A DNA stretch of 64,000 nucleotides from positions 76,495,149-76,559,148 of the forward strand of contig NC_083569.1 in assembly GCF_027579695.1 (NCBI RefSeq), written 5' to 3'. Origin of the DNA: Neoarius graeffei (lineage: Eukaryota; Chordata; Actinopteri; Siluriformes; Ariidae). The notes under the pieces were generated by a model. That model saw nothing but the letters and a program-made list of their open reading frames with translations, was not told where the DNA came from and ran no database searches. The translations under genes and the position numbers were made by a program. Within the stretch, counting starts at the first letter, position 1. Every line of letters begins with the position of its first letter. Of this stretch, positions 1-64,000 are shown in pieces.

Positions 1-258
1 CAGAAACATCCTAGTATCGGCCTCTTCGTGAGTACAGGGTGTTATGAAGTCAATATCGACATCTTTGTTGCCGACAACATGTTCTTCCTTAGTTACAACG
101 ATAACTGTGTTCATGTCGATGGATGATATTTTGTCTGCAAGGAAGCAGAACAATTCTGTTTTGTTTTCGTCACATCTAAGAAAAGTGTTCCATGACTTTG
201 GTGGTCTAGTGTTATGCTTCTCTTGAGCAGACAAAGAAAGTCGAATTCTTTTCGACAT
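1..258 (-). CDS. Partial transposon-like ORF running off the window edge
   Basis: Reading leftwards from an ATG at 258 there are 86 sense codons with no stop before the window edge. The protein starts MSKRIRLSLSAQEKH and ends with PCTHEEADTRMFL. A motif of the type PC(S/N/T)HEEADTR(M/L) recurs, as I recall, in many uncharacterised, probably transposon-encoded proteins of fish, molluscs and cnidarians. The rest of the protein lies outside the window, so neither domain order nor integrity can be judged. Nothing to its right looks like a promoter or upstream exon. It could instead be an exon of a host gene, but the motif favours a mobile-element origin. Confidence 0.5.
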   Translation of the reverse strand, partial: MSKRIRLSLSAQEKHNTRPPKSWNTFLRCDENKTELFCFLADKISSIDMNTVIVVTKEEHVVGNKDVDIDFITPCTHEEADTRMFL

Positions 259-1110
259 AATTATCAAAACAAATGATCAAACAAACAAATTCAAATATAA
301 TTGCAAAAAGATACAAACGCAGTAATAAGGAAAAGACTTGTCACTATCAATAACTGAAGGCCGAGGGATTATCCTTTTACCACCTACAGCTATAACACTT
401 TAACGTATGGGATACAACTAGGTTCGAAGATGGAATTCCTACACCTAGCCCGATCGTTCATCCAGTGCAATTTAACTCCCGTGCGATCTGTACACCATTC
501 GAGGGACTTTTAGCCCCGTCCCTCTTGGCTCGGCTCTCCTGTGTTGGCACACTCCATCAATTCGGATACGACATCATGACCTGTATATACGGGGCGGATC
601 GTAATGTATTTGGGAGACTTTGTATCAATAATGAACAAAGCTTACACTGAACCCCATGCCAAGTTTAACGGCAGTAAATTGCACCATTGTGCCCTGGTAG
701 TGTTTGCAATTTACTCTTTTGAGAATATAAAACAACAGTTTCTTAGTTGCCCTTTTGAATCAAACTTTTATCATGCTCCTGGACAGTTTTGATCCAGGTT
801 GAATTATTTTGAAAGAATAGTCATTATAACTTCACTCACATAATAACCAAAGCCTTCTACATTAAAATTGTGAAAATCCGGCCAAAAAAACGACCACGAT
901 AAAGATACATGTCCATATTTCGGAAATTTGGTTGATGAAAATGATGCCATTTTGAAAACGGCGGCGGCCATCTTTAAAATGGCGGAAATCGCGATGGCCA
1001 ATGATTGTTTTGGAAACAGTATGGTTTGATCTACATGTGTGCCAATTTTCATGCTTTGCTCACCAAGTGAAATATTCTGGTGAAAATTTCATGTTAGCCG
1101 CTACACTAGC
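259..1110. other. No recognisable gene
   Basis: AT-rich sequence with only short ORFs. Around 940-1000 there is a GC-rich patch with repeated GGCGGC and ATGGCGG words, which may be the edge of an unrecognised repeat. Confidence 0.4.
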
Positions 1111-1113
1111 TGG

Positions 1114-1360
1114 CAGGACACATCCTCCGCCTACCCAGACACAGACACTCCAAAACAGCCATGACCTGGGTTCCTCCAGACGGCAGAAGAAAGAGAGGAA
1201 GGCCAAAAAACACCTGGCGAAGGACATTCCTGGAAGATCTAAAAAGGGCAAACATCGCCTGGGAGGAAGCAGAGACAGTAGCAGCCGATAAACGGACATG
1301 AAAGCTTGCTGCCCGATGTGCCTCTAAAGGCACAGGAGGAACTAAGGTCTAAGGTAAGGT
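1114..1360 (+). pseudogene. C-terminal remnant of a non-LTR retrotransposon
   Basis: One frame from 1114 reads GHILRLPRHRHSK, then GRRKRGRPKNTWRR, then WEEAETVAADKRT and a stop followed by KACCPMCL. The basic GRPKNTWRR block followed by W-x-EA-x5-AxD is the standard tail of many LINE polymerases. Two in-frame stops and the absence of any RT domain mark it as a dead 5'-truncated copy. It ends in a TAAGG-rich tail at 1340-1360, as expected at a LINE 3' end, and directly abuts an opposite-strand L2 fragment. Confidence 0.6.
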
Positions 1361-1888
1361 AATAATCAATACAAAATTTGATTGGGAGCCAATGCAGTGT
1401 GGATAAGACAGGGGTGATGTGGTCATATTTTCTAGTTCTAGTAAGGACTCTTGCTGCTGCATTTTGAACTAACTGGAGCTTGTTTATGCACTTATTGGAA
1501 CATCCAGACAGTAAGGCATTACAGTAGTCCAACCTGGAGGTAACAAAAGCATGAACTAGTTTTTTCGCGTCGTGTAGTGACATTAAATTTTGTATCTTAG
1601 CAATATTTCTGAGTTGAAAGAAAGCTATCCGGGTAATGTTATCAATGTGAGTTTTGAATGAAAGACTGGGGTCAATAATCACTCCGAGGTCTTTTACTGC
1701 TGCACGTGAAGAAACAGAAAGGCCATCCAGAGTTACTGTGTAATCAGAAAACTTACTTCGAACTGCATGTGGTCCTAGTACAAGTACTTCAGTCTTGTCA
1801 GAGTTAAGCAGAAGGAAGTTAATAAGCATCCAGTGTCTAATGTCCTTCACACATTCCTCAGTTCTATTAAGCTGATGTCTCTCATTGT
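1361..1888 (-). pseudogene. L2 LINE fragment (RT C-terminal part)
   Basis: The minus strand encodes [17 protein letters not shown] through [17 protein letters not shown] to [12 protein letters not shown] with no stop. It is nearly identical to the C-terminal third of the L2 polymerase at 53750-55672. Both ends are truncated: the copy starts just after the YADD region and stops before the last 100 residues. High similarity to the other copy suggests a recently active family. Confidence 0.8.
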
Positions 1889-1959
1889 GACACCAGCATT
1901 GTGTATAAGTCACTCGTTGTGTCCATTTATCATGATGAATTTAATCATTTCATCACCAA

Positions 1960-2425
1960 TATACTTACTGACTTACTTACTCAGGCCCATAGCCCCTGGT
2001 GGGGCATAAGCCATCAACAACCACTCTCCATTTGTCCCGGTCTTGAACGATCTTCTCCAGTTCCCTCCAGTTGTGCCCTGTTTTTCTCACATCCACCTCT
2101 AGGTCCCGTGGTCTTCCTCTTTCCCTGGGGAATCCATGTTAGAGTCCTCCTGGTGATGTTGTTTGGAGGCTTCCTTAGGGTGTGTCCCAGCTATCTCCAT
2201 TTCCTTTGCCGGATGTCTCTCTCCACTGCTTCTTGTCCTGGCTGTCATCTCCCATAATGCAGTGTTGCTGATCTTCTATGGCCATTAGATGTTCAGTATC
2301 CTTCAGTGGCATCTACTGATAAAGGTCTGTACCTTTTCCATGACACTTTTTGTGGTTCGCCATGTCTCGGACCAATACAACAGCACAGTTTTCACATTCG
2401 AATTAAAAATCCTGATATACACATA
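1960..2425 (-). pseudogene. C-terminal remnant of a second LINE family
   Basis: In minus-strand frames, with frameshifts, the pieces DIRQRKWRWLGHTLRKP, TWIPQGKRK, a GRPR-like block and GLCPTRGYGPE can be read. These are the usual C-terminal blocks of jockey/RTE-type LINEs. The minus-strand 3' side ends in an AGTA/TAAG-type microsatellite tail (about 1960-1980). It is decayed and 5' truncated. Confidence 0.55.
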
Positions 2426-2513
2426 CAGACCACTACAAAATTGTAATATAGCTGCTTCTGTACAGATTTTGTCATTTACTGAATGTAAACTTTCTTCTTG
2501 TTTGTTCACACAG

Positions 2514-2516
<3 letters not shown>

Positions 2517-2552
<36 letters not shown>
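2517..2552 (+). repeat. (GA)n microsatellite
   Basis: About 18 consecutive AG dinucleotides. The short ORF across it is repeat translation, not a gene. Confidence 0.95.
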
Positions 2553-2556
<4 letters not shown>

Positions 2557-2957
2557 ATGGGGTGGCAAGGACAGAAAAAAAGATGATAAATTGATTTGAT
2601 CATTAACATGGGATAGCATCTGATTATAATCATGGTTTATAAAATATATATCTCACAATATCAGCGCAGTATGTAGTCTTCTTCATTCACGGAAGGAGTA
2701 CGATAGCCCTTTGACACTTTGGATTGAAAGCTTATAATAAACAAGACTGTCAAGGATGGCGTAGCTCACTCTGGCCACTTTAGAAGGAACGATCTAAAGT
2801 GGGCCACCTTGCAGAATAAATTTTGCAAGCTATATATTTATATATAGAAGCTTTATCCACCCTTGGAATACTGACCTACAGTGGTGCTTGAAAGTTTGTG
2901 AACCCTTTAGAATTTTCTATACTTCTGCATAAAACGACGTTTTCCATAAAAGTGGAA

Positions 2958-4403
2958 AACATCCCTTGTTGTTCCAGTGCATAAGAAAGGAAACAAGGAA
3001 GATGTAATAAATTATCGCCCGATTTCGTTGCTCTGTGTGAGCTCTAAAGTTATGGAACGTTGTATATTTAACCGTGTAATGGACCATTTTCTCAATCATT
3101 TACCAACTGTCAACATGGATTTTTAAAGGATCATTCTACGATCACGCAGCTGCTCTCTTTCTACCATAATGTCAGTCAAAGCTTGGATAAAGGTATGCAG
3201 ACAAACATTATCTATTTAGACCTGGCCAAAGCTTTTGATAGTGTATCCCACAAGAGACTGATTTTCAAACTGTCTCATTATGGCATCTCTGATTCAGTGC
3301 TGCGATGGTTTGAAAGCTACTTGAAAGACTGTAGTCAACGGTGTATTGTTCAAGGAGTTACATCAAATAGTCTTCAAGTGCTTTCTGGTGTACCTCAGGG
3401 CAGCATTTTAGGCCCTCTCTTGTTTCTTCTTTATGTAATTGGCTTACCTTCATTTGTCGATAACACCATAGTTCTTTTTGCTGATGATACTAAATGCTCT
3501 AAAACAATAATCAATACTGATGACTGCTACTCCTTGCAAAAAGGCTTGGCTAACTTGAAAAGCTGGAGCCAAGACTGGAAGCTGAGATACAATACATCAA
3601 AATGTGAAGTATTGTCTGTAACCAGGAAAAAGAACCCGATTGAACATGTGTATAAAATTGGAACTGACTCTTTAGCTTGTGTATCTTCGCAGAAGGATTT
3701 GGGTGTGATAATTTCTTGTGATTTAAAATGGGACACACATGTTAATTATGTTATTTCTAAATGTTATCACATGCTGGGTTTTCTATGTTGGCATAGCCCT
3801 TGTAGTTTTGATTTATCCACGAGAAGATTGTTATATCTAGCTTATGTAAGATCAAATATAGATTATGCAAGTGAAATATGGGCACCCCATTCTATAGGTA
3901 ATGTCTCTAAACTCAAAAGTATACAGAGGAGGGCAACAAAGTTTATTTTAAATTTAAAATGGAGAGATACTATTAGTTATAAAGCCCGATTCGTTAAATT
4001 GAGTTTACTGCCAATATCTTATCGTCATGAAATCAGTGATTTGCTGTTCTACTTTAAGTGTCGTTTAGGACTCTTAGACTTTCCGATTCATGAATTTATT
4101 AAACCCAGGGTGTCATTTCGTACTACTTGTAACAGTTCTGCTTTTGATTTGATAATTCTGAAGTGCCGGATTAAACTGTTTCAGACGAGTTATTTTAATA
4201 GATTGCCTAAGCTTTGGAACACCCTGCCTGTTTCTTTACGTTCTTGTAGATCTGTTAAGCAATTTAAATCTCAGTTAACTACTTACTATATTAATACTTT
4301 TAACAATGCTTTTGACATTAATGCTTTTAATACTTGGAAATCCATTTGCTTTAAGTGCTGCTCTTCCCGAAATATTTTAACAACTAATGCTTGCTGTTAT
4401 TGA
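2958..4403 (+). pseudogene. LINE reverse transcriptase (CR1/jockey-like group), 5' truncated
   Basis: Reading begins TSLVVPVHKKGNKEDVINYR, an RT finger block (normally VPIFKKG..NYRPIS). A frameshift near 3120 joins it to a long open frame (3183-4403) with LDLAKAFDSVSH (RT block A), SGVPQGSILGPLLF and LFADDTKCSK (catalytic Asp pair intact), then KDLGVIIS and a C-terminal region with IQRRATKFIL. The endonuclease domain is absent. Apart from the one frameshift the open frame is long and clean, so the copy is fairly young. The clade inside the jockey superfamily is not settled. Confidence 0.85.
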
Positions 4404-4807
4404 GTAGATTTAGAGATTTTCAGTCAGTTTTTAAGTACAAATAATATTAAAATTATATCAGGCCATAGTAATTGGAATATTATAATTGTAAATTTTATAT
4501 TCTTGTGTTATGAGATTTTTATAATATATTTTAATTCATGGTATCCACAAGCACGTTTCTGTGAGGCGAATATTTTTTTAGGCTTCTGCTGAATGGGCTT
4601 TTGAATATCAATTAAGTAAAGATTACTATTTTTTAGTTTTATGGTTTTTTGTGATGTGATGTATTGATATTTATTATTTAGTTTTATTTCGATGTATATG
4701 CATCTTTCCCCTTCCCCCTTTTTATTATTATTATAGGGCACACTGTTATTGGAGCCTAGCTCTGTTGCGTGACCCCCAGCATTTTTTTTTAATTTATTGT
4801 GTGTTTA

Positions 4808-5171
4808 AAGGCAGCATGGTGGTTTAGTGGTTAGCGCTGTTGCCTCACAGCAAGAAGGTCCGGGTTCGAACCCCGTGGCTGGCGAGGGCCTTTCTGTGCG
4901 GAGTTTGCATGTTGTCCGCGTGGGTTTCCTCTGGGTGCTCCGGTTTCCCCCACAATCCAAAGACATGCAGGTTAGGTTAACTGGTGACTCTAAATTGACT
5001 GTAGGTGTGAGTGTGAATGGTTGTCTGTGTCTATGTGTCAGCCCTGTGATGACCTGGCGACTTGTCCAGGGTGTACCCCGCCTTTCGCCCGTAGTCAGCT
5101 GGGATAGGCTCCAGCTTGCCTGTGACCCTGTAAAACAGGATAAAGCTGGTAGAGATGATGAGATGAGATGA
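4808..5171 (+). mobile_element. tRNA-derived SINE, copy 1
   Basis: Box A-like TGGTTTAGTGGTTAGC and box B-like GGTTCGAACCC sit in the first 70 bp, followed by the family body (CCAAAGACATGCAGGTTAGG, CTGGGATAGGCTCCAGC) and a GATGAGAT tail. An exact 8-bp TSD, TGTGTTTA, flanks it (4800-4807 and 5172-5179). It lies in the LINE 3' UTR and is thus the youngest of three nested insertions. Confidence 0.95.
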
Positions 5172-5377
5172 TGTGTTTATTTATTGTATCTGAGGTGGAA
5201 GCTTAATAAAATAAAAATGATCTAAAACATCAGATTTTCACACAAGTCCTAAAAGTAAATAAAGAGAACCCAGTTAAACAAATGAGACAAAAATATTAGA
5301 CTTGGTCATTTATTTATTGCGGAAAATGATCCAATATTACATATCTGTGAGTGGCAAAAGTATGTGAAACTTTGCTT

Positions 5378-6395
5378 TCAGTATCTGGTGTGACCCCCTT
5401 GTGCAGCAATAACTGCAACTAAACGTTTCCAATAACTGTTGATCAGTCCTGCACACCGGCTTGGAGGAATTTTAGCCCATTCCTCCATACAGAACAGCTT
5501 CAACTCTGGGATGTTGGTGGGTTTCCTCACATGAACTGCTCGCTTCAGGTCCTTCCACAACATTTCAATTGGATTAAGGTCAGGACTTTGACTTGGCCAA
5601 TCCAAAACATTAACTTTATTCTTCTTTAACCATTCTTTGATAGAATGACTTGTGTGCTTAGGGTTGTTGTCTTGCTGCATGACCCACCTTCTCTTGAGAT
5701 TCAGTTCATGGACAGATGTCCTGACATTTTCCTTTTGAATTTGCTGGTATAATTCAGAATTCATTGTTCCATCAATGATGGCAAGCCGTCCTGGCCCAGA
5801 TGCAGCAAAACAAGCCCAAACCATGATACTACCACCACCGTATTTCACAGATGGGATAAGGTTCTTATGTTGGAATGCAGTGTTTTCCTTTCTCCAAACA
5901 TAACACTTCTCATTTAAACCAAAAAAGTTCTATTTTGGTCTCATCCATCCACAAAACATTTTTCCAATAGCCTTCTGGCTTGTCCACATGATCTTTAGCA
6001 AACTGCAGGCAAGCAGCAATGTTCTTTTTGGAGAGCAGTGGCTTTCTCCTTGCAACCCTGCCATGCACACCATTGTTGTTCAGTGTTCTCCTGATGGTGA
6101 ACTCATGAACATTAGCCAATATGCGAGAGACCTTCAGTTGCTTAGAAGTTACCCTGGGGTCCTTTGTGACCTCGCCGACTATTACACACCTTGCTCTTGG
6201 AGTGATCTTTGTTGGTCGACCACTCCTGGGGAGGGTAACAATGGTCTTGAATTTCCTCCATTTGTACACAATCTGTCTGACTGTGGATTGGTGGAGTCCA
6301 AACTCTTTACAGATGGTTTTGTAACCTTTTCCAGCCTGATGAGCATCAACAACGTTTTTTCTGAGGTCCTCAGAAATCTCCTTTGTTCGTGCCAT
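5378..6395 (-). pseudogene. Tc1 family 1 transposase, frameshifted
   Basis: Starts MARTKEISEDLRKNVVDAHQ at 6395, with a paired-type helix-turn-helix (STVRQIVYKWRKF), the GRPTKITPRA linker and a second DNA-binding part. The catalytic core shows WMDETKIELF (first Asp), MQQDNNPKHTS (second Asp) and [11 protein letters not shown] (Glu), a DD34E-type triad. The frame breaks at a run of six T after the first Asp (ELFWFK then stop at about 5910); the rest resumes in another frame from about 5848 to the stop at 5378. Dropping one T from the run would restore the usual LFGLNEK reading. The same extra T is present in the other two copies. All catalytic residues survive but no single frame encodes the enzyme. 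Confidence 0.9.
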
Positions 6396-6759
6396 GATAC
6401 GCTTCCACAAACATGTGTTGTGAAGATCAGACTTTGATAGATCCCTGTTCTTTAAATAAAACAGGGTGCCCACTCACACCTGATTGTCATCCCATTGATT
6501 GAAAACACCTGACTCTAATTTCACCTTCAAATTAACTGCTAATCCTAGAGGTTCACATACTTTTGCCACTCACAGATATGTAATATTGGATCATTTTCCT
6601 CAATAAATAAATGACCAAGTATAATATTTTTGTCTCATTTGTTTAACTGGGTTCTCTTTATCTACTTTTAGGACTTGTGTGAAAATCTATGTTTTAGGTT
6701 ATATTTATGTAGAAATATAGAAAAATTATAAAAGGTTCACAAACTTTCAAGCACCACTG

Positions 6760-7110
6760 TGTTTGCCAGAAAGAATCCAAAACAGCAAGGAATTGACCAA
6801 GAAAGTGATGTTTGTTGAACTGCTCATTAAGACTTAATTACTCCATAACTTCATTAATAATTGTTTTAAGCAAATTTGGGTACTAGTTATATGCACTCTA
6901 GGTACACCTACCTTCTTGTCAGAATCAAAATCGGTTAAGAGTCGAGAGATAAAGTGATTTTCGTGAAATGTAGACGACACCAGACAACACATGATGGCAT
7001 GAGCATCACCTGTCGGCTAGCTGAGCTAATAAATAAATAGTAAACTGGTTTCCTAACATTATACAAAGATCGTGTTATTGATTTAATCAACAGGACAGAA
7101 GAATATGATA
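6760..7110. other. No recognisable gene
   Basis: AT-rich sequence between the Tc1 end and the presumed 3' end of the camk2n-type transcript. No ORF or repeat family is recognised. Confidence 0.4.
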
Positions 7111-7131
7111 ATCATGCATACTTTATTTTTC

Positions 7132-7137
7132 AAAAAT
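7132..7137 (-). terminator. Possible polyadenylation signal of the camk2n-type gene
   Basis: TTTATT on the plus strand gives AATAAA on the minus strand, about 670 bases downstream of the stop codon at 7810. The interval has no other gene and is plausible as 3' UTR. It is a candidate only; other signals could be used. Confidence 0.35.
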
Positions 7138-7809
7138 GCAATTTGCAAATACAAAACGAAAATCAACAAGCAATTTCGTGCAAGTCAATTATAATGCACA
7201 AACCAAATATTCGCATAACCATTATATTAGAACATTTTAGAGAACAAGTCATTCAGACCAAAGGTGAAAAAACGCTCCCTTCAAATACGCTTTAACTGCA
7301 AAATATCCAGGGAGCAGAAACATGCAAAAAGACTTTAGTTTCCAAGGTAACTGAATCCTTAGCGAATGGTGTGTTATAGGTTAACAGACTTTCACAGAAC
7401 ATGTTTGTGAGAGCGGAGCAAACCTGCCTTTGGTCTTTTTCCGCTCAGTAAAGTGCTTTTTTTTTTTTTTTTAATGAGTATAGCCCTGTGCCTCTAGAAA
7501 TCATTTTCATTCTCAGTATCAAAATGCAATGTGAACAGAGAGGTAATGACGACACAGTCAACGTCACAGCCACAAGATTAAAGTTACAAGTGCTGAACAA
7601 GCAATGATCACAGCAGAGCACTGAACAGTCTGCAGTCCTGAGATAAAAAGTCAGAGAAAAACACAATGAGAGACAGAGAGAGCGCGAGCTGATATTGTGT
7701 GTGCACTTGTGTTTAAACAATTCCACCTCATAATAATTGTGCTGTATTTTGTAATGGTTCATAACTTCATGAATGGGCACGATGCAGTTTTGGCACAGTC
7801 CAGCATGCT

Positions 7810-10800
7810 TTAGGCAACCGGTGAGACACTGATGGAAAGAGGGAAGCTCCTGTTGTTGTTCATGATATCATCCAAGTCTTCATCATCAAGATCCACTGTT
7901 TAACAAAAGCAAGAGGAACAAAAAGATATATCTGTTAGTTCACAACTAACACCTACAGTGCTGTGCACAAGTCTTAGGCACCCTTTTTTTCAGACAAACT
8001 TTGTTATAGATTTCTATTTTATGACTTCTACATTGCCGAGTCAGTACAAAAACATTTTAGAGTCCAAACATTCATTTTCCAGCACAAAATTTAAAAAGTT
8101 AGAGAAAAAAAAAAAAAAAAGTTATTATCTGAGCAGCATATTACATAAGAGAGCACTTTTCAGATTAAGAAAGAAAACATAATGAACGTTGCTGGGGTTT
8201 GGTGCAAAATGAAGAAGCGAGTGTGACAGTCAAAGTGTCCAGAAGAACTGGCTGGTTCTGTAAGATGCTCAGTAAAACCTACAGCTCATTTCCTTATAAA
8301 ACTGCACTCATTGTACCGGAGACTACTATTTATTTCAAAGCAAAGGGTCACCTTGCATCAAATATTGACTGTTTCATTTATTCTGGCTTACTGATGTTTA
8401 TAGTTTTTTTTTAATGTTGAAATATATTTAATTTTATTATGTTTTAAGCCAGGGGCGGCACGGTGGTGTAGTGGTTAGCGCTGTCGCCTCACAGCAAGAA
8501 GGTCCGGGTTCGAGCCCCGTGGCCGGCGAGGGCCTTTCTGTGCGGAGTTTGCATGTTCTCCCCGTGTCCGCATGGGTTTCCTCCGGGTGCTCCGGTTTCC
8601 CCCACAGTCCAAAGACATGCAGGTTAGGTTAACTGGTGACTCTAAATTGACTGTGAGTGTGAATGGTTGTCTGTGTCTATGTGTCAGCCCTGTGATGACC
8701 TGGCGACTTGTCCAGGGTGTACCCCGCCTTTCGCCCGTAGTCAGCTGGGATAGGCTCCAGCTTGCCTGCGACCCTGTAGAAAAGGATAAAGCGGCTAGAG
8801 ATAATGAGATGTTTTAAGCCATTTTTGGTCTACAGCATTTCTTTACATGTGCTTAAGACTTTTGCACACTCCTATACATTACATGATTCAATGTAGATGA
8901 CTGAAGTGATTTCGGGGAAAAAAAAAAGGGTACAACTGAAAAATTCCACCCGCTGACTTCAGCCTGGTCTTCAAATCCATTCTTCTAAAATACATGAACG
9001 CACACTGCCTGACTACCACTGGATGAGGAGTCCACAAGAGACAGCGTTTGGAAGAGGAGCATAGCGAGCATGACTATTGTTCATACTCATATGTCTGTAA
9101 TACGTCTGCCTAGCCTTGTTGAAGTCTCTGGTCATGCACAATGAGTGCACAGGCAGACAGGCAGGTAGGCCATCCAGTCATTTCATTCAGACCAAATCAA
9201 ATGATTGGACGGGCTTTTTAAAGCCCTGCGACTGCCGCAGATGACAGACTTTTCTTCTTTTCATCATCAGAGCATTTGATTTATTAACTGCTGTTGGGAT
9301 ATAATGAGAATTTCAAGAAACATTATAAAAATGCTTCTAAAAAATTACCCACCCTAGCTTTAAATCATTTTAAAAAGTACACTGGGGTATACACACATTT
9401 CCAAGTGAAAGACTCACATTAAAATGGACCACTGAGTTCACCACCCCAGGACAGGTCGGCTACATCATTAGCGTTGTTAGGCCCCATCACTCGGGGCTAT
9501 AGCCCCGGGTGTGTTGAGCCTAGCCCCAGGTATTTTTCCCCTCAAAAATGTAAGAGATTAATAGAAAACAGCTGACTGAGACAGATTGGAACTTGACTTG
9601 CAGCATCCAAACATGGAGAGGGGGTGGAACATGGGAGAGTCAGTGATGGGGGGACATAATTGAGCGCTGCACAGTGCACATTCAAAATTAACCACCAACA
9701 GAAGAAGGACATTCAGAACTCATTGGAAGACAACTTCAAAAAAAATGTTTTTAAATCCACGACTGTTGGATTTTTCAAAATGAAAACAGATGGTAAGTCA
9801 TCCCGTGAATGTGTATATAGAATGTATGAACAATGTAACCTATCGAATTGTGTTGATGCACAGAAACCGCTCCGTATAGCCTGGTTATGTTGAATTTACA
9901 GCGCAGGGTCTGTATGATTAGTGTGCCAGGTGAGCTCAAAAGTTCAGTGGTTTCATGAATATCTACAGTGGTGGTCCATTTGCCCCAACTAAGTTTATTT
10001 AACAGGTCAACAACAATTTGTGTTCATGTAGACACCAATAGTTGCCCGGACATAATTTAATCATATGTTTTAATGCGGCGGCACGGTGGTGTAGTGGTTA
10101 GCGCTTAGCACTGTCTCCTCACAGCAAGAAGGTCCTGAGTTCGAGCCCAGCAGCCGACAAGGGCCTTTCGGTGAGGAGTTTGCATGTTCTGTCTGTGCTG
10201 GTTTCCTCCGGGTGCTCCGGTGTCCCCCACAGTCCAAAGACATGCAGGTTAGGCTAATTGGTGGCTCTAAATTGACTGTAGGTGTGAATGGTTGTGTGTC
10301 TCTATGTGTCAGCCCTGTGATGACCTGGCGACTTGTCCAGGGTGTACCCCGCCTTTCGCCCGTAGTCAGCTGGGATAGGCTCCAGCTTGCCTGCAACCCT
10401 GCACAGGATAAGCAGCTACAGATAATGGACGGATGTTTTAATGCTACCTGTAGCCTACGCAGAACCAGCCAGCCTTTGGCATATTACTCACGTATAGGGA
10501 TAAAATAGTGTTTTTGTTTTTGCCATGCAGTATTAATGTCAACATAAATTTGTGTTGTCCAGATACTACAAATGAACTGCTGCAGTCACTGGATGCATTG
10601 GAGAAAATGGTATTTATGTGTGCTTTTGTGTGTGTGTGTGTGTGTGTGTGAGAGAGTGAGAGAGAAACTTGGAAGACATTTCTATGATCACAATCTTGTG
10701 AGATGGGATATCATCTGGGATTTGAATATTGTAATACAGGGTGTTTCAAAAAATTTGATACAATTTCACAATCTAATAACTTTGCCAATTCTCGTTCAAT

Positions 10801-12667
10801 TGACCTCAAATTTTAACAGCATGTGTGGAAACAGGTCAAAGTTTTATGTTTTTTGTTTTTATCTTCTTAGGTATAGAAACGCCATTCACTGGAAAAGAAA
10901 AGGCGTTGTATGTGTTAGAGTACGCTCAAACACAGTCGAATAAGACTGTGCAGACTGCATTTATGAGAGAATTCTCTAAAAATGCACCAACTGCAAAGCG
11001 GATTTGGACATGGCACAAAAAGTTCAAAGAGGAAGGCTGGGTTAGAGTTAGGTGCGCATATTGAAAATTTGTGAAATCGTTCATGGAATTCACATACCTT
11101 TGAATTTCTCGTTCAGATTTTGAGGAATAAATCTTATATTGCTCAACATTAAGCTGACGTGGCAGTGTAGTGGTTAGCACTGTCGCCTCACAGCAAGAAG
11201 GTTCTGGGTTTGAACCCAGTGGCCGACGAGGGCCTTTCTGTGTGGAGTTTGCATGTTCTCCCTGTGTCTGCGTGGGTTTCCTCCCACAGTCCAAAGAAAT
11301 ACAGGTTAGGGTAATTGGTGGCTCTAAATTGACCGTGAGTGCGAATGGTTGTTTGTGGCTCGATGTGTGTGTCAGCCCTGCGATGAGCTGGCGACTTGTC
11401 CAGGGTGTACCCCGCCTCTCGCCCATGGTCAGCTGGGATAGGCTCCAGCTTGCCCCACATGGGATAAGCGGTTACAGATACAACAAACATTAAGCCTGTT
11501 CAGTTTAATTTGCCTAGACTATGTAGTTTCTGGGGTGGCACGGTGGTGTAGTGGTTAGCACTGTCGCCTCACAGCAAGAAGGTCTGGGTTCGAGCCCCAT
11601 GGCCGACGAGGGCCTTTCTGTGCGGGTTTTGCATGTTCTCCCCGTGGGTTTCCTCCGGGTGCTCCGGTTTCCCCCACAGTCCAAAGACATGCAGGTTAAG
11701 TTAACTGGTGACTCTAAATTGACCGTAGGTGTGAATGTGAGTGTGAATGGTTGTCTGTGTCTATGTGTCAGCCCTGTGATGACCTGGCGACTTGTCCAGG
11801 GTGTACCCCGCCTTTCGCCCGTAGTCAGCTGGGATAGGCTCCAGCTTGCCTGCGACCCTGTAGAACAGGATAAAGCGGCTAGAGATAATGAGAGATGAGA
11901 TGTAGTTTCTGGGGTATTTACATCTCAAATAATATCAAATTTTTTGAAACACCCTGTATAATAATGTAGCTTACAATTTGTCTTTGTGGTCCTAAAGGAG
12001 AGATATTATGCGAGTGAGAAATGATATATATTTTTAGTAAACTGGTGATAAATTTTACAAGTGATATTTAATAGTAAATAGTTTCCTGAGAGATTATGGG
12101 TAATAATAATAAGACAGAAACTGAAGTGAATGACATAACTTTAGAAAGAGTAGTGACAAAAAACAGGAATAAAGATGACATGACCTTTGAATGTGTGTGG
12201 GTGATAATATTTCTGGTAAGGTTCGATATAAACTTCCCAACCTATCAAAACCAATCTCCCTTTAAAAAAACACAAGCTCCAGGAATGCCTGACTCAGCTC
12301 CTGGTCTTTTCAATCGCTAGAAATGTCCCTGGGCTACTTTTTTTTTTTAAGTCTTAGTGTGTACAGGATCAGGTGGGGTGTTGAACAAAGTAGCTCAGGA
12401 ATGCAAATGAAAACAAGGTCCTCAGCGAGTAAGGTTCTCACCTCTCTTGGAGCGGCCGATCTGTCCGAGTTTGGGGGCCCTGTGCATCCTGCGGGGGTGA
12501 GAGGACAGCTGGGCCCCGGGTCCGTCCCCGGATGCAGGTCCGGGGCTGTAGGGCAGGACGGCGCTGGGTCGCAGTGTACATGTGGGTGGGATGAGTTCAG
12601 GCAAACCTGCACTTCCGTACATGACAGCGGCCGTGTTGAGCTTCTCAAATTCACAGGATCTCTTCAT
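7810..12667 (-). CDS. camk2n: CaM kinase II inhibitor (CAMK2N family), two coding exons
   Basis: Exon A is 12667-12442 (75 codons plus one base) and ends at a consensus donor AGAG|GTGAGA. Exon B is 7895-7810, after the acceptor TTAAACAG, and completes the codon in phase 1. The 103-residue product ends exon A with APKLGQIGRSKR and continues VDLDDEDLDDIMNNN, then FPLSISVSPVA. Known CAMK2N proteins (about 79 residues) have PPKLGQIGRSKR followed by VVIEDDRIDDVL; that segment binds the catalytic lobe of CaMKII and blocks it. The core and the exon break after SKR fit the family. The N-terminus (MKRSCEFEKLNTAAVMYGSAG, proline-rich to residue 60) and the C-terminal tail differ from the usual paralogues. 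A shorter start at Met16 is possible. The 4.5 kb intron holds four SINEs and a mariner element. Paralogue identity is unresolved. Confidence 0.82.
7957..8880 (+). mobile_element. Non-autonomous Tc1/mariner-like element (CTGTGCAAAAGTCTTAGGC family), copy 1
   Basis: The ends are ACAGTGCTGTGCACAAGTCT on the left and an inverse CTTAAGACTTTTGCACACT on the right. Internal words such as GACTTCTACATTGCCGAGTC and CAGCTCATTTCCTTATAAAA recur in two other copies (23455-23925, reversed, and 38084-38628). No transposase is encoded. A SINE (8452-8808) interrupts it. Confidence 0.75.
8452..8808 (+). mobile_element. tRNA-derived SINE, copy 2
   Basis: Full-length family member with intact box A and box B, flanked by the exact 13-bp TSD ATGTTTTAAGCCA (8439-8451 and 8809-8821). 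It lies inside an older Tc1/mariner-like element in the camk2n intron. Confidence 0.95.
8881..10064. other. Intronic sequence without recognised features
   Basis: Part of the camk2n-type intron. It holds short ORFs only, including one at 9660-9893 with no recognisable domain, and a small inverted repeat of GGGGCTA words at 9480-9530. Confidence 0.4.
10077..10432 (+). mobile_element. tRNA-derived SINE, copy 3
   Basis: Family member with a GATAATGGACGGATG-type tail. Exact 12-bp TSD ATGTTTTAATGC (10065-10076 and 10433-10444). Slightly diverged in the head (an extra GCTTA after box A). Confidence 0.95.
10871..11064 (+). pseudogene. Transposase N-terminal HTH (DUF4817-like) fragment
   Basis: The frame reads FTGKEKALYVLEYAQTQSNK, then AFMREFSKNAPTAKRIWTWH and KKFKEEG, the pattern of the helix-turn-helix at the front of some mariner-like transposases (DUF4817 type: ...VEQY..T.S...VQ.AF...F....P....I..W..KF...G). 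The ORF then stops. No DDE core follows. Confidence 0.6.
11155..11485 (+). mobile_element. tRNA-derived SINE, copy 4
   Basis: Diverged family member with a 10-bp TSD AACATTAAGC (11145-11154 and 11486-11495). It lacks the CCGGGTGCTCCGG segment and ends GATAAGCGGTTACAGATAC, so it is probably an older subfamily. Confidence 0.9.
11537..11899 (+). mobile_element. tRNA-derived SINE, copy 5
   Basis: Nearly consensus copy with the longest TSD in the window, 16 bp: ATGTAGTTTCTGGGGT (11521-11536 and 11900-11915). It ends in GAGAGATGAG. Inserted in the mariner remnant close to copy 4. Confidence 0.95.
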
Positions 12668-12697
12668 ATATCTGTTGTGTGTCCTGAAGGAGCTCTT

Positions 12698-12812
12698 CTG
12701 TTTGCTTTAACAGCACTGTGAGGTCGTTTTAAACCACCTGTGGATGTGAAAGGCGGATTTATCTGCCTGGGTGAAGCCTGAGAACAACAAGGACAACTGC
12801 TTTCATATAAAC

Positions 12813-12855
<43 letters not shown>

Positions 12856-13030
12856 TCATCAGCATGTCTCAGAGCTACTGAACAGCACGTTTTGTAACAT
12901 TTTAGCCTGCAATGTGTCAAGTCGTGTTGATCGATCAACACACACACAGGTTTCTGTCGCATCATAAACCAACCAAAATAGATTTCCTCGACGAATCAGT
13001 GAAATACAAACCAAAAATAGGAAACTTACC
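12698..13030 (-). other. camk2n: 5' UTR intron and upstream non-coding exon of the camk2n-type gene
   Basis: Just upstream of the ATG the minus strand has an acceptor (AAGCAAACAG at 12698-12707), and a consensus donor GG|GTAAGT lies at 13029-13024. This predicts a non-coding first exon ending at 13030, spliced to 12697. The intron contains a GA microsatellite at 12823-12852. The model rests on splice consensus only. Confidence 0.5.
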
Positions 13031-13099
13031 CGTTTAACGTCAGTCGTAGAAGAAAGAAGAACGTCTTTTAAACACGTAAAACAGCACGGCTGCTTGTTT

Positions 13100-13200
13100 T
13101 CAGTATTGCAAACCGGAAGTAGGCTGTTTTACGGAGAATTGTGTCGTAACTCTGCTTTGGGGATTTCCTTGGTCGTTTCTGAACACGTCACTGCGAGGGA
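13100..13200 (-). promoter_or_regulatory. Likely promoter region of the camk2n-type gene
   Basis: Upstream of the predicted first exon is a moderately CpG-containing stretch with an ETS-type motif CCGGAAGT (13113-13120, plus strand). Such motifs are common near TATA-less start sites. There is no TATA box. The exact start is unknown. Confidence 0.35.
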
Positions 13201-13354
13201 AGGGCTGTGTGTGTGTGTGTGTGTGTTTCAGACCTTTCCGAGGACCATAAAGGGACTAAATGATAGGATACAATGACAGGATGCATAACGTCCTCACAAT
13301 CTGGTCCTCACAAAAAAATAAACATTAAAAAAAGTGTTTATTTTTTATTTTATT

Positions 13355-13455
13355 GATTTTTTTTATTTAACCAGGTAAAGCTTATTGAGATATAAAATCT
13401 CTTTTTCAAAAGCGACCTAGCCAAGATGCAGCAGATTTTATAATATAAATAACAA
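13355..13455 (-). repeat. LINE 3' UTR-like fragment
   Basis: TTTATTTAACCAGGTAAAGC followed by TTATTGAGATATAAAATCTC and a TTTTTCAA stretch resembles a widely dispersed fish repeat that I associate with LINE 3' ends. No coding part is present. A TA microsatellite follows at 13477-13498. Confidence 0.4.
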
Positions 13456-13536
13456 TCATACAATAAATAAAATTTTATATATATATATATATATACACAC
13501 ACAATTTTTATTTATTTATTTATTTATTTTAAAGCA

Positions 13537-13885
13537 GAGGCAGCACGGTGGTGTAGTGGTTAGCGGTGTCGCCTCACAGCAAGAAGGTCTGGGTTCGAGC
13601 CCCGTGGCCGGCGAGGGCCTTTCTGTGTGGAGTTTGCATGTTCTCCCCGTGTCCGCGTGGGTTTCCTCCGGGTGCTCTGGTTTCCCCCAAAGACATGCAG
13701 GTTAGGTTAACTGGTGACTCTAAATTGACCGTAGGTGTGAATGGTTCTATGTGTCAGCCCTGTGATGACCTGGCGACTTGTCCAGGGTGTACCCCACCTT
13801 TCACCCGTAGTCAGCTGGGATAGGCTCCAGCTTGCCTGCGACCCTGTAGAACAGGATAAAGCGGCTAGAGATAATGAGATGAGAT
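13537..13885 (+). mobile_element. tRNA-derived SINE, copy 6
   Basis: Clear box A and box B and a GATAATGAGATGAGAT tail. The body has a short deletion (CACAGTC and a later GTGTCTATG segment are reduced). Its 3' end abuts the left edge of the MITE at 13886 and no TSD is visible. Confidence 0.9.
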
Positions 13886-14752
13886 TTTTTTTCGCAGTCC
13901 AAATCCTGCACTCTGATTGGCTGGCGAGCGGGTCCGTATCCTACGGTACGGACCCCGGTTACGGACCTCTGGCGACTCGCTCATTCACAACAACAAACAT
14001 GGTAGCGTTTTTTGTCAACATTTATCTTTTTTTATAAGATTTATTTATAAGATTATCAAAAATCTTATACATTTTTACCAGCATTTCTCAGGAGAATAGC
14101 ATTAATTTTACAGCATGGATGGCGATAACGACAGTGTTCACAGCGAAAGTGAGTTTTACTACCCTGAGGAAGAAGAAATAAAAGAAAACATTTCAGGAGA
14201 AAGCTAAAACCTCTAACTTTCTAACAGTTTGATCTCATTAGTTAATGAGGCCCATTTTGGGCCATGTTATCCTAATACATAATATTACATTCGGTAAAAA
14301 CTGTAAACCAGTACAATCTCTTCTTCAAAGTTTCACCAAATGGCTTTATTTATGCAACATAAAGGTCATAATACTGTATAACTTTGGTCAAGCAAAAACA
14401 TGGCTGAATCCTGAATGACTCAATTTTGTATAAATAGGGGACTACATAGGCGGCAAAATGTAGTTTTTTTTTTTCCTGCCATGGAAGTGCACTTGTATAC
14501 CGAGGATGAAGCCATTTGCATTACAGCCGTGAATAAGGATTCAAAATGGCGGCTCGGCTCGGTTTTCCCTTTCGGGCGCTCTCGTTTTCTCTTAGAATTT
14601 GGTAAAGAAAAAATATATATATTTTTTACCAGCTTAAGGTCGGTCCGTATGGTGAAATACCGTGACCTCGGCCTTGAATACTGACCTCGGTCCAGAGGGC
14701 CTCGCTCAGTACTTTCAAGACCTCGGTATTTCATGATACGGACCTCCCAGCT
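13886..14752 (+). mobile_element. Non-autonomous DNA element with acidic micro-ORF, copy 1
   Basis: Shares its whole length with 36836-37482: a left end with CCAAATCCTGCACTCTGATT and GGGTCCGTATCCTACGGTAC, an internal CAGCATGGATGGCGATAACG block, and a right end with GATACGGACCTCCCAGCTGG. The two ends are partly inverse (TCCGTATC and GATACGGA blocks). This copy is about 200 bp longer than the other because it retains 14210-14390. SINEs border it on both sides. Confidence 0.75.
14115..14207 (+). CDS. Short acidic ORF carried by the MITE, copy 1
   Basis: Encodes 30 residues starting MDGDNDSVHSESEFYYPEEE. The other copy of the element (37005-37139) encodes a 44-residue version starting MDSDNDSVHSESEFYDPEED and continuing into KIKHFRRKLK. 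The two differ by substitutions and a small indel but keep the same start and acidic Ser/Glu-rich sequence. It is probably the N-terminus of a protein of the autonomous element; function unknown. Confidence 0.35.
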   Translation: MDGDNDSVHSESEFYYPEEEEIKENISGES

Positions 14753-15040
14753 GGCAGCACGGTGGTGAAGTGGTTAGCGCTGTCGCCTCACAGCAAGAAG
14801 GTCCGGGTTCAAGCCCCTTTCTGTGCAGACAGACCATTCACACCTACAGTCAATTTAGAGTCACCAGTTAACCTAACCTGCATGTCTTTGGACTGTGGGG
14901 GAAACCAGAGCACCCAGAGGAAACCCACAGGGAGAACATGCAAACTCCACACAGAAAGGCCCTCGCCGGCCACGGGGCTCGAACCCAGACCTTCTTGCTG
15001 CGAGGCGACAGCGCTAACCACTACACCGCTATGCCCACAC
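14753..15040. mobile_element. Two SINE pieces fused head-out in inverted orientation, copy 7
   Basis: From 14753 a plus-strand SINE head runs through box B and a short deletion to about 14829. It then switches to the minus strand: CACACCTACAGTCAATTTAG back through CATGTCTTTGGACTGTGGGG to the head at about 15038. Both heads point outwards and the tail halves are missing. The two box A/box B regions are complementary over about 75 bp. Confidence 0.85.
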
Positions 15041-15357
15041 AGTAGATCGTAGGCTATAATGTCCATGATTCCGAGATTTCCGAGATAGGATGAAGGAGCC
15101 AAAACTAAAATATATTCTTATATAGTTACTGAGATTAAGGTTAGAATTAGATGTGGGCACAAGGTTATTCGTAACAAAAGTCATAGTTTCAATGGAAGGT
15201 ACCTATAAAGATAAAGTGTGTGTTTTAGACCTTTCTGAGGACCATAAAGGGACTAAATGATAGGATACACTGACAGGATGCATAACTTTCTCACAATCAT
15301 CTGGTCCTCATGAAAAAATAAACATAAATATTTTTTACAGTGTTTATTTTGAAGGAG

Positions 15358-15733
15358 TGGGCAGCACGGTGGTGCAGTGGTTAGCACTGTCACCTCACAG
15401 CAAGAAGGTCCAGGTTCGAGCCCCATGGCTGGCGAGGGCCTTTCTGTGCGGAGTTTGCATGTTCTCCCCGTGTCCGCCTGGGTTTCCTCCGGGTGCTCTG
15501 GTTTCCCCCACAGTCCAAAGACATGCAGGTTAGGTTAACTGGGGACTCTAAATTGACCGTAGGTGTGAATGTGAGTGTGAATGGTTGTCTGTGTCTATGT
15601 GTCAGCCCTGTGATGACCTGGTGACTTGTCCAGGGTGTACCCCGCCTTTCGCCCGTAGTCAGCTGGGATAGGCTCCAGCTTGCCTGCGACCCTATAGGAC
15701 AGGATAAGCAGCTACAGATAATGGATGGATGGA
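15358..15733 (+). mobile_element. tRNA-derived SINE, copy 8
   Basis: Full-length copy with tail GATAATGGATGGATGGA and 13-bp TSD TATTTTGAAGGAG (15345-15357 and 15734-15746). It splits one satellite unit. Confidence 0.95.
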
Positions 15734-16393
15734 TATTTTGAAGGAGCCAAAACTAAAATATATTCTCATAGTCATATAGTTACTGAGATTAAGGTTAGGC
15801 ACAAGGTTATTCGTAACAAAAGTCATTGTTTCAATGGAAGGTGCCTATAAAGATATGAAAGTGTGTGTGTTTTAGACCTTTCTGAGGACCAAAAAGGGAC
15901 TAAATGATAGGATACACTGACATGATGCATAACTTCCTCACAATCATCTGGTCCTCACAAAAAATAAACATTAAAAAATTAGTGTTTATTTTGAAGGAGC
16001 CAAAACTAAAATATATTCTTATAGTCATATAGTTACTGAGATTAAGGTTAGGCGCAAGGTTATTCGTAACCAAAGTCATTGTGTCAATGGAAGGTACCTA
16101 TAAAGATAAGAAAGTGTGTGTGTGTGTTTGTTTTAGACCTTTCTGAGGACCAGAAAGGGACTTAATGATAGGATACACTGACATGATGCATCACGTCCTC
16201 ACAATCATCTGGTCCTCACAAAAAAATAAACATTAAAAAAAATTACAGTGTTTATTTTGAAGGAGCCAAAACTAAAATATATTCTTATAGTCATATAGTT
16301 ACTGAGATTAAGGTTAGAATTAGGTGTGGGCACAAGGTTATTAGTAACAAAAGTCATTGTGTCAATGGCAGGTACCTATAAAGATAGAAAAGT

Positions 16394-16395
16394 AA

Positions 16396-16434
<39 letters not shown>

Positions 16435-16473
16435 CGAGCAGTGGCGACTCTTAGCAGTTGTGGGAGGACAGTG

Positions 16474-16517
<44 letters not shown>
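16394..16517 (+). repeat. (TG)n(AG)n and (CA)n microsatellites
   Basis: TG then AG dinucleotide runs at 16394-16432 and a CA run at 16477-16517. ORFs on the minus strand across these are repeat translation. Confidence 0.95.
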
Positions 16518-16518
<1 letters not shown>

Positions 16519-17249
16519 AGGCAAGAGAACCACAGGCAAATATCATCCCACACACTTATGTAGGCAGTGTAGGCTACTATATGAGTCATACACAGTGGAG
16601 GTGTTTTGCATAGCCCACACAAAAGAAAATAATGTCAAGCTCTCAATCTAAACACATCAGTCCATTTTAATATCTGAACCCTACAAAGCTGATAATGATG
16701 TCATGTTTTGATATAGATCGCCTGTCCGAAAGGTTATTTCATGATCGGTCAAACGTCATCATCAGGATCCTAGATCAGCAGCAGCGAGAATGTAACAAAC
16801 ATGCTATTTTGCTCCATATGTTACCTTTCAATTGTTGATTTCTAATCAACTCACAGTAACACTTATCAACACTGTAAATTAACTCATCAGAAACTATGAA
16901 GGGAGTAGGAAGGAACAAAGGAGGAACACTATATCGACACATAAATCACTGCTGTTAACTACTAATGAACAGTGGGGAATTACCTGGCGAGCAATGATAA
17001 AGTCATGGTTTGGGATTTCTTTATGAGCTAACAGCTAACTACTTATGAATTACTAATCACATTCGGTCTTGAAATGCTGTCTGACCTACTGATTGAAGAA
17101 CTACAAAAGACTATTGTCTAGTAGAACTGATTTCTAAGCTCATATTATTGTTTTCTTCAGGAGGAAGTATGTCACTTTTCTTTCTGAATAATCACCAAGC
17201 ACAAAGAGATGGCTCACATAAATATATCATTTTGTATATGTGTCTTACT
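16518..17249. other. No recognisable gene
   Basis: AT-rich unique-looking sequence with no long ORF and no repeat that I recognise. Confidence 0.4.
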
Positions 17250-17296
17250 AACCCCATTTCCAGGAAAGATAGGATGTTTTCCAAAATGCAATAAAA

Positions 17297-17677
17297 CCAT
17301 TCATCCATCCATCCATCCATTATCTGTAGCCACTTATCCTGTACAGGGTCACAGGCAAGCTGGAGCCTATCCCAGCTGACTATGGGCGAGAGGCAGGGTA
17401 CACCCTGGACAAGTCACCAAGTCATCGCAGGGCTGACTCATAGAGACACACAACCATTCACACTCACACCTACGGTCAATTTAGAGCCACCAATTAGCCT
17501 AACCTGCATGTCTTTGGACTGTGGGGGAAACCGGAGCACCCGGAGGAAACCCACACAGACACAGGGAGAACATGCAGACTCCACACAGAAAGGCCCTCGT
17601 CGGCCGCTGGACTCAAACCCAGGACCTTCTTGTTGTGAGGAAACAGTGCTAACCACTACACCACCGTGCCACCCCAT
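17297..17677 (-). mobile_element. tRNA-derived SINE, copy 9
   Basis: Reverse-strand copy: the tail (CCATCCATCCATTATCTGTA) is on the left and the head with TGGTGTAGTGGTTAGCACTG (minus strand) on the right. 10-bp TSD TGCAATAAAA (17287-17296 and 17678-17687). Confidence 0.95.
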
Positions 17678-18119
17678 TGCAATAAAAATAAAAATATATT
17701 ATTTGTTTATTCACATGAACCTTTATTTAACTGACTAAAGTGCAAAGAAAATATTTTCAATAGTTTTACTGATCCACTTAATTGTATTTTGTAAATATAA
17801 ATGAAGTTAGAATTTGATGCCTGTAACACACTCAAAAAAGATGGAACAGAGGCAAATTAAGACTGAAAAATTTATAGGATATTCAAGTAACACCATTCTG
17901 CAAAATTCCACAATAGCCAAGTTAATTGATAACATGACAGGGTATAAAAGGAGCATGCACCAAAGGCTCAGAGTTTGTCAGCAAGGATGGGTTGTGGCTC
18001 ACCCCTTTGTGCCAAAATTCATGAGAGAATTGTTAGTTAATTCTAAAAGAACATTTCTCAATGCAAGAGTTTAGGTCTTTCAAAATCTACAGTACATAAT
18101 CTTGTGAAGAAATACAGGG

Positions 18120-18960
18120 AATTCAGAGACATCTCAGTGCGTAAAAGCCAAGGTCAGAAACCACTGTTGAATGTGCGTGACCTTTGAGTCCTCAGGTGAC
18201 ACTGCCTGAGAAACCATCATGTTAATGTGACAAATAGCCACATGGGCTTGAGAGTTCTTTGGAAAAACATTGTCACTTAATGCAGTCTGCTGCTGCATCC
18301 AGAAATGCAACCTGAAACTGTATTACACAAGGATGAAGCCATTCATCAATTCTATGTAGAAATGCTGCCAATTTCTCTGGGCCTAAACTCACCTTAGATG
18401 GCCTGAAAGACAGTAGAAATGTGTTCGGTGGTCAGATGAGTCCACATTTCAGCTTGTTTTCAGGAAAACCTGACATTGAGTTCTTAAGGCGAACACGACC
18501 ATCCAGTTTGTCATCAGAGAAAAGTGAAAAAGCCAGCATCTGTGCTGGTATGGGGGGCATCAGTGCCCACAGCATGAGTGAGTTGCATGTGTGTGAAGGT
18601 ACCACTGATATATTGGGGCATATATTGGGATTTTAGAGAGACATATTCATCAAGGCAACATCTCTTCCCGGGAAGTCCATGTTTATTTCAGCAGGACAAT
18701 GCCAGGCCTCATTCTGCACAGGCTACAACAGCATGACTTCATAGACACAGAGTGTGTGTGCTTGACTGGCCTGCTGCCAGTCCAGATCTGTCTCCTACTG
18801 AGAATGTTTGGTGCATCATGAAGAGGAGAATCAGACAACCGTGACCATGGACTGTTGAGCAGCTCAAGTTTTGTATCAACAGGAATTGTCAAAAATTCCA
18901 CTTGCAACACTGCAACAATTAATATCTTCAGATCCCAGACAATTAAAAAGTGTTATTAAA
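18120..18960 (+). pseudogene. Transposase remnant, Tc1/mariner superfamily
   Basis: Pieces of a DDE transposase can be read across several frames: ISVRKSQGQKPLLNV near 18140, FQQDNARPHSAQATTA near 18700 (second catalytic Asp), LDWPAASPDLSPTENVW near 18790 (Glu region) and MKRRIRQP. Many stops and frameshifts separate them. The block order fits the IS630-Tc1-mariner superfamily. Confidence 0.65.
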
Positions 18961-19030
18961 AGGAAAGGTGATGTAAGACAATGGTAATAATGCCTCTGTC
19001 TCAACTTTTTTTGAGTGCGTTACAGACATC

Positions 19031-19300
19031 AAGAGCCAAGGTGGCCAAGTGGTTAGAGCGCTTGACCACTAAGCGAATGGTCCCCGGTTCGAGCCTCATC
19101 TCGGACAGTGATTTGGGGCTCGCCTCCTGTCCACCCAGCAGTGAATGGGGACCTGGTGGAAACACTGGGGAAGTTAAGGAAGTGAGGAAAGGAACTGGCC
19201 ACCCTACCTCATCATGCCGACGGCCCAGGACAAGTGTGCTCTCTAACAGGCACTCCCCAACATATGTACGAAAACATATATGGGACTCTTTGACTTTTGA
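19031..19300 (+). mobile_element. Second SINE family (tRNA-headed), copy A
   Basis: The head AAGGTGGCCAAGTGGTTAGA with GGTCCCCGGTTCGAGCC gives box A and box B of a Leu/Ser-like tRNA ancestor. The body is unrelated to the main SINE and ends ATATGGGACTCTTTGACTTT. A near-perfect TSD (ACAGACATCAA and ACAGGCATCAA) flanks it inside the Tc1/mariner remnant. Another element with the same TTTGACTTTT tail lies at 34047-35115. Confidence 0.75.
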
Positions 19301-19479
19301 CAGGCATCAAATTCTAATTCATTTATATTTACAAAATACAATTCAATTGGTCAGTAAAACTATTGAAAATCTTTTCTTTGCACTTTTGTCAGTTAAATTA
19401 AAGTTCACTTAACAAATCATAGATTTTTGTTTTTATTGCATTTTGGAAACTATCTCAACTTTTCTGGAAATGGGGTTAG

Positions 19480-20280
19480 TCCTTCCATAGTCTCTGAATT
19501 ATCTTTTCCAAACATTACTGAATAAGTAAGTCATTTGTCTGTGTTCAATAATGATTGATGTGTCACTGTGTCCTTCTCGAGGAGTCCATGGTGATCTGAA
19601 AAGTGAAACACATACAGTAATAAGTAAGGCATAATGTACAGTGAGCCGGTCATTATTGCAAAATAAACCCTGACAGGGTGATGCAGAACCCCAACATGAA
19701 GTAGAGGGTTTGTTTTGCAAGAATAGCCTTCTTGCTGTACCTTACCCACTTATTACATGGCTACTTACTAAATAAATTGATAACGACACAAACCATTGAT
19801 TTAAAGATGATCTTATTGATTTAAAAATGATTTTATTGCTTTCATTAATGACGTGGTCCATATCAATGGTCTGTTGTACAGATATAATAGACCATAGAAT
19901 GCTGTAATTGACCAATCAGAATCAAGCATTCAACAAAGGTGTGTCATAACTCATGATAGCACACAATAACTCATTACCGATGACTAGTTAGTTCTTAGTT
20001 CTCCAGAAGATAGATATAAAATTATAAAACTAAGAACAGATGACGTTTTTCAATTCTTCAGCTCTCTAGGTTTGGTGAGGCTACGTTCCTGTTTTTGGCT
20101 GACAGGAGTGGAACCCAGTGTAATTTTCTGCTGTTATCGCCCATCTGCCTCAATGTTCGACATGTTCTATTTTCTGAGATGCTTTTCTGCTCACCACAGC
20201 TGTAAAAATTTGTTAGTTGAGTTACTCTAGACTTCCATCATCTCAAACCAGTCTGGCCATTCTCTTCTAACCCCTTACAT
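19480..20280. other. No recognisable gene
   Basis: Short ORFs only. An imperfect inverted pair of GGTCTGTTGTACAGATATAA and GACCATAG words near 19870 hints at an unrecognised element fragment. Confidence 0.35.
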
Positions 20281-20286
20281 CTGTTG

Positions 20287-20640
20287 CCATAAGATAAGAT
20301 AAGATAAGATAAGATAAGATAAGATAAGATAAGATAAGATAAGATAAGATAAGATAAGATAAGATAAGATAAGATAAGATAAGATAAGATAAGATAAAAC
20401 TTTATTAATCCCAAAGGAAATTATTGTGCCAGAAATTGCTCAATAGCAATAGTGTGTTAAAATACAATAATACAAGCTGAAAATAGACTGTATGTAAAAT
20501 AAAACTGTACAAAAAAATAAATGCCTAAAAAAACAATGCCTAATACAACAATAAAATAACAATAGAAATACTGTAGGTTACATAAGGGGCTAAACTACAA
20601 AATTAAGATGGGGGGGGGGGGGGGAACAGTGCCTAGATAG
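20287..20640 (-). repeat. (AAGAT)n array with adjacent LINE-tail-like sequence
   Basis: About 22 tandem AAGAT units run from 20287 to 20397 and pass directly into AAACTTTATTAATCCCAAAG, a sequence I associate with the 3' ends of fish LINEs in reverse orientation. In that reading the array is the LINE's tail microsatellite. A run of G lies at about 20610-20624. No coding part is visible. Confidence 0.6.
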
Positions 20641-20750
20641 TTAGCATTCTTGATTGGCTGATTGGATAATAGCCTGAATAAGGAAGTGTACTGATGTTCC
20701 TAATAAAGTGACGTATGAGTGTAGATATCCTATTCTAAATATTATCTAAC

Positions 20751-21605
20751 CAGTGTTGTAGTCAAGTCACTAAACCTCGAGTCCGAGTCCAGTCTTGAGT
20801 CCCCAGTGTTCAAGTCCAAGTCATTAAAGAAAATTTCGAGTCAAGTCCGAGTCGAGTCCACTATTGATCCGAGTCGAGTCTGAGAACAAGACTCCAGCTG
20901 CACCATTTGACGGTGGCTGTTGCTGCCTTTATGTGAAAGCGTCTCTGCTGCTGTGTTGGACTAGCGTTACTGCTTGACTGCCCCATTTTAGTTAACAGGC
21001 TACAGATAAAAAGCTTGTTCATCGCTCAGCAAGCCCCGCCCACTATCAACAGGGCAAATAACATGAGAGAGGGTTAACACTAGCTAGTTCATCAGTCAGC
21101 AAGCAAGCCCCGCTATCAACAGAGCAATGAACATAGTGTGTCACTTACTTCTCTGGGTGGAGTCTTACCAAATGACAATTGAAGTTCGAGATTGTCCCCG
21201 TGATCTCCTCAATAGTTCTTCTACATATGGAACACATTGCAGTGCATTTTTTTCCCACTGTACGAGAAGTCTGTATAAGCAAAGCAGACAATCCTGGGGC
21301 ATTCTCTCCAGACATTTTAGTGCTGTTAACCTTAGTTTGTTCCTGAACATGGCATATGAACAGGTGAATGTGCATTCTCTTGCACGAAATTAGTATAAAA
21401 ATTAATGTAGATAGAAATATCTTATGGCAAATTATTATGGCATGTTACAAAAAATAAAGAAAAAATCAGAGTCCTCGTCTCCAATTTACGAGTTCAAATG
21501 CAGTTAATGCACAAGTCCAAGTCCGAGTCATTAGTGCTCAAATCCAAGTAAAGTCATGAGTCCTTAAAATTAAGGCACGAGTCGGACTTGAGTACTACAA
21601 GTCTG
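20751..21605 (-). mobile_element. hAT-type element with BED finger
   Basis: Starts CAGTGTTGTAGTCAAGTCAC and ends inverse (ACTACAAGTCTG), flanked by an 8-bp TSD with one mismatch (TATCTAAC at 20743-20750, CATCTAAC at 21606-21613), as expected for hAT. Long subterminal regions are rich in GAGTCCGAGTC words on both sides. Confidence 0.8.
21145..21375 (-). pseudogene. BED-type zinc finger fragment
   Basis: The 76-residue frame contains MCSICRRTIEEITG followed by SNFNCHLVRLHPEK, the C-x2-C...H-x4-H pattern of a BED finger, which is the DNA-binding domain of hAT transposases. No catalytic domain follows within the 855-bp element, so it is an internally deleted, non-autonomous copy. Confidence 0.65.
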
Positions 21606-21739
21606 CATCTAACTTCTGATAAAGATGACATAATCAGGGGTAAAGACAAAGCCTGATCCTAATTCTGCAAAGGCAAGAAATGGAATAAACGTTCATTTCT
21701 CTCATATGCATAACAATATTGTTTCTTTATAACCAAGGC

Positions 21740-22119
21740 GGGGGCGGCACGGTGGTGTAGTGGTTAGCACTGTCGCCTCACAGCAAGAAGGTCCAGGTTC
21801 GAGCCCCGTGGCCGGCGAGGGCCTTTCTGTGTGGAGTTTGCATGTTCTCCCCGTGTCCACGTGGGTTTCCTCCGGGTGCTCCAGTTTCCCCCACAGTCCA
21901 AAGACATGCAGGTTAGGTTAACTGGTGACTCTAAATTGACCGTAGGTGTGAATGTGAGTGTGAATGGTTGTCTGTGTCTATGTGTCAGCCCTGTGATGAC
22001 CTGGTGACTTGTCCAGGGTGTACCCCGCCTTTCGCCCGTAGTCAGCTGGGATAGGCTCCAGCTTGCCTGCGACCCTATAGAACAGGATAAAGCGGCTAGA
22101 GATAATGAGATGAGATGAG
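21740..22119 (+). mobile_element. tRNA-derived SINE, copy 10
   Basis: Nearly consensus copy with a GATGAGATGAG tail and 11-bp TSD ATAACCAAGGC (21729-21739 and 22120-22130). Confidence 0.95.
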
Positions 22120-22130
22120 ATAACCAAGGC

Positions 22131-22770
22131 TCACTTCTAAAACCTGTGAACAAGTTATCAAGTTTCCTCCCTACAAACATGTCAAAATTCTTCCCAAAGC
22201 ACACCTACAATGCAAACGACTTGCACAAACAAGCCGTGTTGATCACATGGAGCTCAGTCAACAATTTATTAACACAAGAGGAAAACATTCCTTACAAATG
22301 ACTGTTGTTCACACATAAATGCTTTTGTACTCTGTTAGGGAAACATCTGTGTTTGCATGTGAAATTCGAGTGCTTGGTGAGCCACGCAAACTCTAACTGT
22401 GTTAGATTCAAAATATGTATTGATTCTATTAATTACAGGCTTTTCTCCGAAGCTAAACAAATTCTCTGAGTCACATCTCAAAGGGGCAAAAAGGAGCCAG
22501 TGAGAACATTCATGAACTTTCAACTTTGTCACCCTGATCAGTTGGTGCATGGCCATAGATTGTAATCAAACCCTGAAGAATTCAGGTTTCACTTTTTTTT
22601 TCCTTCAGTGGTGATGTTTACAGAAGTTGGCAATAGACAGCAAATCTTTGTTCTCAGACATCTGTACAAGATTAAGATATGTGAGGACCTGTTGAGACCT
22701 ATTTACTCTGACCACCATGCAAACCTAATATGTTTTATGTCAGTTATCTTCAGCGATCTTTATCGAAGGG
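22131..22770. other. Upstream flank of the secreted-peptide gene
   Basis: No repeat or ORF of note. It may contain regulatory sequence for the gene that starts downstream. Confidence 0.35.
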
Positions 22771-22777
22771 TATATAA
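22771..22777 (+). promoter_or_regulatory. TATA box of the secreted-peptide gene
   Basis: TATATAAG at 22771 sits about 80 bp before the ATG. Transcription would start near 22800, giving a 5' UTR of about 50 bases without an upstream ATG. Confidence 0.6.
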
Positions 22778-22852
22778 GTAGAAGTCAGACATCTCATTTG
22801 TATCACAGAAGAAAGAAGAACAAACAAATTATAAACCAATCCTCCTGAAAAG

Positions 22853-23966
22853 ATGTCCAAGCTCGTTTTGATGATTTTCACCTTGGTCATCCTGGCCACC
22901 ATCTTCAGCAAGCACTCAGGTAATATCAACAAATTATATTACTTTAAATATATACTCTTGCATATTTAAAAAAAAAAGGCTGTTTTATGGATGTCCAATC
23001 CTTTGTAGATGTTTAATTCATATTCATATATTTATTTCATGATGATAAACCTTTCATATAGTCCAGTTCAGTTTTTTTAGAAACTAACAGAGAAATAAAT
23101 CCCAGTGAGCACAAACATGTAAACAATGTGTAAAAGGGACATCTAGAGTTTCCGCAATGTAAATATTTTAAATGTCTTTTGATGATGTGGAATAAATATT
23201 GCTCTAAAACAACTTATGATACATGATGGTATATCAAGATACCTGAGACTATATTGAAGTTGATCAGAACTGACGTGTGTTTATGGACCCAATAATGGAT
23301 ATCCATGAATATCTGTGGTCAATTGGGTAACCAAATGCTCCTGGGAATTTGTCTATATAGGGAAGTACAACCTGGTAACAAGCTGAGAAGAATAATGTTC
23401 CAGTTTCATCGTTCTATAAATGAATGTGGAATCTAATACAATTCACAATTTCTGCATCTATAGAACTGTGCAAAAGTCTTAGACACGTAAAGAAATGCTG
23501 TCAACCAAAAATGGCTTAAAAGATAATGAAATGAAATGTTTCAACATTAAAAACATACTATTAACAGCAGTAAGCCATAATAAATTAAACAAAGTCAATA
23601 TTTGGTGTGAGACGATCCTTTGCTTTAATAACATAGTAGTTTCGGGTACAATGAGTGCAGTTTTATAAGGAAATGAGCTGTAGGCTTTACTGAGCATCTT
23701 GTAGATTTATGTTTTCTTTTTTCATCTGAAAAGCGGTCTCTTATGTAACATGCTGCTCAGGTACAAAATTTTTTTTTTCCGTAACATTTAATTTTGTGCT
23801 GGAAAATAAACATTTGGAACTGTTTTTGTACTGACTTGATAATGTCGATGTCATAAAATAGAAATCTGTAACAAAGTTTGCATGAAAAAAAAATAGGGGG
23901 CCGAAGACTTTTACACAGTACTATGTGTATATGTGTGTGGGGATACACACACACACACACACACAC

Positions 23967-24038
<72 letters not shown>

Positions 24039-24503
24039 CACTTTTTTAACATTATTTGTTATATTTGTTAGTACAATCTCAGAGTTTGAAGAAGCCCAAT
24101 CAGAAATCAAGGAATCTTTGCACATGCACATGTAAGTATTCTGTTACTTTTCATTTCAGGGCTGATTTTTTTTTTTCCGCTATCCAATACAATGTTGTTA
24201 TACCAAGTCCCGATCAGAAATCATTCTCTCTTTGTCTCTCCAGTCCACAGAAACAACTATGTATCATTGAAGTCACAGTATTCCTCGAGAGCTGATGGAA
24301 CATATATTTGCAAGAAGAAGCACCAGAGTGGTAATTTATTTAACCCTTGCTTATAATATCACAGTTTATTTGTATGGCATTGATTAAACAGATTTTTAAT
24401 CTGTGTGTGTTATTGACTTTCCCCAGGTGCCAGTTTGACACAGCAATCATCTCAAAGCGAGAACAGTCGCCAATCTTTATACAGTGTCTCCATCCCTGTT
24501 TAA
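22853..24503 (+). CDS. Small secreted peptide gene, four exons, family unknown
   Basis: Exons 22853-22919, 24072-24131, 24244-24330 and 24427-24503 total 291 bases: 96 residues and a TAA. All introns are phase 1 and begin GT and end AG, with good consensus (CAG|GTAATA, CAT|GTAAGT, CTCTCCAG). Exon 1 encodes a signal peptide (MSKLVLMIFTLVILATIFS). The mature part is basic, with a C-x-C pair (SRNLCTCTF) and a third Cys in GTYICKKKH, then a Ser/Gln-rich tail ending YSVSIPV. One signal exon followed by a CxC exon recalls CXC chemokines, but the spacing and the missing fourth Cys do not fit, so I assign no function. Intron 1 holds a MITE and CA/TA repeats. An alternative acceptor six codons later would shift the frame and give a stop. 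Confidence 0.6.
23455..23925 (-). mobile_element. Non-autonomous Tc1/mariner-like element (CTGTGCAAAAGTCTTAGGC family), copy 2
   Basis: Left end AACTGTGCAAAAGTCTTAGA and right end GACTTTTACACAGTACTATG are inverse. The internal sequence matches the reverse complement of the copies at 7957 and 38084. It lies in intron 1 of the secreted-peptide gene. Confidence 0.75.
23948..24036 (+). repeat. (CA)n(TA)n microsatellite
   Basis: A CA run followed by about 30 TA dinucleotides. It ends 35 bases before exon 2 of the secreted-peptide gene. Confidence 0.95.
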
Positions 24504-24664
24504 ATTGCCATAATCTAATTTCAGAAGAGTATATTCAGGGGGATTTTTTTTATCCTTTCTCTACATTTCTCATTTGTCTGGCTGCTTGTTGTGTAACATT
24601 CAACTTAATCCATCTGGGGATATGTGTATGTATATTTTTGATATGTAGCTGATCAAGTAATTAC

Positions 24665-25060
24665 CTACACAGGAAATTTGCCTGAGTAAAATTGGCTCAA
24701 ATTTAAGAAAATTTTACTCGACGGCAGATGACATTTGGTCCCTCTCTAAAAAGAGTAAAAGGTACTCTTTTGATAGAGCTGTTTTTCCAGAGTCAGTTCT
24801 CCTCAATTCACTGTTAATATTTTACTCTTTGTGGTGGGATTTGACTCTATTCTGTCTGTCTTGAAATTACCTCTTGTACTATTTTACTCAGTTCAGAGCC
24901 ACAAGCAACTCCTATTGAGAGAAATTGTACTACTTTGTAATTTTGCTCCCACTCCAACTCCAAATATTACTCTCTAAACTCAAAATGGAGCAAAATTAAC
25001 TATTTTTGAGGAAAACGATTTAATTCTGGAAAAATTTGCTCAGTTATTTTTCCTGTGTAG
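24665..25060. mobile_element. MITE with CTACACAGGAAA termini
   Basis: The left end CTACACAGGAAATTTGCCTG AGTAAA and the inverse of the right end (CTACACAGGAAAAATAACTG AGCAAA) form terminal inverted repeats of about 26 bp. The 396-bp interior is rich in TTTTACTC words on both strands and has no ORF. The superfamily is not determined. Confidence 0.65.
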
Positions 25061-25606
25061 ACACTAATTTTCATGTATTTTGAATTGCATTGGTTCCTGG
25101 TTCTTTTGTCTCTGTCTTTTATATAAAATATCTTGAAATACATTTTTATGGATTTACTTGGCTTTACAATGACAAAGACATAACTATGTCATGTCATATA
25201 ATTTCAGATATTTTGATTAAATGTATGATGTGAAATTTTGCTCTTGTTTATCTGCTTTTGTCCTGAACAGGATGTTGTGAAACGCTGATATAATGTTTAT
25301 TGAAGTGATGTTCAGTTTGGCCAGATTCAAGTCTAAACCATGACATTAATCATGTTTCTACAAGTTTGTATCCACATGGTTGAAAACCCATTGTCTCAGA
25401 GCCAGTGCATGTCTCTTATGCATAACGCTTTCTTTCTGAAAGTACTATCAGCTCAGCTCCTGGTGGCCCATGAAATTCTCACGAAGCTCTATGTTTATGT
25501 ATCATGTGAAGATGAGGAAACACAACCACTATATGGCTGTTTGAATGGTTGCAAGTGTGCTATCAGGTTTAGTGTTACTCATTAAGAATTCAGCATGGCT
25601 TTATGG

Positions 25607-25637
<31 letters not shown>

Positions 25638-26271
25638 CAAAATGTCCATTAAAATTAAAGAAATGTGAAAAGGTTCAGATAGTAAAATTCCCTTTCCATT
25701 TGATCAACCAGGTCTAGAAATTAAACTGGAAGAGCAGCTCATTTAAATTTCACTGCCATGAACAAATTTACATATGTAAATCTTTAAGCTGGACTGTGTA
25801 TTTTTTGCCGAGGCCCTTCGAAAATTCTGATATGATTTCAACATGCATATTTTTGTTTGTTTGTTTCAATGAATGCATGCTTTCTTGAGCTGTTTCAGGG
25901 TTTTAACCCTTTTATTTCCAACCAAAATCTTAACAATGGAATAAGACTTGAATAAATTATACATCGTCATTATATGACATCAAATAAGCTAAAAATTTAC
26001 AGAAATTTCACTTTTAGTTATCAAAAATCCTTACACCTTCTCTGAAATGAGAATTAATATATAGAAGGAATCTTAGGAAGCTCAGCCAATCAGAACATTG
26101 CCCACTATTTTTTTCAAGGTACAGTAACAAAAACCACCTGTTGAATTTTAAGGGATAGAAAGATGTTGGGAAACTGAATGAGGAGTGGTATGTTTTGGTA
26201 CCTATGGTGTGAATGTGAGAGTGAATGGATATTGTATATTGTATAAATATAATAAACAGAGTATAGAAATA
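25061..26271. other. No recognisable gene
   Basis: AT-rich. A GAA microsatellite lies at 25604-25637. The 81-residue ORF at 25340-25585 has no motif that I recognise. Confidence 0.4.
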
Positions 26272-27897
26272 CAGTTGTGGTCAGAAGTTTACATACAGTG
26301 ACATGAATGTCATCTTGGAAATGAATGTCATGGCAATATTTGGGCGGTCAATGATTTCTCTGAACTGTTCTTTTTCTGTGGCAGAATGACTGTACAGCAT
26401 ACATCTTTTTTTTTTTTTAAAAAATGGAATTTGGTGCACAATTTTCTTTGGGTTTTCTGAAATCAACACAGTGTCAAAAGTATACGTACAGGGTCAAACT
26501 TTTACATACAGCACACCTAATATTTGGGTAAAATGTCTCTTCACAAGATTCACCATGACCAAACATTTTTTGTTTACCATGAACAAGCTTCTGGCAGAAT
26601 TCTGGTTGGATATTTCACGACTCTTCATGGTAGAATTGTTAGAGTTCAATTAAATTTGTTTTTTGTTTTTTTTTATTTTTCTTGGCATGGACTCATTCTT
26701 ATAAGCACAGTCCATATACTTTCAATAGGGTTGAAGTCAGGACTTGTTTTAAGCTTAATTTTAGCCTGCTTTATTCTCCACAACCAGTTCTGATATGTGT
26801 TTGGGTTCATTGACCTGTTGTGACTCCCAATCATGTTCAAGCTTCCAATGGTTTGAGGTTATGCTGAAGAATTCTGAGGTAGTCCTCTTCCTTCATTATT
26901 CCATCCACTTTGTGCAATGAACCAGTTCCACTGGCAGCAAAACAGCCCCAGAGTATGATGATCCTACCACCACCATCAGCTGGTACAGTGTCCCTCTGTA
27001 CATGGTGGTCATTGTGGCCAAACAACTCAATCTTTGTCTCATGTGACCATATAGCTTTCCCCCAGAAGGCTTTTTCTTTGTCCATGTGGTCAGTTGCAAA
27101 CTTTAGTTAAACTTGAAGGTGTCAATTTTGGAGCAGGGGGTTAGTTCTTGGATAGCAGCCTCTTAGTCCATGGTGATATAAAACTCACTGAACTGTAGAC
27201 AGTGATCCATCAGCTTCCAGTTCATGGCAGGGCTGTGCCATGGTGGTTCCTGACAATCTGAACCAATTTCCTTACAGCTGAGGGTGACAGTTTAGGTTTT
27301 CTTGAAGCAAAGTGGCTTGGCAAAGTGACTACACCTTCCAGTAACTTACATACAATTATTTGAACTGATCTTGGAATTTGCAGTTGTTTAGAAATGGCTC
27401 TAAGAGACATTCCTGAGTTGTGTACATCTGCCATCCTCTTTCTCAGATCTGCACTGAGCTCATTGGACTTTCCCATTTTACTGTGTGTTGGTCAATGCAA
27501 TGAGTGCTGTAAACAAACTCTTTTTATGAAGGCACAGAGAAGCTACCAGCTGTAGTCAATCATGATCACTAACAGGAAGTTAAGAGACCTTGGCCTTGGC
27601 AAGAGAAGAGACATTTTGGAAATTTCAGCACCTCTGAATTAATAATCTAAGTGAATGTATGTAAATTTTTGACCCTGTATGTATAATTTTGACCCTGTGT
27701 TGATTTGAGAAAACCCAAAATAAATTAAAACTTCTGCACCAAATTCATGTTTTTTTCTATTAAAGAAATATGTTGTACAATAATTTGGCCACATAAAATG
27801 AACAGTTCAGAGAAATCATTGAAAGCCCAATATTGCCATGACATTCATATCCAAGATGACATTCATGTCACTGTATGTAAACATCTGACCACAACTG
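26272..27897 (-). mobile_element. Tc1-like transposon, family 2
   Basis: The terminal repeats CAGTTGTGGTCAGAAGTTTA CATACAGTGACA and their inverse are both flanked by TA (26270-26271 and 27898-27899). The length of 1626 bp is normal for a complete Tc1. The termini resemble those of the salmonid-type elements. A direct GGGTCAAA/GACCCTG repeat lies inside each end. Confidence 0.9.
26837..27476 (-). pseudogene. Tc1 family 2 transposase, decayed
   Basis: The N-terminus MGKSNELSADLRKRMADVHN and IPRSVQIIVCKL give the paired-like HTH. A frameshifted second part reads WGKAIWSHETKIELFG, where the family has WSDETKIELFG: the first catalytic Asp is now His. GGGRIIILWGCFAASGTGSL follows and then coding potential is lost, so the last two catalytic residues are not recognisable. 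Confidence 0.8.
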
Positions 27898-27899
27898 TA

Positions 27900-28543
27900 C
27901 ATGATAAGGGAAAGTTCATTGCAGCTTTTGAGACTTAAGCATTAATATGACTGAGATAGTTTCTCAAAGTGATCACTACAATATCTGTTGGAAAAGTGGG
28001 CTGTGATCTCGTCATCTGAATCTAAACACCACAGGTTCCTCTCTCTCTCTCTCCTATGTCATAAAGCTGTTACAGCAAATGTCATCATCATCATCATCAT
28101 CATCATCATGGAAAAGGCTACTCATAACTGGCATCATCTTTACACTCATGCCAGGAAGTTATGCAAATCATAGTCTGGGAATGAAAATAAAATAAAAATA
28201 ATGCCTCCTGCACCTTACGGTGGCGGAGGCATAACAAACCACTCAGTCAGAAACATACCTCGTGAATACAGTATATGTGTTGTTTCCACAACAGGCATTT
28301 TCCCCATAGCTAATATTTTTATTCCAATAACCCTGGCAATGAAGCAGGTAGGATAAAGAGTAGATTAAAAAAAATCTACTCAGCAAGTAGATCACACCCT
28401 GAGCTGACACCATCATGTCAGTTTACTGTTTATAGTACACACAGATCACATGAGCACACACTCTGTTGTGAGAAGGGAGAAGGGTGTACTAAAAAGGTAT
28501 GTTTCATTCTGGTAGCATGGTGTATAATGAGTCCTGTATTCAG
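27900..28543. other. No recognisable gene
   Basis: Contains a CT run near 28038 and a (CAT)n microsatellite at 28081-28109. No long ORF. Confidence 0.4.
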
Positions 28544-28686
28544 GACATTTAAAGTTGAATATGTACGAGACTTGAACATGGAAAGACTCCCTGTAGAGTT
28601 GACAGTGGTCTGGTCTCCGCCTGGTAAAGTTTCTGATGGTCAGTGGAGCACTGGACTGTATGAATATTGGGGGGACATGGACTACT
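28544..28686 (+). CDS. Possible first coding exon, PLAC8/cornifelin-like
   Basis: An acceptor (GTATTCAG) at 28543, an ATG at 28578 and a donor T|GTGAGT at 28686 bound a 36-codon exon ending in phase 1. It encodes MERLPVELTVVWSPPGKVSD then GQWSTGLYEYWGDMDY. The W-S-T-G-L-x6-D spacing near the exon end recalls the first coding exon of PLAC8/cornifelin genes, which is followed by a Cys-rich exon. No Cys-rich second exon was found before the SINE at 28748 or beyond it. It may be an orphan exon, part of a gene with distant exons, or chance. Confidence 0.3.
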
Positions 28687-28747
28687 GTGAGTGTCTTCCT
28701 CTTCTGGGATGCCTTATAGAGATATTGTAGGAATAGTTTAAGGTGGG

Positions 28748-29122
28748 GCGGCATGGTGGTGTAGTGGTTAGCGCTGTCACCTCACAGCAAGAAGGTCCAG
28801 GTTCGAGCCCCGTGGCCGGTGAGGGCCTTTCTGTGTGGAGTTTGCATGTTCTCCCCGTGTCCGCGTGGGTTTCCTCTGGGTGCTCCGGTTTCCCCCACAG
28901 TCCAAAGACATGCAGGTTAGGTTAAGTGGTGACTCTAAATTGACCGTAGGTGTGAATGTGAGTGTGAATGGTTGTCTGTGTCTATGTGTCAGCCCTGTGA
29001 TGACCTGGCGACTTGTCCAGGGTGTACCCTGCCTTTCGCCCATAGTCAGCTGGGATAGGCTCCAGCTTGCCTGCGAACCTGTAGAACAGGATAAAGCGGC
29101 TAGGGATAATGAGATGAGAATG
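28748..29122 (+). mobile_element. tRNA-derived SINE, copy 11
   Basis: Full-length copy with 13-bp TSD AGTTTAAGGTGGG (28735-28747 and 29123-29135). Confidence 0.95.
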
Positions 29123-29407
29123 AGTTTAAGGTGGGTGGAGCACAGAAGCACGGCAGGCCAGAACTCAGTTCTCACAAACGCTTTTATTGCGCTTTTCAGC
29201 GTCTTACATTTAGCTCGCCCACACACATGCACACAAGTGTCAAGGTTGGGGGAGAGCTCCCTTCCTCTGCTCTCCCTCTCCTCTTATTGAGGTATTTCAC
29301 TCACGTGACCAAGTCATGTGACGCTGCCATTTTGGACGGCACGGCTCGAATCAGTTTGAATGCGAGGAAGGCGACAAACGAAAAACATAAAAGAAAAAGG
29401 AGCGAGA

Positions 29408-29751
29408 TGCAGAAAACACCTTCACTATCCAGCGACGTAGGGCATTTACAGGGCGAGCAGAGGGAGAGGGATTTGCAAAAATTGAGGTTAGCAGGCTTAG
29501 AGAACGACGTTTACCTGCTTCCACCAGGATTGTTCACTGACGTACGGAAGTACACGAAGCCCTCGTCTTTACCTGACTTCGGCCCACATGATCTGTATAC
29601 CTATGTCGTTAAAAACCCATCGCCATACACAGGTATTGATCTGAAAGCGTATACGAGTTTGGATACCTACAAATATTTTGTGTCAGGCTGGGTAACATGC
29701 CTACATCAGCGGGTCGTCCCTGGAGCTGGTGGTCGCCATCTTATTACAGCT
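29408..29751 (+). CDS. First exon of a SWIM/YqaJ-type transposon protein
   Basis: From ATG 29408 the frame reads MQKTPSLSSD, then LENDVYLLPPGLFTDV, YTKPSSLPDFGPHDLYTY, and KYFVSGWVTCLHQRVVPGAG GRHLITAK, ending at a good donor AAG|GTTTGT (29751). Many fish and invertebrate transposon proteins have an N-terminal block DLxxYLV...AYxxFxxGWV...V, followed by a SWIM zinc finger and a YqaJ-like nuclease domain. The block here matches that front part. No SWIM or nuclease exon lies in this element, so the product would be truncated. The family call is from memory. Confidence 0.5.
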
Positions 29752-30063
29752 AAGGTTTGTTCACATTTTCATTTACTTTTGGTCCTCAGGATAAACAAAA
29801 TGTTATTAAATGTCATTGAAATAACTTCTTAGTCTGTTGAGACATGGCCCGTTATAAATTTGCTGTTACCAGGCAATGACCAAGAACTGTATTATTAGGG
29901 TCGGTGTAGTTGTAGCAGTGTATTAGCAGCTAGCTGTTAGCACTAGCTAATGTCAACAACATCGTAGCTAGTATGTTACTGTAGCAATGTTTACGTTCAG
30001 TCATTTGGATGACTGTTAAAACCTTTCAGTCTCAAGTTTTTCCTTTACTGGATTTACTAGTTT

Positions 30064-30415
30064 ACTGAGCCATCGCGCGCTCTCCGCCCGAGCCCGGAGC
30101 CATCGCGCGCTCTCCGGCCGAGCCGGGAGCCATCGCGCGCTCTCCGGCCGAGCCCGGAGCCATCGCGCGCTCTCCGGCCGAGCCCGGAGCCATCGCGCGC
30201 TCGCCGGCCGAGCCGGGAGCCATCGCGCGCTCTCCGGCCGAGCCCGGAGCCATCGCGCGCTCGCCGGCCGAGCCGGGAGCCATCGCGCGCTCTCCGGCCG
30301 AGCCCGGAGCCATCGCGCGCTCTCCGGCCGAGCCCGGAGCCATCGCGCGCTCTCCGGCCGAGCCCGGAGCCATCGCGCGCTCTCCGGCCGAGCCCGGAGC
30401 CATCGCGCGCTAGCT
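30064..30415 (+). repeat. 30-bp GC-rich minisatellite, about 11.5 copies
   Basis: The unit is GGAGCCATCGCGCGCTCTCC followed by GGCCGAGCCC. It varies at a few sites (TCTCC or TCGCC, AGCCC or AGCCG). It encodes a repeated APGSAGERAM decapeptide on the minus strand, but with the 30-bp period this follows from the repeat and does not show a gene. It contrasts sharply with the AT-rich surroundings. Confidence 0.97.
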
Positions 30416-30741
30416 CAGTAAACTAGTAAATCCAGTAAAGGAAAAACTTGAGACTGAAAGGTTTTAACAGTCATCCAAATGACTGAACGTAAATATTGCT
30501 ACAGTAACATACTAGCTACTATGTTGTTGACATTAGCTAGCTTGCCGTCCAAAATGGTGGACACCGGGGCGTCACGTGACCCTGTGACGTCAGGTGAAAT
30601 ACCTCAATAGGGCATGGTCGCTGGGGAAGGCACACAAACACAGGTTAATTCCCATCAAGTGCAGTGATTCTGCCACTTACCTTCCCTGACTCCGCCCTCC
30701 ATTCACAGACCGACGCTTGACCACGCCCCCGCTGCCACAGA

Positions 30742-31063
30742 TATATATTGGGAAACCTTCACAAAACCAACAGCACTGATGATCTGCTCACAATTGTGTG
30801 TAGGTGCTTGTTAACATGATTGTGTGTGGATATGTGTAGGTTGCTTTGCTCTCTGGTGTTTGCCTGTCTTTGCATGTAAGACAAGCAGAGCTGTAGGAGG
30901 ATGTGCATGTGTTTGCCTCTGCTGGACTGTGTGAGTTGTGTGTCCCCAGCAACCTTCACTATACGTGCTGCAGTAAGAGAACACTATGGCATAGCGGTAA
31001 CACACACACACTAACTGATATACATTACTGTTTATAAAATACCAGAAGGTACATACACACTTA
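30742..31063. other. No recognisable gene
   Basis: Unique-looking sequence rich in TGTG words. No ORF of note. Confidence 0.35.
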
Positions 31064-32655
31064 TAGTGGTGCTTGAAAGTCTGTGAACCCTTTAGAATTT
31101 TCTATATTTCTGCATAAATATGACCTAAAACGTCATCAGATTTTCACACAAGTCCTAAAAGTAGATAAAGAGAACCCAGTTAAACCAATGAGACAAAAAT
31201 ATTATACTTGGTTATTTATTTACTGAGGAAAATGATCCAATATTACATATCTGTGAGTGGCAAAAGTATGTGAATCTCTAGGAGTTAATTTGAAGGTGAA
31301 ATTAGAGTCAGGTGTTTTCAATCAATGAGATGACAATCAGGTGTGAGTGGGAACCCTGTTTTATTCAAAGAATAGGGATCTATCAAAGTCTGATCTTCAC
31401 AACACATGTTTGTGGAAGTGTATCATGGCACGAACAAAGAAGATTTCTGAGGACCTCAGAAAAAGCGTTGTTATGCTCAACAGGCTGGAAAAGGTTACAA
31501 AACCATCTCTAAAGAGTTTGGACTCCACCAATCCACAGTCAGACAGATTGTGTACAAATGGAGGAAATTCAAGACCATTGTTACCCTCCCCAGGAGTGGT
31601 CGACCAACAAAGATCACTCCAAGAGCAAGGCATGTAATAGTCAGCGAGGTCACAAAGGACCCTAGGGTAGTTTCTAAGCGACTGAAGGCCTCTCTCATGT
31701 TGGCTAATGTTAATGTTCATGAGTCCACCATCAGGAGAACACTGAACAACAATGGTGTGCATGGCAGGGTTGCAAGGATAGAGCCACTGCTCTCCAAAAA
31801 GAACATTGCTGATCATCTGCAGTTTGCTAAAGATCATGTGGACAAGCCAGAAGGCTATTGGAAAAATGTTTTGTGGATGGATGAGACCAAAATAGAACTT
31901 TTTTGGTTTAAATGAGAAGCGTTATGTTTGGAGAAAGGAAAACACTGCATTCCAGCATAAGAACCTTATCCCATCTGTGAAACATGGTGGTGGTAGTATC
32001 ATGGTTTGGGCCTGTTTTGCTGCATCTGGGCCAGGACGGCTTGCCATCATTGATGGAACAATAAATTCTGAATAATACCAGCAAATTCAAAAGGAAAATG
32101 TCAGGACATCTGTCCATGAACTGAATCTCAAGAGAAGGTGGGTCATGCAGCAAGACAACGACCCTAAGCACACAAGTCATTCTACCAAAGAATGGTTAAA
32201 GAAGAATAAAGTTAATGTTTTGGAATGGCCAAGTCAAAGTCCTGACTTTAATCCAATCGAAACGTTGTGGAAGGACCTGAAGCAAGCAGTTCATGTGAGG
32301 AAACCCACCAACATCCCAGAGTTGAAGCTGTTCTGTACGGAGGAATGGGCTAAAAATTTTCCAAGCCGGTGTGCAGGACTGATCAACAGTTACCGGAAAT
32401 GTTTAGTTGCAGTTATTGCTGTACAAGGGGATCACACCAGATACTGAAAGCATATCTGCCACTCACAGATATGTAATATTGGATCATTTCCCTCAATAAA
32501 TAAATGACTAAGTATAATATTTTTGTCTCATTTGTTTAACTGGCTTCTCTTTATCTACTTTTAGGACTTGTGTGAAAATCTGATGATGTTTTAGGTCATA
32601 TTTGTGCAGAAATATAGAAAATTCTAAAGGGTTCACAAACTTTCAAGCACCACTG
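31064..32655 (+). mobile_element. Tc1-like transposon, family 1, copy 2
   Basis: Terminal repeats AGTGGTGCTTGAAAGTCTGT and the inverse (CAAGCACCACTG) are flanked by TA. The 1592-bp length is complete. Opposite orientation to copy 1. Confidence 0.93.
31425..32447 (+). pseudogene. Tc1 family 1 transposase, several breaks
   Basis: ATG at 31425 (MARTKKISEDLRKSVV). A 2-bp loss near 31470 shifts the frame. The HTH/linker part continues 31550-31915 (VYKWRKFKTIV-like, GRPTKITPRA, WMDETKIELFWFK stop) with the same six-T run as copy 1. The third segment has a TAA near 32072 and then [11 protein letters not shown] and SPDFNPIETLW to the stop at 32447. The catalytic triad is present but split over frames. 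Confidence 0.9.
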
Positions 32656-33420
<765 letters not shown>

Positions 33421-33796
33421 CTCATCTCATCTCATTATCTCTAGCCGCTTTATCCTTCTACAGGGTCGCAGGCAAGCTGGAGCCTATACCCAGCTGACTA
33501 CGGGCGAAAGGCGGGGTACACCCTGGACAAGTCGCCAGGTCATCACAGGGCTGACACATAGACACAGACAACCATTCACACTCACATTCACACCTACGGT
33601 CAATTTAGAGTCACCAGTTAACCTAACCTGCATGTCTTTGGACTGTGGGGGAAACCGGAGCACCCGGAGGAAACCCACGCGGACACGGGGAGAACATGCA
33701 AACTCCACACAGAAAGGCCCTCGCCGGCCCCGGGGCTCGAACCCAGGACCTTCTTGCTGTGAGGCAACAGCACTAACCACTACACCACCGTGCCGC
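33421..33796 (-). mobile_element. tRNA-derived SINE, copy 12
   Basis: Reverse-strand full-length copy (tail ATCTCATCTCATTATCTCTA at the left). 14-bp TSD CCATTATTAGATGT (33407-33420 and 33797-33810). Confidence 0.95.
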
Positions 33797-34046
33797 CCAT
33801 TATTAGATGTATATTTTTAAAAATAATTTGGCACATGTATACCCTACCATTAATCTTTTTTATAAGTTTTTCTACACATGTGCATGTGTGCAGATGTAAA
33901 CAGAAAATGAAGCCCTGCCCACAACAGACATCATTTCAAACGACACCTTCTGAATCAAGCTAAATCTACTTTTTCCCTAAAGTCAAAAACTCATGGTTAA
34001 AAAAAATGGCAGGAAATTTTAATTTATCCCACCCTTCCTCTTTATT

Positions 34047-35115
34047 GCCATGAGTTGGCCTGGTGGTTAGCGTGTCCACCTCTCGACTGGGAGATAACAC
34101 GTTCTACTTGCGGTTGGGTCATATCAAAGAGCATCATAAAAATGGCTCCTACTGCTATCTGGCAAGGCACGTTGCAATACAGATGTGAGTGGGGAGTCAA
34201 ACTCTCGCAGTTACCAGAGGACCAGCCCCCCACTGTAACCTTAGCTGTATAATAGGTGAGAGGCCAAGGGCAATTGAAGCAGAGATCAGCACCCCCAGTG
34301 TGCCTTAAAGGAACAGTCCACCGTACTTCCATAATGAAATATGCTCTTATCTGAATTGAGATGAGCTGCTCCGTACCTCTCCGAGCTTTGCGCGACCTCC
34401 CAGTCAGTCAGACGCAGTCAGACGTGCTGTCACTCCTGTTAGCAATGTAGCTAGGCTCAGTATGGCCAATGGTATTTTTTGGGGCTGTAGTTAGATGCGA
34501 CCAAACTCTTCCGCGTTTTTCCTGTTTACATAGGTTTATATGACCAGTGACATGAAACAAGTTCAGTTACACAAATTGAAACGTGGCAATTTTCTATGCT
34601 ATGGAAAGTCCGCACTATAATGACAGGCGTACTAACACCTTCTGCGCGCTTCGGCAGCGCATTGATAGGGAGCTCAGATATCAATGCGCTGCCGAAGCGC
34701 GCAGAAGGTGTTAGTACGCCTGTCATTATAGTGCGGACTTTCCATAGCATAGAAAATCGCTACGTTTCAATTTGTGTAACTGAACTTGTTTCATGTCACT
34801 GGTCATATAAACCTATGTAAACAGGAAAAACGCGGAAGAGTTTGGTCGCATCTAACTACAGCCCCAAAAAATACCATTGGCCATACTGAGCCTAGATACA
34901 TTGCTAACAGGAGTGACAGCGCATCTGACTGCGTCTGACTGACTGGGAGGTCGCGCAAAGCTCGGAGAGGTACGGAGCAGCTCGTCTCAATTCAGATAAG
35001 AGCATATTTCATTATGGAAGTACGGTGGACTGTTCCTTTAAGGGCCTGGTTAGTCCTGGGACAGGAGACTTCCTGGGAAGACCAGGTCCTGGCATGGGAG
35101 GGACTTTGACTTTTT
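34047..35115 (+). mobile_element. Second SINE family, copy B, split by the palindromic element
   Basis: The head GTTGGCCTGGTGGTTAGCGT GTCC resembles a tRNA box A; box B is decayed. The body runs to 34304 and resumes at 35042 with AGGGCCTGGTTAGTCCTGGG to end GGGACTTTGACTTTTTT. The terminal TTTGACTTTT is shared with the copy at 19031, so both were probably recognised by the same LINE machinery. Confidence 0.65.
34309..35037. mobile_element. 729-bp near-perfect palindrome with TTAA flanks (foldback MITE)
   Basis: Begins AGGAACAGTCCACCGTACTT and ends with the inverse, flanked by TTAA on each side (34305-34308 and 35038-35041). The arms 34309-34667 and 34679-35037 are each 359 bp, with an 11-base loop GGGAGCTCAGA. 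Only a few mismatches are seen (for example TGCTGTCA against TGACAGCGCA near the outer quarter). TTAA targets are typical of piggyBac and Kolobok elements. Mirror ORFs on both strands encode the same peptide because of the palindrome and are not genes. Confidence 0.93.
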
Positions 35116-36137
35116 TCCTCTTTATCAGGTTATTTAGTGAGTTTTAAGGAACTATCGAGTTGCATGAGTTATGTACTTTGAAAGAAATCTCTTTTCTGAA
35201 TGTCTCATGAAGGTCAGCAGTTTCACATTTTCACATATAAATATGTAGGGTAAATTATTTGCCAATGTGTTTTTGCGATTAGCAGATTATTTTGCACATG
35301 TAAAAATTGTGTTGGATTGCAGAGTGATTTGATCTCTACAGCAGACATACTTGAGTGCAAAAGGGTTCACAAACTTTCAAGCACCACTGTACATGTCACA
35401 TCTGCACATGCTCGCACTCTAGACTCCACTTCCCAGCATTCACAGCAGCCTACAAATATGGCCACCATGAACTACAACATCCATCCTGCACTTCACTGCT
35501 CACAGTCTCTTGAGGACTGATCAGCACACACTGATTGCACACTAGTGGTCTCTAATGGTAATAGCAGAGACTAGTACATATATGTTTTTGTTCCTGTTCA
35601 CATAATATATCTGTCTGATTTCTGTAGAAAGTGTATAAGGTTAATTATTCACTGTGTGTTTTAACATATGTAAAAACAATATATTTTGGTTATATGACTG
35701 ATGGATAAACGTGATTGTGTGATAGAGGAACATGGGAGGTTTGAGTAAAAACTTGGAGAATTTAAAGATTTTCCCAAATGTGAGAATGTGTCCTCTTCTT
35801 AGTTTGTCCCATTTGTATCAGTAAAACTCGTAGAAGTAAAACTCAATGCTATGCACACAAATCAGCTTGAACCAGTTTTAACTGCTTCTGAAACACTGAA
35901 AACACAGTCACATGGGTGTGTACAGAACGAAGCTTCAGTCATCACTCAATCACATGACTTTGGCACTTCAAGACAAGTTTCAAATCATTTATTTCAGAAG
36001 CACTGCTTTGTAATTTTCAAAGCAAGCTCCAGAGCTTCAGGTTTTCCATTCCATCCCTAGTACTAGCCTTTGCTTCTGATACCTTGTTTGTGCCTGTCCT
36101 GACCATTGCCTGTTTTTGATTCTGCTTTTTGCCTCAC
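35116..36137. other. No recognisable gene; solo Tc1 end at 35352-35391
   Basis: A 40-bp piece AAGGGTTCACAAACTTTCAA GCACCACTGTA is the right end of Tc1 family 1 without the rest of the element. The remainder is AT-rich with short ORFs. Confidence 0.5.
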
Positions 36138-36149
36138 GATTTGGATTTG

Positions 36150-36180
36150 CAGGATAAAGCGGCTAGAGATAATGAGATGA
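36150..36180 (+). mobile_element. 31-bp SINE tail insertion with full TSD
   Basis: Only the 3' end of the main SINE is present (CAGGATAAAGCGGCTAGAGA TAATGAGATGA), flanked by the exact 12-bp repeat GATTTGGATTTG (36138-36149 and 36181-36192). This is an extreme 5' truncation during target-primed reverse transcription. Confidence 0.85.
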
Positions 36181-36192
36181 GATTTGGATTTG

Positions 36193-36835
36193 TCTGCCTA
36201 TTTGCCTTAATAAACTCTGTTCTGCTTTTATATCCATCTGCCATCTGCATACTTGACACTGGTTCTGGTTCTGCTTCAGCATGCCTTATCCTTTGAAGGG
36301 TCATCAGCACTTCACTCAATGGCCACCCTTCTTGCATTCTCCATACCATCCCTCCAGTTTCAGATGTTGTCCACCCATTCTGACCATCTTCCTCTTTGTA
36401 TGATGGCACAGATTTCACCCTCACTAGTTGTCAGGATCAAACTGTCACCTCTCCGTTTCCAGTGCTCATATTTGTTCAGCTCCCTCTACTTAATCATCTC
36501 CAGAAGAACTTCTTTTTCTGGCACTCCAATGGTTTCCCTTCCCCACTGATATCATACCTGAGACTACACTTGTCGGATCAGGCTATTTACTGTATTGTTA
36601 TTATTTACTATTTACTGTTTGATCTCAAATGCATTAAGAAGGCAAGAAATTGCACTAATTAACTTTTGACGAGGCACCTGTTAATTGAAAAGCATTCCAG
36701 GTGACTCCCTCATGAAGCTGGTTAAGATAATGTCAATAGTGTGCAAAGTGCCATCAAGGTAAACTAAGGCTACTTTCTCAAATATGAAACATTTTTAACA
36801 CTTTTTTTGTTTGCCACATAATGCCATTTATTTTT
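36193..36835. other. No recognisable gene
   Basis: Overlapping short ORFs on both strands near 36250-36660 have no recognised motif. Confidence 0.35.
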
Positions 36836-37482
36836 TTCGCGGTCCAAATCCTGCGCCCTGATTGGCTGAGGAGCGGGTCCATATCCTATGGTACGGACCC
36901 CAGTTATGGACCTCTGGCGACTCATTCGTTCACAACAACATAGTAGCAATTTTTGTCAACATTTATTTTTGCACTTCTCAGGAGAATAGCATTAATTTTA
37001 CAGCATGGATAGCGATAACGACAGTGTTCACAGCGAAAGCGAGTTTTACGACCCTGAGGAAGACAAAATAAAACATTTCAGGAGAAAGCTAAAAACCTCT
37101 AACTTGCTAACGCCAAGCAAAAACATGGCTGAATCCTGAATGACTCCTATTTGTATAAATAGGGGACTACATAGGTGGCAAAATGTAGTTTTTTTCCTGC
37201 TATGGAAGCGCACTTGTATACTGATAGGAAAGCAATTTGCATTACAGCCGTGAATGAGGATTCAAAATGGCATCTCGGCTCGGTTTTCCCTTTCGGGCGC
37301 TCTCGTTTTCTGTTAGAATTTGGTAAAGAAAAAAATAAATCTATTATTTACCAGCTTAAGGTCGGTCCGTATGGTGAAATACCGTGACCTCGGCCTTGAA
37401 TACTGACCTCAGCCCAGAGGGCCTTGCTCAGTACTTTCAAGACCTCGGTCACGGTATTTCACGATATGGACCTCCCAGCTGG
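36836..37482 (+). mobile_element. Non-autonomous DNA element with acidic micro-ORF, copy 2
   Basis: Same order of sequence as 13886-14752, from CGCGGTCCAAATCCTGCGCC to ATATGGACCTCCCAGCTGGG. It has internal deletions relative to copy 1 and diverged inverted TCCGTATC blocks. Confidence 0.75.
37005..37139 (+). CDS. Short acidic ORF carried by the MITE, copy 2
   Basis: Encodes 44 residues: MDSDNDSVHSESEFYDPEED, then KIKHFRRKLKTSNLLTPSKN and MAES. The acidic start is followed by a basic stretch, as in a short DNA-binding or nuclear-targeting segment. It is longer than the copy at 14115-14207 because the frame differs after the acidic part. Function unknown. Confidence 0.35.
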   Translation: MDSDNDSVHSESEFYDPEEDKIKHFRRKLKTSNLLTPSKNMAES

Positions 37483-37688
37483 GAAATAACATATATATGT
37501 TCCATATGTTATTTCATAGTGTTGATGTCTTCAGTATTGTTCTATAAAGTCAAAAATAGTCAAAATCCAGGAAAAAAAATATGAATTCGTCTGTGTGTCC
37601 AAACTTTTGACTGGTACTATAGCAACAAGATACCAATTTAAAGCAAATCTAAATCAAAATCGATAAAAAAATAGTCTGAAAAGAACAA

Positions 37689-38005
37689 AGGCAGGAAGTA
37701 TTGCCAGCTCACATTTCTGGTATCATGAGTTCAATCCTGAGCCTGTCAGTGTGGTGTTTCTGTGCATGTTTTCCAGAGGTTGACCATTTTCCTCCCACCT
37801 ACCAGAAACATTCCAGTAGGTGGATTGGCTCCACTAAATTACCACTATGTGCGAAAGAATGTGTGAATGTGTGTGTCCATGATTCCCTGTAATGGACTGG
37901 AGTTTCATCTATGGTGTATTCCCACCTCAGATCCAGTGTTCCCAGGGTTAGGTTCCATATTCTTCACAATCCTGACCTGGATAAAGTGATTACTAAACAT
38001 GAATG
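37689..38005 (+). mobile_element. Old, diverged tRNA-derived SINE of the same superfamily
   Basis: The order of blocks matches the main SINE but with older wording: AGTTCAATCCTGAGCC (box B region), TGTGCATGTTTTCCAG, CCTCCCACCTACCAGAAACA, GTAGGTGGATTGGCT, AATGGACTGGAGTTTCATC and a CATGAATGAA tail. This is the form I recall from cypriniform and siluriform genomes. No TSD is visible. Confidence 0.6.
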
Positions 38006-38083
38006 AAAACAACCATCAAAAAGAAGGAGTTTTGTCAAGATCCTTTCAGACATCAGACATACTTCGATGAACGCAGTGTACAA

Positions 38084-38628
38084 TGCTGTGCAAAAATCTT
38101 AGGCACCCTAATTTTTTTCATACAAACGTTGTTACAGATTTCTATTTTATGACATCTACATTACCGAGTCAGTACAAAAACATTTTAGAGTCCAAACATT
38201 TATTTTCCAGCAAAAAATTAAATGTTACAGAAAAAAATGTTTGTATCTGAGCAGCATATTACATAAGAGAGCACTTTCAGATTTAAAAAAAAAAAAAAGC
38301 ATAATGAAGGCTGCTGGGATTTGGTGCAAAATTAAGAAGCAAGTGTGACACTCAAAGTGTCCAGAAGAACTGTGGCTGGTTCTGTAAGACGCTCAGTAAA
38401 ACCTACAGCTCATTTCCTTATAAAATACCTCAGACTGCTATTTTTTTTTTAAAGCAAAGGGTTGTCTCACACCAAATATTGACTTTGTTTTTTTTTTTTA
38501 TTATGGCTTACTGCTGTTTATAGTATTTTTTAAATGTTGAAACATTTCATTTCATTTCACTATTTGTAAGCCATTTTCGGTCGACAGCATTTCTTTACAT
38601 GTGCCTCAGACTTTTGCACAGTACTGTA
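38084..38628 (+). mobile_element. Non-autonomous Tc1/mariner-like element (CTGTGCAAAAGTCTTAGGC family), copy 3
   Basis: Left end ATGCTGTGCAAAAATCTTAG and right end CAGACTTTTGCACAGTACTG are inverse and lie next to TA on the right. Interior matches the other two copies. Confidence 0.8.
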
Positions 38629-39703
38629 TTTCACTGGAAAGAGTTCCTGATGAAAGATCAAGAAGAATTGTGGCAGCAAATATTATGACCACAAGGATTT
38701 TAAAGCTGCTCAGAGGATACAAAAGATGGAGACAGATGTAAAGGCAAATATTTCACGAACAGTATCTTAAAATGCACACTTGACAATGCCTGTTACTTCT
38801 AATAGTGAAGGAATATCTGCGAATCCTAATGACTTTGTCTTGTTGATACCTAATTTTACCGTAAGCATATCATAAGCATATGCAGACATTTGGCAGGAAG
38901 TGTAGGTAGACATATACAGCTATATTTGGAAGCACTTTGCTTCGATGATGGTCAGCTGAAGAATATCCTGTTTCTCTAGAAATCTGGTATACTACAAAAA
39001 GATATGGTAAAAGTTAAGCAATGTATATAATATTTTCTTCAGAAACAGGATGTTTCACGCAAATGACCTGACAATGACAATGAGTTGGTCTCCTCTTGGT
39101 TTCTCCAATCTACAACAGATCTTTTCCAGGAAGTCAAAAAAAAATTGCAGTGATGCATAAGGAGAGCATTTTAAGTGGTTCCATGCAGAACTACAGTAGT
39201 TATTCTGAGGCTGATCACTCCTAACTGGGAGGCATGTTGGAGACAAGTTGAAGTTAAAATGAAAGCGGTCTGGATCATTGTGGCAGGTTTTTAAGTTTTG
39301 AAGTATAATTTCAGCCACTGTTTTATTAATATGTTAAATAAGCGACAGAGGAATTCTCTCTGCCTTCAAAGTGTATTATGGAGAGTTTAGTGCATCTGTT
39401 CTCTCAATGGGCATCGTTCATCAATGTTTGAATAAAGTTGTGTGCAGTATTTGCATACGCCAAAGCGAACTAAAAGTTTCTGCTGAAAATCCAAAAATGT
39501 CATGAATGCTGATTCCCCCCCTGGGCATTTGGTGATGCTGAGAGAACTCCATAAAAAGAAACATTTCTGTGAGGCAGAAGTTGAAGTGCTTTTGACTCAC
39601 ATGTACAAGAATAAAAAATATATAATTGAACAGCATATCCAGCAAATTAACAGGACCTGAAATTGTCAAAATGAATTCAGTGTCTTTCATCCTGCCCCAT
39701 ATA
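38629..39703. other. No recognisable gene
   Basis: Minus-strand ORFs of 87 and 89 residues (39055-39318 and 39421-39690) lack any motif, and codon use is AT-driven. Confidence 0.4.
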
Positions 39704-40535
39704 CAGTGGTGCTTGAAAGTTTGTGAACCCTTTAGAATTTTCTATATTTCTGCATAAATATGACCTAAAACATCATCCGACTTTCACACAAGTCCTAAAA
39801 GTAGATAAAGAGAACCCAGTTAAACAAATGAGACAAAAATATTATACTGGGTCATTTATTTATTGAGGAAAATGATCCAATATTACATATCTGCGAGTGG
39901 CAATAGTATGTGAACCTTTGCTTTCAGTATCTGGTGTGACCCCCTTGTGCAGCAATAACTGCAAATGTTTCCGGTAACTGTTGATCAGTTCTAAACACCG
40001 GCTTGGAGGAATTTTAGCTCATTCCTCCATACAGAACAGCTTCAACTCTGGGATGTTGGTGGGTTTCCTCACATGAACTGCTCACTTCAGGTCCTTCCAC
40101 AACATTTAGATTGGATTAAGGTCAGGACTTTGACTTGGCCATTCCAAAACATTCACTTTATTCTTTTTTAACCATTCTTTGGCAGAACAACTTGTGTGCT
40201 TCGGGTCATTGTCTTGCTGCATGACCCACCTTCTCTTGAGATTCAGTTCATGAACTGATGTCCTGACATTTTCCTTTAGAATTCGCTGGTATAATTCAGA
40301 ATTCATTGTTCCATCAATGATGGCAAGCCGTCCTGGCCCAGATGAAGCAAAACAGGCCCAAGCCATGATACTACCACCACCATGTTTCACAGATGGGTTA
40401 AGGTTCTTATGCTGGAATGCAGTGTTTTCCTTTCTCCAAACATAAAGCTTCTCATTTAAACCAAAAAATTTCTATTTTGGTCTCATCCATCCACAAAACA
40501 TTTTTTCCAATAGCCTTCTGGCTTGTCCACATGAC
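39704..40535 (-). mobile_element. Tc1-like transposon, family 1, copy 3 (truncated)
   Basis: Intact left end CAGTGGTGCTTGAAAGTTTG at 39704. The element breaks off at about 40535, inside the transposase region (CTTCTGGCTTGTCCACATGA), so the N-terminal half and the right repeat are lost. Confidence 0.92.
39930..40530 (-). pseudogene. Tc1 family 1 transposase, C-terminal half
   Basis: Reads from the WMDETKIEIFWF block (with the shared six-T run) through a clean segment 40390-40106 ([38 protein letters not shown]), then a TAA replaces the Glu codon region (SPDLNPI then stop). The catalytic Glu is therefore not in the open frame. Confidence 0.85.
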
Positions 40536-40669
40536 AACAATGTTTGTTGTTGTGGGAGCAATGAAGTGAGAAAACATATGAAGAAGGCACTCATCTACAT
40601 TCTCAGAACTCTGAAATGGATATCCTGTTTAACAGCTTGTAAACATTCCCTGACTGGGGAGGTCACTGA

Positions 40670-40985
40670 AACAGACAGACAGGCAGGCAGGCAGATACAG
40701 TTCAGATTCTTTCTTTTTATTTTCAAACAACAAGCTTTCCAGTGAATTGTGAACAAACATGGACAGAATAAAAACAGCTTGCAATGATCAGCCGCGACTC
40801 TGGCCAGAAGCACCTCTCTCCACTCCTCGCCCCCTTTTATCCACTTCCTGTCACTGCAAACAAACACACAGACACAGCACACTAATTATCAACAGGTGCT
40901 TCTGCAACTTTGCCACTCACCTTCCCCGGCTTTGCTCTCCATTCACAAACCAGCACTCGACCACACCCCTGCTGCCACACATCTA
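40670..40985 (-). mobile_element. LTR-like repeat (solo)
   Basis: On the minus strand TGTGGCAGCAGGGGTGTGGT begins a sequence with GGATAAAAGGGGGCGAGGAG (TATA-like) and AATAAAAAGAAAGAATC (polyadenylation-like), ending in CTGTCTGTCTGTTTCA. The start and the GGGGAAGGTRAGTGGCA block match the element at 29136-30741. Assigned as a solo LTR of a related family. Confidence 0.4.
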
Positions 40986-41204
40986 CATAACATCGTGGAT
41001 AACATCTATTACATTATCAAGCATTTCAAGTATCCAGTTTCTCCTCCTACAGCCTCAGGGGCATGGCTGATGGAGATTTGTAGAAATGTCCTGTTGCTCT
41101 CAAGACTTGTGTATATCACTAAAATTTTACTCCATCTACAATAATTGATTAATTATAATGATAAACAAGTGTTGCCAGGCAAAACAAGCCTTGCCCGGCA
41201 GCAC

Positions 41205-42720
41205 TTATTTTATACCTATATGTTGATAATAGTAATATTTCTCAATCAGCTGTCAGGTTATAGTCCAATGAAAATCCATGACCTTGAGTTTGACATTTCA
41301 AAGTCATTCAAGGTCAAAGTAATGGTGCCAAATGAAAGCCCATATGGCACTTCCTATAATTTGATAATGGTAAACATCTGTCTACCATCAATCGTTTTTA
41401 ACTTATAGCCCTCTGAAAATCCATGACCTTCAGTTTGACCTTTCAGGGTCACTCAAAGTCAAAGATCATGATGCCAAATGAAAGGCCATATGGTAGTTCC
41501 TATATGCTCATAATAGTAAACATTTGTCTATCGGCAGCCGTTTTTGAGTTATAATGGAAAATCTGTTATTTTGACTGAAATGTTGACCTTTCCGGTGACC
41601 TTGACCCGATTACCCCCAAAATTTAATCAGGTAATCTACAGACCATTGCCCACCTACACTGAAAATTTGAATTCAATCGGTGCAACCGTCTAGACCAGAC
41701 CTGGGCATTGTACGGCCCCAGGGTCACATTTGGCCCTTTGTCTGGCCCTTTGCACACCATATGATGCTGCAATGCTTTTATTTTGAAGGCCTCTGGGTTT
41801 TTTTCTTTTTTTTATTTGTGGACGTTCGTACATTCGTGTGCATGCGTATGCATCATCCTTGTTACTGTTTACATGAGATGCGGGTTAGCTGCTAGCCCTC
41901 AAAAATGTGGTAACTGGACAACAACCAAATAGAAATAAAACAGAGAACTTGTATAAAGTTGATTAAATGCTGCTCTTTGAAATACTGCAAAAAACATGTA
42001 CATTTTCAGTGCTGTAATGTAAAGAATGTTAAAAATGAAATAATGATATTATATTTGGCCTGCTCTACATTTTCATAGCCTAATCAAAACCAGACAATTT
42101 ACTGTTGTTTTAACAAAGTTAAGTTGAGCAGAGTTAAGTTCAGACTATTGGTTCGGCCCTCCACAACAGTCCAAGTTTTTCATGTGGCCCCTTGGGAAAC
42201 TTAATTGCCCAGCCCTGGTCTAGATGCTAGATTGTTAACAGACAGACACAAACAAACAAATAAACAATGTCAAAGGTCATGATGCCAAATGAAAGCCTAT
42301 ATATGACTTCCTATATGTTGAGAATGATAAACATCTCTCTATCTCTAACTGTTTTCAAGTTATAATGGAAAATATGCAAATTTTATCAATGACCTTGATC
42401 CCCTGACATTTGACCCCAACTGCTAAAAAAAACTATGAGAGATACCCCATCATGTAGCATATCAATGGAAGCAGAATTGAAAGATGAACATTGTGGAATT
42501 GGTTTGAAGTAAATATGATGACTATGAAGGAAGATATCACGAAAAAAAACAATTTTGATGTTTTGGTGACCTTGACCTTGACTGGATGACCCTCAAAATG
42601 TTGGAGGTTCTATTTGAGACCAATGCCCATCTATCCTGAAAGTTTCATGAAGATTGGTCCAGCCATTTTCCCATAATGTTGCTAACAAAAAAGAAACAAA
42701 AAAACAAAGAAACCCCACCA
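41205..42720 (+). repeat. Dispersed repeat with TGACCTTTGACC blocks and about 144-bp subrepeats
   Basis: A unit containing CCATGACCTTGAGTTTGAC, ATGGTGCCAAATGAAAGCCC and TAGTAAACATCTGTCTA occurs at about 41267, 41411 and 42267. The same kind of sequence continues to 42720 with GGTGACCTTGACCTTGACTGG. No ORF. A hAT-type MITE at 41696-42217 splits it. Confidence 0.65.
41696..42217. mobile_element. hAT-type MITE
   Basis: Ends CAGACCTGGGCATTGTACGG and, inverse, CAGGGCTGGGCAATTAAG. The TSD is 8 bp with one mismatch (GTCTAGAC 41688-41695, GTCTAGAT 42218-42225). No transposase. Confidence 0.8.
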
Positions 42721-42860
42721 AAAACAATGGTGGACTCCGTCCTGGCGAGGTAATAAATTATAAATGAATTACCACTTCATCTTATACCACAATGATTTGG
42801 CAAAATGTACAAATTTGAATTCATAAACACACGCAGGATGATATCAAATTCGCAACGATT

Positions 42861-43682
42861 GTGCAGGCTGCAATAAACTTGGATGTTGATGTCCTGGCTA
42901 TGCAGGAAGTCAGATGCACGTCCTTTGGGGTCCTAACTTTTAATGACGACTCCTTACATGGCTGGCAGTTAGTATGCAGCGGACACAAGCGCAAACACGA
43001 ACACGGCGTTGCAATATTGCTTGTTCCACATGTCATACTAGAAACACATCAAGAACATTTACAAGCTAGAATAATCTCTGCCAGCATTTGGGTGAAGGGG
43101 ATGCGACTTGCAATATTGTGTGTTTACGCACCTACTGACTCAACAAAATCATCAGCAACTAAAGCCGTGTTCTACTCAGCATTGGACAAAGCAAAGCGCG
43201 AACTTGAAAAAATACCGAAGTACAAACTGATAACACTTGGGGACTTTAACACTACAATCTCAACCCATAGCAAGGAAAGCGGAACATGGGATACGATATT
43301 GGGAAGTAACAACTCCGACCGCATAGAAACCAATAACAATGGACAGCGGATGCTTGCCTGGTGTTTCAAAAACCAAATGAAGATTATCAATACGTTATTT
43401 AGATTCAAATGTATCCACCGAGGAACTTGGCACCATGCTGCTACTGGAAAATGGAAATGTGTCGACTATGTGTGCACCAGCGCATGGGTGGCTAAATTTG
43501 TCACATCATGTCGGGTGTTTATTGGTCCATCCAGAGTATTTGACTCCGATCATCATCTACTGGTCATGAACATAAGATTTCCAAGTACAAAGAAAGACCT
43601 CAGACATCAATTGAACAGATCTTTATGAAAATCACCCCAAACGGTAAACTTCCAAGCTCTGCGAGATAAGGCAGATGTCCAG
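42861..43682 (+). pseudogene. LINE endonuclease domain
   Basis: Key blocks are intact: AMQEVRCTS (catalytic Glu), LCVYAPTD, TLGDFNTTI (Asp, Asn), RGTWHHAATGKWKCVDYVCT (Asp before Tyr) and FDSDHHLLV (Ser-Asp-His). The TGA at 43626 and a TAA at 43683 interrupt the frame that continues into the linker. Closest in style to RTE and the related 'craniofacial development protein 2-like' LINE ORFs. Confidence 0.85.
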
Positions 43683-43700
43683 TAAAAACTTACAGAAGAG

Positions 43701-45615
43701 TTGGATAATGCGCTAGAAAACGTGGAATCTAATGGGGTTGATGAACTGAATGATGTGATAATCTTGACAGTGCGCGATTGCGTTGATCGGGTGTGCCCTA
43801 AATCTGATCCGGCTCGTAAAAAGGAACCATGGCTGGATGAAAGTCTGCAGCAACTTACCAAGGAGTTACATAGATGTAAACGACAGGAAGATATTGCTAA
43901 ACTACAGAAGACAATCAAAAAGAGAAGGAAGTACCTTAAGAACCAGTATTACAAGGAACTAGCTGAAAACATCAATATGGCTGCTGAGACAAGACAAGTT
44001 GAAAAAGAGTTCTCACTGGCAAAGAACTACACACCATTTAGAACCACTTTGAGTGTAGCAGCAGTATCAAACAAGAAGCTGGCTGAACACTTCCAAAATC
44101 ACTTTGCCACCCGAGCTTGCCGAACCAGAGGAATACCCCCACCTAAAAGATACAAGGGTGGAAATAGACAAGAGTATGCCTGTGGAAGCTGAAGTGAAAG
44201 CTGTTTTGAAATCGTTCAAGAACAAGAAGAGTGCAGGAACAGAAAGAATAAAAACAGAAGGACTAAAATATAACAACAGTGTAAACCTTGTAAGAGCACT
44301 TTTGCTGCTCCTATCAATGATATGGTCTACCATTATGGTACCAATGTCATGGCTGCATGCAAGCATTACCTGCCTTTATAAGAAGGAACAAAGATGCCTT
44401 GCCAAGAACTACCATGGAATATCAATCGGCACCAACATGAGTCGGATTCTCGCAAAAATAATATTACTACTATTTCAAGACACTTATGAGAGGCATATTA
44501 GTGAAGCCCAGTTTGGATTCAGGCAAAACCGATCAACTATAGATGCCCTTTTCATTGTCAAAAATGTGACTGATAAATACGGAGATCGACTAGTTGCAGT
44601 TAACATAGACCTTACAGCTGCATACGATCACATACCAAGGGACTTCCTATTTCGAGTACTGACGATGCGAACTGGAGCAACCCAATTGGTTGCAATTTTG
44701 CAGAAAATGTATGAAGGCACGACTGCTTCTATTCGTGGAATGAAGACGAAGTTTGATGTGCTGGTGGGATGCAGACAGGGAGGTCAGGAATCACCGTGTT
44801 TATTCAACTATTACTTCAACTATGTACTTAAAGTGGCAGCATCTGAAATAGACAAAGCATTTCTGAATGGCTGGGGTATACAGTTTGATTTCAACATCTC
44901 CCACTTGTGTACCAACAGACAACAATGCCGTGTGATTGGAAAGATGAGGGGAGTTGAAGTGATAAAATGGATCCTGTATGCTGATGACATGGTCATGTTT
45001 TGTAGAAGTGTTAGTGAGGCCGAAATACTAGTGAACATCATTAATGACACATGCAAGCGGTTTTGTTTGACAGTATCGTTTGCCAAGACGAAAACGCAAG
45101 TATTCAATGATGATGAATTGGCGAACCAAACTACCCTGTTTAATATAAATGAAGTTTCTATTGAGAACGTAAGGACATTTCTGTACCTTGGACAAGTAAT
45201 TTCTTCAAAGGAAAAGGGGCCATTTGTCGACCATTGCATTGCAAGTGCATGGGCTAAGTTTGCAGAGTTAAAGACAGTATTGCGCGACACTAAAGTCCAC
45301 ACAAAAACGCGCCGAAAGATCCTAGAAGCTTGTGTAAGCTCAAGGCTGACTTATGGCACACAGGCCTGGTACCCTAGCGCAGTCCAAATGAGACGCCTTG
45401 AGGCCTGTTGGAATGAGTTACTTAGAACAATGATTAAGGGTGGGTGGTCGAGGAAAAATAGTGCTGGCGGCCCTGAAGAGTACGCATTTGTGCACTCGAA
45501 TGAAGAGGTGCAAAGAATTTTACAGACTACCTCAATAACCCACTTCATAAACAAACAATACCTTAAATATATCGCCCATATCTGCCGATCGTCAAACACT
45601 GCAACAACCAAGTGA
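43701..45615 (+). pseudogene. LINE reverse transcriptase domain, frameshifted
   Basis: The linker (43701-44100) shifts frame near 44105 into a 503-residue open frame. RT blocks are ITCLYKKE, HGISIGTNMSRILAKII, QFGFRQNRSTIDALF, NIDLTAAYDHIPR, GCRQGGQESPCLFNYYF and WILYADDMVMFC, with both catalytic Asp present. A TGA at 45613 is followed in the same frame by LFTTPIQQYYRDPWLKLPSL and TQERSDFTELVAQLNSK, which look like the normal C-terminus. It is a recent copy with few lesions. Confidence 0.88.
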
Positions 45616-46044
45616 ATGCTATTCACCACTCCCATCCAGCAATATTATAGAGACCCGTGGCTAAAACTCCCCAGCCTCCTCCAGGTTACAGTGGAGCAGG
45701 CAAAACGAGCGACGCAGGAGAGGAGCGACTTCACTGAGCTGGTTGCCCAACTCAACTCGAAGGGGGACTCCGTCTCTCAAGAGGAAATGTATACTGAACT
45801 GAACGTGCACACACACACACCATGCATTTTAATCATTTAAAGTTGCATTTAATGTTGAAGCACATCTGTTCCCATTCTAATTTACATTGTAGCAGCTATA
45901 AACCATCTTTCTCTCTCCAGTCTTGCTTTTTATCTCTCTTAGCAATTAGGTTAATAAGACAAACAAAATAATTCCCGTGCTTGTCATGTTAAAAAGAAAC
46001 CACAAAAGTGCAAAGTCCTGAAAACTTTCCCATCGAGGAATTAA

Positions 46045-46215
46045 AACCACTTTAAACCACTCCAGTGTAGCTTCAGCAGTATATTTAGGGTTATTGTCCT
46101 GCTGGAATGTGAGCCTTTGTCCCAGTCTCAAACCTCTGGCTGACTCAAACAGGTTTTCCCTCCAGGACTGCCCTGTATTTAGTGCCATCCATCTTTCCTT
46201 CAGTCCTGACCAGCT
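46045..46215 (-). mobile_element. Tc1 family 3 fragment
   Basis: TAAACCACTCCAGTGTAGCT through CCTGTATTTAGTGCCATCC closely matches 50615-50775. Only the part around the second catalytic Asp (FQQDNNPKYTAEATLEWF) remains. Confidence 0.85.
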
Positions 46216-46717
46216 TGCTGGCTGTTAAAAAGCACTGATACCAGAGAGAGACTACCTCCTTAAATGTGAAAAGAAATGTCTTTCCAGAAAGCTTCACCAT
46301 GTCAGTGATTGTTTTTGTTTTTCCAACTGTGAATGAGCTGTTATAATAGTAATGATAGGTATTAGAACAAGCACATTAATATGAACTTGTGATTAGAATT
46401 ACAGCCAAAACTATTGTCACAGCCTCTTTTACAGAAAATAAATCAACACCTACTGATTATCAGATATACAGTTTGTACACACTGTTTAAACAACTATGAC
46501 ACAGCAATATGAGTACACAGTAGATACTAAATGTAAAAAAAAAAGTGTTGTTTTTAAAGTGCAGACAGTTTATAAATCATGAAATCAAACTCAAATCTTC
46601 AGGCACTGGATTTACGTGTTACATACTGGTAGTGTTGTTTTTCTTGACATAAGCCAGAATTACCATCATTGAACTCCTACTTTTGCCCTTTATGTGTCTT
46701 TATCCTCCCACTCCTGG

Positions 46718-46765
<48 letters not shown>

Positions 46766-46971
46766 CTTCTTCTCTATCTTACTCTGACTCGTCATTTCTC
46801 TTGCAGGGCAGTCTTTATAGTGATTGTTTCTACGGCTGCTGTTGTTATCCTCTGTCCTGGTGTCAAATCTCCTGAGAGATTGAGCAGCTGCACTGGCCAA
46901 TGCCTAGTCTTCCTCATGCTCTTCTTCCTCATCAAAAAGATAGCATGTGCTACTGCTCTGTCTGTCTAAGT
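46216..46971. other. No recognisable gene
   Basis: Contains a CT microsatellite at 46724-46762. ORFs across it are repeat translation. Confidence 0.4.
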
Positions 46972-47564
46972 CAGTGCGTTTACATGCACATCCAAATCGA
47001 GCTACTGTCAGTAATCGAGCTAAGGGTCCCAGCAGGGGTGCCAGAGAAATCCAATCCTACATGCACACAAGGAAATCGAGCTATTGTGTGAGGTACATTG
47101 TGCATCCAAGCCACAGGTGGTGCTACACGCCCCATCGTGTTGGTACACTTCTGGTTGTCGTCAGGAAGAAGAGCTATTCAAGAGTATAAACAAAGTTATC
47201 AGTTCCGTGTTCACAAGAAGAACGACGACGTTCGTTCTCATTGTTCCTCCTGACCTCTTCTGCTGCTCGCTACTACTACTGTTGTCATGCCGACCGAGGC
47301 TGTTGTGTTTCCCGCTTGTGGTCTCATCACTCATCACTTCCGAAAGGGGCAGTGCTGAAGTAAGTAGCTCGACTACGTAGCTCGATAGGGTTTACATGCA
47401 CTAAGTAGCTCGGCTACAATCGCATAATCTAGGTCGCGTAACTCGAGAAATCCAGTTCGGTTTGATTTCAGCCGACCTAAGGTGTTTCCATGGCATTTAG
47501 AACTTCGATTTCAGTCGAGCTACGGCAGAAATTTGATTTTCTCTATGTGCATGTAAAAGCACTG
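46972..47564. mobile_element. MITE with CAGTGCGTTTACATGCACAT termini
   Basis: The left end CAGTGCGTTTACATGCACAT and the inverse of the right end (CAGTGCTTTTACATGCACAT) match over 20 bp. AGT on both sides may be a 3-bp TSD. TCGAGCTA words recur near both ends in opposite orientation. No ORF of note. Confidence 0.7.
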
Positions 47565-48260
47565 AGTCAGAACACAAGCACACACCCCTCTTTCATAATA
47601 ATAAACCGTAGCATTCTCCGAAAGCGTATTCATCATTAGCAGAGATTAAGAAGCCAGTGAATGAATGGTCTGTTGCTGTAAATCTGTTGACTGATACCTG
47701 GTCTGTCCAGTTCATCTGAACTTCATATTTTTAAGGATGTGGTTGTCAGAGTAAAAAAATGTTGCATGGCACAATTAATCCTTCGGAAAACTCGTTGTGA
47801 ACTGGAGTTTGAAGAATGGCATCTTTCTATATCTGCCAAAGTTGTGAATGTGCAATGGTAACCTGTGTGCACATTTATGTATGCATGTGTAATATCTGTG
47901 ACCATTTTGAATGTTTTATCTGTTTGAATACTTGAACAGTTTTGTTTGTCGTCAGAAATCTGAGCGTGAGCGTTCATGGAAAAACAAATTGTTGTAACAT
48001 GACCTAAAGGCATTTAAAATATGAAACCAATTTAATCTGACATTATGCCATAAATATCCCTTCAGCATTTTCTTATATATACTTTAAGTACTGCTTACTG
48101 AACATGACAAGTTTATAAGTTATTTTTTTCTTTCTTGAAAACACCACATAGTATTTTTTAAATCAATTTATAGTTATACTTAATGTTGTGAAATTTCTGT
48201 GAAAGAAGTTCCCATTATGACTTCCATGATACCAGACTCTGTCTCTTTTGTCTATCTCTT
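47565..48260. other. No recognisable gene
   Basis: AT-rich. A 96-residue minus-strand ORF (47723-48013) has no motif that I recognise. Confidence 0.35.
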
Positions 48261-48264
48261 GAGG

Positions 48265-49053
48265 CTAATACAAGAAAAAATAATCTCTTCAGAATTGTGC
48301 AGGTTAAAAAGTTGGTTTGATCGAAATAAATTATCATTAAATCTGTCTAAAACAAAAATCATGTTATTTAATAATTATAAAATAAATAGGGCAATAAATG
48401 TACAGGTAGATGGTGTTGATATTGAAAGAGTTTCTAATAAATTTCTTGGGGTAATAATAGATGATAGAATTAATTGGAAATCACATATAAAATACATACT
48501 AATGAAACTATCAAGAAGCATATCTGTGTTGAGTAAAGCTAAGCATGTCCTGGACTATAATTCACTCCGCATTCTTTACTGTTCCCTGGTTTTACCGTAC
48601 TTAAATTACTGCTCAGTGGTGTGGGGAAATATGTATAAATGTTCACTTCATGCAATAACTATACTTCAAAAAAGAGCTATAAGAATAATTCATAGTGCTG
48701 GTTACCGAGATCATACTAATTCACTATTCTTAAATTCAAAATGTTTAAAATTCAGGGATATTATAGAATATAAAACTGCCTTAGTAATGTACAAAGTAAG
48801 GAATTATAAAGTACCAAGGAATATCCAAATAATGTTCTCGGATAGAGAGGGGGGCTATAATTTTAGGGGGAAATTGAAATTTAAAATTCACAGTGCTAGG
48901 ACAACATTAAAAATGTTCAGTATTTCTATTTGTGGAGTAAAGCTATGGAACAGTTTGAATGTGGAGCTCATGAAATGTACAACTATAAACCAGTTCAAAA
49001 AAAGGTATAAGGAACAGATGTTTATGAGGTATAGGGAGGAGGAATTACAATAA
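48265..49053 (+). pseudogene. LINE RT C-terminal part
   Basis: Reads CRLKSWFDRNKLSLNLSKTK, FLGVIIDDRINWKSHI, YCSLVLPYLNYCSVVWGN and LQKRAIRIIHSAGYRDH with no stop until 49051-49053. These are the blocks after the YADD motif, so the copy is truncated just past the catalytic centre. Similar to the minus-strand LINE at 57174-61066 but a different family. Confidence 0.85.
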
Positions 49054-49126
49054 CATGCTATTGATAATATAAGTGTATATATGTGGGTATGGGTACATTC
49101 GGATATATTATATAAAAGTGAGTATT

Positions 49127-49221
<95 letters not shown>

Positions 49222-49272
49222 CATAATTGTATATACTATATAAGCATAATATGCATAATTATGATATGGGCG

Positions 49273-49649
49273 GGCGGCACGGTGGTGTAGTGGTTAGCGC
49301 TGGCGCCTCACAGCAAGAAGGTCCGGGTTCGAGCCCCGTGGCTGGCGAGGGCCTTTCTGTGCGGAGTTTGCATGTTCTCCCCGTGTCCGCATGGGTTTCC
49401 TCCGGGTGCTCCGGTTTCCCCCACAGTCCAAAGACATGCAGGTTAGGTTAACTGGTGACTCTAAATTGACCGTAGGTGTGAATGTGAGTGTGAATGGTTG
49501 TCTGTGTCTATGTGTCAGCCCTGTGATGACCTGGCGACTTGTCCAGGGTGTACCCCGCCTTTCGCCCATAGTCAGCTGGGATAGGCTCCAGCTTGCCTGC
49601 GACCCTATAGAACAGGATAAAGTGGCTAGAGATAATGAGATGAGATGAG
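49273..49649 (+). mobile_element. tRNA-derived SINE, copy 13
   Basis: Consensus-like copy with 12-bp TSD ATGATATGGGCG (49261-49272 and 49650-49661), inserted in the LINE 3' UTR. Confidence 0.95.
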
Positions 49650-50143
49650 ATGATATGGGCGTCTGTGTACGTATGGATGTGTATAGTTATAGGTATATGT
49701 ATGTACTGTATATATGTATTGTATGTGTGTATATATGCATAGCATAAGTATTTGTATATATATATATATATATATGATTTGATTTGGGCGATACTATACC
49801 ATGTTAGTATGTCTTGGTATTTTTTTTTTTTTTGCTGTTGTTGATTTTGCTTTCTTTTGTATATATAGTTTATTATAGTGGAAAGTGACATTTGATTAAC
49901 GGTGATATAGAGGGTTAGGATTTGATAAGTTATTTACTTCTTCCTAATCCTTTCCGAACATTATTATGTTATTGCCTTGTGGCTACGCTATTCTGTTTCT
50001 GACGATGTTTTGATGATTGCATTTTAAATTTTTTGGTTTTTTGTTTGTTTGTTTTTATATCTTCTTTACTGTTTGGAATAAAGCAATCAATCAGTCAAAA
50101 AAAAAACTGCAGTTTGTAACACAAATTGAAAAGCACAAACATC

Positions 50144-51158
50144 TACAGTGTCTTGCAAAAGTATTCAGCCCCCTTGGTATTTGTCCTGTTTTGTTGCATT
50201 AAAAGCTGGAATTAAAATGGATTTTTGGAGGGTTAGCGCTATTTGATTTACACAACATGCCTACGACTTTCAAGGTGCACATTGTTTTTTTTTTTTTTAT
50301 TGTGACGCAAACAATGATTAAGATGAAAAAACAGAAATCTGGAGTGTGCATAGGTATTCACCCCCCAAAAAAATACTTTGTTGAGCCACCTTTTGCTGCA
50401 ATTACAGCTGCAAGCCTCTTGGGGTATGTCTTTATTAGCTTAGCACATCTAGCCACTGGGATTTTTGCCCATTCCTCAAGGCAAAACTGCTCCAACTCCT
50501 TCAAGTTAGATGGGTTGTGTTGGTGTACAGCAATCTTCAAGTTATGACACAGATTCTCAATTGGATTGAGGTCTGGGCTTTGATTAGGCCATTCCAAGAC
50601 ATTTAAATGTTTCCCTTTAAACCACTCCAGTGTAGCTTTAGCAGTATGTTTAGGGTCATTGTCTTGCTGGAACATGAACCTTCGTCCCAGTCTCAAATCT
50701 CTGGCTGACTCAAACAGGTTTTCCTCCAGGATTGCCCTGTATTTAGTGCCATCCATCTTTCCTGCAGTCCTGACCAGCTTTCCTGTCCCTACATATGAAA
50801 AACATCCCCACAGCATGATACTGCCACCACCATGCTTCACTGTAGGAATGGTGTTCTCAGGGTGTTGGGTTTGCGCCACACATGGCGTTTCCCATGATGG
50901 CCAAAAAGTTCAATTTCAGTCTCATTTGACCAGAGAATCTTTTTCCATGTCTGTGAGTTTTGGTGGGCGGCCTTCTCTTGTCAGGTTTGTAGTGGTTCCA
51001 TATTCTTTCCATTTTGCTATAATGGATTTAATTGTGCTCCATGGGATATTCAAAGTTTGAGATATTTTTTATAACCCAACCCTGATCTACACTTCTCCAC
51101 AACTTTGTCTCTGACCTATTTGGAGTGCTCCTTGGTTTTCATGTTGTTTGCTTAGTGT
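50144..51158 (-). mobile_element. Tc1-like transposon, family 3 (right end missing)
   Basis: Left end ACAGTGTCTTGCAAAAGTAT TCAGCCCCC is intact. The element ends abruptly at about 51158, so one inverted repeat is lost. Confidence 0.85.
50358..51060 (-). pseudogene. Tc1 family 3 transposase, C-terminal half
   Basis: The open part (50879-50358) has [40 protein letters not shown] (second Asp) and [13 protein letters not shown] (Glu present, usual Trp replaced by Cys). The N-terminal DNA-binding half is degenerate and the first catalytic Asp is not in an open frame. Confidence 0.85.
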
Positions 51159-51643
51159 CAGTCCTGCGAACCTTGGCGCGTGCACCTGAAGGCGCGCCTT
51201 GGGCTGCGTGCACACCGAATGAGCTCCAGCATGCACGCCGTGAACAAGGCGCACCTGTCCTCAATCAGTGAACTAAATCTTGGGCTATTTAAGGACTGCG
51301 CCGAAGGTAATGCAGTCAGAAGTGTTACGCCACATTCTGTGCGCATTATTTTTTTTATTAATTAATTTATTTATTTGCACAACAAAAAAGAACATAATAC
51401 AGTGTGGGCTTTATAGATAATTGGGCTAATTTTGAGGGCACTGCTGGCCTGTTAGGGCGGGACGGTATCCATCCCACTCGGGAAGGTGCTGCTCTCATTT
51501 CCTGCAGCATAGGTCATAGTCTCAGAACAGGCCTAGTTAATTTCTGACAATCCAGAGCCAAGGCCAGGGAGCAGACGAACAGGCTAAACCGACTGTCTGC
51601 TAGCTGCACAGAGTCGTCACTCAGGGCCCACTACATCGAGACT

Positions 51644-51976
51644 GTGTCTGTTCCCCGAGCTCAACAAAAAGGTAGAAATTTTCAGAGAGTTTGTTCCAGT
51701 AATCTAATCAATATAAAATTAGATCATACTGACAGTACAGCTGCTGCCAGCACCTTTGATCTAAAGGTGGGGCTATTAAATATTAGATCTCTTACATCTA
51801 AAGCGCTAATGGTTAATGAACTCATTACTGATCAGGAGTTTAATGTACTGTGTTTAACAGAAACATGGATTAAGTCAAATGAATATATAGCATTAAATGA
51901 AGCGAGTCCTCCTGGATACAGTTATATACACCAGCCTCGTCTAACTGGCAGAGGAGGAGGCGTTGCGGTTATTTAT
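51644..51976 (+). pseudogene. L2 endonuclease, N-terminal part
   Basis: Contains LLNIRSLTSKALMVNELI, FNVLCLTETWIKSNEY (catalytic Glu) and GYSYIHQPRLTGRGGGVAVIY. The frame stops at the insertion and would continue directly with FTTKIYNDYLG at 53008. Confidence 0.88.
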
Positions 51977-53007
51977 CAAATCAAATCAAATCAAGTTTAT
52001 TTGTACAGCGCTTTTAACAATAAACATTGTCGCAAAGCAGCTTTACAGAATTTGAGCGACTTAAAACATGAGCTAATTTTATCCCTAATCTATCCCCAAT
52101 GAGCAAGCCTGTGGCGACAGTGGCAAGGAAAAACTCCCTAAGACGACATGAGGAAGAAACCTCGAGAGGAACCAGACTCAAAAGGGAACCCATCGTCATT
52201 TGGGCAACAACAGACAGCCTGACTATAATATTAACAGTTTTAACAGGTATAACCCTCAACTGTCCTCATGGGGCCGTCCTTCACAGGAGTGGGGCGATAA
52301 AACTCTGACCAGACACAGGGCACCAGGATGGATCAAGCAGGTCCGAGGGGCAGAAGAGGCCAGCATCTCAATCCCAGGATCAACATGTAACTCAGAGGGA
52401 CAGATGGGGGGGGGGGGGGGGAGAGAAAGAAAACATGTTGTTAGGTATGCCCTAAAAATGACAAGTATTAAATCTGTGTGGTAGGCTCGCAGAGACGAGA
52501 GTCTTTACATCAGGCATAACACACAATGGCATGTTAATATGGTAAAATATATCATGACCTGCTCTGGCTGGATGCTTGATTGGGTGATGGGAGCACACTC
52601 CTCAGCAATGATGAGATGCAGATGGGACCCTTAGGGCTGGCCAAGACAATTCAGTTACATTTCACCGGGTCTGGGACATGCGACAGAATGTCTGACGGCC
52701 GATTCCCTGTAGGCTACGATAGCCAGTCGAGGTCTCCACCGTCTCCACCAAAAGATTTCCTGTTGACTCCATGTAACTCAGACGGACAGATTTGGGGTGG
52801 GGGGGAGGGAAAGAAAACACAGGTGGTTAGGTATGCCCAATGTCACCTGAATAAGTAGGAACAGTATACATATTGCACCGAGTACAAGCAGGGACTCCGG
52901 CAACTAACTATGACAGCATAACTAAAAGGAGAGAGCCAGAAGGTAACACAGGCATGAGGGAGCCCCGGGACATAAAGCAGCCAGCCACTACACCTGTCAA
53001 CAAACTC
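51977..53007 (-). mobile_element. Inverted 5'-truncated L2 3' UTR inserted in the L2 endonuclease
   Basis: Reads, reversed, from AGTTTGTTGACAGGTGTAGT through CTGGCTCTCTCCTTTTAGTT to GCGCTGTACAAATAAACTTG and a (TTTGA)n tail. It matches 55770-56820 almost throughout. Removing it joins GTT-ATT-TAT to TTT-ACA-ACA in frame. Confidence 0.9.
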
Positions 53008-53712
53008 TTTACAACAAAAATTTATAACGATTATCTAGGTGTAACACAAAAACCTGGTTATAAATTTAATACATTTGAAGTTCTTCATACTCATATAATG
53101 TATGTAGCCTCGAAAAATAAGTCTACCCAGTTAATTCCATTGCTTATTATTTACAGGCCCCCGGGGCCATATTCTGAGTTTCTTTCTGAATTTGCAGATT
53201 TTATCTCAGATCTGGTTATTTCCTTAGACAAAGCTTTAGTTGTCGGAGATTTTAATATTCACTTCGATAACCCAGAAGACCCTTTAAAAACAGCGTTTGT
53301 GTCCATCTTAGATTCAGTCGGGATTAAGCAGAATGTCATAGGACCAACCCATAATGGTGGTCACACCCTTGATCTAATACTAACATTCAGATTAAACGTA
53401 GATAATATAGTCATACTTCCACAGTCTGAAGTTATCTCAGATCATTGTCTCATCTCATTCAAGATATGTCTGAGTAATAATATATGCACCTCACCACGCT
53501 ACTGTATTAAACGTACTTTCACGTCAACTACTGCACAGAGCTTTATAAATGATCTCCCAGAGCTGTCAACTTTGATTGGGTCACTGTCAGCCCCTGCAGA
53601 ACTTGATCAGGCAACTGAATGCTTAGAGTCAACATTCCGCCATACTTTAGATAATGTAGCTCCTCTAAAAAGGAAAATGGTCAGAGACAAAAAAATTAGC
53701 ACCCTGGTATAA
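53008..53712 (+). pseudogene. L2 endonuclease, C-terminal part
   Basis: Contains PLLIIYRPPGPYSEFLSEFA, VVGDFNIHFDN (Asp, Asn), THNGGHTLDLILTF and VISDHCLISF (Ser-Asp-His). An extra A in a homopolymer near 53690 shifts the frame into a TAA at 53710, just before the APWYNDD block continues in another frame. Confidence 0.88.
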
Positions 53713-53749
53713 TGATGACACTCGCACATTAAAACAGACCACTCGAAAA

Positions 53750-55672
53750 TTGGAACGTAAATGGCGTCAAACAAAATTGGTAGCGTTCAAATTAGCTTGG
53801 AAGGAGAGCTTCCTGAAGTATAGAAAAGCTCTTAGTGCTGCTAGATCAACATATTTCTCCTCCCTAATAGAAGATAACAAAAATAATCCTAGATTCCTAT
53901 TTAATACTGTAGCAAAATTAACCAGGAATAAGTCCACTATCAACACATGCACACCTGCAGTATGTAGTAGCAACGACTTCATGAATTTTTTTAATGACAA
54001 AATTGAGAATATCCGACAAAAAATTCAAACTACTAATTTAAGGTTAGACAATGAAAGTGACCTTGTAGTTAACAATATAACTGTATCAGATCATCAGTTA
54101 GAATGTTTTACTCCCCTAAAAGAAACTGAATTACTTTCATTAATCTCTACATTAAAAGCCTCAGCTTGCGTACTAGATCCCTTACCGACACATCTATTCA
54201 AACAGATAATGCCTGGAGTAATTGAACCGCTTCTAAAAATAATAAATTCTTCTCTTATGATTGGCTATGTACCCAAATCCTTTAAACTAACAGTTATCAA
54301 ACCCCTGATTAAAAAACCTGACCTTGATCCCTGTCAGCTGTCCAATTATCAGCCAATATCAAACCTCCCCTTTATCTCCAAGATCCTTGAAAAAGCTGTG
54401 GCACAGCAGTTATGCTCATATTTACATAGGAATAACATCCATGAAATGTATCAGTCAGGATTTAGACCTCATCATAGCACAGAGACAGCACTGGTTAAAG
54501 TAGTAAACAACCTACTGTTGGCATCTGATCAGGGCTGTGTCTTGCTACTTGTGTTGCTTGACCTTAGTGCAGCATTTGATACCACTGATCATTCCATTCT
54601 TCTGGATAGACTAGAAAATGTTGTGGGAGTTAAGGGACTGGCCCTCTCCTGGCTCAGGTCTTATCTAACTGATCGTTATCAGTATGTTGATATAAATGGT
54701 GATATTTCTAGACGTACCGAGGTAAAGTTTGGTGTTCCACAAGGTTCTGTCTTGGGTCCACTGCTTTTTTCTCTATATATGTTACTTCTGGGCGATATTA
54801 TTCGTAAACATTGTATTAGTTTCCATTGTTATGCTGATGACACACAGTTGTATGTTTCTGCAAAACCTGATGAGAGACACCAGCTTAATAGAATTGAGGA
54901 ATGTGTTAAGGACATTAGACACTGGATGCTTATTAATTTCCTTCTGCTTAACTCTGACAAGACTGAAGTACTTGTGCTAGGACCACATGCAGCTAGAAGT
55001 AAGTTTTCTGATTACACAGTGACTCTGGATGGCCTTTCTGTTTCTTCACGTGCAGCAGTAAAAGACCTCGGAGTGATTATTGACCCCAGTCTTTCATTCG
55101 AAACTCACATTGATAACATCACCCGGATAGCTTTCTTTCATCTCAGAAATATTGCAAAGATAAGAAATTTAATGTCATTGCATGATGCAGAAAAACTAGT
55201 CCATGCTTTCGTTACCTCCAGGTTGGATTATTGTAATGCCTTACTGTCTGGATGTTCCAATAAGTGCATAAACAAGCTCCAGTTAGTTCAAAATGCAGCA
55301 GCAAGAGTCCTTACTAGAACTAGAAAATATGACCACATCACGCCTGTCTTATCCACACTGCATTGGCTCCCAATCAAATTTCGTATTGATTATAAAATAC
55401 TACTATTGACCTTTAAAGCACTAAATGGTCTCGCACCACAGTACCTGAGTGAACTTCTGCTCCTCTATGACCCGCCACGCCTACTTAGATCAAAAGGTGC
55501 AGGCTATCTGCTGGTACCTCGTATAGTGAAGGCTACATCAGGGGGCAGAGCCTTTTCTTACAAAGCCCCACAGTTATGGAACAGCCTTCCAAGTAATGTT
55601 CGGGAATCAGACACAGTCTCAGCATTTAAGTCTAGGCTGAAAACATATCTGTTTAGTCAAGCCTTTTGTTAA
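53750..55672 (+). CDS. L2 reverse transcriptase, 640-codon open frame
   Basis: RT blocks: [94 protein letters not shown] (both Asp intact) and the family C-terminus [34 protein letters not shown]. No stop in 1.9 kb. The ORF no longer connects to its endonuclease because of the frameshift near 53690 and the insertion upstream, so the element cannot be autonomous. The 3' UTR follows directly. Confidence 0.9.
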
Positions 55673-57173
55673 TGGTGTTTGAGGTAAAGGAGTAGATCTG
55701 GAGGGTCCTCAGACATAGAGTGTTTTGGTAAACTGGGATGTATGGATGCTGTCAGTCCCCACTCGCTTGCTCACTCGAGTTTGTTGACGGTGTAGTGGCT
55801 GGCTGCTTTATGTCCCGGGGCTCCCTCATGCCTGTGTTACCTTCTGGCTCTCTCCTTTTAGTTATGCTGTCATAGTTAGTTGCCGGAGTCCCTGCTTGTA
55901 CTCGGTGCAATATGTATACTGCTCCTACTTATTCAGGTGACATTGGGCATACCTAACAACCTGTGTTTTCTTTCCCTCCCCCCCCCACCCCAAATCTGTC
56001 CCTCTGAGTTACATGGAGTCAACAGGAAATCTTTTGGTGGAGAGGGTGGAGACCTCGACTGGCTATCGTAGCCTGCAGGGAATCGGCTGTCAGACATTCT
56101 GTCGCATGTCCCAGACCTGGTGAAATGTAACTGAATTGTCTTGGCCAGCCCTAAGGGTCCCATCTGCATCTCATCATTGCTGAGGAGTGTGCTCCCATCA
56201 CCCAATCAAGCATCCAGCCAGAGCAGGTCATGATATTTTTTTACCATATTAACATGCCATTGTTGTGTGTTATGCCTGATGTAAAGACTCTCGTCTCTGC
56301 GAGCCTACCACACAGATTTAATACTTGTCATTTTTAGGGCATACCTAACAACCTGTGTTTTCTTTCTCTCTCCCCCCCCCCCCCAATCTGTCCCTCTGAG
56401 TTACATGTTGATCCTGGGATTGAGATGCTGGCCTCTTCTGCCCCTCGGACCTGCTTGATCCATCCTGGTGCCCTGTGTCTGGTCGGAGTTTTATCGCACC
56501 GCTCCTGTGAAGGACGGCCCCATGAGGACAGTTGAGGGTTATACCTGTTAAAACTGTTAATATTATAGTCAGGCTGTCTGTTGTTGCCCAAATGAGGATG
56601 GGTTCCCTTTTGAGTCTGGTTCCTCTCGAGGTTTCTTCCTCATGTCATCTGAGGGAGTTTTTCCTTGCCACCATCGCCACAGGCTTGCTCATTGGGGATA
56701 GATTAGGGATAAAATTAGCTCATGTTTTAAGTTGTTCAAATTCTGTAAAGCTGCTTTGCGACAATGTTTATTGTTAAAAGCGCTATACAAATAAACTTGA
56801 TTTGATTTGATTTGATTTGAATACAATAAAAAAACAAGTGCAGGAGGAGGGAAAAAGCGTTTATCGCTTATACTAGGCCCTCCTCCCCATACTTATTTAA
56901 AATTGATTATAGTCTTAATTACCAATAATCATGACTATAAATGAAATAATACAAGTAATATAATACATAGAGAGTGATAACAATACAATAAGGATAATTA
57001 AGTACTTAATGATATAAATCAAAATAAGAACTGATCATATGAGCCTATTACAAGGGACTATGATGGCTTATGAGATGGCTTTTCAGGGCACTTTTAAACA
57101 TCAGAAAAGAGGAAATTGTTCGTATATTTGTCTGAAGCCTGTTCCATATTGTGACACATTTATATTTTACACA

Positions 57174-58888
57174 TCATTTTGCTAATGATGTGTAGAAGAG
57201 AGGAATATGGAGCTGATTCCTTTGTCGGGTACAATAATTATGTACAAGTGAAAAAGGATTTAAGACATTGTCAAATATATTGGGGAGATTGTTTGGCAAG
57301 ATGTTAAATGTGAAGATACTAATTTGTAATGTATTGATATCATGGATATTTAGTATTTTTAATTTTTGAAACAAGGGAGCTGAGTGTGATCGAAAGTCAG
57401 AAGCAGTTGCTATTCTTACGAATTTCTTTTGGAGGGTTATAAGAGGGTGTAGAGTTGCACGGTAGGCGCATCCCCAAACAATGTTACAGTACGTCAAGTA
57501 TGGGTAAATGAGGCTGTTGTATATAGTTATAAGAGTCTTTTGAGGGATAACGTATTTGATTTTCCCAATAACACCAATTGTTTTAGCAACTCTTTTACTT
57601 ATGACAGAGACATGGGCTTTCCAATTTAATTTGTCATCTATTACTACCCCAAAAAATTTAGTCTGTCTCTCTTGTGTAATAGAAACATTCTTTAAGAATA
57701 TTTTGGCCTTATTAATATCATAACTTTTATTTCTACTACAGAAAATAAGGAAATTTGTCTTTTTAGTATTTATTGATAATTTATTTGTTTCAAACCATGT
57801 AGCTACTTTACTCAATTCTTGATTAGCCAGTTGTATCAGAGAATCAAAGTTTTTGTGAGAAAGGAATATGTTGGTGTCATTGGCAAACAGTATAAAATAC
57901 AGTATTGAGGAGGCTTCTGCTAGATCATTGATGTAGATCAAGAATAGTAAAGGACCCAAAATTGACCCCTGTGGTACTCCACATTGAATTTCTTTGTAGG
58001 TAGATTTGATTCCGTTCAGAGTCACATATTGTTTTCTATTATTCAGGTAATTTCGAAACCAATTTAATGCAATGCCAGTAACACCGTAAGCAGCTAATTT
58101 CCGGAGGAGTATGGTATGGTTTACTGTATCAAAAGCTTTTGATAAATCTAAAAATATTCCTATTGTATATTCATTTTTGTCAATGGCTGTAGATATTCTG
58201 TCTACTAGTTGTATTAGGGCAAGAGAAGTGGATACACCCTTGCGGAAACTGTATTGGTGTTTGTATAGGATATTATTAGTGTTGAGATATTTAATCAGTC
58301 GATTATAGACAAGCTTTTTGTACAGTTTTGACATACTGGGCAAGACCGAGATTGGTCGGTAGTTGTTAAATGATGTTGGGTCTCCACCTTTGAAGATAGG
58401 GATTACTTTAGCAGTTTTTGTCCCAGTGGGAACCTCTCCACTTTGTAAAGACAGTGTAAGAATATGGGTGAGAGGAATGAGGATGTGGGGAAGGGCCATC
58501 TTTAGGGCTTTAGATTTAATTTCATCATATCCAGCGGCAGAGTCTTTAAATTTAAAACTATATCCTCTACTTCTGTTTTCGAAGGTGGTTCAAAAAGTGA
58601 CAGGGAACAATTTCTAGGGGCCTTAACATAGCTTATGGGATCTTTTTGCATTCTTGAAATTTTATTTGCTAGATTAGTACCAATATCAACAAAGAATTTG
58701 TTAAACTCGTTACACATTTCAACATTGTCATTGATGATTATACCTCCGATTTTAATTTCTTGTGGGCCTGCATTTGTCGTTTTTTTACAATTTAGTACTT
58801 CATTAATAACTCCCCATGTTTGCTTTATATCAAGACTTGCTTCCGTAAACCTCTTGTGAAAATATTCCTTCTTTGCAGTTCTCAACAT
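57174..58888 (-). pseudogene. LINE ORF2 reverse transcriptase domain
   Basis: The segment 58888-58502 (RTAKKEYFHKRF, INEVLNCKK) shifts frame near 58545 into a 441-residue open frame: KVIPIFKGGDPTSFNNYRPI, FRKGVSTSLAL, GIFLDLSKAFDTVNH, CGVPQGSILGPLLFLIYIND, FILFANDTNIFL and FFGVVIDDKLNW. The catalytic motif reads FANDT in place of FADDT. Otherwise RT blocks are intact and the C-terminus is complete to the stop at 57174. Confidence 0.88.
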
Positions 58889-58915
58889 GTGATTGAGTTT
58901 GTTTCGATATTTTTT

Positions 58916-60162
58916 TTATTGGTGTTGGTTCAAAGGCGTTGGAATTTTTAGGTCTTTTTTATATAGTTGTTGTTTCCTGTTTATTGATTTGAGTAATCCT
59001 TTGCTTAGCCATGTTTTTTTGTAACTTTGGTTGGGGCTTTTAGCCGTCTTAAGAGGAAAGCTTTTATCATATATGATTCCTACAATATTATAGAATAAAT
59101 TAAATGCTGTCTCAGTGTCAGGTTCCTCTAATACTCTGGTCCATGATACGTCAGACAGCAGTTCTTTAAATTTCTCTGTGTTTCTGTTATTAACTTGTTG
59201 GTATGTGTATCTATCCATTGTTATCTTAGGTTCTTCAATCCCGGTTATTATAAATATAGGAAAATGGTTGGAAATATCTGTAACCAGAACACCTACTTTA
59301 TAGTCACTATTAAAGGAATTTGTATAGATTTTATCTATTAGTGTTGCAGATTTGTTGGTTACCCTTGTTGGTCTACATACTAGTGGAACAAACGAAGATG
59401 AAAATAGGTTATTTATATGATCTGCAGTGAGGGAATTAGAACTTTTTATGAGATCTATATTGAAGTCTCCGAATATGTAGCAAGGCTTGTTTTTTCCATT
59501 GACCTTACTCATGCTTTGTGTCAGTTGTTCATCAAAGTCATGAATGCTTGTGTTAGGCGGTCTATAGATACATCCTATAACTACATTTTTATCTTTTTTG
59601 GATGTACTCATCAGTTCAATAAAGATACTCTGAGTGCCCGTTTCATCATTTTGGAAGTCAAGATCATTTTTCTCCACATATTTCAACCCAGTCTTTATAT
59701 ACAATGTAAGTCCCCCTCCCATCCTATCTAGCCTAACACGGTGAATACTACTATAACCCGGTATATCAAAATTTTGGACAGTATCTCCCGTTAACCATGT
59801 TTCTGTCAAACTGAGAACTTAAATTGTAAAGAGTGGAGGTAGTTGTTGAGTTCGTCAATGTGACACGGAAGACTACGAATGTTAATGTGGATCATAGACA
59901 GGGAGTCTCCTTTGCTTGAGTTTGATAATTTCTTGAAAGAATCTTCAGAATGATACTGTGAGATAGTATTAGAAGCACAAAAATGGTTATAAAGTATGTT
60001 GGTGTCTGGATCTAGATCAAAAATGGGTGTCGCATTACAATCATCATTTACATCAAATGGGTTAAAAATGAAAGAATTTATGTTAAGAGGATCAAGTGCC
60101 CTAACTGAGGAATGATCGGAAGTAGTGGTCATGTCTGGTTTACTTAACAGATTGTTGTTCAT
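58916..60162 (-). pseudogene. LINE ORF2 endonuclease domain
   Basis: N-terminal part 60162-59806 ends MIHINIRSLPCHIDELNNYL. A frameshift leads to LTETWLTGDTV (catalytic Glu), CIYRPPNTS, IFGDFNIDLIKS (Asp, Asn) and DISNHFPIF. The last block is SNH where the family has SDH, so one catalytic Asp is Asn. A TAA follows at about 58916. Confidence 0.85.
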
Positions 60163-60202
60163 GTGACGCAGTTTGGGATGGACTCAAAACAGTTCAGGAG
60201 TC

Positions 60203-61066
60203 TCAGATGTTAGGGGTGGAAGCACCAGCTTCTGTCCTGGAGGATCTGAGGTCGGGTCTGCGATGTCCGGTATCCGTTCCTTCCTTGTTGGAATGCCTCT
60301 GGGAAGTACTTCTGGTTGTCAGTCTTGGGGGATGCACGATAAGACGATCGTAGCACAGGTAGGCGACGTTGCCCCTCTCCCTGGCGGCCTTCATTTCTGG
60401 GATGAATTCCTTTCTTTTCTGTCTAACTGCCTCAGAAAAGTCTTTGTTAATGAATATGTGACTGCCCCTAAGGTATTTCGCGCGTTGGAGTATGGCTTCT
60501 TTATCCTTGAACCACAGTAACTTGGCTACAATTGACCGTGTGTGTGCATCAGGCTGGAAGCGTCCATTTCTGTGAGCCCGTTCGATTTTGATCTTCTTTG
60601 GATCTCGCTGCAGTTTGTCTTTCAGGAGGCTTCTTACCTTTTGTTCACACTCTTCCCATGAGTCTTCCTTAACGTCAGTTATGCCATCTATCAAAATGTT
60701 GTTACGCCGTGTCTGGTTTTCCAGATAGTCTGTTTTGTTGTGATTTGAGGTTATGTCAGCTTTCAGTTGCAATATCTTTGATTCGATCTCTTTGATTCTC
60801 TGCTCCTGTTGGTGAGAATTAGTGTGGATGTCTTCAATGTCTTTTTGCGAGTACTGCAGACTGACCTTGATTTCTTGGACTTCGCGTATGAGGTCGTCAA
60901 ATCTTTTGTTGTGGCATTCCAGTGTTGTTTCCATAAAAGATCTGAAATTCTTCTGTTGCAGTTCAAGCATGCTGTTGAAGACTTACTTTTGATTGTCTAG
61001 TAGATCTTTTAGTGTGGACATAGAAACAAGCTCGTCATCTTGGATACCACTTTTCCTCCTAGACAT
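60203..61066 (-). pseudogene. LINE ORF1 (coiled coil and RNA-binding type)
   Basis: ATG at 61066 (MSRRKSGIQDDELVSMSTLK) is in frame with a TAA after 27 codons, then the frame stays open for 255 residues. It has a heptad-rich coiled coil (LIREVQEIKVSLQ to QQEQRIKEIESKILQLKAD), then TRRNNILIDGITD (the RRM-like core of L1-type ORF1 proteins), IKIERAHRNGRF, RSIVAKLLWFKDKEAIL and a basic C-terminus. The layout is that of an RNA-binding chaperone ORF1. A shorter start at Met 60970 avoids the stop. Confidence 0.8.
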
Positions 61067-61139
61067 CTTGGATTGTCAGTGGGAGGGGGGTGCACTGAAA
61101 CAACAAGAAAAATGCGCGGCAGACAACTGGAAGAAGAAA

Positions 61140-61574
61140 ATGGCACAAGGAAACAGCAGAACCTATAAGAACAGAATCTGTAGGATTTCGGGGCGACCTA
61201 CTGGCGGGGGCTCCACTGAGGGAGCCCGCTGCGGTGATTCGGCTTCGCTGATTGCTGGATAATAATGGCTTCACCCTTTGTTGTATCACTATGGAGTCAC
61301 CCTGGAAATGACACTCCTTCAAATTTTGATGTGAGTAAGAGTAGATTTCCCAATTTTTCGATGCTGGACAGTCCTAAAGGATCTCCATTTCCTTCTTTAA
61401 TGCGAAACCATGAAAAACATCAAAACACGCAATAGTCCTGAAAGTCCTGTGTATTCTAAAAGTTGTATCATCAATATTAGTATAAATATGCAGATGATTA
61501 TAGGAAATCGCACACACTGATTGGTCGAGAAATTCAGACGATTTCTTGATAATCATCTCGAGCAATTCAGCAAA
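61140..61574. other. No recognisable gene
   Basis: Short ORFs only. The A-rich and CpG-containing stretch next to the LINE start (61067-61270) may be its 5' UTR or unrelated flank. Confidence 0.3.
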
Positions 61575-61702
61575 ATGTCGGCCAATCGCTTTGTCACTGT
61601 AAGTGAGGAAGAATTACAAACTATGAAAGAAAATGCTGCTCCTAAAAGCACTAAAGATGCTACAAAGTTTGGTCTAAAGCAATTCAAAGATAAGGAGGAA
61701 TT
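61575..61702 (+). CDS. Exon of a Crypton-derived (KIAA1958/ZMYM-like) protein
   Basis: ATG 61575 starts MSANRFVTVSEEELQTMKEN, then AAPKSTKDATKFGLKQFKDK and EEL to a donor ATT|GTGAGT at 61702. R-F-x-x-V/L-x-E-E-L then KSTKxATKxxLKxF is the front of the tyrosine-recombinase-derived proteins related to KIAA1958 and ZMYM (Crypton origin). Only this exon lies here; downstream exons are not seen before the opposite-strand THAP exon. It is likely a fragment of a mobile element or a recent paralogue. Confidence 0.5.
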
Positions 61703-61913
61703 GTGAGTTATTTTATCCATTTCAAAACAAAGTATTTTTTGTGAGTCGGCATAAATAAGTGACAAGTCTGCTCATGAGATTTGGTCTCTGTTATTATTCA
61801 CTGATATTCACTTCACCTTCTGTGAATAAATGTTAAATAAATAAAATAAAGAAAAAGTTATTTAGTCAGAGACTAGTAATCTGTGCAAACCAAAAAAAAT
61901 TAAAAATCTGTGC

Positions 61914-62110
61914 TTAAAGGAGATATGCAGAACCTTTATTTTTAAATACATTTCTGAGTGGATAGTATCTCCATCCTTGACTCTTGTATGCTGCATAAAT
62001 GGGAATAAAAAATTTATTTTTTTGAGATATATTTTGAGATATAGCAAAGTTGCCATTGGAGCTGCCCCACTGAGGCAGCCAGCCCTGAGTGTGTGACGTC
62101 ACAGCGGTAA
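61914..62110 (-). mobile_element. Candidate end of a TTAA-flanked element
   Basis: TTAA at 61914 is followed by AGGAGATATGCAGAACCTTT. The block from there to GTGACGTCACAGCGG (about 62105) looks like a transposon end that I have seen dispersed in fish. No matching inverse end was found on the far side of the THAP exon, so the element's right boundary is unknown. Confidence 0.35.
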
Positions 62111-62931
62111 CTGGGTTTAAGGCCGAGTCTTTTGACAGCTATAGACCAAAGTCATATAAATAAACATTTATGGTGAAAGTAAGAAATGCCGTTACCTACT
62201 TCCTCAACTAAGACTAATTTGACTTCATTGATTGTGGGTTGACTCTCATTAAAACAGGATGGGTGTTATAACTTATACAACATACATGTACATGCATGCA
62301 TTTTCACTGATAAAATGTAAAAGGCTAATTAAATAATCAGATGAACTGAGACAATCACATTCTGAAGCAAATTAAATAATCTTATACCGGTAACTTAAAC
62401 ACACAATACAAGTTACATGTATTAATCTAAATGCAGGTAAACAACGTGTTGTTTTTGTTGTTTTGTATCCAAATGAGAGTTGCATCTTACTCGTCTGTGT
62501 TCTCGCTTCATGAAGGCTGAGCTTGTGGCTGATTGTTTTGAAACAATCTGACTTTCAGTTGTTCATTCAGTTCTCCGTTCATTTGCTTCTCCCATGTAAG
62601 GGCGAGATATTGCTGCTGAGGCAAGCATATCCAGTGGAGAAATCAGATGGCTGGTCTACTCATTCTCTATTTTCTCCATACTGAGTACTTCGCCATTACT
62701 GCTTGGCTCAGGCAATTACTAATACCCTGGACAGAACGGGACATCACCGGTTTTAGCAGCAACTGCGGGTAGGTCACTGCCCGAACGATAATATGTCAAG
62801 TCCTGTTCCATCCCGGGTTTTACCAACAAACCTCGGCTCATGCTCCGGAAGAACTGGTGCAACTGAACTTACTTTCCTTTTTATTTTAAATAAATAAATA
62901 AATATTTTCCTTTTCTTGTAGTATTCTTTAC

Positions 62932-63190
62932 CTTTAATTGTTGGTACTGCACCTTCTTTCAATATGAGCTTATAGTCAACATTCCTCAATAGATCAGAGG
63001 TTTCATACGAGTCTTCAGTAAAATGTGCAAAGCAGAGGAGAGACCACTTCATAGGCGCCCAATGTGCCCATGAACTTCTTGCAGAATGCATCCAAATCTT
63101 TGCAGTTTGAACATTCTTGGGCCATGAATGCAATGTAAATCCACCTTCTGTCGTGTTGCTGCACCCACCAGCAACACATCTACGTGGCAT
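62932..63190 (-). CDS. THAP zinc-finger exon
   Basis: ATG at 63190 starts MPRRCVAGGCSNTTEGGFTL; the C2CH ligands are Cys5, Cys10, Cys53 and His56 (LLCFAHF). KIWMHSARSSW supplies the conserved Trp, and EGAVPTIK the AVPT box. The exon closes at a donor AAAG|GTAAAG (62932/62931). THAP domains bind DNA and occur in P-element, Kolobok and related transposases as well as host proteins. No later exon is seen to the left. The nearby TTAA end suggests a transposon protein. Confidence 0.75.
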
Positions 63191-64000
63191 GGCGATAAAT
63201 TAGCTCAAAATGGAGGATCGGAGTTACAGTCAGCTCTGTGTTTTAGTATAGCGGAAATGGCGATGAGACTGATAGACTTCCTGCTATGACGTTACGGACG
63301 TCAAGGTCATTCACTCAGACCGCTACCTATATGAATCACTTTAATCATAAAAATGACTGTATTAGATTTATTGTTAATGCTTAAAACTATTCCTGTGCCA
63401 TTCTTGAGGTCTCAAGGCATTTATAAACAAAAGTGAGACCATGGTTCTGCGTATATGCTTTAAAATCTTCTTGAAATTCCTGAAAACTTGTTTTCAAGAA
63501 TATGTATGAACCCGAATTAGAGCATTCTGTGTATGTATGCTTAAACTAAACTCAAGCCAAATAAGAACTGAATGAAACATTTTTTTCCAATGAAGTCTGC
63601 CATCTCTTAACTAATGACTAAAAATAAACAGTTCGAGTTTCAAACAAAACATGACATTTAAAGAACACACTCGCTCGACTAGCTAAACCAGTAGCACAAA
63701 CCCTGAGGAATGAATATAGCCCTTACTGTACCTTAAATGATCTTATCATTACTGTCAAGACTCAAACTGCAGTCAGTTTCTCAGTGTGTCCAGCTCATGA
63801 ACCTGCAGCACTTCACACAGGTGAGTGGCTATGTGAGCTACATTTGTGGTTGCTGAATGTAGAAGAATACTTTAGGATTCAAGGTTTAACCTTTCGTTTA
63901 CATGTAGTAATCTATGTAATAACACCGGGGGTGTCTTCTTTGATTTAGACATACCTTCATGGATATTATTTACTGTATAATCACATTGTCTGTTATCACC
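63191..64000. other. No recognisable gene
   Basis: A possible donor ACACAG|GTGAGT lies at 63821. Without a recognisable reading frame it cannot be called an exon. Confidence 0.35.

What the first reader, a model, noticed from the sequence alone, without database searches (positions are those of the whole stretch)
29283..30603. TIR element combining a coding exon, a long inner palindrome and a GC minisatellite in the loop
TIRs (TTGAGGTATTTCAC, TA flanks) enclose a first exon with a SWIM/YqaJ-like front block, then two roughly 130-bp inverted arms around about 11.5 copies of a 30-bp GC-rich unit. The right half lacks the exon, so the structure looks like a rearranged or captured element. The combination of palindrome, loop minisatellite and transposon exon is unusual and could be a fold-back replicating form or a recombination hotspot.
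Basis: partly seen in the sequence, partly recalled or inferred. Interest (0 to 1): 0.75.

Follow-up and report, generated by a model that had tools for sequence, protein, structure and literature searches.

The report
Non-autonomous transposon with hypervariable palindrome tip
This is one of many non-autonomous copies of a DNA transposon that carry a leftover first exon and an internal palindrome whose tip holds different short tandem repeats in different copies, so it is an ordinary mobile element with an unusually informative interior.

Summary
The structure is real and mobile. The element spans 29288-30606 with an AT target duplication. It holds an exon homologous to the front of YqaJ-type transposon proteins, intron, a 137-bp arm, 11.5 GC-rich 30-bp units, and the inverted arm joined to the right terminus. 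Of 35 exact terminal-repeat pairs fetched from the first 30 Mb of the same contig, 16 have this layout, 7 are shortened and 12 share only the ends (my sorting); the one of those 12 read in full carries a THAP exon. Empty sites fix the duplication as AT, not TA. These traits point to the ISL2EU group; the cognate DDE transposase was not found. Exon variants match neutral expectation. Loops hold arrays of about five unit types, some of them related, one present in both orientations. On a tree built without the loop, both orientations of that unit fall at more than one well-supported place. Best reading: a deletion and fold-back derivative of an ISL2EU transposon, moved in trans, with minisatellites arising repeatedly at the palindrome tip.

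The parts
29286..29287 (.). left copy of the 2-bp target-site duplication (AT)
   Evidence: 45 of 48 distinct sites are AT/AT; two empty sites keep a single AT
29288..29342 (+). left terminal inverted repeat (TGAGGTATTTCAC) and subterminal block
   Evidence: main left-end matches 93-100% identical in the sampled copies
29407..29754 (+). first exon (116 codons) homologous to the N-terminal block of ISL2EU YqaJ-type proteins; GT donor at 29755 inferred by motif and by the same position in relatives
   Evidence: neutral variant pattern
29755..29942 (+). part of intron 1 before the arm
   Evidence: 95-99% identical in the 16 sampled copies of the layout
29943..30079 (+). left inner arm (intron 1 sequence)
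30067..30411 (+). GC-rich minisatellite, 30-bp unit x 11.5, at the palindrome tip; its ends overlap the arms
30404..30540 (-). right inner arm, inverted copy of intron 1 sequence
30541..30606 (-). right terminus, joined to the arm at a short CTA microhomology (by eye)
30607..30608 (.). right copy of the AT target-site duplication

Best explanation
A non-autonomous DNA transposon, most likely of the ISL2EU group of the PHIS superfamily. Inferred history: an autonomous element with a YqaJ gene reading in from the left end and a THAP-DDE transposase gene reading in from the right end lost its interior; in one derivative an inverted copy of part of intron 1 was joined to the last ~65 bp of the right end, making an internal palindrome. 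Shown: the derivative exists in many copies with AT target duplications, and its exon varies neutrally in the sample. Inferred: transposase supplied in trans moves it by cut and paste. Shown: the palindrome tip is GC-rich, is itself palindromic in the short forms examined, and carries arrays of different units and lengths in different copies. Inferred: replication slippage or gap repair across the hairpin tip duplicates tip segments, so minisatellites arise and change there repeatedly.
For: TIR pattern (up to 2 mismatches) 21,712 + 22,048 against 12,412 + 12,298 for the reversed control. 16 of 35 fetched exact TIR pairs have the full layout, 14 of these 16 with at least one match to the window's unit. 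Empty sites CAGCAGGGAATAGGCTATGAAC (14 of 15; the fifteenth has AATT) and TCGCCTCATCTATACGCTCTTGCC (16,668 at up to 1 mismatch, control 0) fix the AT duplication. Class C copy L019 carries a THAP exon at the right end (PF05485: larger piece E 1.5e-8, smaller piece E 0.12, below cut-off); 6 of the 12 class C copies are among the 150 scored hits of its larger piece. A decayed relic at C2:125.5 Mb has exon 1 at 57-61% aa identity, YqaJ (E 1.3e-7) and a convergent uninterrupted THAP exon next to a right TIR. Two other YqaJ loci tested have a convergent DDE_Tnp_4 (E 1e-54, 4.1e-51). Exon variants 12 synonymous / 23 nonsynonymous / 1 stop against a neutral 0.33/0.64/0.03. Arrays in 35 of 46 distinct-site loops; the L014/L044 unit is 9 edits from the L064/L071 unit on the same strand, 1 on the opposite strand. 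On a 43-copy tree without the loop, well-supported branches force at least 2 changes each for these two array types. Duplicated insertions L025/L035 (58, 115 bp) and L038/L040 (233, 263 bp) differ in loop length.
Against: The cognate intact element and its DDE domain were not found, so trans-mobilisation is inferred. TIRs start TGAGG, whereas PMC4482050 says ISL2EU TIRs usually start GG; its target is A|AT|T, while here T outside on the left (36 of 45) and A on the right (40 of 45) are commonest. The left TIR of the relic was not found in the piece fetched. The slippage or gap-repair step was not observed. Four unit groups are 6-8 edits from the main group, closer than the nearest of 300 shuffles (9), so they are related and not wholly separate inventions. 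Exchange of loops between copies could also scatter array types on the tree; most of its forks are weak (4 of 40 inner branches starred). L041/L043 have equal loop length and L032/L036 identical loops. The count of the arm-terminus junction never returned.
Confidence: 0.85

Rival explanations
1. A classical foldback element (Galileo/Tetris type) in which the long inverted arms are the functional termini and the tandem repeats carry transposase binding sites that aid transposition.
For: Inverted arms, tandem repeats and a THAP-bearing relative resemble Tetris/Galileo as described in PMC4079207 (section 19). L071 is a full inverted dimer of the left half.
Against: The repeats sit in the loop, not in the terminal repeats. 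The left arm lies about 650 bp inside the left end. The unit shares no more sequence with the TIRs than shuffled units do (longest shared word 5 nt; 251 and 298 of 300 shuffles reach it). Copies without an array exist at AT/AT sites, e.g. L054, L055, L067.
Confidence: 0.06
2. Exon 1 is kept for function, for example a truncated protein that represses or helps transposition.
For: Open in 10 of 13 C1-sample copies; donor-like GT retained in the window copy.
Against: Variant classes match neutral expectation. With mean divergence of 1.1% an open frame is expected from youth alone. Class C lacks this exon and is also common (12 of 35). Power is limited: 36 variants. In the larger set of 42, chosen partly by protein match and so biased, synonymous changes are more frequent (23 of 51).
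Confidence: 0.06
3. The minisatellite was captured or formed once, and unit types differ by later mutation, copy-number change and exchange between copies.
For: 23 of 35 arrays belong to one unit group, and four other groups are closer to it than shuffles. The main array type is clustered on the tree (7 changes, shuffled mean 14.5). Capture was proposed for miDNA4 in Xenopus (PMC12628747 passages).
Against: One unit occurs in both orientations, with both orientations inside one well-supported clade (L044, L064) and each again elsewhere. Single-unit and unit-free loops that look like precursors exist. The class B and L066 units are as far from the main unit as shuffles.
Confidence: 0.2

Closest known systems
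ISL2EU group of the PHIS (PIF/Harbinger-ISL2EU-Spy) superfamily (PMC4482050, PMC9179366; passages read)
   Same: AT target duplication with A/T on both sides; YqaJ-type exon; THAP exon in a sister class; relatives in this genome with convergent YqaJ and DDE_Tnp_4
   Different: non-autonomous; TIR begins TGAGG rather than GG; target mostly T|AT|A; internal palindrome and tip minisatellite are not mentioned in the passages read
Tandem-repeat-bearing MITEs (miDNA4 and Xstir in Xenopus, via PMC12628747 passages; BrickBuilt in Porphyromonas gingivalis, PMC4596501 abstract)
   Same: short non-autonomous element with inverted ends and an internal array of variable copy number
   Different: here the array sits at the tip of an inner palindrome made from a transposon intron, and several unit types, one in both orientations, occur at that position
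Foldback elements Tetris/Galileo (PMC4079207, abstract and section 19)
   Same: inverted arms plus tandem repeats; THAP transposase for Galileo; array copy number differs between near-identical copies
   Different: arms are internal; repeats are in the loop and not in the terminal repeats

Membership tests
ISL2EU | 5'-AT-3' target duplication within an A/T flank | tested here: met
   45 of 48 distinct sites AT/AT, all 45 with A or T on both outer sides; empty sites
ISL2EU | ORF with YqaJ exonuclease domain | tested here: inconclusive
   only the upstream exon is present; homologous stretches lie near the YqaJ domain in 13 of 30 loci and in the relic
ISL2EU | transposase with DDE, HTH and THAP domains | tested here: inconclusive
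   THAP exon in class C and in a relic; no DDE with these TIRs found; DDE convergent with YqaJ in two other loci
ISL2EU | TIR usually begins GG (a tendency, not a rule, in PMC4482050) | tested here: not met
   TIR begins TGAGG
Foldback (FB/Galileo/Tetris) | long terminal inverted repeats that contain the tandem repeats | tested here: not met
   ends are about 13 nt exact beyond the AT (about 39 nt imperfect); long arms are internal; array is in the loop
Non-autonomous (MITE-like) DNA transposon | many TIR-bounded copies with target duplications and no complete transposase | tested here: met

The most novel reading that the evidence does not exclude
The tip of a mobile palindrome is a recurrent birthplace of minisatellites. 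Within one young transposon family the same few dozen base pairs have repeatedly produced GC-rich arrays, including one unit in both orientations, so the many near-identical copies form a natural replicate series for how minisatellites start and grow at hairpin tips.
Probability: 0.45. Interest if true: 0.62.

Novelty: new variant of a known kind. Interest (0 to 1): 0.45.

Why it matters
How minisatellites are born is hard to study because most arrays are seen only after they have grown. Here one insertion family offers many homologous tips in states from no unit to about 30 units, with precursor-like forms and opposite orientations. Slippage, gap repair, capture and loop exchange can therefore be compared directly. 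It also links an inner palindrome in a non-autonomous transposon to a THAP/YqaJ transposon lineage in the same genome.

Tried and rejected
Target palindrome: several flanks looked palindromic by eye; tested on 45 sites with shuffled pairing, no excess in any of six ranges (lowest P 0.21). Transposase-binding motif in the unit: no sharing with the TIRs beyond shuffles. Arm homogenisation: 5 variants shared by both arms of an element (one in the dimer L071), 29 left-only, 23 right-only, in 40 elements, arm-diagnostic columns excluded; weak at most. C1:22.96 Mb as the autonomous copy: it is a copy of the window's class in the intron of another YqaJ gene. Left TIR of the C2 relic: not found within the 760 bp upstream of its exon 1. 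Phage records gave 3 hits for the exon protein, E 4 to 5. Viral contigs gave no confirmed relative of the exon and no exact TIR match. Other fish could not be searched with these tools. Pfam gave no hit for the exon alone. Rows dropped before counts: duplicates at one site and the window's second fetch (L045); 5 loci without a clear TIR pair; only the 43 copies with over 600 of 658 nt aligned. Papers: PMC9179366, PMC4482050, PMC9659126 and PMC12628747 passages; PMC4079207 outline with abstract, and section 19; PMC4596501 outline with abstract; all others as search listings only. By title and start of abstract none of those listings showed this combination; the full texts were not read. Repbase was not searched.

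Full report
What is there. Inverted ends of 16 nt lie at 29285-29300 and 30594-30609, inner arms of 137 nt at 29943-30079 and 30404-30540 with 97% complementarity, and 11.5 copies of a 30-bp GC-rich unit at 30067-30411. Arms plus loop fold as one long hairpin with DNA parameters (-263 kcal/mol; 100 shuffles -113 +/- 5).

It is a mobile unit. The window lies in a 2.34-Gb genome. The 14-mer TIR with up to 2 mismatches occurs 21,712 and 22,048 times on the two strands, against 12,412 and 12,298 for the reversed control. The first 100 exact places, all on contig C1 up to 30.3 Mb, contain many facing pairs 0.6-2 kb apart. I picked 35 facing pairs by eye from that list and fetched them. By the BLAST map I sort them as follows. 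16 have the window's layout (class A; in L014 the exon has a gap), 14 of them with at least one match to the window's unit. 7 are shortened forms with a truncated exon and left arm (class B). 12 share only the ends (class C). Thirty loci picked by best exon match, one being the window itself, hold both arms in 28 of 30. The exon protein gave 20,277 first-look candidates, of which only 150 were scored, so copy number stays rough. A 26-nt core of the unit occurs 2,506 + 2,345 times at up to 2 mismatches, control 0. Of the 8 exact arrays listed up to 30.3 Mb of C1, 7 lie inside an exact TIR pair and 1 lies about 0.9 kb after an exact left TIR.

Ends and target. Empty versions of two occupied sites are CAGCAGGGAATAGGCTATGAAC (14 of 15 places; one has AATT) and TCGCCTCATCTATACGCTCTTGCC (16,668 places at up to 1 mismatch, control 0). 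Both show that AT is duplicated and that the element begins TGAGG. Of 48 distinct sites 45 have AT on both sides, all 45 with A or T outside it; the next base is G or C in 33 (left) and 37 (right) of 45. The element is therefore 29288-30606.

Which family. The exon is 34-48% identical to stretches in 13 of 30 YqaJ loci of this genome. Two such YqaJ loci tested, L074 and L098, carry a convergent DDE_Tnp_4, with HTH in L074; these two are not among the 13. L081, which is among the 13, also shows a convergent frame similar to that of L074 by eye. Class C copy L019 carries a THAP exon at the right end, interrupted by an insert with 8-bp direct repeats (by eye). The two pieces match consecutive parts of Pfam THAP, the larger at E 1.5e-8 and the smaller only at E 0.12, below its cut-off. 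The larger piece hits 6 of the 12 class C copies among its 150 scored matches. At C2:125.505-125.512 Mb a decayed relic has exon 1 at 57-61% aa identity, YqaJ (E 1.3e-7) and an uninterrupted THAP exon reading the other way, beside a right TIR 92.5% identical to the window's. Its left TIR was not found in the piece fetched and no DDE frame was evident by eye. PMC4482050 (passages) gives AT duplications, a YqaJ ORF and a DDE/HTH/THAP transposase as ISL2EU traits. The match is good, but the cognate DDE was not found and the first bases differ from the usual GG, so I file this as a probable non-autonomous ISL2EU derivative.

How the palindrome arose. The right arm is an inverted copy of intron 1 joined about 65 bp from the right end. 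Class C reads AAGCTACATAC where the window reads AAGCTAGCTAATG; arm and terminus share CTA at the join (by eye). A template switch during repair of an excision gap would do this; that step is inference. At four alignment columns the majority state differs between left and right arms, each majority being held by 21-32 of 40 copies, which fits one palindrome formed before the spread. L071 is a complete inverted dimer of the left half, so an inverted join has happened at least once more.

What the tip does. Loops range from 51 to 1,048 bp. Of 46 distinct-site loops 35 hold an array with a unit of at least 20 bp, a few with only about two copies. Grouping units at 5 edits or fewer gives 8 groups (sizes 23, 4, 2, 2 and four singles). 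I count about five types: the main 30-mer, the class B unit, a 29-mer in each of two orientations, and the L048/L066 unit. Against my reading, four groups are only 6-8 edits from the main group on one strand or the other, below the minimum of 9 in 300 shuffles, so they share a source. The L014/L044 unit is 9 edits from the L064/L071 unit on the same strand but 1 on the opposite strand. On a tree of 43 copies built without the loop, well-supported branches force at least 2 changes for each of these two types, and L044 and L064 fall in one well-supported clade (98/95). The main type is clustered (7 changes, shuffled mean 14.5). Only 4 of 40 inner branches are well supported, and loop exchange between copies is not excluded. 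Eleven loops that I chose as short or array-poor are each more self-complementary than 200 shuffles; their ends continue the arms, which adds to this. Duplicated insertions differ in loop length in two clear cases: L025/L035, 58 and 115 bp, aligned flanks 99-100%; L038/L040, 233 and 263 bp, flanks 95 and 100%. L041/L043 have equal length with small differences, L032/L034 differ by 4 bp and L032/L036 are identical. Slippage or gap repair across a hairpin tip explains this best.

Exon 1. In 13 distinct C1-sample copies, 36 variants split 12 synonymous, 23 nonsynonymous, 1 stop; the neutral expectation under my mutation weights is 0.33/0.64/0.03. Ten of 13 are open and mean divergence from the majority is 1.1%. 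With the protein-selected copies added (42 in all) the split is 23/27/1, but those copies were picked for protein similarity. The exon is most simply a passenger in a young family.

Open points. The junction count did not complete by the tool. Three insertions at one nucleotide of an abundant repeat (L011, L033, L037; two orientations, two classes) exceed a uniform WATW expectation (P 5e-8), but much less so if only the same hexamer counts (P 0.025; rough, target pool scaled from the window). At another site four class C and two class A copies share one target and orientation, which could be repeat hits or interior replacement. The species was not identified and other fish were not examined. 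I raised the odds of the single-origin rival from 0.15 to 0.2 because of the unit distances, and left the others.

Noticed in passing
L011, L033, L037 (C1:1.77, 25.92, 27.06 Mb): Three insertions of different class or orientation at the same nucleotide of a repeat with 16,668 empty copies: a possible local target hotspot.
   Followed up: partly
L028-L031 versus L038, L040: Four class C and two class A copies occupy the identical target in the same orientation in duplicated sequence, with 15 empty versions elsewhere: repeat insertion or interior replacement.
   Followed up: partly
L019, about 449-1122: The THAP exon of this class C copy is interrupted by an insert flanked by 8-bp CCGGTTTC repeats (by eye); several other class C copies align across it, so the interrupted form itself spread.
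   Followed up: partly
L104 and L095 (C1:22.959-22.964 Mb): A copy with a longer loop palindrome lies in reverse in the intron of another YqaJ gene.
   Followed up: partly
L071 (C18:66.457 Mb): Complete inverted dimer of the left half: terminus, exon, intron and arm on both sides of a 29-bp-unit array.
   Followed up: partly
window 28777-29283: A repeat just left of the element gives translated stretches also seen in L076, L095 and L106, so it looks like a common interspersed repeat.
   Followed up: no
window 41258-41530: Two copies of a 146-bp unit at 83% match.
   Followed up: no
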